A DNA stretch of 36,232 nucleotides from a virus, in the IMG/VR virus record IMGVR_UViG_3300032331_001797, positions 1-36,232 of that record; one strand, given 5' to 3'. Under the pieces are notes generated by a model. That model was given only the letters and a program-made list of their open reading frames with translations, made no database searches and had not been told where the DNA came from. This document shows, piece by piece, positions 1-36,232 of this stretch (positions within the stretch are counted from its first letter, which is position 1; every line of letters starts with the position of its first letter). The position numbers and the translations under genes were made by a program.

Positions 1-1214
1 ATCTGTGCTTGGCTTGTGGTAGTGGCAATGTTTTCTTGAAGAGTTGGTAGTAAATTATTTTGATTGTTTAGATAATAAGAAGTTGTGTCGTAGTTTGCTT
101 GGGCTTGGAAGGCGTCGCCCTGCGCTGTAGCATAAGCGTCTTGTGCTACAGATAATAATGTCGCCGCCGTCTGGTATGCGTTTAGTTGCTGGTCATATTG
201 AGACTGAGCATCGGCAACTTGTTGGGTCAAGTCTTGAACATTAGCCAATGCTTGTTGATAAGCATTAGTCTTTGTTCCCACTAATAAAGCAGTAAGGGTC
301 TTTGCTTGCTGGGCTGATGTTAGGTCAGACTTGGCAGTGGCAAGATTGGTGGTGGCTGTGGATAGATTACTCTGTGCTGTTTGTTTAGCAGTGGTGGTTG
401 AAGTTAGTTGAGTACTTGCTGTCTGAAGTTTTTGCTGTGCTGTGAGCAAGTCAGAGTGTGCTTGTGAAGTAAGTGCCTTAGCGTTGTTGAGGGCGATGAG
501 GGCGTCGTTGGTGATTTCTATTTGAGTAGTCAGAGACGCGTCGGCAGACGAGAGTTCATCTTTGGCTGTCTGTAATTGTTGCTTGACTAGGTTGAGACTG
601 GTCAGAGACGCGTCAGCGATTTGAGTTGCTGTCGTCAGGTCTTGGTTCTTTTGGTCTAGTTCTGCTTGAGTTGTAGTAACTCTGGCTTTGACATCGGTAG
701 TGTTCTGCTGGGCTTGATTGTACTTAGAGAGGGCTGTGGTTAGGGTGTCTTGGGCTAAGTTATAGGCTTTTAGGTCTGCCTTGGCTGTGGCAATCTTGTC
801 TTCAAGCGTGGCAATGTTGGACTTTACAGACGCTATGGCTGAATCAAGTTTAGTTTTTAGGGCTGGGTCTTTAGGAGATTGTTGACTTAGGGTTGCCAAA
901 GTTGACTTATATTGTGATAGTCTGGTTTCCAACGCAGAGATATCTGCCTCAGATATAGGAGTAGAAGATGCAAATTTCGTTTGACGGTTTTGAACTGGGT
1001 AGTTTCCTACTGGGCGTAGCGACGCCTTTTGTTGTAATGCTGATTGTTGGACTTGCTCAGCAAGCGTTCCAAAAGAAGAAGTAGTAGCCAACGCGCTCTG
1101 TGCTAAGCAGAGTGGGGTGGAGAAAATAAGCACTGTCAGAATAATCTGCGGTGCTTTTCTCTTTCTTCTATTGTTTTGTAAGCGCTCTCCCTCGCCCTTT
1201 AGGGGGCGTAGCAC
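1..1214 (-). CDS. Secreted coiled-coil protein (partial, C-terminus beyond window)
   Basis: An open frame runs leftward from a GTG at 1214 to the window edge, about 404 codons without a stop. The GTG is preceded by AGGA about 9 nt upstream and by an in-frame TAG. The N-terminus has a basic stretch (RRKRK) followed by a hydrophobic segment ending in ALA, which looks like a Sec signal peptide. After residue ~80 the protein is almost entirely Ala/Gln/Thr/Leu/Ser-rich heptad-like sequence, so a long coiled coil is likely. A phage tail fibre would not normally carry a signal peptide, so an exported or cell-surface product, or the coiled-coil stalk of a wall hydrolase, is more plausible. The missing C-terminus would decide this. 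It lies 11 bp after the 78-aa gene and is probably in one operon with it. Confidence 0.7.
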   Translation of the reverse strand, partial: MLRPLKGEGERLQNNRRKRKAPQIILTVLIFSTPLCLAQSALATTSSFGTLAEQVQQSALQQKASLRPVGNYPVQNRQTKFASSTPISEADISALETRLSQYKSTLATLSQQSPKDPALKTKLDSAIASVKSNIATLEDKIATAKADLKAYNLAQDTLTTALSKYNQAQQNTTDVKARVTTTQAELDQKNQDLTTATQIADASLTSLNLVKQQLQTAKDELSSADASLTTQIEITNDALIALNNAKALTSQAHSDLLTAQQKLQTASTQLTSTTTAKQTAQSNLSTATTNLATAKSDLTSAQQAKTLTALLVGTKTNAYQQALANVQDLTQQVADAQSQYDQQLNAYQTAATLLSVAQDAYATAQGDAFQAQANYDTTSYYLNNQNNLLPTLQENIATTTSQAQ

Positions 1215-1225
1215 TATGTTTGTTC

Positions 1226-1462
1226 CTAACTACCTGAAGTTGGTTCTCCAAATTGATTCGCCCACACTAACTCGCGAACATCGTCTAGCAAGGCAAAAGA
1301 AGACTCTAGAAGAGCCTCTGCTTGAAGAAGTAAGTCAGCCTTTGAGTGTGGGTAAAGTGGGTCAATCAGACTATCGTGGACTTCGTTGACAACCGCAGTG
1401 GCTAGTCGTAGACGACGAAGATTCGCCTCTACCAACAAATTGTATTCATCTAGACCTGCCAC
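1226..1462 (-). CDS. Hypothetical 78-aa acidic helical protein
   Basis: The leftward frame starts at GTG 1462 with GAGG about 11 nt upstream and encodes 78 residues. The sequence is Leu/Ala/Glu-rich and probably helical, with no Cys, membrane segment or motif that I recognise. It is the first gene of the leftward unit that continues into the secreted coiled-coil protein, and it lies just left of the palindrome-rich control region. The close spacing to the next gene suggests co-transcription. I can assign no function. Confidence 0.55.
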   Translation of the reverse strand: MAGLDEYNLLVEANLRRLRLATAVVNEVHDSLIDPLYPHSKADLLLQAEALLESSFALLDDVRELVWANQFGEPTSGS

Positions 1463-1516
1463 TAATCTATTTTACCTCAGAATCTGTGGGTGTTCTTTTA
1501 GAGTTATACTATAAAA

Positions 1517-1543
1517 CTTTATGCTTTTCTTATGCTTTTTTGT
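1517..1543. repeat. Two tandem CTTATGCTTTT-type words
   Basis: The sequence TTATGCTTTT occurs twice in tandem here. The same word, or its complement AAAAGCATAAG, recurs at about 7894, 8043, 17363, 19587, 19606, 22230, 23537, 24819 and 34882, almost always outside genes. Confidence 0.6.
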
Positions 1544-1569
1544 AGAAGAATACTATAAAACTTTTGATA

Positions 1570-1774
1570 GATACTATCGAGGTATAACCTTTTTTGAAAA
1601 TGTATTTTGAGATAGTATCTTGACTTTATCTAGGGTACTGGTACAAATACAAATGTCAAGATACTATCGGCTTTTACAAGTTTTCAAAAAAGATTTCCGA
1701 TAGCAGGGTAAAAAGTGAAATTCTCGGATACTATCAGCAAAAGTAGTTTTTCAAAAAAGTTTCTTGATAGTATC
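1570..1774. promoter_or_regulatory. Cluster of five GATA(C/G)TATC palindromes in a divergent control region
   Basis: Nine-base odd palindromes GATACTATC or GATAGTATC sit at 1570-1578, 1611-1619, 1660-1668, 1727-1735 and 1766-1774, with weaker versions near 1698 and 1783. The surrounding DNA is AT-rich and repeats a TTTTCAAAAAA-like word near 1681 and 1749. The sites lie between the leftward operon ending its 5' side at 1462 and the rightward operon starting at 1929. This fits an operator array for a dimeric regulator or replication-initiator iterons. The sequence alone does not decide between them. Confidence 0.65.
1611..1668. promoter_or_regulatory. Face-to-face promoters inside a 14-bp inverted repeat
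   Basis: The 14 bases at 1611-1624 are the exact reverse complement of those at 1655-1668. Each arm joins a GATA-type palindrome to a -35 box: TTGACT at 1620-1625 pointing right and TTGACA at 1659-1654 pointing left. Both -10 boxes would lie in the 30-bp centre and are weak. The rightward one could be TACAAA at 1642-1647. A regulator bound to the palindromes would cover both -35 boxes. Confidence 0.45.
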
Positions 1775-1928
1775 CCCTATTCAATAGTATTCAATGATTC
1801 ATTGAATTGAATTCCCTATACGCGTTAAGAGGTGCTCCCATGGGTGGCAGGAAACACAATCCAATGAATAGTTGAATCAAATGAGTTTTTAGATAGAGAT
1901 GAATAGGAATAGGTGCTAGAGTTTAGTT

Positions 1929-2396
1929 ATGGAAAATAATTCAAAATCAGTCTTCGACTTTCTAGATTTGAGTGAAGACGAAGCAAAAGAAGTGTCGGAA
2001 ACAATTGCTAAATCTGGAAACAGAGATGGTCGGATTTGTATCTGTGGACACGCGATGGGCTACCACGGTTTTATCGAGGGTCGAGGAGTTTACAAATGTA
2101 ATGCTCAGAAACAGACTTGTCCTTGTAGAAATCCAAGACCTGTAATCCTAACTAACAACTCAAGAGCCTTTATGAAGAAGACTCACGGTAGTGCTGGTCT
2201 ACACGCTTTGACTCAGGGGATTGTTTCAGTGACAACTACTGGTGGCTCTGTTGAGTGGACTATCGAAGTCAAGTGCGACAAGTGCGAGGCTGAAGTTCCA
2301 GTTGTGCCTTGTCCTGTTACTCAGTCTGGGCAGATTTCAAATGAGGCAACTGGTTGGGACAAACTACTTTGTAGGGATTGTCGAAGTGGTCGATAG
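1929..2396 (+). CDS. Cys-rich zinc-binding protein, hypothetical
   Basis: This 155-aa protein is the first gene of the rightward Mom/glycosyltransferase operon. It has an N-terminal cluster, CICGH near residue 37 followed by two more Cys near residue 57, that resembles a single zinc knuckle. A second CxxC pair near residue 115 is matched by a C-terminal CRDC. Two zinc ribbons are therefore likely. No strong ribosome site precedes ATG 1929, so translation may be weak. The 3' end overlaps the GTG start of the next gene by 11 bases. Function is unknown. Position suggests a role with, or control of, the modification genes behind it. Confidence 0.7.
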   Translation: MENNSKSVFDFLDLSEDEAKEVSETIAKSGNRDGRICICGHAMGYHGFIEGRGVYKCNAQKQTCPCRNPRPVILTNNSRAFMKKTHGSAGLHALTQGIVSVTTTGGSVEWTIEVKCDKCEAEVPVVPCPVTQSGQISNEATGWDKLLCRDCRSGR

Positions 2397-2928
2397 CCCT
2401 AAAGAACTTGTCTATGAAGTAATCAAGGCGAAGTTAGCCTGTGAACTAAATGACAAGTGGCATAGTCGATTACCTTACATTCACTGGAGCAATGTTGTTC
2501 GGAACACTGCCTATGTCTGTTTCGGGGCTAAGGGAGAAGACGGTGAGTATGTCGCTGTCGGGATTTGGTCTAGTCCAGTTGCTCAGAATAGATTCAAGTA
2601 TGGAAAGCAGATGCTTGAGTTGAGACGAATGGCAATCAGCGATGGCTGTCCTAAGAACACAGCAACTCATATGCTCAGATTTATGCGTCGATGGATTATG
2701 GCTAACAAGCCAACTATCGCTATGTTGATTTCCTATCAGGACACAGAGGTTCATCTGGGAACAATCTACAAAGCAGATAACTGGGTCGAGGCTTCATTGA
2801 GTCAAGGTTTAGCGTGGACTACTACAACACGAAAGCGTAACAAAGAGCAGAGCCTTGCTCCAAAGATAAGATGGGAATACAAGTTGAAGGATTATGAAGA
2901 GGTTGACAAAACCGAAGAGAGTCTATAA
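2386..2928 (+). CDS. Mom/GNAT-like acyltransferase A
   Basis: The predicted product is 180 aa, starting at GTG 2386 with AGGGA about 9 nt upstream. A longer frame opens at 2242, but that part lies wholly inside the preceding gene. Recognised signatures are WHSRLP at residues 25-30, LELRRMAI near 78-85, PKNTA near 89-93, ISYQDT near 115-120 and GTIYKADNW near 125-133. These match the layout of phage GNAT proteins related to Mu Mom, which acylate adenine in DNA. Many actinophage copies are annotated only as acetyltransferases, so DNA as substrate is inference. It is shorter than, and clearly diverged from, the second Mom-like protein at 4600-5244. Confidence 0.7.
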   Translation: MVDSPKELVYEVIKAKLACELNDKWHSRLPYIHWSNVVRNTAYVCFGAKGEDGEYVAVGIWSSPVAQNRFKYGKQMLELRRMAISDGCPKNTATHMLRFMRRWIMANKPTIAMLISYQDTEVHLGTIYKADNWVEASLSQGLAWTTTTRKRNKEQSLAPKIRWEYKLKDYEEVDKTEESL

Positions 2929-2961
2929 ACTGGTATAAACAAAATGACACAGGAGATAAAA

Positions 2962-3516
2962 ATGGGACCAACCCCTTTAGAGAAGAAACTTGGGATAGCC
3001 AAGAAACTTTGGACTGACGAAGAACTCGTTCAAGAATTCCAAGCCTACAACGAACTACAGATTCAAGAGTATGACGCCAAGTTGGAGTGGGAAGTTGGCG
3101 GGTGGCGTATGTTTCCTAATCAAATCGGTGGATTCCGTATGGTCATTGGATTTGACATTGACTCCAGACCACGCTCTTCCGACAACTACGAGATTGACCC
3201 AAAGCCAAGACCTTGGAAGATTTGCTACAAGACCAGTTGGGATGCCAAGAACTCTGGGCTAATTGGTGGGTATGAGAAGAACTCTTTTGAGACTCTTGAG
3301 CAAGCACGCGAGCAATTCGTGGAGACTGCTATGAAAATTGAAAGAGAGTTTAGAGATGCTGGAGTTACTGAAAGTACTCCTCGCCAAGCAATCTGCGGTA
3401 GTTGCCTAAAACTTCACGACTGGGACTCAGAGAACAAAAAGTACTTTGGTATGTGGACTCTAACTCCATATCGCCAGTACGATGATACCTATGACGGTTG
3501 TAGAGGTTGGGACTAA
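2962..3516 (+). CDS. Hypothetical protein, 184 aa
   Basis: ATG 2962 is chosen because AGGAGA lies 6 nt upstream. The earlier in-frame ATG at 2944 has no ribosome site. The protein is soluble, rich in Trp and acidic residues, and ends with a single CxxC pair near residue 145. I do not recognise the family. It overlaps the next gene by one base (TAATG), so it is translated in the same operon as the Mom-like and glycosyltransferase genes. Confidence 0.7.
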   Translation: MGPTPLEKKLGIAKKLWTDEELVQEFQAYNELQIQEYDAKLEWEVGGWRMFPNQIGGFRMVIGFDIDSRPRSSDNYEIDPKPRPWKICYKTSWDAKNSGLIGGYEKNSFETLEQAREQFVETAMKIEREFRDAGVTESTPRQAICGSCLKLHDWDSENKKYFGMWTLTPYRQYDDTYDGCRGWD

Positions 3517-3830
3517 TGGAAGACCCTGAATTCTTTGAAGAACTTGTAGACGCAGCATTTGATAATGTCGCTGTCGTTTTTGTACCACTAGAAAACGAGA
3601 CGATACAAATTACTTCTATGTCTGAAATTCCAGTCGAGAAGATGATGAACTTTATGTTGGCTGACAACAACGACAAACTAATTCAGATGTTTGGATTGGT
3701 AGAGTTGTGTCTTGTTGACCCTAAAGATTTCAATAAGATTCAACAGGTCAACACCAAAAAGTTTATGAAGTTCGTAGACGACTGGACTCAGAAGAGTTCC
3801 GATGAAGCGATGGGAGACCCATTTGAGTAA
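3516..3830 (+). CDS. Hypothetical acidic protein, possibly tail-assembly-chaperone-like
   Basis: ATG 3516 overlaps the previous stop (TAATG) and has GAGG upstream. The 104-aa product is acidic. Its second half (residues ~45-95) follows the pattern of a short helical repeat in which a position-specific Asp-Asp/Trp segment (VDDWTQKSS) closes the domain. Phage tail-assembly chaperones often end this way. The resemblance is weak, and the neighbours are modification rather than tail genes. Treat the assignment as a guess. The 3' end overlaps the glycosyltransferase start by 8 bases. Confidence 0.6.
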   Translation: MEDPEFFEELVDAAFDNVAVVFVPLENETIQITSMSEIPVEKMMNFMLADNNDKLIQMFGLVELCLVDPKDFNKIQQVNTKKFMKFVDDWTQKSSDEAMGDPFE

Positions 3831-4491
3831 GCCACATTACAACATTTTGATTGCCACCCCCGGTAGAACGATACACGGTGCTTATGTCAAATGTTTAGTT
3901 GAGACCACTAAGTGGTTGAACGACAGAGGCCTAACCTATAAGTTTCTAAACTATGGTTCCTCTCTAGTTTCTCAAGCAAGAGAATGTACTGCCATAGATT
4001 CAGATACATCCAACTGGGAGACACACGAGATTGGTTCGGGTAAATATACCTATGACCGAATTGTTTGGATTGACTCTGACATCTCTTGGGGAGCCGAAGC
4101 ATTTGAGAAACTAATCACAAGTGAGCACGAAATCATTAGTGGTATGTACTACACACAGATTGGCGATATGTCAGTTTCAGTTTCTAAGTTTGCTCCAGAT
4201 GGAATTAGCCCAATCAACTGTAAAGAATTAGATTTCTTTTTTGATGAAGAGCCAATCGAAGTCTTTGGAGTTGGATTTGGATTTATCTCGATGAAGTCTG
4301 GTGTCTTTGAAAGTATGCAACGACCTTGGTTCCGAATCGAAAGAATAGACCACCCCGAAAAGAAAATTACATTAGATATTGGTGAGGACTACTCGTGGTG
4401 TATGAACGCAAGACGAGCAGGTATGAAGATTATGCTAGACCCAAGTATCAAGGTTGACCACCACAAGGAAAGCGTATGGCATCTGAAGTAA
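3823..4491 (+). CDS. GT-A fold glycosyltransferase
   Basis: The 222-aa protein is read from TTG 3823, which has GGGAG 7 nt upstream. An alternative ATG at 3802 lacks a good ribosome site. The start region resembles family-2-like phage glycosyltransferases (ILIATPGR), and a DSD metal-binding motif is seen at residues 84-86 after a hydrophobic strand. A later EDYSWCMNARRAG segment corresponds to the acceptor side common in this fold. The donor sugar cannot be told. Because it sits between two Mom-like genes it could glycosylate DNA or a modified base. Sugar addition to a virion protein is the alternative. Confidence 0.75.
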   Translation: MSKPHYNILIATPGRTIHGAYVKCLVETTKWLNDRGLTYKFLNYGSSLVSQARECTAIDSDTSNWETHEIGSGKYTYDRIVWIDSDISWGAEAFEKLITSEHEIISGMYYTQIGDMSVSVSKFAPDGISPINCKELDFFFDEEPIEVFGVGFGFISMKSGVFESMQRPWFRIERIDHPEKKITLDIGEDYSWCMNARRAGMKIMLDPSIKVDHHKESVWHLK

Positions 4492-4619
4492 GAATCTGCG
4501 GATTCTGTATGACTGGGCATCATCACAACTGTAAAAAAGAAATAAAGTATTATGACAAAATCTGGCTATGCTATTGCCCGATATGTCATAAGCAAGAAGA
4601 TGAAGACAAGAGTGATTGA
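4476..4619 (+). CDS. Small overlapping zinc-ribbon protein, 47 aa
   Basis: A short frame starts at ATG 4476 inside the end of the glycosyltransferase and ends inside the start of the second Mom-like gene. AAGGA lies 7 nt before the ATG. The product has CGFC near residue 8, a His-rich HHHNC, and a C-terminal CYCPICH, enough ligands for one or two zinc sites. It bridges two genes by overlaps on both sides, which supports translational coupling. Function is unknown. Confidence 0.55.
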   Translation: MASEVRICGFCMTGHHHNCKKEIKYYDKIWLCYCPICHKQEDEDKSD

Positions 4620-5244
4620 TTACACAATCAAACCCATAGCGTCAAAAGACGCAAACGAGATGGTGGTTGAGAACCACTATCTCCACCGTCGCGCATCTAC
4701 AATGTTTGCGTTTGGCTTATTCGACGGTGAAGAAATGATTGGTTGCGTTATCTATGGAAAGCCAGCATCACCTAGCGTTTGTGTTGGTGTGTGTGGTCCA
4801 GACGAATCTAGTCAAGTCTTAGAACTAACTCGTCTTTGGATAAAAGATGGAACTCCAAAGAACACGGAGTCTTATCTCATAGGTCGAACCTTGAGACTGC
4901 TACCTAAAGAAAAAGATATAGTAGTTTCTTATGCTGAAATTCAAGCAGGTCATATTGGAATTGTCTATCAAGCAACCAACTGGATTTACACAGGTGTGTC
5001 TGACCGCCATGTTGAGTGGAGACTTGATGGTCTAACTGGTTCGCACTCTCGCCATATTTTTGATGAGCACGGTGGAGTGAATGGTGCAAAAGCATACTAC
5101 GGTGATAGACTTGAAAGACACGAGCGACCCCGAAAGCATCGCTATGTGTATTTCAACTCTTCTTCAAAACAGAGGAAGAAAGAACTGCTGGATAAGTTGA
5201 GATACAAAATCCAGCCTTATCCGAAAAGAGAAACAACAATATGA
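4600..5244 (+). CDS. Mom-like DNA-modification acyltransferase B
   Basis: The start is taken at ATG 4600, giving 214 aa. The earlier in-frame ATG at 4552 adds residues that fall within the overlapping zinc-ribbon frame and outside the family pattern. Mom-type features are the N-terminal ENHYLHRR (residues 24-31), LTRLWIKDGTPKNTES (near 76-91), VVSYAEIQAGH (near 108-118) and YQATNWIYTG (near 123-132). In phage Mu, Mom converts adenine in DNA to a carbamoylmethylated form that resists restriction. The same chemistry is probable here but not shown. The 3' end overlaps the next start by 4 bases (ATGA). Confidence 0.8.
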   Translation: MKTRVIDYTIKPIASKDANEMVVENHYLHRRASTMFAFGLFDGEEMIGCVIYGKPASPSVCVGVCGPDESSQVLELTRLWIKDGTPKNTESYLIGRTLRLLPKEKDIVVSYAEIQAGHIGIVYQATNWIYTGVSDRHVEWRLDGLTGSHSRHIFDEHGGVNGAKAYYGDRLERHERPRKHRYVYFNSSSKQRKKELLDKLRYKIQPYPKRETTI

Positions 5245-5642
5245 GTTGGTTCAAAAACCCATTCAAGCGGAAGCCTCAGCGTCTCCCAGCCCGCGACCAC
5301 ACTGGTCGTTTCCTAACCAACGGTAAAGGCGAAATGCTTTACAGTGATTCCCCAGCGGAAGAGATTGCTAAGGCAAAAGCAAAAGCGTTGAAGCACGACA
5401 AAGAACGAGTAATCGCAAGTATCAATCTCGCAATTGAGAAGAAGAAAAACTCCAACTCCAATCCCAACTGTGGTTGCGATGTCTCTCTGAAGAAGTGTGG
5501 CTGCTCGGCAAAACCAGCACCCGCTAAAAAGGCATCTGCTAAAAAGGCACCAGCAAAGTCAACTGAAAAGAAGACCGCTATCAAAAAAGATATTGCTGAT
5601 GCTCCAGTAGCGAAGAAGAAGCCAACACCAAAAAAGAAGTAG
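5241..5642 (+). CDS. Basic Lys/Ala/Pro-rich histone-tail-like protein
   Basis: The 133-aa product overlaps the Mom-like gene by 4 bases. The first half carries a short folded-looking region and a cluster CGCDVSLKKCGC near residues 76-88. The C-terminal ~45 residues are AKKAPAK-type repeats, like the tails of histone H1-like or mycobacterial HU proteins that bind DNA non-specifically. It is the last gene of the operon and is followed by a clear terminator. A DNA-compacting or DNA-masking role fits both the composition and the DNA-modification context, but no enzymatic motif is present. Confidence 0.75.
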   Translation: MSWFKNPFKRKPQRLPARDHTGRFLTNGKGEMLYSDSPAEEIAKAKAKALKHDKERVIASINLAIEKKKNSNSNPNCGCDVSLKKCGCSAKPAPAKKASAKKAPAKSTEKKTAIKKDIADAPVAKKKPTPKKK

Positions 5643-5667
5643 TTTCAAAAACACTTTTCAAAAAAGT

Positions 5668-5708
5668 CCTCGTAAAATTAGAATCCTTGATTTTACGGGG
5701 ATTTTTTA
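5668..5708 (+). terminator. Rho-independent terminator of the Mom operon
   Basis: An 11-bp stem (5668-5678 with 5690-5700, one wobble pair) is followed directly by an ATTTTTTA tail. Confidence 0.85.
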
Positions 5709-5923
5709 TTGTTTGTAAATGAAAAAGGTACCCCGGTCACTCACCAGGGGCAAAATTTCGCCCAAAGCAGATTTCGCGGATAGCGTATAGTGAGAACTGT
5801 CGGATTCTAGTCCGATGGGTAGAGACAACTTCAAACTGCGAGCGCATCGCAAAGTTATGGGTTGGGCGGTCAGCAGTCTCTCCCCAGACTGGCCGCTCAA
5901 CTCTTAAACAGAGGACACGATTT
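5709..5923 (+). other. Leader region with hairpin upstream of small-terminase-like gene
   Basis: No convincing gene or promoter is seen here. A compound hairpin at 5866-5896 pairs 5866-5871 with 5891-5896 and, inside it, 5875-5879 with 5886-5890. A smaller 5-bp stem is at 5800-5815. The hairpin ends about 28 bases before the start codon at 5924 and could be a leader structure or a protein-binding site. Confidence 0.35.
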
Positions 5924-6844
5924 ATGTCAGACGAACTTGAGAGAGACCCCTTCTCAAAACCTGAGTTGGAATTACCAGATGTCCAAATCGACACCCCTAT
6001 CAACCTCAGACCTGACCTCAGCCTCCACGGAATCGAAGAGACAGACCGTGGCGTATGTCTAGACACATTTGAAAACAGGCAAGCATTGCGTCGAGCGAAG
6101 TTCAACTGGCTTCCTGTCTACGCCCTTAATGGCGTTCCTACTGGTTTGATTCAAGCACTGTCTCCTGAGATGCAATCTCAACAGCGTCTACTTTCTCTTG
6201 ACGAAAAGGTAGCCATCTTGGTCGAACCTGATGATAAAAATTCTGATTATATAACTGGCTATAACCTAATAGCCGAGTCAGCAGCAGACTACATCGCTCC
6301 GCCTTGGGTACTGGGCGCGACACGCGCTTGGGCTAAGCAACAGAACTCGGGCGATTTAGCGCATGGAAAAAAGGAACTCCCTCTTCCTAAACGCTGTAAA
6401 GCAATCAAAGATGATGGCATCAGATGTCAACTCTGGTCTGGCGGGCGTGGAGCAGATGACGGTCTATGTCGCGTTCACTTGGGCTCACTAAGGAATAAAC
6501 CTACCGACTCAGTGGAGCGTGCTCGTTCCCGTTTGACACAAGCCACCCCCTCCGCCGTTGATGTTCTCGAACAACTTATGGACAACGCAGAGTCCGAACC
6601 CGTCAAACTCAAAGCGGCCACCGAAATCCTAGACCGTGCTGGTATTCGTGCTGGTATCGACATCAATACCGATGTCACTCTCGATGTCCGCCCTGCTGCC
6701 TCAATTATTGCTGAGCGTCTACAACGGTTAGCCACAAACGCAATTGAAGCGCAGCGGCGTTTCCAAGCGACCCAAGAGCCAGAGACAGTTATAGTAGAAG
6801 AACAAGTCGAAGACGCAGAGGTAGTAGAAGATGACGCTAAGTGA
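5924..6844 (+). CDS. Terminase small-subunit-like protein with zinc finger
   Basis: This 306-aa protein has a central Cys/His cluster (C158, C168, C182, H185) of the RCKA...RC...C..H type, common in phage small terminase or packaging-associated DNA-binding proteins. It is followed by a helical region in which a short repeat (VLEQLMDNAESEPVKLKAA and onward, near 210-235) resembles the DNA-binding helices of actinophage small terminases. The C-terminal ~30 residues are very acidic. It lies 26 kb upstream of TerL, which is unusual, so the role is inferred from pattern alone. AGAGGA precedes the start by 8 bases. The 3' end overlaps the next gene by 14 bases. Confidence 0.6.
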   Translation: MSDELERDPFSKPELELPDVQIDTPINLRPDLSLHGIEETDRGVCLDTFENRQALRRAKFNWLPVYALNGVPTGLIQALSPEMQSQQRLLSLDEKVAILVEPDDKNSDYITGYNLIAESAADYIAPPWVLGATRAWAKQQNSGDLAHGKKELPLPKRCKAIKDDGIRCQLWSGGRGADDGLCRVHLGSLRNKPTDSVERARSRLTQATPSAVDVLEQLMDNAESEPVKLKAATEILDRAGIRAGIDINTDVTLDVRPAASIIAERLQRLATNAIEAQRRFQATQEPETVIVEEQVEDAEVVEDDAK

Positions 6845-7040
6845 AGTAATAGACCAGATGGTCGACCTCACTAACGGACTTCACGAAGATGTCAAACAAG
6901 CATCTAATCGCGTCGAGCACATCAGACTGACGGCACGGGCAAACGAAGCGGTCAACATTCTTCACGACCTTATGCTTCTCCAGGATGACCGAAACCAGGA
7001 TACGACAGATGACGAAACCAAAACAGCCGACGGCGAGTGA
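6831..7040 (+). CDS. Hypothetical 69-aa helical protein
   Basis: The gene starts inside the end of the small-terminase-like frame and ends 32 bases inside the endolysin-like frame. The product is acidic, probably all-helical, and has an Asp/Glu/Thr-rich tail. No known motif is visible. Its position between packaging-like and lysis-like genes, with overlaps on both sides, supports it being translated. Confidence 0.55.
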   Translation: MTLSEVIDQMVDLTNGLHEDVKQASNRVEHIRLTARANEAVNILHDLMLLQDDRNQDTTDDETKTADGE

Positions 7041-7785
7041 ACTCCGCGAGCGCTTCATAAATAAAGCATTAGAGTACACGGGATACGAATCACCCAACGG
7101 CATGGAAAATATCTTTGGCCAGCGTCGGGGTCTAAACGGCAAGCCTTGGAACGGTATCTTTATTGATGTCGTCGCTGGAGAAGCGGGTATCCGTTTACCC
7201 GTAGCACACACGGTGTCGACGGTAGCCTTGGGGTTCTACCTGGGTAGGGGTTTTTTCCATGTAAGACCACGGCGAGGAGATATAGTCTTCCTTCAAACCT
7301 CAACGGCAAGCGAGTTCGGCTCGCCACATATAGGTATAGTAACGGATACCTCACGGCACGCCACTGACGGTATTATACAAACGGTAGAGGGTATGACGGC
7401 AAGCCAAAATCAACGGCAAGCGAAAACCCCAACGGGTGTCTATGTGCGTACCCGTCATCAGTCTGAGGTTATTGGGTATGGTCGCCCAAAATATGTAACG
7501 GCAAGCCAATTAGTAGGAAACCTAGACGCCCCAACGGTGAGCACTGCACAAGTGCGTAAAGGTATGAAGCATAAGAGCATCATTCTGGTACAACTTGCGT
7601 TGACGCAAGTGACTGGGATTACTCGTTTCCAAAGAGGGCACTTTGATACAAAGACCATACTTGCGTACTCAAAGTTCCAAAGAGACATTGGATATGTTGG
7701 CATCTCTGCATCTGGTGATGCTGACTTCAATTCATTGAAACTGTTGGGCGAACTTACTGGGTTCTTCAACGCAAAACAGACATAG
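7009..7785 (+). CDS. Endolysin-like protein: CHAP-type domain lacking the usual Cys, plus peptidoglycan-binding domain
   Basis: ATG 7009 is chosen because AGGA lies about 9 nt upstream; ATG 6985 is the alternative. The 258-aa product has a CHAP-like domain (residues ~12-170): PWNGIF at 46-51 aligns with the PWC(A/G)xF catalytic motif, and SPHIGIV at 105-111 carries the expected His. The Cys position is Asn48, so classical activity is doubtful. Residues ~190-258 (VQLAL...FDTKT...FQ...GDADFNSL..LG) match the PG_binding_1 pattern. The first 530 bases of the gene are saturated with ACGG words and the last 230 bases are almost free of them. A wall-binding structural or inactivated hydrolase role is possible. 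Confidence 0.65.
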   Translation: MTKPKQPTASELRERFINKALEYTGYESPNGMENIFGQRRGLNGKPWNGIFIDVVAGEAGIRLPVAHTVSTVALGFYLGRGFFHVRPRRGDIVFLQTSTASEFGSPHIGIVTDTSRHATDGIIQTVEGMTASQNQRQAKTPTGVYVRTRHQSEVIGYGRPKYVTASQLVGNLDAPTVSTAQVRKGMKHKSIILVQLALTQVTGITRFQRGHFDTKTILAYSKFQRDIGYVGISASGDADFNSLKLLGELTGFFNAKQT

Positions 7786-7817
7786 CACGAGGCAGCGACA
7801 TTTATTTTTGACGCATA

Positions 7818-8001
7818 ATTCCTTATGTTATTCCGGGTTCCCAGGGTCCCAGGGAAGTTCGGGAAATCGGGAAATGTAACAAATTCATAACGGCTTATGC
7901 TTTTAACTTGACAAACGGCAAAAACGACTTTAGACTATGTCCCATAGTCTAAAGCGAAAAACTGATACATTTCCCCCGGATTCCCAGTAAACATAAGGAA
8001 T
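7818..8001. repeat. Nested inverted repeats over 184 bp
   Basis: Four arms pair in nested order: 7818-7829 with 7990-8001 (12 bp), 7832-7837 with 7974-7979 (6 bp), 7869-7878 with 7965-7974 (10 bp) and 7929-7939 with 7943-7953 (11 bp, 3-base loop). All pairs are perfect; the second and third share base 7974, so one of those two pairs must give way at that point. The centres are not identical, so a folded RNA would have bulges. A promoter lies inside the left half. Confidence 0.6.
7908..7936 (+). promoter_or_regulatory. Sigma-70-type promoter with operator-like palindrome
   Basis: TTGACA at 7908-7913 and TAGACT at 7931-7936 are separated by 17 bases. An 11-bp perfect inverted repeat (7929-7953) overlaps the -10 box and the likely start site, so it could be an operator or a 5' hairpin. 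The first gene downstream is at 8209. Confidence 0.6.
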
Positions 8002-8125
8002 CGACGGCACGGCTAGAATCCTCAAAATTTTTATAATAAACTCTTATGCTTTAGTGCTGCGAACGGAACCCGCACGAACGCGCGGAAACGGCGAGCGCTT
8101 TCCTCAACGGCGAGCGGGTTCCCTC

Positions 8126-8147
8126 TTTTTCCATGTGCATGGAAAAA
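8126..8147. repeat. Back-to-back pair of CCATG elements
   Basis: TTTTTCCATG at 8126-8135 and CATGGAAAAA at 8138-8147 form a perfect 10-bp palindrome with a 2-base centre. It is the tightest version of the dispersed element described at 8747. Confidence 0.65.
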
Positions 8148-8208
8148 CGGCTAGCCTGGTGAACGGCTTGCGTTATAGACTAAGAACGGCAAGCGATGAC
8201 GGCGTGCC

Positions 8209-8478
8209 ATGTCGAAGAGAAAGATAACGGATATGGATTTTGAGGACTGGTTGAAGATTGGGTATGACAACGGGTGGGTTGGTGCCCCCGTATGTGACAC
8301 ACATGACGGCGTGCCAATGACGGCAAGCGAAGAGAAAGAATTTGAAGAGGGAGACCCGTGTATCAACATACTGCGTCTGTACTCAACGGTAGAGGAAAAG
8401 ATGCAGGTAGAAGAGAACCACTCTCCATCTGTTTGGCGTGCAAGTAACCGTGGACTTGGTATCTCAGAACTGGAATAA
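8209..8478 (+). CDS. Hypothetical 89-aa protein of a phage-typical family
   Basis: The product contains GAPVCDTHDGVPMTASE (residues ~25-41) and EGDPCINILRLY (~47-58), a pairing I associate with short hypothetical proteins of actinophages. Function is unknown. There is no visible ribosome site; the ATG directly follows an ACGGCGTGCC word, and two more copies lie within the gene. Promoter 7908-7936 is the nearest upstream. Confidence 0.65.
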   Translation: MSKRKITDMDFEDWLKIGYDNGWVGAPVCDTHDGVPMTASEEKEFEEGDPCINILRLYSTVEEKMQVEENHSPSVWRASNRGLGISELE

Positions 8479-8502
8479 ATTCCCAAAATCACACATCTCG
8501 TG

Positions 8503-8730
8503 ATGTTTTATGATAAACCTATGAGACACATTGAGATGCACCTGATAGAAAATAGCAAGGATGTTCAGTCAGCAAATACTGTTGGACTGGAAGTTGACCC
8601 TAACGAAACTTGCGAAGAATGTTTCGAGGCTGTTGGCGAGGTAAATGGAACCTTTGTTCCTTTCGTCTTGCTCCTCGATGACGAGGCAGAGTGGGTTGTT
8701 TGCGCTGAGTGCGCGAGTCCTGTGCTCTAA
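8503..8730 (+). CDS. Small zinc-ribbon protein
   Basis: The 75-aa product has CEEC near residue 38 and CAEC near residue 70, the two halves of a zinc ribbon. No clear ribosome site marks the start. ATG 8503 is used, but GTG 8500 and ATG 8521 are also possible. It follows the 8209 gene by 24 bases and is followed at once by a large palindromic repeat that also ends in a T-run and probably terminates transcription. Confidence 0.6.
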   Translation: MFYDKPMRHIEMHLIENSKDVQSANTVGLEVDPNETCEECFEAVGEVNGTFVPFVLLLDDEAEWVVCAECASPVL

Positions 8731-8746
8731 CTCCTGAGGTCCCTCC

Positions 8747-8811
8747 ACCTGGGCTGCTCTTTTTTCCATGCAGAGATGTTGCATGGAAAAAGCGCAGACC
8801 CGGGTTTTTTG
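8747..8811. repeat. Forward plus reverse element pair, terminator-like
   Basis: A forward copy (8747-8771: ACCTGGGCTGC then TTTTTTCCATGC) and a reverse copy (8781-8805: GCATGGAAAAA then ACCCGGGT) form an imperfect 59-bp palindrome with no gene inside. The TTTTTT after 8805 makes it a plausible terminator for the 8209-8730 genes. Confidence 0.65.
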
Positions 8812-8869
8812 CTTCTGACGCGATTCTCTTTTTGCTTATGTTCTTCCGGGATGGGCTTCTCGAAGATTT

Positions 8870-8916
8870 CGCTGTGAGCGAACAAACTTGACATTGGGAA
8901 TAATTTACGAAACAAT
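8870..8916 (+). promoter_or_regulatory. ClgR-like box and promoter
   Basis: The complement of 8870-8883 reads GTTCGCTCACAGCG, an exact fit to the published ClgR box GTTCGC-N5-GCG. TTGACA follows at 8888-8893 and AACAAT at 8911-8916 (17-base spacer). The block TTGACATTGGGAATAA recurs in other promoters of this family. It probably drives 8956-9189. Confidence 0.6.
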
Positions 8917-8955
8917 CTAGTTATCAGTAGTATGACAAATGACAAAGGAGACGCA

Positions 8956-9189
8956 ATGTCCACACCAAAGTATCCACACATCAAGGTGACTACCCACCAT
9001 CGAGCAACTGACCCTATGGCAGTTCTTATGGCAGTGTCGCACGCAATGAAAGACGCTGGGGTTCCGACCTCTGACTGCATCGAGTATCTCGACAATGTCA
9101 TGGGTATCATTCAGAATAGTGAGACCAATGCAAAGCGAGCAGTCGCTGTAGCAAAGGAATCACTCAAGTGGGTAGCACTCACTGATTAA
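8956..9189 (+). CDS. Hypothetical 77-aa protein
   Basis: ATG 8956 has AAAGGAG 6 nt upstream and is preferred to the in-frame ATG 8932, which lies close to the promoter. The product is mixed helical, with a single Cys and an Ala-rich C-terminal helix. No family is recognised. A ClgR-like box and promoter immediately precede it, so it may be under the control of the phage's own ClgR-like protein. Confidence 0.65.
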   Translation: MSTPKYPHIKVTTHHRATDPMAVLMAVSHAMKDAGVPTSDCIEYLDNVMGIIQNSETNAKRAVAVAKESLKWVALTD

Positions 9190-9257
9190 ATGTCAGTGGG
9201 TGTCTATACACTCAAAAGAGTCAAGCAACACGCCAAAAAAGATTTTTGGAAATGTAC

Positions 9258-9286
9258 TTGACAAGCGATTGAATCTATGGTTCAAT
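9258..9286 (+). promoter_or_regulatory. Promoter upstream of the MoxR operon
   Basis: TTGACA at 9258-9263 and TTCAAT at 9281-9286 have a 17-base spacer. The ACACGCCAAAAAA block 19 bases upstream is also found before promoters at 14052 and 29443. Confidence 0.5.
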
Positions 9287-9335
9287 TTCTAATAACAACA
9301 AAAAACAGTGTTCTAACTAAGGAGACCAAAACACT

Positions 9336-9839
9336 ATGAACGCAAAGACAGAAAAGGACTGCGCTGGCAAGGCGCTGTACCTAGAGTTCCGCAAGGAGAA
9401 CTACACCTATCAGGTGATAGTAACTCCACCTGCCATCGATGTCGAGGGCAACTATGTTCCTGCTAGCGTGATGGAACGACGCATTTCGTCGTGGCATCCT
9501 CGTCGCAACTGGAACTTCAGTTCGATTCCGACTAACGCAGAGTTCGCTATTCAGCGCACTGCTGTTGGTGGATTCGAGCAACTAGATGTAGAGACTGCTC
9601 AACACAAAGGTGCGCAGCACATCAATCGTCTGCTTGCTCGCACACTAGACTCTCTCTTCCACAAGGGTTGGACTTTGTTCCAGCAAGCAGTGGCAGTAGA
9701 GACCACTTACAAAGACTTGGAACTAATCAAGTCTGGTAAGACTTCCAATGACCTTGTTCGACGCATCGAGCGTTCACGCAAGTCATTTGGATTCCCAGAT
9801 GCTTTGTTCGCAGAGCCAGTCGTAGCACCAGTAGCGTAA
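9336..9839 (+). CDS. Hypothetical 167-aa protein of the MoxR/VWA operon
   Basis: AAGGAG lies 11 nt before ATG 9336. The product is basic in its middle, predicted soluble, and has no recognised motif. It sits 21 bases before the MoxR-type ATPase gene and shares a promoter with it, so it is likely to work with the ATPase and VWA proteins as substrate, adaptor or regulator. Confidence 0.7.
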   Translation: MNAKTEKDCAGKALYLEFRKENYTYQVIVTPPAIDVEGNYVPASVMERRISSWHPRRNWNFSSIPTNAEFAIQRTAVGGFEQLDVETAQHKGAQHINRLLARTLDSLFHKGWTLFQQAVAVETTYKDLELIKSGKTSNDLVRRIERSRKSFGFPDALFAEPVVAPVA

Positions 9840-9860
9840 TTAGTTAGGAGACCATACATT

Positions 9861-10886
9861 ATGACTACACCAATCGCAGGAACCCCACAAGCGTGGGTCG
9901 CTGACCAAGTTCGTTTCAACGCGAACCTACCTACTCTGCTCAACGCAGTTGTAGGACAGACTCTCAACTCAGTTGTTGCGTCTGACCTTAACCTTGTATT
10001 TGACGACAAAACCGGGAAAGCAGTTATTCGCAATCGCGATGGCGCTGCCCCAGCGAGGAACAAGATGAAAGCAGTCGATGCTCTTGAGGGCGAGGCATTT
10101 TACTTACGACCAAATGGTCACAAGTATTTCACTCGTGCTTGGGGTCAGCACACTGATGTTGAGGTTGCTCGCAACCAGCGCATCAGCGAGCGCGGAAAAT
10201 CCATCTTGCTCTATGGCGCACCGGGCACTGGCAAGACTGCTATGTTCGAGGGCGCTTTTGGCGACGAACTAATCACTGTTCTCGGAACTGGCGACACTGA
10301 AGTTGGCGACCTTGTTGGTGGCTATGTTCAGACAATCGCTGGTGGATTCGAGTGGGTCGATGGTCCACTTGTCCAAGCAGCAGAGCAGGGTAAAGTCTTG
10401 CTCATTGACGAGATTGGTCTGATTGACCCTAAGGTCTTGTCTGTTGTTTATGGCTTGATGGATGGTCGTAAGGAACTCAAAGTAACTGCTAACCCTGAGC
10501 GAGCAATCGTAAAGGCGAAAGATGGTTTCTTTGTAGTTGCTGCGACTAACCCTAACGCGCCGGGAGTTGTTCTCTCTGAGGCACTTCTATCTCGTTTCGG
10601 AATCCAAGCAGAAATGACAACTGACTGGACACTCGCAACCAAGTTGGGAGTTCCATCACTCGCTGTTACTTGCGCTCAGAACCTTGCAAAAAAGCAGAAG
10701 AGCGATGAAGTTTCTTGGGCGCCGCAGATGCGTGAACTCTTGGACTTCAGAGACATTGCTGAAGACCTTGGAACTGAGTGGGCTATCAGCAACTTGATTG
10801 CTCAAGCACCTTTCGAGGACAGGGCAATCGTGGCAGATGTCTTCACTCGCGTGTTCGCGATGGAAGTAAAGCCAGCCAAAATCTAG
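9861..10886 (+). CDS. MoxR-type AAA+ ATPase
   Basis: This 341-aa protein has Walker A GAPGTGKT at 119-126, Walker B VLLIDE at 179-184, sensor-1 ATN at 228-230 and a likely arginine finger in LLSRFG near 242-247. MoxR ATPases act as chaperones that load metal or remodel complexes, and they usually pair with a VWA protein. Such a partner follows directly at 11036-12916. Start: AGGAG lies ~11 nt upstream. A hairpin without a T-run separates the two genes and may lower expression of the second. Confidence 0.85.
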   Translation: MTTPIAGTPQAWVADQVRFNANLPTLLNAVVGQTLNSVVASDLNLVFDDKTGKAVIRNRDGAAPARNKMKAVDALEGEAFYLRPNGHKYFTRAWGQHTDVEVARNQRISERGKSILLYGAPGTGKTAMFEGAFGDELITVLGTGDTEVGDLVGGYVQTIAGGFEWVDGPLVQAAEQGKVLLIDEIGLIDPKVLSVVYGLMDGRKELKVTANPERAIVKAKDGFFVVAATNPNAPGVVLSEALLSRFGIQAEMTTDWTLATKLGVPSLAVTCAQNLAKKQKSDEVSWAPQMRELLDFRDIAEDLGTEWAISNLIAQAPFEDRAIVADVFTRVFAMEVKPAKI

Positions 10887-10921
10887 GTCTCCCCTAATCG
10901 AGATTTTGGTTGTAACAAGGG

Positions 10922-10951
10922 GGGAGTGGGTTGACGAAAGTCCCCACTCCC
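10922..10951 (+). terminator. Attenuator-like hairpin between ATPase and VWA genes
   Basis: A perfect 9-bp stem (10922-10930 with 10943-10951) is followed by TCTCAAAAAA rather than a T-run. It is weak as a terminator on this strand and could attenuate read-through or stabilise the 3' end. Confidence 0.45.
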
Positions 10952-10976
10952 TCTCAAAAAAACTTGGGGAATAAAC

Positions 10977-11005
10977 TTGACAAAACTTTAGTTATACCTA
11001 ATAAT
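10977..11005 (+). promoter_or_regulatory. Promoter of the VWA gene
   Basis: TTGACA at 10977-10982 and AATAAT at 11000-11005 have a 17-base spacer. It carries the GGAATAAACTTGACA upstream block shared with the promoter at 20774. Confidence 0.65.
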
Positions 11006-11035
11006 AGATGTAACGACAAAAGAAAGGCGACTCAA

Positions 11036-12916
11036 ATGAGCCACCACACACTTAACTCTCGACCAGTAGGTCGCGTAGATTACGCTTGGCTAGGCGTGAA
11101 CGCTAGCGTTGGCAAACTTGTCAACCAGTGGTCACTGCGCCAAGACCTAGTAGTCGCGCTCGCCGAAGTCACCACCATTGGCGCACCTGCTTGTTTCAAT
11201 CCTGCGAGCGCAGAGATTGAAGTATCAATCCCTAAGGCTTTTGGTGCTGGCATCACTCCAGACCAAGTTGGCGAAATGACTCTTCGTAAGAATCAACTCA
11301 AGCACGCTGTTGGTGCTGGTGCGATTTACCACGAGGCACTTCACGCTCGCGTATCGCGCTGGTCATTAGAGCAAGCACACAAAGACCTAAGCGCTCGCGA
11401 ACTCCGATTCATCAACGCGATGGAAGAGTCTCGCATCGAATACTGGGGCTGTGTCTTCCTACCAAAGAATCGTTCACTGCTACGCGCTTGTGCGATTGAA
11501 ATTGTTATGGATGAACTTGACGAGCAAGCCAAGAATGTTTCCAAGGTTGACGCTGCTGCGTTCCTTGCTCTACTAACTTTGGCTCGCGTTGACGCTGGCG
11601 TTCTTGACAAGCGCGACATCGTTGACTCAGTTCAGGAAATCATCTCTGAAGTTTTGAGCGACGAAGTTGTTGCTAAGTTGCGCGAAGTGTGGAAAGACTT
11701 CCAGACTCACGACGACCACGCTAACGCTCTTCCACTCTACGACCTAACTCGCGAGTTCCTAAAGATTCTCGACGAGCGCAAGGAAGAGACTGGCGAAGAC
11801 GAGGGTCAAGAGCCAGAGGGCGGTTGTGAAAAGCCGGGTGGCGAGGGTGGAGAGCCGGGAACTGGAACTGGTAAGGGTCAACCTACACCAGAGCAGATTG
11901 AAGAGTTCAAGGACTTCATCGAAAAAGTCAAAGAGGCAGTCAAGGAAAACCAAGAGGCAGTCAATGTTTCTAACCAGACTGAACTCGACGACGAAATCGA
12001 AACTGAAGAGCGCAAGGAAGAAGTCGAGGCTCACAACGAGGCTAAGCAAATGCGCGACGAGCGCAAGGACTTGGCTGACAAGGTGTTCAACCAAGACGAT
12101 GCTATTGGTTCTCATGTTTCTGGTGAGAAGACTCGCTCTCGTCTGATTGACACTCGTCTTCCAACTGGCGAAGAACTTGCTAGCGCGAACAAGATTGCTA
12201 ACGCTCTGCGTAAAGCAAAATACCGCGAGCGCTCTCAGACTCGTATCGCCAGCGTTGTGCCTCCGGGTCGTCTGCGCTCACGCGCTTTCATTCAGGGTCA
12301 AGCACAAAAGGCTCGTGGCATCAACGCACCAGTCGAGGCTTGGCGCACAACCAAGCGCAAGACCACTGAAGACCCAACTCTAAATGTTGGAATCATCGTG
12401 GACATCTCTGGTTCGATGAAGTCAGCAATGACTCCAATGGCTATCACTGCTTGGGTTATGAGCGAGGCTGTTCGCCGAGTTCAGGGCAAGGCTGCGATGG
12501 TCTACTGTGGTCAAGATGTATTCGCCACTCTAAAGCCGGGAAAGCGTCTGAGCAAGGTTTCGACCTACTCCGCGTCTGACTCAACTGAAGAGTTTGACAA
12601 GGCGTTCAAGGCTCTTGATGGTGCGATGAACCTGACTCACGCTGACGGTGCGAAGTTGCTTGTGGTCGTCTCTGACGGACACTACCGCTCTGACCAGAAA
12701 GACCACGCTCGCAAGTTGCTACGCGACGCTGACAAGAACGGTGTCGCAATCTTGTGGCTAACTTTCGATGGCAAGGTAAGCGAGCCATCGGACTTGCTCA
12801 AGGGAACTGCGGGCAAGGTTGTTGACCTGAAGTCAACGGAGTCGCCAACCACCGCGTCTGCCATCATCGGAGACGCAGCGGCTAAGGCTCTATCGGCTAT
12901 CGGCTCGCGGGTCTAA
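11036..12916 (+). CDS. VWA protein with HExxH metallopeptidase-like motif, MoxR partner
   Basis: ATG 11036 is used because GAAAGG precedes it by about 10 nt and the promoter lies just upstream; a longer frame starts at 10931. The 626-aa product has HEALH at 99-103 with a Glu pair in NAMEESRIE (~127-135), the pattern of zinc metallopeptidase-like domains. The middle (~245-390) is highly acidic and low-complexity. A C-terminal VWA domain follows, with a complete MIDAS start DISGSM at 456-461. The order resembles CobT/DUF2201-type partners of MoxR ATPases. A metal-dependent complex-remodelling or proteolytic role is inferred. The gene ends in an ACGGC word cluster. Confidence 0.8.
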   Translation: MSHHTLNSRPVGRVDYAWLGVNASVGKLVNQWSLRQDLVVALAEVTTIGAPACFNPASAEIEVSIPKAFGAGITPDQVGEMTLRKNQLKHAVGAGAIYHEALHARVSRWSLEQAHKDLSARELRFINAMEESRIEYWGCVFLPKNRSLLRACAIEIVMDELDEQAKNVSKVDAAAFLALLTLARVDAGVLDKRDIVDSVQEIISEVLSDEVVAKLREVWKDFQTHDDHANALPLYDLTREFLKILDERKEETGEDEGQEPEGGCEKPGGEGGEPGTGTGKGQPTPEQIEEFKDFIEKVKEAVKENQEAVNVSNQTELDDEIETEERKEEVEAHNEAKQMRDERKDLADKVFNQDDAIGSHVSGEKTRSRLIDTRLPTGEELASANKIANALRKAKYRERSQTRIASVVPPGRLRSRAFIQGQAQKARGINAPVEAWRTTKRKTTEDPTLNVGIIVDISGSMKSAMTPMAITAWVMSEAVRRVQGKAAMVYCGQDVFATLKPGKRLSKVSTYSASDSTEEFDKAFKALDGAMNLTHADGAKLLVVVSDGHYRSDQKDHARKLLRDADKNGVAILWLTFDGKVSEPSDLLKGTAGKVVDLKSTESPTTASAIIGDAAAKALSAIGSRV

Positions 12917-13061
12917 CGGCTCGCGTAGGGGGTGGGCTTGCGTAAACGGCAAGCCTACCTCTATAATAGAAACACGGTAAGCCTAACGGCTCGCCTAAGA
13001 GACAAAGAGACGGCGTGCGTAAACGGCACGCCATAGAGAGATAAAGGAGATTGACGGTGGG
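12914..13061 (+). repeat. ACGGC-NN-GC(C/G) word cluster 2
   Basis: Seven ACGG words fill the 140-bp gap between the VWA gene and the next gene, at about 12917, 12946, 12973, 12985, 13011, 13024 and 13055. All are on the + strand, and no other promoter or gene is seen in the gap. Confidence 0.75.
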
Positions 13062-13461
13062 TCAGTATCACATTTTAGTAAACCTAGATAAGCAGGAGTG
13101 GGTAGACCCTCACGGCTTAGGTCTGGGGTCAAAGCAATACGAACACGCTGGGTTCGAGGCATCGCTAGCAGACGCTATGTATGTTCTAGTTATGTCGAGT
13201 CCTGCTGGTGGTGGTGGAGACTTTCCTCACACTGACATTTCAGGTCGTTGGGTTGGAGACAGAGTTGTGATTGTGGGAGACTACACTCACAAAGACGCTA
13301 TCCCCGGAATCACTGGGGCTGATGCGATTTACTCGTTGGCTCAAGCCCAGTATGGAAACATAACTCCTGAGGTTCGCACTGCTTTCGAGAAGATTTTCAA
13401 CATTGCCTATGGCACAAAAGAAGTTGGGACTCACACTTTTTGGAGTCGAGTTCTAGCGTAA
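13057..13461 (+). CDS. Hypothetical protein of a phage-typical family, 134 aa
   Basis: GTG 13057 has AAAGGAG 7 nt upstream; TTG 13051 is an alternative. The protein contains FPHTDISGRWVGDRVVIVGDYTH (near 62-84 by pattern), a signature I associate with short actinophage hypotheticals. It is predicted soluble and the function is unknown. It follows an ACGGC word cluster and ends before a clear terminator. Confidence 0.7.
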   Translation: MGQYHILVNLDKQEWVDPHGLGLGSKQYEHAGFEASLADAMYVLVMSSPAGGGGDFPHTDISGRWVGDRVVIVGDYTHKDAIPGITGADAIYSLAQAQYGNITPEVRTAFEKIFNIAYGTKEVGTHTFWSRVLA

Positions 13462-13478
13462 GAACCAAAGAAGATAAG

Positions 13479-13508
13479 CCCCTCAGCAATGAGGGGTTTA
13501 TTTTTTTC
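13479..13508 (+). terminator. Rho-independent terminator
   Basis: A 7-bp stem (13479-13485 with 13490-13496) with a 4-base loop is followed by TTTATTTTTTT. Confidence 0.85.
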
Positions 13509-13518
13509 CACGCGAGGC

Positions 13519-13572
13519 GCATGGAAAAAGATAGAACCTGTGAAAATAGGGTTGCCTATTTTTCCATGCAGG
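13519..13572. repeat. Reverse then forward dispersed element
   Basis: A reverse copy (GCATGGAAAAAG at 13519-13530 onward to 13540) is followed by a forward copy at 13549-13572 (GGGTTGCC then TATTTTTCCATGC). The reverse copy lies straight after a terminator. The forward copy precedes the next promoter. Confidence 0.6.
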
Positions 13573-13638
13573 ATGCTGACGCATCTCGCGCTTCGCGCTC
13601 AACGCTTATGCGATAACTTTTGCTGATGGGATACTCCT

Positions 13639-13716
13639 GTTCTCTCAGGGCGAACAAGAAAGTTCTATAAAAACTATTGACATTAGGAATAAATGTCATA
13701 CGCTTGTAGTTATAGT
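13639..13716 (+). promoter_or_regulatory. ClgR-like box and promoter before WGR gene
   Basis: GTTCTC-TCAGG-GCG at 13639-13652 is one mismatch from the ClgR box. TTGACA is at 13677-13682. The -10 is unclear: ACGCTT at 13700 by spacing, or TATAGT at 13711-13716. The block TTAGGAATAAATGTC between them is shared with 16367 and, in part, with 17607. Confidence 0.5.
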
Positions 13717-13744
13717 TAGTAATGACGAAATGAAGGAGATACAG

Positions 13745-14032
13745 ATGTCATTTAAAACAGAGGGCAACAAGACCACAGTTCTAATGTTCAATGCCTCACA
13801 AGGCGAGCGTGGAGAAGAGGGTCGTCGCAAGGGATACAGAATAGATGTATTCCAAGGCACAATGAACGACCTACCAGTTTGGTATGTCGCAGTTCGTTGG
13901 GGTCGCGCTGAGCAGTCCCAGAGTTGGTGGCAGGTTCAGGTCAAGGACTTTCAGACTGAACAGCAAGCAATGATTTTTGCGTGGGAGAAATACTACGCAA
14001 AGACTGACAAGGGCTACGAAGTCTTCGAGTAA
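13745..14032 (+). CDS. WGR-domain protein, 95 aa
   Basis: ATG 13745 has GAAGGAGA 6 nt upstream. The product is almost entirely a WGR domain: VWYVAVRWGRAEQ near 43-55, followed by F..E..A...W.K.Y..K...GYEVFE to the C-terminus. WGR domains occur in PARP and DNA-repair proteins and bind DNA ends or nucleic acid. A free-standing copy is typical of small accessory proteins. It is single-gene between its own promoter and that of the next gene. A role in host DNA-damage signalling is possible but unproven. Confidence 0.7.
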   Translation: MSFKTEGNKTTVLMFNASQGERGEEGRRKGYRIDVFQGTMNDLPVWYVAVRWGRAEQSQSWWQVQVKDFQTEQQAMIFAWEKYYAKTDKGYEVFE

Positions 14033-14051
14033 GACACGCCAAAAAATAAAC

Positions 14052-14080
14052 TTGACATTCGGGAATAAATACTGAATAAT
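14052..14080 (+). promoter_or_regulatory. Promoter
   Basis: TTGACA at 14052-14057 and AATAAT at 14075-14080 have a 17-base spacer. It has the ACACGCCAAAAAATAAAC upstream block and the TTCGGGAATAAA spacer word of this promoter family. Confidence 0.6.
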
Positions 14081-14104
14081 CATAGTTGTAGTTATTATAG
14101 AAGT

Positions 14105-14120
14105 TCTCTTGAAGGGAGAC
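14105..14120 (+). promoter_or_regulatory. Shared leader with ribosome site
   Basis: TCTCTTGAAGGGAGAC precedes the GTG at 14124. A nearly identical leader occurs at 14825, 20813 and 21064. TCTC can pair with GAGA and would place the ribosome site in the loop. Confidence 0.5.
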
Positions 14121-14123
14121 AAA

Positions 14124-14378
14124 GTGAAAAATGTAATCAAGGTTATGGTTCAAGATGTTCCAGTAACAATCACAAAGCGTGAGCGCGACTACGAACTGTC
14201 TTGGACTGATGGCGTTGCTAACGACTGGCAGGAGTATTACCCACTGCTATCGCTGGCTCTCGCTCGATTCGCCACTCTTGTTGCGTGCGCTGAGGCAGAC
14301 TGGAACAAGGGATTTGTAACCAGCAACAACGACTTCGTTCTAAACGCAAGTCTCTTCCTAGAAAGCGAGGCACGCTAA
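14124..14378 (+). CDS. Hypothetical 84-aa protein
   Basis: GTG 14124 is chosen because GGGAGAC lies 4-7 nt upstream; the in-frame ATG 14109 would overlap the ribosome site. The product is a small soluble protein with a strand-rich N-terminus and a helical Trp-containing C-terminus. I do not recognise it. The stop overlaps the next ATG by one base (TAATG). Confidence 0.65.
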   Translation: MKNVIKVMVQDVPVTITKRERDYELSWTDGVANDWQEYYPLLSLALARFATLVACAEADWNKGFVTSNNDFVLNASLFLESEAR

Positions 14379-14755
14379 TGAGCGACCTACGAACCCACCC
14401 TTGTCCAACTTGTGATGGGCAGATTCCGAACAACGAAACTCCGGGAGCCTACTCAGGTGCTATCTCACGCAAGGACAACAAGACTGAAATCTGTTCTGCT
14501 TGTGGAACGAAAGAGGCGCTCGCGGATTTCTTTGGAGTTAAGGAACATCAACACACTTGGGGAGTCGATAACCTATCTGACGACCACGAAGTAATCTGCT
14601 TGGTCTGCCAAGTAGTAAAGGTGGAAGAAGTTATCTGCCCTCAGTGCGACGAGCCAACTACAAAAGAGGCTCTCGCTCAGTGGGAGATGTGCCACGACTG
14701 CGACAATCAAATGTGCGCCGAGTGTGGACAGATTGACTGCGACCACGAGTTCTAA
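14378..14755 (+). CDS. Multi-zinc-ribbon protein, 125 aa
   Basis: The product has CPTC near residue 9, CSAC near 39, CLVC near 74, CPQC near 87, CHDC near 104 and CAEC near 113, so three or more zinc ribbons. The section CPTC...GAYSGA.SRKDN.TEICSACG is a pattern seen in many phage hypotheticals. Such proteins usually bind nucleic acid or proteins. It is translationally coupled to the upstream gene by a one-base overlap. Confidence 0.75.
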   Translation: MSDLRTHPCPTCDGQIPNNETPGAYSGAISRKDNKTEICSACGTKEALADFFGVKEHQHTWGVDNLSDDHEVICLVCQVVKVEEVICPQCDEPTTKEALAQWEMCHDCDNQMCAECGQIDCDHEF

Positions 14756-14774
14756 AAACTTAGGCGTGTTGGGC

Positions 14775-14804
14775 TTGACAAATGTCAGCCCAGCGCCCTA
14801 TACT
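14775..14804 (+). promoter_or_regulatory. Promoter with GACA/TGTC dyad
   Basis: TTGACA at 14775-14780, spacer of 18 starting AATGTC, and TATACT at 14799-14804. The leader TCTCTTGAAAGGAGAC follows at 14825. Confidence 0.75.
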
Positions 14805-14847
14805 AAATAAGTAATAATAAAAGTTCTCTTGAAAGGAGACTCGCCTT

Positions 14848-15255
14848 ATGGCAAACTACTACGAATCAGCACGCACCAACTACTTCTTGGTCAAGGACAT
14901 TGACGCGTTCAAGAAAGAACTTGAAATGGTCAAGTCTCTTGAAGTGTGTGTCGAACACAAGAACCTGAAAGATTATGTCTGCTTACTCGCTGACAGCGAG
15001 AGTGGATTTGCTTTCGACTACTACGACGACAGCCTAGAAGATTACATTGAAATCGACTGGGAAGGCATTTTCAAAAAGCACCTACAAGACGACTCAGTGG
15101 CAATCATCATTGGCTCTGGTTCTGAGAAACTCCGCTACATTCGTGGATACGCTTTTGCGTTCAACAGCAAGGGCGAGACCAAGTTCCTCAGTCTTGACGA
15201 CATCTACGAAATGGCTAAGCCTCTTGGCTCAGACATTCAGAAAGCAGAATACTAA
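14848..15255 (+). CDS. Hypothetical 135-aa protein of a phage-typical family
   Basis: AAAGGAG lies ~11 nt upstream of ATG 14848. The protein starts ANYYESARTNYF and later has EKLRYIRGYAFAFNSKGE and SLDDIYEMAK. This combination recurs in short actinophage proteins of unknown function. It is soluble and acidic. It shares its promoter and leader type with other probable early genes, so an early takeover or anti-host role is possible. Confidence 0.7.
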   Translation: MANYYESARTNYFLVKDIDAFKKELEMVKSLEVCVEHKNLKDYVCLLADSESGFAFDYYDDSLEDYIEIDWEGIFKKHLQDDSVAIIIGSGSEKLRYIRGYAFAFNSKGETKFLSLDDIYEMAKPLGSDIQKAEY

Positions 15256-15256
15256 G

Positions 15257-15487
15257 ATGGCTGACTTTTACTTCGCCAGTGATGGCTCTTATGGAAGTGC
15301 CGAGGGTATGGAAGTCCACGACACTGACAACTGGACTGACGCAATGTGGCAGGAGATTGAAGAGGCGACAGACAATCGTCGCCCATCACTCTCCGACCAC
15401 TTCGCCGAGAACAAGCACGAACTAGATGGCGACAAGCAGTGCGTCGAGTGTGGTCTTGGTGGCTCTGACTTGCCACCTAAGGACTAA
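15257..15487 (+). CDS. Hypothetical 76-aa acidic protein with CxxC
   Basis: ATG 15257 is 1 base after the previous stop and is co-transcribed with it. The product is acidic and Trp/Asp-rich, with one CVEC pair near residue 64. A single pair suggests a dimeric zinc site or none. Function is unknown. Confidence 0.6.
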   Translation: MADFYFASDGSYGSAEGMEVHDTDNWTDAMWQEIEEATDNRRPSLSDHFAENKHELDGDKQCVECGLGGSDLPPKD

Positions 15488-15495
15488 ACTCACTC

Positions 15496-15537
15496 TTGAC
15501 AGCAAGAGCCACCTACCCTACACTTGTAGGTAGGTGG
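15496..15537 (+). promoter_or_regulatory. Promoter overlapping a hairpin
   Basis: TTGACA at 15496-15501 and TACACT at 15519-15524 (17-base spacer) overlap a compound stem (15509-15515 with 15531-15537; 15517-15521 with 15526-15530). It may be a terminator-like hairpin for 15487, an operator, or both. There is no T-run. Confidence 0.45.
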
Positions 15538-15610
15538 TTACTTGCTACCAAAACACCACTTTTCAAAGTGATGTAAAATGATTTATAGAAAAAGAAAGAA
15601 GGTTTCCGAA

Positions 15611-15859
15611 ATGGAAAAGTTCACAATCGTCGCACAAGTGCGATTCGACATTGAAGATGTCGACCTAGCAAGAGCAAATCGTCAGGCAATGGCATCTATT
15701 GCTCTACTAACCAAGGGCGTCAACCCAATGGAAGACGAATACCCCAACCTAAATGCGCCTTATTCAATCGCTGGGGATTACTCAATCCTTGACGAAGATG
15801 GCAAAGTCTTGAAAAAGAGTAGCCACGCAGAAGAAGAAGACGCACCAAAAGCAGACTAA
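15611..15859 (+). CDS. Hypothetical 82-aa protein
   Basis: ATG 15611 has GAAGG about 9 nt upstream; ATG 15578 is an alternative. The product has an alternating strand-like N-terminus (FTIVAQVRFDIED), a helix, and a charged tail rich in Glu/Asp/Lys. No motif is recognised. It lies 30 bases before the ClgR-like gene and is probably in the same unit. Confidence 0.6.
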   Translation: MEKFTIVAQVRFDIEDVDLARANRQAMASIALLTKGVNPMEDEYPNLNAPYSIAGDYSILDEDGKVLKKSSHAEEEDAPKAD

Positions 15860-15889
15860 ACCCTGCCCTAACGAAAGACAAAAAGACAA

Positions 15890-16183
15890 ATGAATCTAGC
15901 AATCGCTCTTGGCGACTCGATTCGCGTTATGCGAATGGAAAAAAGTATGACCCTGCGTGACCTAAGCGCTAAGTCACACATCTCGCTGGGCTACCTTTCC
16001 GAAGTAGAACGAGGCACGAAAGAAGTGTCCTCCGTTGTTTTGGATTGTGTTGCTCAGGGGCTTGATGTTCCTCTTTATGTAATCATTGAAGAGGCTTCAC
16101 GCAAGATGCGCGACTCCGAAGAGTTCAACTACATCACACGAAGTGTTGAACTTGACCACATGGAAAAAGTTCTAGTCTGGTAA
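15890..16183 (+). CDS. ClgR/XRE-type HTH transcription regulator
   Basis: The 97-aa protein has a canonical XRE-family helix-turn-helix at residues ~21-41 and the stretch SLGYLSEVERGTKEVSS at 32-48, typical of actinobacterial ClgR. It lacks the long C-terminal extension of host ClgR, but its size is within range. ClgR normally activates clp protease and stress genes through GTTCGC-N5-GCG boxes. Boxes of that form occur at 8870, 13639, 16337 and 17576 in this window. The 16337 box lies downstream of its own operon, so it may control the next unit. Host clp genes are another possible target. Confidence 0.8.
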   Translation: MNLAIALGDSIRVMRMEKSMTLRDLSAKSHISLGYLSEVERGTKEVSSVVLDCVAQGLDVPLYVIIEEASRKMRDSEEFNYITRSVELDHMEKVLVW

Positions 16184-16199
16184 AGCATAGGAGAAAATG

Positions 16200-16337
16200 A
16201 TGAATACATTACTGATGTTGTCCAACGAATCCACTGTTGAAATAAACCTGCTCGCTGAGAGCAAGGAACTATTCGACCTAATCAAAAAGAACACACCTTA
16301 CGCCGAACTTCTGGCTTGGGTGAACGAGAACTTCTAG
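16200..16337 (+). CDS. Small helical protein, 45 aa
   Basis: AGGAG precedes ATG 16200 by 6 nt, with a second ATG 3 bases earlier at 16197. The product is an amphipathic, mostly helical peptide ending VNENF. It follows the ClgR-like gene by 16 bases. It may be a regulator's partner or a non-specific small ORF, but the ribosome site supports translation. Confidence 0.5.
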   Translation: MNTLLMLSNESTVEINLLAESKELFDLIKKNTPYAELLAWVNENF

Positions 16338-16402
16338 TTCTCTCACAGCGAACAAGAAACTTTGACATTTCGGAATAAAATGTCTTTGTATCGTGTTATA
16401 GT
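16337..16402 (+). promoter_or_regulatory. ClgR-like box and promoter downstream of the ClgR-like gene
   Basis: GTTCTC-TCACA-GCG at 16337-16350 is one mismatch from the box. TTGACA follows at 16362-16367 and TATAGT at 16397-16402, too far apart for one classical promoter. The TTCGGAATAAAATGTC word lies between them. Confidence 0.5.
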
Positions 16403-16468
16403 TTATGTATCAAGCAAATGCGAGATACAGGGTCTCAAAAGGCGTTATCAAGTTGTTATCTAATAAAC

Positions 16469-16498
16469 TTGACAAATGTCAGAGGGATACCCTAAGGT
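16469..16498 (+). promoter_or_regulatory. Promoter with GACA/TGTC dyad
   Basis: TTGACA at 16469-16474 followed by AATGTC, and TAAGGT at 16493-16498 (18-base spacer). It probably drives 16559-16882. Confidence 0.5.
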
Positions 16499-16558
16499 AG
16501 TAAGTATCAGGTCAAAAGATTTGATAAATGACACAATGACTAGAAAGAGGTGAGGTCA

Positions 16559-16882
16559 ATGGCAAAAGCGCTGACCCCAACTATCAAAGGCAAGACAGTC
16601 GAACTTGGTTTCGACGCTGAGGCACGCGAGGCTCTACGAGTCTTCAAGGAGTCTCTACAAATCAAGAAAGACGCTGACAAGGCTAAGGCTGAGGCAGAGG
16701 CTGTTCTTCGTGCAAAACTAGGCGACGCCGAGTTCGCAACTATCAGTGGCTCAATCAACTTCAAGATTGCTAAGGTCTCGAAGATGAACCCTGACCTTGC
16801 TAAGTTGCTCGCAGAGTTTCCTGCGGTCTACGAGGCGATTATGGTCGACGGCTCTTACGACTTCATCAAGACCGTCAACTAG
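16559..16882 (+). CDS. Short phage protein resembling a YqaJ-type C-terminal region
   Basis: ATG 16559 has GAGGT about 3-7 nt upstream; ATG 16550 lies earlier in the same frame. The 107-aa product has a long Lys/Ala/Glu helix (~35-58). The segment GSINFKIAKVSKMNPDLAKLLAEFPA (near 66-91) resembles the end of phage YqaJ-like exonucleases. The catalytic domain is absent, so the protein may be only an accessory. No closer match can be claimed by eye. Confidence 0.55.
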   Translation: MAKALTPTIKGKTVELGFDAEAREALRVFKESLQIKKDADKAKAEAEAVLRAKLGDAEFATISGSINFKIAKVSKMNPDLAKLLAEFPAVYEAIMVDGSYDFIKTVN

Positions 16883-16891
16883 CACACAGAC

Positions 16892-17085
16892 TTGACGGGT
16901 GCGGTGTCCCCAAACACACCGCCTCGTCAACCTGCTGGTTATGAGTGATAACAAGTAACCGCTACGGTAGCCCGTAGCGACCAGCACGGCGAGTCGTATC
17001 CGATTCAATCCCCCCATTGCCTAACGGATACGGCTCGCCTCCATAAGCACCCCCCAACTTACCTAATGTGGTAGGTCGGGGGGTT
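16892..17085 (+). terminator. Four tandem hairpins ending in a terminator
   Basis: Stem 1 at 16892-16930 pairs a TTGACG arm with CGTCAA and GCGGTGT with ACACCGC. Stem 2 at 16960-16979 is a perfect 8-bp stem with a TAGC loop. Stem 3 pairs 16988-17002 with 17025-17039 (15 bp, one wobble) and contains ACGGC words. Stem 4 at 17050-17083 pairs CCCCCC with GGGGGG and ends in TTCTTAC. It may be a structured non-coding RNA or stacked terminators. Confidence 0.5.
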
Positions 17086-17232
17086 CTTACTTTAACGGCT
17101 AGCCCTTGACGGACAAACGGCAAGCGCAAACGGCAAGCGTGTAATAGATAAATCTTTATGCCCTAACGGATAAGCCCCGAAGAGATTGACGGGTCGTGTT
17201 TATAGGAGAGGTGGGTAAATGCCAACGGTAAG
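16986..17232 (+). repeat. ACGGC-NN-GC(C/G) word cluster 3
   Basis: About ten ACGG words on the + strand run from 16986 to 17229, some of them inside stem 3. No gene is seen in this stretch. Confidence 0.7.
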
Positions 17233-17669
17233 CATCTGAGGAGAAATGGAAGAGAGGAAAAGCGTAAGGAGATGCAGAGGGAAAAATAGGGAGGTAGGTC
17301 TTTCCATGCAGATGCGAAGAGGAGAAAGACGAGATGCAGGAAGCGAAGGCGCATGGGGGAAAAGCATAAGAGATAAAGGAAAAGATGCAGAGGAACAAAT
17401 CACATTGCGAGGAAGAAAGTTATTCGCGTCTGAGGCAAAGTTTTTCGCAAGATGCGTGCATGGAAAAACATGGGACTTGACTTTTTTGGATTTCTGTTTT
17501 TTGGATTTCTTTGATTTCTTTTTTCGAGTCGAACTTTCTTATGTTTTATTTTTGTCATCTGAGTCATCAAATCTTGTTCGCTCAGAGCAAACAAATAAAT
17601 CTAATGTATTAGGAAGAAAATGTCTGTCCACTAGGTTATTATTTATGTAGGCAATGGGAGGTGATTATT
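17233..17669. other. Repeat-rich non-coding stretch
   Basis: The sequence is purine-rich on the left and T-rich on the right. It carries CTGAGG words (17236, 17430), GATGCAG words, one AAAAGCATAAG (17363), a degraded forward CCATGC element at 17299 and a reverse element at 17457. The 134-codon frame at 17246-17650 has odd, low-complexity composition and is not accepted as a gene. A ClgR-like box lies at 17576. Confidence 0.5.
17576..17612 (+). promoter_or_regulatory. ClgR-like box with relic promoter block
   Basis: GTTCGC-TCAGA-GCA at 17576-17589 is one mismatch from the ClgR box. The following TTAGGAAGAAAATGTC word matches the conserved block in the ClgR-box promoters, but no TTGACA is present. 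It lies upstream of 17670-17816. Confidence 0.4.
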
Positions 17670-17816
17670 ATGAAAACAAAAGTCTGGATTCACAACAGAT
17701 TTGATGGCTCTAACAAAGTCATTGAGTTTGATGATTTCTGGGTTGCTCGTCAGTGGGTTGAGAACTTCAACTCAGACTGCGACCTACCATTCCACGCTTC
17801 AATAGAGGCAGAGTGA
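17670..17816 (+). CDS. Hypothetical 48-aa protein
   Basis: GGGAGGTGAT lies 5 nt upstream of ATG 17670, one of the strongest ribosome sites in the window. The product is small, acidic and Trp/Phe-rich, with one Cys. The ClgR-like box at 17576 is its nearest control site. Function is unknown. Confidence 0.6.
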   Translation: MKTKVWIHNRFDGSNKVIEFDDFWVARQWVENFNSDCDLPFHASIEAE

Positions 17817-17874
17817 ACCTGCGACCTGAGCAAGTCCTAAAACTGCTCACACACAAAACTACATAGGAGACAAA

Positions 17875-18111
17875 GTGCCAAAAAGAAAACTAGAACTCGA
17901 CAGAGAAGTTATCGACTACACATTGGAGATTCTCGCAGAGATTCTTCACGCAAGTCAGCAGATTGAAGAAATCGCAAAACAGCGTGGGAAAAAAGTTCCA
18001 AAGAAGTTCGAGCGCAAAGTCGGAAAAGTTCTGATTGCCCACATGATGTTGAGCAAAGCAAATCGAGAAGTCGAAGTTGCTGAACTTGAAGAAATGTTCA
18101 ATCGAGAATAA
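17875..18111 (+). CDS. Hypothetical helical protein, 78 aa
   Basis: GTG 17875 has AGGAGA 6 nt upstream. The protein is all-helical and charged (Lys/Glu/Arg), with no Cys. The length and composition would suit a small DNA- or protein-binding helical bundle. It ends 18 bases before a clear terminator. No family is recognised. Confidence 0.65.
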   Translation: MPKRKLELDREVIDYTLEILAEILHASQQIEEIAKQRGKKVPKKFERKVGKVLIAHMMLSKANREVEVAELEEMFNRE

Positions 18112-18128
18112 AACTGAAAAAAGAAATG

Positions 18129-18160
18129 CACCTCAGGGAACTGAGGTGTATTTTTTTATC
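18129..18160 (+). terminator. Rho-independent terminator
   Basis: An 8-bp stem (18129-18136 with 18141-18148), loop GGAA, then TATTTTTTT. Confidence 0.85.
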
Positions 18161-18167
18161 TTTTTTA

Positions 18168-18236
18168 GTGGGTTGCCAATCTTTCCATGCGCTTCCCTTT
18201 TAGCCTCCGGGGCATGGAAAAACACACCACCCCGGT
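18168..18236. repeat. Forward and reverse dispersed elements without a gene between
   Basis: The forward copy at 18168-18190 (GTGGGTTGCC then CTTTCCATGC) and the reverse copy at 18212-18236 (GCATGGAAAAA then CCACCCCGG) face each other across 21 bases. It follows a terminator and precedes a promoter. Confidence 0.6.
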
Positions 18237-18272
18237 CTGCATCTTCTTCCTCAAAAAACTTTGCTGAAATGC

Positions 18273-18300
18273 TTGACAAAAGACTTGCGTTTGGTATCCT
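18273..18300 (+). promoter_or_regulatory. Promoter
   Basis: TTGACA at 18273-18278 and TATCCT at 18295-18300 have a 16-base spacer. It drives 18345-18584. Confidence 0.55.
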
Positions 18301-18344
18301 TGCTATGTGGGTTGATTGACTCACGCTTTCGATTGGAGATTGAA

Positions 18345-18584
18345 ATGGAAATCAAGTTCGTAGTTCGTAGATTCTTTGCTGGGTTACTGACGCTACCTTT
18401 TGCGCTCGCGGGATACTTTGTCGCATACGCGTTGTTGGTAATGCTAGGCACAGGTCCTATTGGTTCGTGGCGAGACCCTGTTGCCAACTTCCCACTCATC
18501 TCGTTTGTGTGGATGTTGTTCTGGGTGTTCCTGCCTATCATCTGGCGTTTCGCTGGGGCAGAGGGACAGAGCGTAAAGAAGTAG
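18345..18584 (+). CDS. Small two-helix membrane protein, 79 aa
   Basis: ATG 18345 has GGAG 7 nt upstream; the longer frame from 18261 includes the promoter and is rejected. Two hydrophobic segments are near residues 10-38 and 50-69, separated by a short polar loop, with positive residues at both ends. A holin or superinfection-exclusion role is possible, but no motif decides. Its unit is preceded by a face-to-face pair of dispersed elements and its own promoter. Confidence 0.65.
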   Translation: MEIKFVVRRFFAGLLTLPFALAGYFVAYALLVMLGTGPIGSWRDPVANFPLISFVWMLFWVFLPIIWRFAGAEGQSVKK

Positions 18585-18604
18585 AAAAAGTTTTACGACA
18601 CGCC

Positions 18605-18634
18605 TTGACAAATGTCGGGGCGTTGTCGTATACT
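18605..18634 (+). promoter_or_regulatory. Promoter with GACA/TGTC dyad
   Basis: TTGACA at 18605-18610 followed by AATGTC, and TATACT at 18629-18634 (18-base spacer). It drives 18673. Confidence 0.75.
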
Positions 18635-18672
18635 TTATCTTGTTGGAACTTTTATTTTAGGAGATGATGCAA

Positions 18673-19134
18673 ATGACCAACTTTTCACCTGCGAGCGAGC
18701 GCCAAGTCTCGTTCCTACAATCACTACTCGCCGAGCGCGACAACGCTCTCGTAGTCGAGTTCGCGGGGCTTACCTCAAAGCAAGCCTCAGAGTTCATTGG
18801 AACTCTCATCAACGCACCTAAGCGTGTCGCTGGCGTTCGCGCTGACTTCCCTGTCCTTGAAGGTATGTATCGCGACAACGCGGGAATCATCTACAAGGTT
18901 CAGGCATCACGCGAGACAGGTCGCCTCTACGCCAAGCACCTCGATGTCGCCGAGCGCAAGTTCGAGTTCGAGGCTGGGGCTATGCGCCACCTCACCGCCG
19001 AGATGCGTATGACCATTGCCGAGGCTAAGGCTTTCGGTGTTGAATACGGTTTCTGCGTTGTGTGCGGTAAGTTCCTTACCGACGCTCGTTCCGTTGCTGA
19101 CGGAATCGGTCCTGTCTGTGCGAGGAAAGTCTAA
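18673..19134 (+). CDS. DUF6011-like zinc protein
   Basis: ATG 18673 has AGGAG 9 nt upstream; ATGs at 18664 and 18667 are too close to the ribosome site. The 153-aa product has a helical N-terminus. Its C-terminal FCVVCGKFLTDARSVADGIGPVC fits the DUF6011 pattern (CxxCG...L...S...GIGPVC). DUF6011 is common in phages and probably binds zinc. The role is unknown. It overlaps the next small gene by one base (TAATG). Confidence 0.7.
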   Translation: MTNFSPASERQVSFLQSLLAERDNALVVEFAGLTSKQASEFIGTLINAPKRVAGVRADFPVLEGMYRDNAGIIYKVQASRETGRLYAKHLDVAERKFEFEAGAMRHLTAEMRMTIAEAKAFGVEYGFCVVCGKFLTDARSVADGIGPVCARKV

Positions 19135-19283
19135 TGGGCGCGACACGGACAGAGCCGAAGTCGGTCTGCTGTAACGCCGACTACCTTTGGTTGCGGTGCG
19201 ACGAGTGCGACGAGTCGGTCAACGAGGGCGAGGGACACGACTTCGCCACCTGCTCTTCGTGCGGTGCTGACATAGACGACTAA
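19134..19283 (+). CDS. Small zinc-ribbon protein, 49 aa
   Basis: The ATG overlaps the preceding stop. The product has CC near residue 12, CDEC near 23 and CSSC near 39, forming at least one zinc ribbon. GAGGAAA precedes it. A terminator lies 14 bases after the stop. Probably coupled with the DUF6011-like protein. Confidence 0.6.
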   Translation: MGATRTEPKSVCCNADYLWLRCDECDESVNEGEGHDFATCSSCGADIDD

Positions 19284-19535
19284 CGGCACGGATAAGCCCC
19301 CGCTGGATAACGGCGGGGGTTTTCTTTTACCCTGACGGCTGGCACGGAACACGGTTCGCTTGTTCTGACGGCTGGGCTTGTATAGACAGACGGCTAAGGG
19401 TTGACGGCTGGCTTGTATAAGCAAACGGCAAGTCCTAACGGCTTGGGTTTTATCGGTATGTAGGTAAGCACACCCAAGCCCAACGGTGAGTGTTTTTTGA
19501 GTGGTATGTATGTAGGCGTGGAAACCATTGACGGT
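19284..19535 (+). repeat. ACGGC-NN-GC(C/G) word cluster 4
   Basis: About twelve ACGG words, often ACGGCTGGC or ACGGCTTGG, on the + strand between the zinc-ribbon gene and the non-coding stretch. Two copies flank or overlap the terminator hairpin at 19297. Confidence 0.7.
19297..19330 (+). terminator. Rho-independent terminator
   Basis: A perfect 7-bp GC stem (19297-19303 with 19313-19319) is followed by TTTTCTTTT. Confidence 0.8.
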
Positions 19536-20260
19536 GACTCTTTTTGGAAGGAATCGTAGATGGAAGCAAATGCAGTGGAAGGTGCGAAAAGCATAAGAAG
19601 GCTCATCAAAAGCATAAGAGGCTGTGAAGAAGCGAAAAAGAGGGAAGGTTTGATGAGTTCAGAAGAAAAAGTGTGGGAAATCAAATCAGGTTGGCTGTTT
19701 TTCCTTGTTTTGCAGAAAGAAAGAGTTTTCCTGCTGAGGAAGACGCATGGAAAATTTAAGGACTTGACTTTTATGCACGCATCAGGATTTCTAAAACTTA
19801 TGAACTTCTGAGGAAAAAGTCTTTCTTCTGAGGCAATGTGCGTTGTAAAACGCGTTGAAGGTAGGCTTTGCAGAGCCTTTCTGGGTCGAAAACCTGAAGA
19901 GTGGGCTATTCCTCGCTAAAACTTGACTTTCTGAGGAAAATGTGTGGGAACTTTTTTCTGGAAAATGCAGAGGAAGCAAACAGGTGGCCAGTTTTTCCAT
20001 GCGCCTTATGTTTTATTTATTCAGTTTGGGACCTCAGGCATCAGAACTTTCTTGTTTTTCTGACGAGGAAGCAGGTTCGCGAAGGCTCATCTGCAAATAA
20101 AAACATAAAGACTATGTAATAACGCAACCAGGTCATCACGCTTCTCTGCATTTGTCAAGTTTTTTTGCAGGTTTGTCCCAATGTGTATAGTTTTTCGCGA
20201 TTTCTTTACAGATTCCTCATCAGGTCGAACAAGTGTTCGAGAAGCAGGACTCCTCTGCTG
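19536..20260. other. Non-coding accessory stretch with many short repeats
   Basis: No gene is accepted here. It holds CTGAGG(A/C)A words (19734, 19808, 19828, 19931), AAAAGCATAAG (19587, 19606), a reverse CATGGAAAA element (19746) and a forward element at 19981-20002. A TCGAAC-GTTCGA palindrome lies at 20225-20240. The composition resembles 17233-17669. Confidence 0.5.
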
Positions 20261-20284
20261 ACCGGGTGGCCGATTTTTCCATGC
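20261..20284 (+). repeat. Forward dispersed element at left end of PNK unit
   Basis: ACCGGGTGGCC then GATTTTTCCATGC. The ACCGGGT variant is matched by ACCCGGT in the reverse copy at 22180-22203, downstream of the same transcription unit. Confidence 0.65.
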
Positions 20285-20304
20285 TGGGAGGTTGGCTATT
20301 GGGC

Positions 20305-20333
20305 TTGACTTTCTCCTCATCACTTCGTATGCT
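20305..20333 (+). promoter_or_regulatory. Promoter of the PNK gene, leaderless geometry
   Basis: TTGACT at 20305-20310 and TATGCT at 20328-20333 (17-base spacer). The start codon begins 6 bases after the -10 box, so the transcript should start at or next to the ATG. Confidence 0.7.
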
Positions 20334-20339
20334 GGGACT

Positions 20340-20771
20340 ATGAAAAAACTATTAGTGCTTCAGGGTCTCCCGGCTTCAGGCAAATCGACTCATGCAAAGG
20401 AACTCCTCGCGCTCGCCGAGGAAGGAACAGCCTTGCGTATCAACAATGACGAACTGAGTCTGATGTTGCATGGAAGAACCTTTACCCCCGGCGATTCAAA
20501 GGCTTCTCAGTTGTTAGGAAAGATTCGGGCTGAGATTATTCGCAATGCGTTCAGGCTGGGGTATCAGTTGGTCATCGTTGATAACACCAATCTTTCTCCG
20601 AAGACTTTCAAATCTTTACAGCGTATCGCCGAAGATTGCGAAGCCGAGTTTGAGTGCGACAATTCTTTCTTGGCTGTTCCGATTGAAGAGTGTCTTCGCC
20701 GAAACGCAATGCGAGAGAATCCCGTGCCAGAAAAAGTTATTTGGGAAATGGCAAAACTAATTCGGGAATAA
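20340..20771 (+). CDS. Polynucleotide kinase-type P-loop kinase
   Basis: The 143-aa protein has P-loop GLPASGKST at 9-17, a VDNTNLS motif near 80-86 and the C-terminal R-rich lid RRNAMRENPVPE near 120-131. This is the kinase half of T4 Pnk and related 5'-end kinases; no phosphatase domain is attached. It could add 5'-phosphate to RNA or DNA ends during repair. The promoter lies 6 bases from the ATG, so the mRNA is probably leaderless. The earlier in-frame start at 20292 lies upstream of the promoter. A cyclic-phosphate-processing domain is encoded at 23101. Confidence 0.85.
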   Translation: MKKLLVLQGLPASGKSTHAKELLALAEEGTALRINNDELSLMLHGRTFTPGDSKASQLLGKIRAEIIRNAFRLGYQLVIVDNTNLSPKTFKSLQRIAEDCEAEFECDNSFLAVPIEECLRRNAMRENPVPEKVIWEMAKLIRE

Positions 20772-20773
20772 AC

Positions 20774-20807
20774 TTGACAAAGTTCTAGTTGTATGATTTA
20801 GTATAAG
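20774..20807 (+). promoter_or_regulatory. Promoter before zinc-ribbon gene
   Basis: TTGACA at 20774-20779; -10 candidates are TTTAGT at 20797 (17-base spacer) and TATAAG at 20802. The TCTCTTGAAAGGAGAC leader follows at 20813. Confidence 0.55.
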
Positions 20808-20832
20808 TAGTATCTCTTGAAAGGAGACCAAA

Positions 20833-21018
20833 GTGATTGACTTCACAAACATCAACATCGTTGCTGGGTTAGTTGGACTGAACCAGAACAACACCGAAAC
20901 CTGCCCTAAGTGCGAGAGCATTATCAACGCCGACAATCCACTCATCGACGCCGAGCGTTATTGGGTCAATGACTTTACTGGCTACTGCCTAGATTGCTAC
21001 GACCCAACTCCGTTATAA
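20833..21018 (+). CDS. Zinc-ribbon protein, 61 aa
   Basis: GTG 20833 follows the shared TCTCTTGAAAGGAGAC leader. The product has CPKC near residue 24 and CLDC near 54, a classical ribbon. It has its own promoter and is followed by another promoter, so it is a single-gene unit. Function is unknown. Confidence 0.7.
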   Translation: MIDFTNINIVAGLVGLNQNNTETCPKCESIINADNPLIDAERYWVNDFTGYCLDCYDPTPL

Positions 21019-21024
21019 ACAAAC

Positions 21025-21054
21025 TTGACAAAGATGTCGTAGGTATGCTTTACT
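21025..21054 (+). promoter_or_regulatory. Promoter with GACA/TGTC dyad
   Basis: TTGACA at 21025-21030 then AAGATGTC, and TTTACT at 21049-21054 (18-base spacer). The leader TCTCTTGAAAGGAGA is at 21064. Confidence 0.55.
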
Positions 21055-21083
21055 ATACAAGTATCTCTTGAAAGGAGAAACCA

Positions 21084-21362
21084 ATGAAACTAACAATCGA
21101 ACACAATGACGCGGGACAGAGAGTAGTAGGGGGCGTTCCTTACACCAAACTAACTCCGTCAGACCTCATTACTTACTGGGGAGCAATCGTAGGCTCGAAC
21201 TCCGATGGCGACCTTGCTGTCTGGGATGGAGAGGCAGATGTAATTCACATCTTCAACGCTAACGCCGATGGGACTTACGACTACTCCACCGACATTGAAG
21301 AAGACCTAGCAGGGCGAGACCTCGCCTTTGTGATGGAACTAACCGAACAACTATTCATCTAA
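21084..21362 (+). CDS. Hypothetical acidic protein, 92 aa
   Basis: AAAGGAG lies ~7 nt upstream, within the shared leader. The product is acidic, with strands near the N-terminus and an Asp/Glu-rich C-terminal half. It is the first gene of a four-gene unit that runs to the terminator at 22132. No family is recognised. The size and charge resemble small phage anti-host proteins, but that is a guess. Confidence 0.65.
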   Translation: MKLTIEHNDAGQRVVGGVPYTKLTPSDLITYWGAIVGSNSDGDLAVWDGEADVIHIFNANADGTYDYSTDIEEDLAGRDLAFVMELTEQLFI

Positions 21363-21372
21363 GGAGACACCG

Positions 21373-21684
21373 ATGAAATACAACCTATACGCACCAGAGA
21401 GAAACTTCTCCGCTGTTCCAGACCTAGAACTTGTAAAGGTATCTGGCGACGACAGGGACAGAAGTGTTCACTTCCTATGGCGTGGCACTAAGCAATGGCT
21501 CGCTATGAGCAAGGACAACTACCTTGGCGATAACTGCTGGCTTGTTACCGAAACCGATTACACCGAAGAATTCGCCGACTTCCTTGACGAAGAGTTGGGT
21601 GGATACGACAGCCTCGAAAGCACATTTGAGTTGTCGGACCTATTTCCAGCACACCGAGAGATTGAGTTTGAGGTGAATAACTAA
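21373..21684 (+). CDS. Hypothetical acidic protein, 103 aa
   Basis: AAGGAGA lies 6 nt before ATG 21373. The protein is acidic and has no Cys cluster or membrane segment. It overlaps the next gene by one base (TAATG), so it is in the same unit. No known motif is seen. Confidence 0.65.
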   Translation: MKYNLYAPERNFSAVPDLELVKVSGDDRDRSVHFLWRGTKQWLAMSKDNYLGDNCWLVTETDYTEEFADFLDEELGGYDSLESTFELSDLFPAHREIEFEVNN

Positions 21685-21887
21685 TGCCGAAAGTTTATAA
21701 AGTAGGACTCGTGTTCAACTTTGAGCCAGAGGGCGAGCACGCCGACATCTTCGAGGGCATGGACAAGACTGAGGAACAACTCATCGTGTTAATGAAGAAC
21801 CTCGTATGTGAGGACATCGATAGGTATGTGAAATACAACGAGGTCTTTGAGGGATTGTCAGTAGAGATTGTTGAGGTGAAAGACTAA
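21684..21887 (+). CDS. Hypothetical 67-aa acidic protein
   Basis: ATG 21684 overlaps the previous stop by one base. The product has a MPKVYKVGLVFNF strand at the N-terminus and acidic helices after it, so a small alpha/beta fold is likely. The start MPK matches that of the following gene but the proteins are otherwise unlike. Function is unknown. Confidence 0.6.
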   Translation: MPKVYKVGLVFNFEPEGEHADIFEGMDKTEEQLIVLMKNLVCEDIDRYVKYNEVFEGLSVEIVEVKD

Positions 21888-22108
21888 TGCCGAAAACTCT
21901 TTACGAAATCTGCGAGGACATTTATTCGCGGAAAGGTCAGAGTGCCGTTTACGACTACATCAACGAGAATCACCCTGAGGTAAAGTGGCTTTGGTGTGAG
22001 CCTTGTGAGGCTAACTCACCAGCAGACCCTACCGACCAAAAGACTTGCCTCGTCTGTGGCTCTCTACTAAACGAGAGTGCCAAAGATGATTCTGCCGATT
22101 GGTTGTAA
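21887..22108 (+). CDS. Small zinc-ribbon protein, 73 aa
   Basis: It overlaps the previous stop by one base. The product has CEPC near residue 37 and CLVC near 54, a zinc-ribbon pair. It is the last gene of its unit and is followed by a strong terminator at 22132 and then a reverse dispersed element. Confidence 0.65.
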   Translation: MPKTLYEICEDIYSRKGQSAVYDYINENHPEVKWLWCEPCEANSPADPTDQKTCLVCGSLLNESAKDDSADWL

Positions 22109-22131
22109 TCTCCACAACTGAACGAATCAGA

Positions 22132-22170
22132 CCCCGTGCTAGAAATAGTGCGGGGTTTGTTTTTTTTTTG
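22132..22170 (+). terminator. Rho-independent terminator
   Basis: A 10-bp stem (22132-22141 with 22146-22155, one wobble), loop GAAA, then a long T-run. Confidence 0.9.
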
Positions 22171-22179
22171 CAATGCGGG

Positions 22180-22203
22180 GCATGGAAAAACATGGGACCC
22201 GGT
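22180..22203 (-). repeat. Reverse dispersed element at right end of PNK unit
   Basis: GCATGGAAAAACATG then GGACCCGGT. It follows the unit's terminator and shares the ACCCGGT variant with the forward copy at 20261. Confidence 0.65.
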
Positions 22204-22331
22204 ATTTTGGAAGCCTGGGGCCTGGGTGAAAAGCATAAGCATAAGTTTTAGCACTCTCCGCCTTCGAGTGCTAACGCCGAAGATAACAAGAAGATAACAA
22301 CGAAGATAACGAAAAAGTTATGAAAATAAAC

Positions 22332-22361
22332 TTGACATTTGTCGAAGGCAACCTGTAAGAT
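22332..22361 (+). promoter_or_regulatory. Promoter with GACA/TGTC dyad
   Basis: TTGACA at 22332-22337 followed by TTTGTC, and TAAGAT at 22356-22361 (18-base spacer). It drives 22401. Confidence 0.6.
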
Positions 22362-22400
22362 TGATAATGTAGTGAAGACAACGCTACAAGGAGAGACAAA

Positions 22401-22769
22401 ATGACTAAGAACGCATTGGTTATAAACAGCGAACTCAAGGAAGACCAAATGTCCGCTTGGGTAGATGTTCAGGTTAAGGCAATCGACATTGCCGAGAACG
22501 ACAAGGAACTAGAAAACTTACAGCGTGAAGTTGGTGGTTGGGTTCAGATGGTAGAACTATCACCGACTATTACTATGTGGTGTAACGAAGAGGGCAAACT
22601 GATTGGTCTGCCTCTCAACTACGCAGCAACTCGTATCTGGACTAAGGTCTTTGGATACACCGACGCAATCATGGGTCAGGTTGTATTCACAGGTGGTTCA
22701 GACGACGATGGCGAAACTCTTCCTCTATCAAAAGAAGACGAGCAGGTAATCTTAGGCTGGGTGAAGTAA
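22401..22769 (+). CDS. DUF3846-like protein, 122 aa
   Basis: AGGAGA lies ~7 nt upstream. LQREVGGWVQMVEL (near 39-52), WCNEEGKLIGLPLNYAAT (near 60-77) and a final IMGQVVFTGG match the DUF3846 pattern, widespread in phages and plasmids. Its biochemistry is unknown to me. It overlaps the following membrane-protein gene by one base. Confidence 0.7.
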   Translation: MTKNALVINSELKEDQMSAWVDVQVKAIDIAENDKELENLQREVGGWVQMVELSPTITMWCNEEGKLIGLPLNYAATRIWTKVFGYTDAIMGQVVFTGGSDDDGETLPLSKEDEQVILGWVK

Positions 22770-22948
22770 TGAGAGTAGTCATCTTCCTACTCGGAGTTAT
22801 GTGTTTCATTGCCAATCTCCGTGTTGGCGACAAACTCGGGCACGCAATCGTATTCGGAGAGGACACGACTTCACTCTGGGCATTGTTCGTGGCTTACCTT
22901 GCTGGAACGATTGGCTGTGTCATTGGATTCTTTGCCGTAAAAAAGTAA
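22769..22948 (+). CDS. Small two-helix membrane protein, 59 aa
   Basis: It starts at the overlapping TAATG. Hydrophobic segments are near residues 2-14 and 35-57, with a charged loop between. Such proteins in phages may act as holins or membrane-exclusion factors. There is no direct evidence. A terminator follows. Confidence 0.6.
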   Translation: MRVVIFLLGVMCFIANLRVGDKLGHAIVFGEDTTSLWALFVAYLAGTIGCVIGFFAVKK

Positions 22949-22963
22949 AACCAAACAAAAAAG

Positions 22964-22999
22964 ATTCCGCGTCTTTCGAGATGCGGGATTTTTTTTATT
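22964..22999 (+). terminator. Rho-independent terminator
   Basis: An 8-bp stem (22967-22974 with 22979-22986) with TTCG loop and a long T-run after GGGATTT. Confidence 0.85.
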
Positions 23000-23006
23000 T
23001 TGATTG

Positions 23007-23031
23007 ACCTGGGCGGCTAATTTTTCCATGC
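23007..23031 (+). repeat. Forward dispersed element at left end of cREC unit
   Basis: ACCTGGGCGGC then TAATTTTTCCATGC. The reverse copy is at 23490, beyond the gene and its terminator. Confidence 0.65.
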
Positions 23032-23100
23032 GCCTCGCTTTGCTATTTGATTTGCTTCTGGGACTTTTTATGTTATAGTTATGCTTCGAGAGGAGAAATA

Positions 23101-23436
23101 ATGATGAACTTACTTATAGATGACCTGCGGAACTTTGTGAAAGCACCGAAAGGCTTGGTTGTATGCCGTAATAGTGAAGACGCACTCGCCGAACTGCGTA
23201 AGGAAGATGCCATCTTCACGACAATTTGGCTTGACCATGACTTAGGGGGGGAAGACACAATAAACCCCGTCATCGACTATCTCTGTGAAAGAAGCGTCTG
23301 GGAGGACCCCGTGCGTGTGCTCACTATTTATGTGCACACAAGCAACCCCGTTGGTGCGAGCCAAATGATGCAAACCCTAGCGAAGTATGGGTATTCTGTC
23401 GTCAGAGTCAATGCCGATAACTATTTCATAGTGTAA
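23101..23436 (+). CDS. Cyclic-phosphate processing receiver (cREC) domain protein
   Basis: GAGGAGA lies ~6 nt upstream of the paired ATGs at 23101 and 23104. The 111-aa protein has LLIDDLRNF at 4-12, IWLDHDLGGED at about 43-53, and YVHTSNPVGASQM near 79-91. These match the cyclic-phosphate-processing receiver-like domain, proposed to act on RNA ends with 2',3'-cyclic phosphate. With the polynucleotide kinase at 20340 it could complete an RNA-end repair pair, but no ligase is seen here. It is the only gene of a unit bounded by inverted dispersed elements. Confidence 0.75.
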   Translation: MMNLLIDDLRNFVKAPKGLVVCRNSEDALAELRKEDAIFTTIWLDHDLGGEDTINPVIDYLCERSVWEDPVRVLTIYVHTSNPVGASQMMQTLAKYGYSVVRVNADNYFIV

Positions 23437-23443
23437 AAGTGAG

Positions 23444-23475
23444 TCCCTCATCGCTGATGGGGGATTTCTTTTTTT
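23444..23475 (+). terminator. Rho-independent terminator
   Basis: A 9-bp stem (23444-23452 with 23456-23464, one wobble) with a 3-base loop, then TTTCTTTTTTT. Confidence 0.85.
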
Positions 23476-23489
23476 ATCTAGTCCCGCGT

Positions 23490-23511
23490 GCATGGAAGAT
23501 TCGGCCACCCG
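23490..23511 (-). repeat. Reverse dispersed element at right end of cREC unit
   Basis: GCATGGAAGA then TTCGGCCACCCG, in the orientation opposite to the forward copy at 23007. Confidence 0.6.
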
Positions 23512-23670
23512 TTTTTCTGATGCATGAGTCTGCTTCTTATGCTTTTTGGGAGGAACGCCGATGCCCAGAAAAAGAAATAAAAAAACTTTTTGATTTGGGA
23601 AGAAAAAGTATTGACTATGTGTTATAGTAGTTATGTAGGAAAACTACAAAACGACAAAAGGAGAAAAACA

Positions 23671-23841
23671 ATGAAACAAATTATCGTTTCACTATCAACA
23701 AGAACCGACACCTACAAGACCAATGTAGATTTCGCCGACAAAGCAAATCTGCTAGGAGTTGCTATCGCACTAATCAAGGAAGACCAAGGTATCGACCTTA
23801 CCTACCAGCCATTAGTTAACTACTCAATTATCAAAGGCTAA
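23671..23841 (+). CDS. Hypothetical 56-aa protein, paralog of 23896
   Basis: ATG 23671 has AAAGGAG 8 nt upstream; the longer frame from 23590 has no ribosome site. The N-terminus KQIIVSLSTRTDTYKTNV and the later EDQGIDLTY align with KQYSVSLTTSTTTYITTV and EDGFDLTH of the next gene, so the two arose by tandem duplication. Function is unknown. A single TATAGT-like -10 lies upstream. Confidence 0.65.
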   Translation: MKQIIVSLSTRTDTYKTNVDFADKANLLGVAIALIKEDQGIDLTYQPLVNYSIIKG

Positions 23842-23895
23842 ATGTCTGAGGTTGGTTATAGCATCAAAGAGTCATACAAAAAAGGAGATAAAACT

Positions 23896-24081
23896 ATGAC
23901 TAAGCAATACAGCGTTTCACTAACTACCAGCACCACTACTTACATCACAACTGTAAGTAGCGACACCGATACCCCAGACGACTACGACCTAGCGATGCTA
24001 GCCGTATCTCGTATCTACGATGAAGATGGTTTCGACCTGACTCATCTTCGTTGGGAAATCCAAGTAGAAGAGGTTGGCTAA
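23896..24081 (+). CDS. Hypothetical 61-aa protein, paralog of 23671
   Basis: ATG 23896 has AAAGGAG ~8 nt upstream. It aligns with the previous gene over most of its length, a tandem pair. The stop codon overlaps the next ATG (TAATG). Both copies are small, probably beta-rich, with no Cys. Function is unknown. Confidence 0.65.
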   Translation: MTKQYSVSLTTSTTTYITTVSSDTDTPDDYDLAMLAVSRIYDEDGFDLTHLRWEIQVEEVG

Positions 24082-24401
24082 TGAGTGCTACCGATTACAA
24101 TGACCTAAGCCGACACATAGGACACGATGTAGTAGTTGTGACCTATGCCGAAGTCAATGTGGCTATCGAGTGTGAGAACTGCTCGGAAGTTCTACTTGAC
24201 TTTGACAAAAGCGAGTGCGAGATTCACACTTGGGTTCTACAAATGAACATCGCAAACACACCTACGCGGAACTACTGCGAAGAGTGCGGGGCAACTGAAC
24301 CTGCTGACCCAGACGACATCGCTGAACAGCACCGACTACTTGCTGAACTAGACGCAAGTGTCGGAAGACACCCTGCGGGGAAAGGAAAGAAAAATGACTA
24401 A
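24081..24401 (+). CDS. Zinc-ribbon protein, 106 aa
   Basis: ATG 24081 overlaps the previous stop. CENC near residue 31 pairs with CEEC near 66, giving one ribbon. The C-terminal tail is basic (GKGKKND). It overlaps the next gene by 8 bases. The ORF from 24051 is rejected because it duplicates the end of the preceding gene. Confidence 0.65.
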   Translation: MSATDYNDLSRHIGHDVVVVTYAEVNVAIECENCSEVLLDFDKSECEIHTWVLQMNIANTPTRNYCEECGATEPADPDDIAEQHRLLAELDASVGRHPAGKGKKND

Positions 24402-24774
24402 CGCCGAAAAGTTAGCACCAGAGTTTTATGTCTGGGAGAACGACCACGAAGAAGTTTGGGGAGTCAAAGAGAATCCTTTCTTCGTAGTGCGAAATGGCGA
24501 GATGCGAATCATCGTCAAGAGTGCCGATGGGTCAAACGAGATAATCAGATACACCGACGCACTACAAAAGTTCGGCATCACCAATGATAAAGAACTCGAA
24601 GAGTGGGCTAAGAAGAGTGAAGAAGATTTCTCAGTTGTGAATAATCCTTGGTTTGAGATTTGGTCTGTGAAAGACACCGAGTTTTTCTCAGAGCCTTTCT
24701 TCGACCTAAAGGAAGCCATCGCTCAAGCCGAAGTCATGCTCCAAGAGTATCCAACAGGCGTCGTCGCCGATTAG
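24394..24774 (+). CDS. Hypothetical acidic protein, 126 aa
   Basis: ATG 24394 has AAAGGAAAG just upstream; the earlier ATG 24358 is inside the previous gene. The product contains two similar WxVK.NPFF / WSVKDTEFF stretches near residues 22 and 90, so an internal repeat is possible. Acidic and Trp-rich. No family is recognised. A terminator follows. Confidence 0.65.
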   Translation: MTNAEKLAPEFYVWENDHEEVWGVKENPFFVVRNGEMRIIVKSADGSNEIIRYTDALQKFGITNDKELEEWAKKSEEDFSVVNNPWFEIWSVKDTEFFSEPFFDLKEAIAQAEVMLQEYPTGVVAD

Positions 24775-24792
24775 TTAGAACTAAAAAGAAAG

Positions 24793-24820
24793 CCCATGCT
24801 GAAGAGCATGGGTTTTTCTT
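24793..24820 (+). terminator. Rho-independent terminator
   Basis: A perfect 8-bp stem (24793-24800 with 24805-24812), loop GAAG, then TTTTTCTT. Confidence 0.9.
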
Positions 24821-24840
24821 ATGCTTTTCCAGGAGCCAGG

Positions 24841-24866
24841 GACCCTGGCGGCTAGTTTTTCCATGC
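24841..24866 (+). repeat. Forward dispersed element
   Basis: ACCCTGGCGGC then TAGTTTTTCCATGC, 38 bases before the start codon at 24904. No reverse partner was found before the next forward copy at 27429. Confidence 0.6.
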
Positions 24867-24903
24867 TTCGCGGGTTTGCTTCTGCTTCTGTTATTGTTGA
24901 TTC

Positions 24904-25194
24904 ATGCCTGAACTCAACACTGCATCTCCTCTCAAACTGCTTGATGCTGAAGAAAACAGGATTTCCTTTCTTTATTTGCTTGAGGGAGGGGACTTTGATA
25001 GACGAGTCGTGCTTGTATCCTCTGTATCAACACCGAACTACGAGGAAACATCTGTGTTCCTCTGCTCAGATTGGGAGGGAGTCGAGGCTGATTGGGGTAA
25101 TGCCTTAGCGAAGATTTATTATGTGGATACCGAAGACGCACTAAATAAAATTGGATACACAACAAAAGTCAAACTTGACACGGAAAAACAATAG
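24904..25194 (+). CDS. Hypothetical 96-aa protein, probably leaderless
   Basis: There is no ribosome site. TATTGT at 24892-24897 ends 6 bases before ATG 24904, the same geometry as the PNK, HDAC-like and TerL genes, although no good -35 is visible. The product is mixed alpha/beta and acidic, with one Cys. Function is unknown. Confidence 0.55.
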   Translation: MPELNTASPLKLLDAEENRISFLYLLEGGDFDRRVVLVSSVSTPNYEETSVFLCSDWEGVEADWGNALAKIYYVDTEDALNKIGYTTKVKLDTEKQ

Positions 25195-25238
25195 ACCCTA
25201 TTATTGAGTCAGAAGACAGAACGACGAAAGGAACACCG

Positions 25239-25739
25239 ATGGGCACAACTGTTCATGGACTGAAGCCAAAGCACCAAGTGGGCGAAGAGTTTGGTAGAAA
25301 TGTGTGGGGCTGGAAGCCTTTGATGGATTACATCTCAGAAAAACACCCTCGCTTCGAGAAGTTGGTTGATAAAAACCGACTAACTGAACTGCAAGCAAGC
25401 AAGATTGCTGACGCATTGTTCGATGATTTGGCATCTGGGGTTGCAAAAACATACACCGATGGGTTTGAGAAGCACCAAGCAAACTTAGAAGAAGTCAAAT
25501 GTGGCATCTGCGATGGGACTGGCATCAGAACTGATGAAGTAGGCATGGAAAAAGGGATGACCGACTTATCATTAGACCCCCGCCTCGCTCAGCAACTGGG
25601 AAGAAAAAGAGGCTGGTGCAATGGGTGCTTTGGAAAAGGTACGCACAAAACTACCGAAAGTGCTTATTACTTGGAACTGGTTGATTTACAAGAGTTCGCC
25701 GAGTTCCTGAAGAACTGTGGTGGGGCAAAGATTTCCTAA
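25239..25739 (+). CDS. DnaJ-type zinc-finger-like protein, 166 aa, paralog of 25831
   Basis: GAAAGGA lies upstream of ATG 25239. The protein starts GTTVHGLKPKHQVGEEFGRNVWGWKPL and ends with CGICDGTGIRTDEVG and CNGCFGKG, two CxxCxGxG knuckles like those of DnaJ. The same layout is seen in the next gene and in many phage hypotheticals (MGMDVxGKNP family). The knuckles are the zinc-binding parts; the J-domain is absent. Function is unknown. Confidence 0.75.
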   Translation: MGTTVHGLKPKHQVGEEFGRNVWGWKPLMDYISEKHPRFEKLVDKNRLTELQASKIADALFDDLASGVAKTYTDGFEKHQANLEEVKCGICDGTGIRTDEVGMEKGMTDLSLDPRLAQQLGRKRGWCNGCFGKGTHKTTESAYYLELVDLQEFAEFLKNCGGAKIS

Positions 25740-25757
25740 GAATCTTTTGTAATGTAC

Positions 25758-25786
25758 TTGACAAACTAAAATGTCATAGGTACGCT
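25758..25786 (+). promoter_or_regulatory. Promoter
   Basis: TTGACA at 25758-25763 and TACGCT at 25781-25786, 17-base spacer containing ATGTC. Confidence 0.55.
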
Positions 25787-25830
25787 ATAACCTATAGACA
25801 CATTCAAATCAACGAATAGGAGAACCCAAA

Positions 25831-26343
25831 ATGGGAATGGATGTTATTGGTAAGAACCCGACTATACCTGTTGGTGAATACTTTCGCCGTAATGTGTGGG
25901 GTTGGCGACCACTCTGGGACTACTGCTTAGAAACCTTTGAGATTTCTAATACAGTCGAAGGACACTACAACAATGGTGATGGGCTAAGCAACAAAGGTGC
26001 TCTTCTACTGGCAAAGCAGATTCGTGAATCACTTGCTACTGGAGATGCCGAACGCTACATCAACGAGCGTAATGCTAACCTTGCTCAACTTGAGCGACCT
26101 ACTTGCGACTTGTGTGCTGGTACTGGTATTCGTACCGATGAAGTTGGTGTTCAGATGGGTATGCCTGATAGAGAACTATCTCCTGAGATGGCATCGCTTA
26201 CTGGTCGCACGCACGGATTCTGTAATGCCTGTTCAGGTGAGGGTAAGAAAGACCACTGGGACACCAACTATCAACTTGACCTAGACGACATAAAAGAGTT
26301 TGCCGAGTTCCTTGAGAACTGCGGTGGATTTCAGATTTGCTAA
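25831..26343 (+). CDS. DnaJ-type zinc-finger-like protein, 170 aa, paralog of 25239
   Basis: AGGAGA lies ~8 nt upstream. It shares N-terminus (VGEYFRRNVWGWRPL), the CDLCAGTGIRTDEVG and CNACSGEG knuckles and the C-terminal FAEFLENCGG with the preceding gene, indicating duplication. It has its own promoter at 25758. Function is unknown; a nucleic-acid or unfolded-protein binder is plausible from the knuckles. Confidence 0.75.
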   Translation: MGMDVIGKNPTIPVGEYFRRNVWGWRPLWDYCLETFEISNTVEGHYNNGDGLSNKGALLLAKQIRESLATGDAERYINERNANLAQLERPTCDLCAGTGIRTDEVGVQMGMPDRELSPEMASLTGRTHGFCNACSGEGKKDHWDTNYQLDLDDIKEFAEFLENCGGFQIC

Positions 26344-26358
26344 AAGATGGAGAATAAA

Positions 26359-26601
26359 ATGAAAGCAAAGACAAAAACACAAATGAATACCGATGCTTGG
26401 CTTTGGTTTATCGCAAGATACAACAAGATGGGCTATAAGTCACTAAATCAGTTCGCGATTGCAACTGGACTACAAAAATCAAGCCTCAGCAGATACTTCC
26501 ACAAGCAGAGGCAAATGCCGTCAGGAATGATGTCAAAGATGTGCCAACACCTAAAAGTAACTCCAAATGAGTTAATGAAAGCACTTGGCGAGTGGGACTA
26601 A
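26359..26601 (+). CDS. XRE/Cro-type HTH protein
   Basis: ATG 26359 has GGAGA ~6 nt upstream; ATG 26347 adds four residues and lacks spacing. The 80-aa product has a Cro-like helix-turn-helix (SLNQFAIATGLQKSSLSRYFHKQR, near 33-56) and MP..MMSKMC..L....ELM after it. Probably a DNA-binding regulator. It has no long C-terminal oligomerisation domain. Promoter 25758 lies upstream of the pair of genes. Confidence 0.75.
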   Translation: MKAKTKTQMNTDAWLWFIARYNKMGYKSLNQFAIATGLQKSSLSRYFHKQRQMPSGMMSKMCQHLKVTPNELMKALGEWD

Positions 26602-26628
26602 GTTCCGCTAACTAAAAGCAAAAACACC

Positions 26629-26653
26629 TGAGCCAAGTGCCAAAACTGGCTCA
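26629..26653 (+). terminator. Weak terminator-like hairpin
   Basis: A perfect 7-bp stem (26629-26635 with 26647-26653) without a strong T-run. It separates the HTH gene from the lipoprotein unit. Confidence 0.4.
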
Positions 26654-26770
26654 TTACTTATACACTGAACATTAACGAGTGTAAAATAGTAAGATAACTA
26701 AATAGGTATTGGGAGAACCAAAACAAACAACGACCCTAGAACTAAACGAATGTGAAAGGTAGGTCGCCTA

Positions 26771-27370
26771 ATGAAATGGTTGCTAGCAATAACGATGGCT
26801 ACTATGTTGGCAGGATGTTCAGCATCCTCCGCGATAGCAAGTCAGTTAGCAAATGAAGGAATGACGAGGAGTGTGGAAACTCAACAAATCGTCATACCGA
26901 AGAAACAACAAGCGGTATTTTCGCTTATTCAAAACAAGAAAGTTTTGACTTGGATAGAAAAGCAAAATAACCGCAACAAAAAAATAATCAACAACAAAGC
27001 AAGAATCATCAAAGTTGTAAAGGCTTTGAAGAATAGAGTTGGGAGAACACCTTATGTGTTTGCTGGCTCTTCTATCTACGGATGGGATTGCTCTGGCTTG
27101 GTTAGATGGGCTTACTTAGAGTTGGGTGTAGAACTAGAGCACTCCGCTACAAAGCAAGCACATTCAGGCAAACGAGTCAAGACTCCAAAAATCGGAGACA
27201 TCGTTGCTTTTGGTTGGAAAGGCTATTCTGGCTTTTACCACTCCGCTATCTACATCGGCAATGGCAAAGTCGTCAATGCTAATCGTGGATTCAAAGGAAC
27301 ATACATCCAATCACTCAAAGATTACAAAAGTAGTCGCATAGTTTATGTGCGTATCTTAGATACGCCGTAA
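26771..27370 (+). CDS. NlpC/P60 lipoprotein
   Basis: The 199-aa protein starts with a lipoprotein signal (hydrophobic MKWLLAITMATML, lipobox LAGC at 13-16), so Cys16 should be lipidated and the protein anchored to the membrane. A basic linker follows, then an NlpC/P60 domain with DCSGLV (Cys107) and HSAIYIGNG (His157). Cell-wall endopeptidases of this family cut peptidoglycan peptides. As a phage gene, a lipid-anchored copy may act in superinfection exclusion or in controlled lysis. AAGGTAGG lies ~9-13 nt upstream. Confidence 0.8.
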   Translation: MKWLLAITMATMLAGCSASSAIASQLANEGMTRSVETQQIVIPKKQQAVFSLIQNKKVLTWIEKQNNRNKKIINNKARIIKVVKALKNRVGRTPYVFAGSSIYGWDCSGLVRWAYLELGVELEHSATKQAHSGKRVKTPKIGDIVAFGWKGYSGFYHSAIYIGNGKVVNANRGFKGTYIQSLKDYKSSRIVYVRILDTP

Positions 27371-27384
27371 TAGACAAAAGAGAG

Positions 27385-27413
27385 TCCCCGTCAGAAATGG
27401 CGGGGATTTTTCT
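27385..27413 (+). terminator. Rho-independent terminator
   Basis: A 6-bp GC stem (27385-27390 with 27401-27406) followed by TTTTTCTT. Confidence 0.75.
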
Positions 27414-27428
27414 TATGCAATAGAAAGA

Positions 27429-27452
27429 CCAGGGTGGCCAGTTTTTCCATTC
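27429..27452 (+). repeat. Forward dispersed element, CATTCAC variant
   Basis: AGGGTGGCC then AGTTTTTCCATTCAC. The CATTCAC variant is found again, inverted, at 27874 after the next gene. Confidence 0.7.
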
Positions 27453-27503
27453 ACCTGAGTCTTCAGATGTAGGATTATTTTGCTCAGCCGATTGAGAAAA
27501 GAG

Positions 27504-27540
27504 AACTCCTCGCCGTCTTTACGACACGGGGAGTTTTCTA
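27504..27540 (+). terminator. Terminator-like hairpin
   Basis: Stem 27504-27509 with 27530-27535, plus an inner CCGT/ACGG pairing, followed by TTTCTA. Confidence 0.55.
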
Positions 27541-27541
27541 C

Positions 27542-27570
27542 TTGACAATGTCGGTGGGTGGGAGTACTAT
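27542..27570 (+). promoter_or_regulatory. Promoter with GACA/TGTC dyad
   Basis: TTGACA at 27542-27547 followed by ATGTC, and TACTAT at 27565-27570 (17-base spacer). It drives 27604. Confidence 0.7.
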
Positions 27571-27603
27571 TTAGGTATCAGACAAAACTACGAAAGGAAT
27601 CTG

Positions 27604-27813
27604 ATGAAAACAATGATTGTATGTACTGGTTTGGGCTTAGCCTGTGTTGGCGTTGCCTTTGCTGTCAAGGCTGGGCTGATTGTGCTTACCGCTACTCAAC
27701 TGTTCGCTCTCGCTGGCTCAATGATGTTGATTGTTGGTGGAGTTGCTGGGATTGTCGAAATCTACAACAACCGACCAATGCGTTTTCGCAAGACCCGCCG
27801 AGGCAGGAACTAA
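27604..27813 (+). CDS. Small two-helix membrane protein, 69 aa
   Basis: GAAAGGA lies 6 nt before the ATG. Hydrophobic segments are near residues 3-27 and 31-53, with a basic tail RFRKTRRGRN. Together these fit a two-pass inner-membrane protein with a cytoplasmic tail. It is the only gene of a unit bounded by a matched inverted pair of dispersed elements (27429 and 27874), so it is a good candidate moron. Confidence 0.7.
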   Translation: MKTMIVCTGLGLACVGVAFAVKAGLIVLTATQLFALAGSMMLIVGGVAGIVEIYNNRPMRFRKTRRGRN

Positions 27814-27824
27814 CTAAAAGATTG

Positions 27825-27865
27825 GCAGATGCATGAGGGAAACCTCGCGTCTGCTGATTTTTTTG
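27825..27865 (+). terminator. Strong rho-independent terminator
   Basis: Stem 27825-27832 with 27847-27854 plus GAGG/CCTC (27835-27838 with 27843-27846), GAAA loop, then a T-run. Confidence 0.9.
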
Positions 27866-27873
27866 CTGTGCGA

Positions 27874-27898
27874 GTGAATGGAAAAATCAGCCGCCGGG
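27874..27898 (-). repeat. Reverse dispersed element, GTGAATG variant
   Basis: GTGAATGGAAAAA is the exact complement of the forward copy's TTTTTCCATTCAC at 27429-27452, followed by GCCGCCGGG. Confidence 0.7.
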
Positions 27899-27920
27899 AA
27901 TAAAAATGCTTCAAATGCAG

Positions 27921-27949
27921 TTGACATTACTGCAAACATCGTATAAGTT
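27921..27949 (+). promoter_or_regulatory. Promoter
   Basis: TTGACA at 27921-27926 with TAAGTT at 27944-27949 (17-base spacer) or TATAAG at 27942 (15-base spacer). Confidence 0.6.
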
Positions 27950-27988
27950 ATACATAGAACCACAAACGACAAAAGACAGAGGACAGAA

Positions 27989-28825
27989 ATGACCACTCCA
28001 GTAATTATTGACACAGAGATTGCCGAGACTACCAAAGCCATCGAGGAAAAGGTATTCCGCCTATCAAGTCTTCGACGCACCATAACTTCTTACGGGACTA
28101 TGTCCTACTACGCTTCTCGCGTCGAGGAGAAAGAGATTGAAATCACCAAGGTCGAGACTGCGCTCGCGGAACTCAAGGAAAAACTGGCAACCCTAAATGG
28201 TTTCTACACAGGTTGGTCCCGTGCCTTCCTTGTTCGCAACAGCAATGGGCACATTCACAAGAGCCGTTCATGTACAACCTGCTTCGACAGCACCAACTAT
28301 GTGTGGCTTACCGAGATGTCAGGTCGCGATGAACTTGAGATTGCGTACCTCGCTGGTGAAAAGGCTTGTACTATTTGCTACGCACACGCACCATCTGCTT
28401 ACTTCCTACGCGAGTGTGGGCTGGAAGACCCAGAGGTAGTTGAGGCTCGTCAAATCCGTCAGGCTCGTAAAGCCGAGATTGAGGCAAAGCGTCAGAAGAC
28501 TGGTATCTGGAATCCAGATGGAACTCCACTAAAGGTATTCGAGTATGGTTTCCAGACCTACAAGAGTGAAATCAAAGCAGAACGAACTGCTCAGTCCGTT
28601 GCGGTCAACCTGCTTGTTGGGGTTCAGAGTATGAGCCGACAGCCACGAGAGATTGAGCGTAGCAATGAGTCAATCGAGACCATCTTGATTGCCTTGGCTC
28701 ACAAGCGAGGAACTTCAGTCGAGGAACAGCGTGCTTTGATTCAAATCAAAGCCGATGCTCAAATCAAAATCAACAAGCGTCAGCAAGAGAAATGGCTCGC
28801 CGAACATCCAGAGTACGCTAAGTAG
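27989..28825 (+). CDS. Zinc-binding protein of a phage-typical family, 278 aa
   Basis: GAGGACAG is upstream of ATG 27989. The N-terminal ~70 residues are coiled-coil-like. Near 82-138 the sequence reads FLVRNSNGHIHKSRSCTTCFDST...WL.E.SG...E..Y..GEKACTICY: two CxxC pairs plus His, typical of short actinophage proteins with the NSNGH...H....C..C motif. A Lys/Glu/Arg-rich helical C-terminus follows. Role unknown. It is the first gene of a four-gene unit. Confidence 0.7.
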   Translation: MTTPVIIDTEIAETTKAIEEKVFRLSSLRRTITSYGTMSYYASRVEEKEIEITKVETALAELKEKLATLNGFYTGWSRAFLVRNSNGHIHKSRSCTTCFDSTNYVWLTEMSGRDELEIAYLAGEKACTICYAHAPSAYFLRECGLEDPEVVEARQIRQARKAEIEAKRQKTGIWNPDGTPLKVFEYGFQTYKSEIKAERTAQSVAVNLLVGVQSMSRQPREIERSNESIETILIALAHKRGTSVEEQRALIQIKADAQIKINKRQQEKWLAEHPEYAK

Positions 28826-28903
28826 GAGCACTTCATCGCAAGATGGGGTGCATCTACCTGGGTTATAATAATTTCCATACACTACGCCACCGAAAGGAAC
28901 AAA

Positions 28904-29263
28904 ATGGCTGAACCAACAACCCCAAGCGCGGGCACACCTGCTGAGAAAAACTTCACACAGATGAGTGCTCAGGAATTTGCTGACCTGATTCGTAAAGAGG
29001 GCGACAACTACATTGCTCAGACTGAGAACGGGGACATCGACCCTGCTCAGTATCTAGATGCTGAAAAGTTTACTCCAGACCGAATGTTTAGTCTCTACTT
29101 TGCTTTTGACTACTTCACTCGCACAGAGCACGGAGAAAAATCAAACTTGTCTCCTGTAAATGAAAAACCAGAGTACAACGACCTTTATGCTCTATTACAT
29201 AGTACAATTGAACAAGCAACCGACATGAACCTATTCGGAGCAGAGTACCTACTCAAGTTGTAA
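28904..29263 (+). CDS. Hypothetical acidic protein, 119 aa
   Basis: GAAAGGA lies ~6 nt upstream. The product has a Pro/Thr-rich N-terminus and acidic helical stretches; no Cys. It shares the unit with the zinc protein before it. I do not recognise the family. Confidence 0.65.
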   Translation: MAEPTTPSAGTPAEKNFTQMSAQEFADLIRKEGDNYIAQTENGDIDPAQYLDAEKFTPDRMFSLYFAFDYFTRTEHGEKSNLSPVNEKPEYNDLYALLHSTIEQATDMNLFGAEYLLKL

Positions 29264-29286
29264 TAACAAATGATTGGAAAGACAAA

Positions 29287-29520
29287 ATGACAGCAGTAAA
29301 TAGATTCCTTTACCGAGCACTACGCCGACTAAGCGCGTGGGCTTTCAGTCTTGCTCATGGACTTCAGTGGCTATCACTCAAGGCTTATGACAAGAGCAAC
29401 TATGGGGCACATCGGGCAAACAAAACACGCCAAAAGAAATACTTGACAAATGGTATAGGTTATGTCTATGATTATCTTGTTGGAAAAATCCAACAAATAA
29501 AAGCCGAAAGGACAAAGTAG
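29287..29520 (+). CDS. Basic 77-aa protein, hypothetical
   Basis: ATG 29287 follows the previous stop by 23 bases. The N-terminal half is hydrophobic-basic with several Arg and Trp residues and might associate with membrane or nucleic acid. An internal promoter for the next gene overlaps the 3' part (29443-29472), so the reading frame may be constrained or decayed there. Ends in TAGTG, overlapping the next GTG. Confidence 0.5.
   Translation: MTAVNRFLYRALRRLSAWAFSLAHGLQWLSLKAYDKSNYGAHRANKTRQKKYLTNGIGYVYDYLVGKIQQIKAERTK
29443..29496 (+). promoter_or_regulatory. Internal promoter with hairpin
   Basis: TTGACA at 29443-29448 and TATGAT at 29467-29472 (18-base spacer), inside the preceding gene. 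A 7-bp hairpin (29477-29483 with 29490-29496) lies in the leader of the gene at 29520. Confidence 0.55.
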
Positions 29521-29759
29521 TGCCAGAGACAATGATTGGATTCACCAACGAAGAACTAACTTTTGCCACTTCATTGGTTGAGTTCGCAAGAACCAAACTT
29601 CAGGAACGCCATGACGAGAGCCACTCAGGTGTAGACCAGTTGCTCATCAATGGTTGGCTCATCTCAACCAGCGAACTGCTAACTAAGTTTGAAGAGAATG
29701 CTCCTAAGCCACAACCTGTGGTTTACGATGAGGACTTGCCAGAACCACCAGAGGCATAA
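29520..29759 (+). CDS. Hypothetical acidic 79-aa protein
   Basis: GTG 29520 overlaps the previous stop (TAGTG) and has GAAAGGA ~7 nt upstream. The product is helical, with a Pro/Glu-rich tail. Function is unknown. A terminator follows. Confidence 0.6.
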   Translation: MPETMIGFTNEELTFATSLVEFARTKLQERHDESHSGVDQLLINGWLISTSELLTKFEENAPKPQPVVYDEDLPEPPEA

Positions 29760-29775
29760 TACGCCGACAGACGAC

Positions 29776-29808
29776 ACCCCCTTGGGTCTATGACCTAGGG
29801 GGGTTTTC
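29776..29808 (+). terminator. Rho-independent terminator
   Basis: ACCCCC pairs with GGGGGG and GGTC pairs with GACC inside it; TTTTCTG follows. Confidence 0.8.
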
Positions 29809-29845
29809 TGTTATGGTTGGAAAGTCAAATGGATTGAGGTGAATT

Positions 29846-29995
29846 ATGGATTGGATTGGTTATGTCGCAGGTGGTGTCATTGCGGTTTTACTTATTACCG
29901 TTGTTGTTTTGCTAGTTGCGGGATGGATTGCTGAGAGTCTTTTGGGTAAACCAGAGTCATGGCTAGAGTACGGGCTCGATGATGATGATATGTAG
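29846..29995 (+). CDS. Single-pass membrane protein with acidic tail, 49 aa
   Basis: GAGGTGA lies 5 nt upstream of ATG 29846. Residues ~5-30 form one long hydrophobic helix; the tail contains DDDDM. No family is recognised. Short phage proteins of this kind may act as holin-like or as anchors. Confidence 0.55.
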   Translation: MDWIGYVAGGVIAVLLITVVVLLVAGWIAESLLGKPESWLEYGLDDDDM

Positions 29996-29996
29996 C

Positions 29997-30022
29997 CTGG
30001 GCTGCCACTTTTTCTATGCAAC
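29997..30022 (+). repeat. Forward dispersed element at left end of HDAC-like unit, CTATGCAA variant
   Basis: CCTGGGCTGCC then ACTTTTTCTATGCAA. The CTATGCAA variant recurs, inverted, at 31104-31115 after the gene. Confidence 0.7.
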
Positions 30023-30024
30023 AC

Positions 30025-30053
30025 TTGACTTCTTTGTCACGAATTGGTAACAT
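30025..30053 (+). promoter_or_regulatory. Promoter, leaderless geometry
   Basis: TTGACT at 30025-30030 and TAACAT at 30048-30053 (17-base spacer). ATG 30060 begins 6 bases after the -10 box. Confidence 0.6.
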
Positions 30054-30083
30054 TGAACTATGAATAATGACGAAAGGACACAA

Positions 30084-31052
30084 ATGTCTAAGAAACTCAC
30101 AGTCGCGTACAGCGACGACTACCTGAACTGGCAACTTGGTTCGGGCGATGGCTCGCACCCTACAAAGCCTATACGGGCAAAGATTGCTACTGGACATCTT
30201 ATAGACGAACTTGGCTTGGACAATGTGGAAATCATTGAACCTGAGTTCAGAGATGGGGACCGAGAGAAGATTGAATCTGTTCACGATACCGAGTATGTTG
30301 CTCAGGTGATAGACGATGGTATGTCTTGGGACTGGTCTGGCGAGAAGCCTGAGATGGGGCATACCGCTGCTCAGATGTTTTCTGGCACAGTACGCCTAGT
30401 TGAGAAGATGATTGCTGGTGAAACTCAGGTGGGCTTCAACCCTCAGGGCGCAAAGCATCACGCACAGTTTGACCACAGCGAAGGCTTCTGCGTATTCAAT
30501 GACCACGCTTGGGCTGCCAAAGAGTTTGTGAAGAACGGACTCAAGGTTGTCTACATTGACTGGGATGTCAATGCGGGCGATGGAGTTCAGAATCTGCTTG
30601 CGGATACTGACATACCTACCTTTAGTATCCACGGGCACGGAATTTACCCTATTCACTCGAACACTTGGTCGAGGGGGGCTGGAGACAAAGAGAACTATGT
30701 CTACGCTGATGAAGAGCATCACTGGTACAACTACTGCTTACAGCGAGAACAAGGCGACGAGGCATTCAAGTGGGCTATTGACTTGATTGCTGAAAAGGTT
30801 GCCGAGTACAAACCTGATGTAATTCTGCTTGCTACTGGGGCAGATGGACACGAGGGCGAACACTGGGGTCTGAAGTACACATACGAGGGCTACCACTATG
30901 CCGCTGGTGTGATTGCGGACCTAGCCAACAAGTATTCTGATGGTCGTGTGCTCATTGGTGGTGCTGGTGGCTACCAACCATACACTCATACACCGAGAGT
31001 GTGGGCGAATGTGGTCAAAGACATCTATCAACAGACTCAAAAATCTGAGTAA
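30084..31052 (+). CDS. Histone-deacetylase-fold amidohydrolase with substituted zinc ligand
   Basis: ATG 30084 has GAAAGGA ~6 nt upstream and gives 322 aa. ATG 30060, in the same frame, sits at a leaderless position and would add eight residues. The HDAC layout is clear: GAKHHA with H125 and H126, IDWDVNAGDG at 158-167, GADGHEGEHWG from 252, and GGAGGY ending Y297. In HDAC8 the zinc ligands are D178, H180 and D267. Here these are D161, N163 and D254, so the His ligand is Asn. The enzyme may still bind metal, may use another substrate, or may be inactive. Acetylpolyamine or acetyl-lysine are the usual substrates of this fold. Confidence 0.8.
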   Translation: MSKKLTVAYSDDYLNWQLGSGDGSHPTKPIRAKIATGHLIDELGLDNVEIIEPEFRDGDREKIESVHDTEYVAQVIDDGMSWDWSGEKPEMGHTAAQMFSGTVRLVEKMIAGETQVGFNPQGAKHHAQFDHSEGFCVFNDHAWAAKEFVKNGLKVVYIDWDVNAGDGVQNLLADTDIPTFSIHGHGIYPIHSNTWSRGAGDKENYVYADEEHHWYNYCLQREQGDEAFKWAIDLIAEKVAEYKPDVILLATGADGHEGEHWGLKYTYEGYHYAAGVIADLANKYSDGRVLIGGAGGYQPYTHTPRVWANVVKDIYQQTQKSE

Positions 31053-31066
31053 GTGGTAGGATTGCG

Positions 31067-31103
31067 ATGCGTGGGGGACCAAAAGTTCCTCACGCATTTC
31101 TTT
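31067..31103 (+). terminator. Rho-independent terminator
   Basis: Stem ATGCGTG (31067-31073) with CACGCAT (31091-31097), then TTCTTTTTG. Confidence 0.75.
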
Positions 31104-31130
31104 TTGCATAGAAAATCAGATAACCCAGGC
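31104..31130 (-). repeat. Reverse dispersed element at right end of HDAC-like unit
   Basis: TTGCATAGAAAA at 31104-31115 and CCCAGG at 31124-31129 match, inverted, the outer parts of the forward copy at 29997-30022. Confidence 0.7.
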
Positions 31131-31146
31131 TGAAAAGGAGCACTCA

Positions 31147-31314
31147 ATGGAGTTCTGGAGCATAGTAGTACTAATAACTGGTCTTCCCATCATCGTTTGG
31201 CTTGCTTATGCTGTTGATAGGCACTCAAACTGGGATGAAGACTATCCCGAAGATGAAGTAAAGCCACTTTTGGGTGTAGTCGCACCTAAAAATGATAAGA
31301 AAGAAGAAAAATAG
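31147..31314 (+). CDS. Membrane-anchored 55-aa protein with acidic tail
   Basis: AAGGAG lies ~6-8 nt upstream. Residues 3-22 are a hydrophobic helix; the tail is acidic then basic. It abuts the next gene (TAGATG), suggesting a coupled pair. A holin or spanin-like pair is possible, but there is no direct evidence. Confidence 0.55.
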   Translation: MEFWSIVVLITGLPIIVWLAYAVDRHSNWDEDYPEDEVKPLLGVVAPKNDKKEEK

Positions 31315-31485
31315 ATGCCAAGTTGGTTGATTAGAGTTCGAGACATCGTTTGGACCTCGGTATTTGCTGTTATCTTAGCAATTATTGCCGTTCTCACTGC
31401 GTTTTTGGTTCCAAATGACATTGGACTCATCGTTGGGGCTGGTTTTGCCTCAATTACGATGGCAATCCTCTCCCTGAGGGAGTAA
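31315..31485 (+). CDS. Two-helix membrane protein, 56 aa, holin-like
   Basis: The ATG starts right after the preceding TAG. Two hydrophobic segments are near residues 11-31 and 35-52, with an N-terminal basic part (RVRD). Size and topology fit a class II holin. The pair 31147/31315 would then be the lysis-related membrane module, but the endolysin-like gene lies 24 kb away. Confidence 0.55.
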   Translation: MPSWLIRVRDIVWTSVFAVILAIIAVLTAFLVPNDIGLIVGAGFASITMAILSLRE

Positions 31486-31510
31486 TTCGCCTCAAAAGCG
31501 ATGCGGATTA

Positions 31511-31566
31511 CCTGGGTGGCCAGTTTTTCTATGCAAAGTTGACTTTTTATAGAAAGCATGATGATT
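31511..31566 (+). repeat. Forward dispersed element followed by promoter-like sequence
   Basis: CCTGGGTGGCC then AGTTTTTCTATGCAA at 31511-31536, then TTGACT at 31539-31544 with an unclear -10 near 31562. Confidence 0.5.
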
Positions 31567-31671
31567 CCACCCGTAGCAAACACTACTTGCTTAGTTTCGC
31601 TCTCCGCGATACTCTTTTAGTAGACAAGATTTGACTCAACCGAGTCGTAAAAGAGAAAGATAAAAGACAAA

Positions 31672-32220
31672 ATGGATAAAATCAAGAAAGCCAATCAGTC
31701 ATTACCGACTGAAGTGGTCAGATTGTTCAATCAGATTATTGACCCAACCGATAGGGACAACCTGATTCGTAAATTACACAACGCTGGCTGGACACAGAGC
31801 AGTATTGCTCGTTCAATTGACCTGACCCGTGAGCGTGTGAGACAGATTTGTGTTATGGAGAATGACCCTATTGGGCAGACCGAGTTCACAATACCGATGC
31901 CACCATCACACGAGATAAAGGCAAAGCGTGAGTTCATTGAGCCTGACTCAAAGTCATTGGCTCGCTTGCTGGAACTACAGCCTATGGCTAAGCAAGTTCG
32001 TTCGCACGCTACTCGTTTCAGAGCAGAGGCAGAGGAATACACAGCCCTCATTGCTAAACTCCACGAGGTAGATGGTGTAACGCTATACCGACTGGCTCTT
32101 CGCTTGGGTGTAACTCATTCAGCGTTGAGATTTAGACTGGCTCGCTATGGATACAAGTTATCTGACAGCGGGGTTAGCAAGGTCTATCAACCCATCAACC
32201 CTAAGAACAGAGTTCGCTAG
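31672..32220 (+). CDS. DNA-binding protein with sigma-region-4-like and second HTH
   Basis: The 182-aa protein has an N-terminal helix-turn-helix (AGWTQSSIARSIDLTRERVRQI, near 38-60) whose RERVRQI ending is the signature of sigma-70 region 4. A second HTH-like segment (VTLYRLALRLGVTHSALRFRLARYGYK) is near residue 136. The architecture (two HTHs joined by a long linker) is similar to the protein at 35524. It may be a transcription regulator or a sigma-like anti-host factor; it lacks sigma region 2, so it is not a complete sigma factor. Confidence 0.7.
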   Translation: MDKIKKANQSLPTEVVRLFNQIIDPTDRDNLIRKLHNAGWTQSSIARSIDLTRERVRQICVMENDPIGQTEFTIPMPPSHEIKAKREFIEPDSKSLARLLELQPMAKQVRSHATRFRAEAEEYTALIAKLHEVDGVTLYRLALRLGVTHSALRFRLARYGYKLSDSGVSKVYQPINPKNRVR

Positions 32221-32234
32221 TAGTTCGCTGGTAG

Positions 32235-32268
32235 AGAACCCTCAGAGAAATCTGGGGGTTCTTCTCTT
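32235..32268 (+). terminator. Rho-independent terminator
   Basis: An 11-bp stem (32235-32245 with 32252-32262, one wobble) followed by TCTCTTTA. Confidence 0.8.
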
Positions 32269-32300
32269 TAAATGTCACTGGTCTGTCGTAATGTATACCT

Positions 32301-32582
32301 ATGGACAAATTGACAGAACGAATCTATACAGATTATAAAAACCAAATAAACCGAGATGGTATGACCCATTCGGTACACTACGAGATGAAGACTGCGTTGC
32401 TAAACAAAGTCTTGAAATCTATGTGGGACTCACACCAAAGGGCAATTCAAGATGGTTCTCCTGAGCGGATATTAAGTATTCTTCAAGCAAAGGTAGACGC
32501 GATGATTGCCATCATCACCGACCTGACAGTCGACTGCGTCGAGTTGTTTCTACAGGAGCCTCCTTACGAGGAGAGCGAGTAG
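32301..32582 (+). CDS. Hypothetical 93-aa helical protein
   Basis: ATG 32301 has no ribosome site; TAATGT at 32289-32294 ends 6 bases upstream, so it may be leaderless, although no good -35 is visible. The product is helical and acidic at its end, without a known motif. It is the last gene before TerL. Confidence 0.55.
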   Translation: MDKLTERIYTDYKNQINRDGMTHSVHYEMKTALLNKVLKSMWDSHQRAIQDGSPERILSILQAKVDAMIAIITDLTVDCVELFLQEPPYEESE

Positions 32583-32587
32583 TCTTC

Positions 32588-32620
32588 ACCTGGGTTGCCG
32601 CTCTTTCCATACCCTATAAT
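32588..32620 (+). promoter_or_regulatory. Forward element with -10 box of the TerL gene
   Basis: A forward dispersed element (CACCTGGGTTGCC then GCTCTTTCCATACC) ends near 32613 and is followed at once by TATAAT at 32615-32620. ATG 32627 begins 6 bases after this box. No good -35 is present, so the element itself may help recruit polymerase. Confidence 0.55.
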
Positions 32621-32626
32621 TGAGGC

Positions 32627-34018
32627 ATGGCTAAATCTATAATGGAACTTCTGGCTGAACTGCCTGAAGACGAGCGTGCTTTAGCACTTGCGGGCATGGA
32701 CCCTGAGACTCTTCTGTGGGACTGGTCCGTGTGGGGAAGACCTGAACAGCAAACTCCTCAGGGGGAATGGGCTGTCTGGATGTATCTGGGTGGTCGTGGT
32801 GCTGGTAAGACCCGTGCTGCTGCTGAGTGGGTTCGTGAAGAAGCCAAGTATACAAACACTGGACAGAGACGCTTTGCTTTGGTTGCTAGAACTGCTGCCG
32901 ATGTGCGAGATGTCATCGTTGAAGGTGAGTCTGGGATTATGAATGTAAGTCCTCCTAGCGAGAGACCTCTTTACGAACCATCGAAGCGTCGCCTCACTTG
33001 GCCGAATGGAAATACTGCTACCTGCTTTACTGCCGATGAGCCTGACTCACTTCGTGGTCCTCAGTTCACTCACGCTTGGGGAGATGAGATTGCTGCTTGG
33101 CGTCAGACTCCTGATGCTGCTGGTATGACTGCGTTTGATAACTTGCGTGTTGGAACTCGTCTAGGTCAGAACCCTAAGATTATGGTTACCACTACACCTA
33201 AGCGTGTGCCTCTGCTCTACAAGTTGATTGAGGAAAGCAAGAACACTAATCGTGTAGTAATTACTCGCGGTTCTACTATGGATAACTCGGGTAACTTGTC
33301 TGGTGCTTACCTAGATGCCATCACGGGTGTATACGCTGGAACTCGTTTGGCTCAGCAAGAACTCTATGGTGAGATGCTCGATGCTGTCGAAGGTGCGTTG
33401 TGGACAGATGAGTTGATTGAGAAGAATAGAGAGAACGCTCTACCTTTCAATACACCTCTTCGTTGTATTGGCGTTGACCCGTCAGTAGCAGAGAACCCTA
33501 GAGATGAATGTGGGATTGTTGTAGTTGCCTCTACAGGTGAGCGTGATTTGTATAAGCGTCAGTCGTGGGTATTGGAAGACGCAAGTGTGCTTGGCTCTCC
33601 TGAAGTGTGGGCTAACAAAGTTGTAGCAATGGCTCGTAAGTGGGGTTGCCCTGTCATTGCTGAAGTAAACCAAGGTGGTGCGTTAGTGCGTAATGCTATC
33701 AACGCTATTGACCCGACTATCAAAGTCCTTGAGGTTCACTCTAAGTATGGAAAGCAACTGCGTGCTGAACCTGTAACCCTTGCTTACGAACAGGGTCGTG
33801 TTCATCATGTCGGATACCTTGCGGACCTTGAGTCTCAGATGCTTAGTTGGATACCGGGTGAGGGTAAGTCTCCTGACCGAGTAGACGCATTGGTTCACGC
33901 TCTTACGGCTCTGCTTATCAAGCCACCTGCTGGTTTTGTAGGCGGTAAGTTGACAGCCAAGTCAATGGCACATCGCCGAATCCCTGAAGCCAAGAGTGGC
34001 TTTCTTAGATTGAGATAA
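32627..34018 (+). CDS. terL: Terminase large subunit
   Basis: The 463-aa protein has the ATPase Walker A GGRGAGKT at 55-62, a Walker B region THAWGDE at 148-154, and a C-terminal RuvC-like nuclease domain beginning IGVDPS (Asp284). Further acidic residues lie in IAEVNQGG and PDRVDALVHAL. Length is normal for TerL. It translocates and cuts the phage DNA during packaging. No ribosome site is seen; the ATG lies 6 bases after TATAAT and is probably leaderless. The gene is followed by a bidirectional terminator shared with the leftward phosphatase gene. Confidence 0.9.
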   Translation: MAKSIMELLAELPEDERALALAGMDPETLLWDWSVWGRPEQQTPQGEWAVWMYLGGRGAGKTRAAAEWVREEAKYTNTGQRRFALVARTAADVRDVIVEGESGIMNVSPPSERPLYEPSKRRLTWPNGNTATCFTADEPDSLRGPQFTHAWGDEIAAWRQTPDAAGMTAFDNLRVGTRLGQNPKIMVTTTPKRVPLLYKLIEESKNTNRVVITRGSTMDNSGNLSGAYLDAITGVYAGTRLAQQELYGEMLDAVEGALWTDELIEKNRENALPFNTPLRCIGVDPSVAENPRDECGIVVVASTGERDLYKRQSWVLEDASVLGSPEVWANKVVAMARKWGCPVIAEVNQGGALVRNAINAIDPTIKVLEVHSKYGKQLRAEPVTLAYEQGRVHHVGYLADLESQMLSWIPGEGKSPDRVDALVHALTALLIKPPAGFVGGKLTAKSMAHRRIPEAKSGFLRLR

Positions 34019-34025
34019 AAGAAAT

Positions 34026-34056
34026 CCCCCTACCTTTCGATAGGGGGTCTTTCTTA
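34026..34056. terminator. Bidirectional terminator
   Basis: CCCCCTA (34026-34032) pairs with TAGGGGG (34041-34047). TCTTTC follows on the + strand and TTTCTTTT on the complement. It stops both TerL and the phosphatase transcripts. Confidence 0.8.
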
Positions 34057-34617
34057 GTTTCTCCAGATGGCGAGTTGTTCTTCATCTAGTTCTACTAGCC
34101 AACTAACGAACTGCTGATTACATAGAACTGCTGGTGAACGCTTCTCACGCATAAGCGTGATTGCTTCTGCTGGTGAATAGCCATCGCGAATCAACACGAG
34201 TGCCATCGTAATGCCACTGCGGTTGAGACCTGCTTGGCATCTAATCAGAACTTTCTTACCTGACTTCCAATCCGAGTGAGCCATCTTGACAATGTCAAGT
34301 AGGTCAATGGTTGGGTCGAAGTCAGACATCTGTCCATCGTAGAATCCAAAGCGTAGTTCTTTTACGAACCACTGAACTGGCTCAGCATCTGCGTAGAGAG
34401 TGTAGACAGAGTCAAACACTTCCTTGGTTATCTGGCGTGAGTTCTTTGGTGCGGAAGAGTGCCATTCGTCTGAAGCCCAGTGGTCTAGTGTTCCACCTTG
34501 CCATAGATTAGGTAGGGTCTCTGACCATAGGTCTCTAGGCATTACAGGGTGAACAGGTCTGGTCAACTCTTCAAGACTTAGTGCCTTGCGGACTGCGTTC
34601 TCATTTGTAGTTGTCAT
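34054..34617 (-). CDS. Dual-specificity protein phosphatase-like
   Basis: AGGAGTGATGAGAA precedes the start on the complement. The 187-aa protein has the signature IRCQAGLNRSG at 125-135 with Cys127 and Arg133 (CX5R; the usual His before the Cys is Arg). It also has a Trp-rich N-terminal half and a possible general-acid Asp near 94. Such phosphatases act on phospho-Tyr/Ser/Thr, RNA 5' ends or inositol phosphates. Phages of actinobacteria often carry one. It is the only leftward gene in the right part and has its own promoter. Confidence 0.8.
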   Translation of the reverse strand: MTTTNENAVRKALSLEELTRPVHPVMPRDLWSETLPNLWQGGTLDHWASDEWHSSAPKNSRQITKEVFDSVYTLYADAEPVQWFVKELRFGFYDGQMSDFDPTIDLLDIVKMAHSDWKSGKKVLIRCQAGLNRSGITMALVLIRDGYSPAEAITLMREKRSPAVLCNQQFVSWLVELDEEQLAIWRN

Positions 34618-34661
34618 TTCTCATCACTCCTTTCAATTTGTCTTTTTGTAGTGATGTATCT

Positions 34662-34690
34662 ATTATCTAGCATTGCTAGTAGATTGTCAA
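34662..34690 (-). promoter_or_regulatory. Leftward promoter of the phosphatase gene
   Basis: On the complement, TTGACA (34690-34685) and GATAAT (34667-34662) are separated by 17 bases. The start codon lies 45 bases on. Confidence 0.85.
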
Positions 34691-34745
34691 GTCCGATTTG
34701 GACTTTCTTTTTGTGTCTTAGGCTATGCGGACAGCCCTAATTACA

Positions 34746-34774
34746 ATCTTAGTGCTTTCCGTCTGCTTTGTCAA
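34746..34774 (-). promoter_or_regulatory. Second leftward promoter
   Basis: TTGACA (34774-34769) and TAAGAT (34751-34746), 17-base spacer, on the complement. Upstream of the phosphatase promoter. Confidence 0.65.
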
Positions 34775-34910
34775 GTATTATAACCTGTTTCACGGGTAAT
34801 TTCTTCCCCGATACGGGCTTGCCGTGAACACGGGTGCTCCGGGGCTTTGACTATGCCTTCTAAACCTAAACTCTGCTATTGCTTATGCTTTATTTGTGGT
34901 TTATGACCTA

Positions 34911-34940
34911 AGTCTATCACCTAGACCCTAATAATGTCAA
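34911..34940 (-). promoter_or_regulatory. Third leftward promoter
   Basis: TTGACA (34940-34935) and TAGACT (34916-34911), 18-base spacer, on the complement. No ORF lies between it and the next promoter, so its transcript would be non-coding or a long leader. Confidence 0.55.
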
Positions 34941-35300
34941 GTCTTATCGATAGTGGCGTGTTGTTAGGTGCTTTGCTATCGGAAAGGTCGATGCGGTCAA
35001 CACTTTGGCTGACTGCTCTCACATTGGTGCTCTTGGAGCAGGTGTTGGTTGATGCCGACTCTTCGGCATTGGCTATTTAGGCTCGGCATCAGTGATGCTG
35101 TCCAGTTGGTTGTGCCTAGGCTGTAATCTCATCTACCTGCCTTTGGAGCCGCCTCTAGGCGGCTAGTAGATAAGTCTCTAGAGGCTGCTCTATAGGCTCA
35201 CTATGTGTGTAGGAAGTGTCAACAGGCTTGTAGGAAGTGCTCATAAGTAGTTCATAAGTCTAACTATGTATAAGAAAGTATTTAATAAGTCAAAAGAGTC
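34941..35300. ncRNA. Structured non-coding region with competing stems
   Basis: No gene is seen. Stems include 35028-35032 with 35036-35040 and 34998-35003 with 35042-35047. 35052-35058 pairs with 35063-35069, while the same left arm extended by one base (35051-35058) also pairs with 35083-35090; 35086-35090 also pairs with 35094-35098. A 7-bp stem at 35147-35153 / 35158-35164 sits within ATCTAC/GTAGAT (35131-35136 / 35166-35171), and GCCTCTA at 35151-35157 also pairs with 35179-35185. The competing pairs resemble an attenuator or switch. No promoter reading into it is clear. Direct repeats TGTAGGAAGTG are at 35208 and 35229. Confidence 0.4.
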
Positions 35301-35523
35301 GCCAAAAAACCTCTCAGACGGCAAAAAAACGGCACTTTTTTCGGCATTTTTTAGGAAACAAATTCGAGAGACCTCAAATACAACGGTTCCCAACTCAGCC
35401 ACCAAAGTCAAAAAACGATAATGTATCGAAATTCTCCGTCAGTAATAAGTATCTATCGCATAACACCGCTCCAGGATTTTTCTAAAAAATCGCTTCCAGT
35501 ACAGATGCTAAAATAAATACATT
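35301..35523. other. AT-rich non-coding stretch before the last rightward genes
   Basis: No gene is seen. It has ACGGCAAAAAAACGGC-type words near 35317 and long A and T runs. Part of it may contain the promoter of the next gene (TAAAAT near 35508). Confidence 0.35.
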
Positions 35524-36045
35524 ATGGAAAACAGAGAATACGCTCGTGAAGTTCCCTTGTCCGACGACGAGGCTAGTTTTCTTAGGACCGTTGGTAAGAA
35601 GCAACGCTACTATAGAGCCAAGCAACTCTTCGACGCTGGTTGGACACTACAAGCAATAGGCAACGCGTTTGAGCCAATACAGAAACGCTCGACAGTCCAA
35701 TACTGGACAGCGCAAGGCGACCAACGCCACGCAACCCTCAGACCAGTCCCATCTCCTTGGGGCGGGTTCGTCGACGCCCCTATGCCAAAACCCCCCAAGG
35801 GTTATCAGCCCAAGAAACCTAAGTCTCCAGGTATTCCGCAACCAACCCAAGAGCGTCTACGCTATCTAGCACCACTAGCCCGCTATTATAGAAGTGGTAT
35901 GGCGTCGACATCCCTAAATGGTTCAGCCAACGAAGAGATGAACGAGATAGTTCAAGACTTATACAATAAGAATGTCAAGATTGCCGAGATTGCTCAAGCG
36001 TCAGGCGTTACCAGTAGAGCAATTGCTCGCAGATTAGGAAAATAA
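35524..36045 (+). CDS. Helix-turn-helix protein, 173 aa
   Basis: No ribosome site is seen before ATG 35524; TAAAAT lies about 10 bases upstream. The N-terminal segment KQLFDAGWTLQAIGNAF...RSTVQYW (near 33-60) is HTH-like, and a second HTH (VKIAEIAQASGVTSRAIARRL) ends the protein. A Pro/Lys-rich linker joins them. The layout parallels the protein at 31672, so both may belong to one family of actinophage DNA-binding proteins with unknown target. Confidence 0.65.
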   Translation: MENREYAREVPLSDDEASFLRTVGKKQRYYRAKQLFDAGWTLQAIGNAFEPIQKRSTVQYWTAQGDQRHATLRPVPSPWGGFVDAPMPKPPKGYQPKKPKSPGIPQPTQERLRYLAPLARYYRSGMASTSLNGSANEEMNEIVQDLYNKNVKIAEIAQASGVTSRAIARRLGK

Positions 36046-36048
36046 CCA

Positions 36049-36232
36049 ATGAGAATAGTTCACGATGTTTTCCCCTGCCACTTGAGTGTCGCTACCTCGG
36101 ACTACTCAGATGATTTCACATCTATTAGGTCTAAGGGAAATCCAGACGAAGTCTTTTATCGCGACATCACTAGAGTTGTGTTAGTTGAAGACGAGCGAGG
36201 ATTGACCATTTGGGTTGCTCAAGATGCCCCAG
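36049..36232 (+). CDS. Hypothetical protein (partial, 3' end beyond window)
   Basis: ATG 36049 has AGGA ~10 nt upstream. The 61 visible residues are acidic and contain a beta-like pattern; no motif is recognised. The frame is open to the window edge. Confidence 0.6.
   Translation, partial: MRIVHDVFPCHLSVATSDYSDDFTSIRSKGNPDEVFYRDITRVVLVEDERGLTIWVAQDAP

Follow-up and report, generated by a model that had tools for sequence, protein, structure and literature searches.

The closest known kinds of site to the repeat described here are the stoperators of Cluster A mycobacteriophages and the SPBRE operators of the Bacillus phage SPbeta. Cluster A phages such as L5 and Bxb1 are temperate, with a known immunity repressor that binds the stoperators and blocks elongation. 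They carry 20-30 of these dispersed asymmetric sites across each genome, most of them oriented alike with respect to transcription, and the consensus is similar but distinct in each phage clade, drifting with the repressor (PMC6550527). SPBRE was first seen in silico as an element repeated in intergenic and promoter regions and was later shown to be the site of a regulator, with a 15-bp motif, approximately 10 binding peaks and, as its binder, MrpR (YopR), a protein with a tyrosine-recombinase fold (PMC10516654).

No description of the present repeat was found in the literature searched. The window, which is the whole stretch of 36,232 nucleotides that was analysed, is a phage fragment whose VWA-domain protein has a 42% match to Actinomycetia phage DSL-LC01. 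The site is bipartite and asymmetric and approximately 23 nt long; its weight matrix, derived from copies in the window and in relatives, gives YRGGT-N6-TTTTTCCATGC. At a score of at least 14 the window holds 34 copies (Table 1), 17 on the + strand and 17 on the - strand, among genes of the + strand, and at a score of 12 it holds 36, where Markov sequence would give 0.4. As with stoperators, at least 20-30 dispersed asymmetric sites are found (34 in the window, 27 in a 135-kb relative) and the consensus drifts between related phages; unlike stoperators, the sites are split equally between the orientations, fill a single region and face inward when they are close neighbours. The resemblance to SPBRE is that a repeated element lies between phage genes and at their promoters, but a tyrosine-recombinase-like repressor was not found by sequence in the same phage, with no match to PF00589 (tyrosine integrase or MrpR-like recombinase) in nine records, a search that a degenerate fold could escape; three relatives carry a serine recombinase domain. 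On present evidence the sites would work in the manner of stoperators or SPBRE, with membership of neither group claimed. The reading preferred here, at a probability of roughly 0.6, is that they form a dispersed operator-like family of about 34 copies in an actinobacterial phage of about 135 kb, bound by a putative phage-encoded regulator, and that a matched pair of CATTC variants around one of the genes needs no pairing mechanism.

Table 1. Coordinates of the site copies in the window and of the features around the gene with matched flanks
Feature	Position	Strand	Remark
Site copy	6361..6383	-	within gene
Site copy	7240..7262	+	within gene
Site copy	8114..8136	+	inward pair with 8147
Site copy	8137..8159	-	inward pair with 8126
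Site copy	8749..8771	+	inward pair with 8791
Site copy	8781..8803	-	inward pair with 8761
Weak site copy	13491..13513	+	overlaps terminator T-run
Site copy	13519..13541	-	
Site copy	13547..13569	+	
Site copy, also CATTC	15933..15955	-	within HTH gene
Weak site copy	16158..16180	-	same HTH gene as 15933..15955 copy
Site copy	17287..17309	+	
Site copy	17458..17480	-	
Site copy	18168..18190	+	inward pair with 18222
Site copy	18212..18234	-	inward pair with 18180
Weak site copy	19686..19708	+	
Site copy	19745..19767	-	
Site copy	19980..20002	+	
Site copy	20262..20284	+	complementarity to 27886 above that of 27442
Weak site copy	20468..20490	-	within gene
Site copy	22180..22202	-	
Site copy	23009..23031	+	left of cREC gene
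Site copy	23490..23512	-	right of cREC gene; lost with gene in L091
Site copy	24844..24866	+	CATGC in window, CATTC in L091 and L092
Weak site copy	25178..25200	-	overlaps gene 25239 promoter TTGACA-18-TATTAT
Site copy	25543..25565	-	within gene 25239
Preceding gene's terminator, just before left copy	27385..27413	+	sequence CCCCGTCAGAAATGGCGGGGATTTTT
Left flank copy, CATTCAC variant	27430..27454	+	core start 27442; PWM score 33.5; aligned in relatives
Promoter of enclosed gene, TTGACA-17-TACTAT	27542..27570	+	
Small membrane-protein-like gene, 69 aa, between both copies	27604..27815	+	
Terminator of enclosed gene, just before right copy	27823..27869	+	
Right flank copy, CATTCAC variant	27874..27898	-	core start 27886; PWM score 22.7; aligned in relatives
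Weak site copy	28173..28195	-	within gene 27989
Site copy	28858..28880	+	contains TATAAT
Site copy, CTATGC variant	29997..30019	+	followed by TTGACT promoter
Site copy, CTATGC variant	31106..31128	-	
Site copy, CTATGC variant	31512..31534	+	upstream of sigma70_r4-like HTH gene 31672
Site copy	32590..32612	+	followed directly by TATAAT and terminase gene

The family fills the accessory-gene region from the endolysin to the terminase, and its placement there is mostly between transcription units, immediately 3' of terminators. With the genes and three terminators assigned by eye, 26 of the 34 copies are intergenic although intergenic sequence makes up only 24% of the region (p=2e-10), and nine of 13 terminators are followed by a copy at a distance of no more than 35 nt, where 1.6 would be expected. 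The copies at 25188, 28870 and 32602 overlap or abut promoters, those within genes show no clear synonymous constraint, except weakly at 7252, and site strength does not fall off significantly along the region. It is the placement at terminators and promoters, the promoter overlaps, the independence of strand and the set-wide drift that favour a putative regulator or insulator site, and the short conserved site is probably the docking site of a putative phage regulator. A phage-encoded DNA-binding protein would bind the sites and, once bound, may repress or insulate many small transcription units, a role proposed because most sites come after one unit's terminator and before the promoter that follows, and a few overlap promoters.

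What counts against a simple operator is the arrangement of close neighbours, as 25 of the 27 pairs less than 120 nt apart face inward, many of them homologous loci in different phages, which an operator does not require. Such pairs have the potential to form hairpins, so it has to be asked whether facing copies act in the transcript as a terminator, a processing or a stability element, with arms selected to pair. T-runs do end some of the hairpins (8761/8791) and the A-rich outer flanks are like those of bidirectional terminators, but many copies are single and in either orientation, an ordinary terminator already precedes the copies, and no Rfam match was found. Arms are moreover no more complementary within a pair than across different pairs, the duplex dG being -26.1 in near pairs against -23.6 for arms from different pairs (p=0.28), and -25.7 against -24.7 in the gene-flanking pairs (p=0.65), whose complementarity is not above that with other copies. 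A function in RNA is thus considered unlikely.

In the same low range we place the view that a putative protein binds the sites for segregation, condensation, replication or packaging and not for control of transcription. The equal use of both orientations and the limitation to one region of the genome would suit such a role, and the spacings of inward pairs, close to 10 and 20 nt, hint that the protein may bind cooperatively; the close association with terminators and promoters speaks against it, and the helical phasing, for which gaps of 9-11 and 19-22 are suggestive, falls short of significance when homologous loci are counted once (p=0.15). Inward pairs approximately 20 nt apart in some relatives (L013 12718-12761, L014 18549-18590, L016 17323-17364 and similar) carry TCCATGC-N3-GCATGGA in the loop as a third half-site.

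The operator-like family is conserved well beyond the window. The 135-kb relative G001 has all of its 27 copies within a single 28-kb region (70.9-99.3 kb) and none in the other ~107 kb, and 13 of 14 copies are kept when the window is compared with L091. Against the L010/L093 genome, which is approximately 76-80% identical to the window and so 20-24% diverged, 27 of 33 window copies have the same place and strand; the core is much better conserved than its flanks, with GG and TTTCC ~100% identical, the six-base spacer 64% and the flanks 46%, the exception being core position +9, where CATGC and CATTC differ and which is only 48% identical. Ten sites change at +9 from CATGC in the window to CATTC in that genome, whilst both flank sites at 27442 and 27886 change in the opposite direction. 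More distant relatives have another consensus throughout the set, AAGGGT...TTTTCCATGT in L020, AAAGGGT...TTTTCCACGC in L022 and AAAGGGGT...TTTTCC[AG]AGCG in L032, where the sites are likewise limited to one region of the parts read. A change across the whole set is as would be expected from a coevolving putative binding protein. The family would be a clear multi-copy regulatory-site system in large actinobacterial phages, with a consensus that can be traced as it changes across related genomes, and as the L010/L093 set mixes CATGC and CATTC it becomes possible to test how a regulator and its dozens of sites coevolve. In more distant relatives (L023, L035, L042, L078, L084, L098 and others) this gene neighbourhood holds other motifs in high copy number, several of them promoter-like (ACCTGATATAAT, TTCCCCTAAAAAATATT, AAAGATGTTATA).

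The conservation of place and strand also bears on whether the copies mark the limits of mobile gene cassettes, as ends or as boundary repeats, with both flanks of a gene arriving together. Genes are enclosed by inward-facing copies at 23021/23500 and 27442/27886, but 27 of 33 positions kept at this divergence are not what a mobile unit would leave, and the loss of the gene at 23101-23436 in L091 has breakpoints that do not coincide with the copies, the left one lying apart from its copy and the right one ~45 nt past its copy. The 69-aa gene, which has no Pfam match, has a homologue without either flank copy in L096 and with only the left copy in L095. Cassette ends are consequently very improbable, and inverted-repeat mobile elements as a class were rejected, presence/absence polymorphism with breakpoints at the repeats not being found.

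It was the two flanks of this 69-aa gene that had drawn attention in an earlier note, made from the sequence, which read them as matched CATTCAC variants private to one gene. Both flank sequences are present where they were read, with GTGAATGGAAAAA occurring exactly twice in the window, as a 13-mer at 27442-27454 (-) and 27874-27886 (+) where shuffled sequence gives an expectation of 0.00, and the pair was recovered independently as inverted repeat I22, with a complementarity of 82% over 22 nt. The claim of a variant absent from every other copy is correct in the window for CATTCAC, which is limited to the two flanks, but not for CATTC, which has a third full copy at 15943 on the - strand, within an HTH gene, reading TTTTTCCATTC. 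The same place is variable in other copies too, the neighbours at 30009, 31116 and 31524 all having CTATGC. Beyond the window the variant ceases to be private, as approximately half of all copies in the L010/L093 genome are CATTC, unpaired ones included, and CATTCAC is found there at 11283 (-) and 11313 (+), two copies that do not face each other, which is the kind of non-paired occurrence in relatives that the note had named as evidence against its proposal.

The note had offered joint origin, gene conversion or selection for pairing as the cause of the match. In aligned relatives both flanks are CATTCAC in L090, L091 and L092 and both are CATGC in L093, thus the two arms are inherited together and differ together, and joint origin holds in this weak sense, whilst the stronger readings fail. 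When the check that the note proposed was run, flank pairs had 17.3 of 30 identities, as did pairings with other copies (17.3; n=20, p=0.93), and the 27886 copy is 86% complementary to the distant copy at 20274 against 82% to its own partner. Coupling of both flanks of each gene by gene conversion or joint selection does find a trace at +9, where gene-flanking pairs share the base in 11 of 12 cases with 7.0 expected (p=0.007, the pairs not all being independent), and the window and L093 differ in both flanks at once. Yet whole-arm similarity is not raised, discordant inward pairs of CATGC with CATTC occur (L010 15996/16036, L093 6166/6653), and outward neighbours are concordant as well, in 15 of 19 with 11.4 expected (p=0.03); several such concordance tests were run, they share homologous loci, and their values are in part inflated by the tendency of strong copies towards the consensus. 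Tandem neighbours are not concordant at +9 above chance. One state extends across whole blocks, the G and T states of the L010/L093 genome falling into 8 runs where 17 are expected (p=0.0008), and coupling gene by gene is therefore regarded as rather improbable.

The sharing of +9 among neighbours is regional, and there is nothing unusual in the matched variants as such. A special pairing is not needed because the flank copies differ from the rest only at +9, which switches freely between related phages. Under the operator-like reading, +9 would tolerate G or T; it drifts between related phages, neighbouring copies tend toward one state, and the CATTC pair was inherited as a pair in four related phages. 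We conclude that local sharing of a tolerated and inherited variant explains the matched flanks, and that a small extra coupling of flank pairs may remain; a weak local effect does show in the gene-flanking pairs, whose +9 concordance is the highest.

As to the putative binder, none was found. Most relatives keep two HTH proteins, one ClgR-like and of the HTH_3 family (15890-16183), the other sigma70_r4-like (31672-32220). The latter was rejected as the specific binder as it occurs also in phages without the site, and the former has better candidate operators of its own, which are GTTCGCTNNNAGCGAAC-like. These palindromes are found in the window at 8867, 13639, 16337, 17576 and 32223, with six matches at up to three mismatches against 1.6 expected, have exact relatives in several loci, and resemble the ClgR operator motif. 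A tentative extension of the operator-like reading, much less probable than it, is that in a phage with no recognised tyrosine integrase dispersed, inward-facing and orientation-independent sites of a putative protein would serve to insulate dozens of small accessory transcription units from one another or to act as roadblocks between them, the sequence of the sites changing across the whole set between related phages as the protein evolves.

Further repeated elements occur in the same region. Upstream of gene 22401 there is a perfect TTAGCACTC-N9-GAGTGCTAA inverted repeat (22248-22274), kept with different spacers in L091 (1624-1650) and L093 (5403-5429) and present in 103 stretches in an exact scan of viral contigs, and its layout is the same as that of the CIRCE operator, the site of the heat-shock repressor HrcA. 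Repeats of ACGGCNNGC are found at 7136-8328, 12916-13031, 17030-17138 and 19335-19412, some within a coding gene, with 27 copies against 2.5 expected, 25 of the 27 on the + strand, and related forms occur in L014, L016, L020 and L032. The motif AAAGCATAAG occurs about ten times in the window (for example at 7884, 8040, 17361, 19582, 19608 and 22230), often near terminators and the main site. Amongst the genes, the phage carries a Mom-family DNA modification protein at 4552-5244 (PF25680, E=1e-45) and a protein with a histone-deacetylase domain at 30084-31052 (PF00850, E=3e-46).
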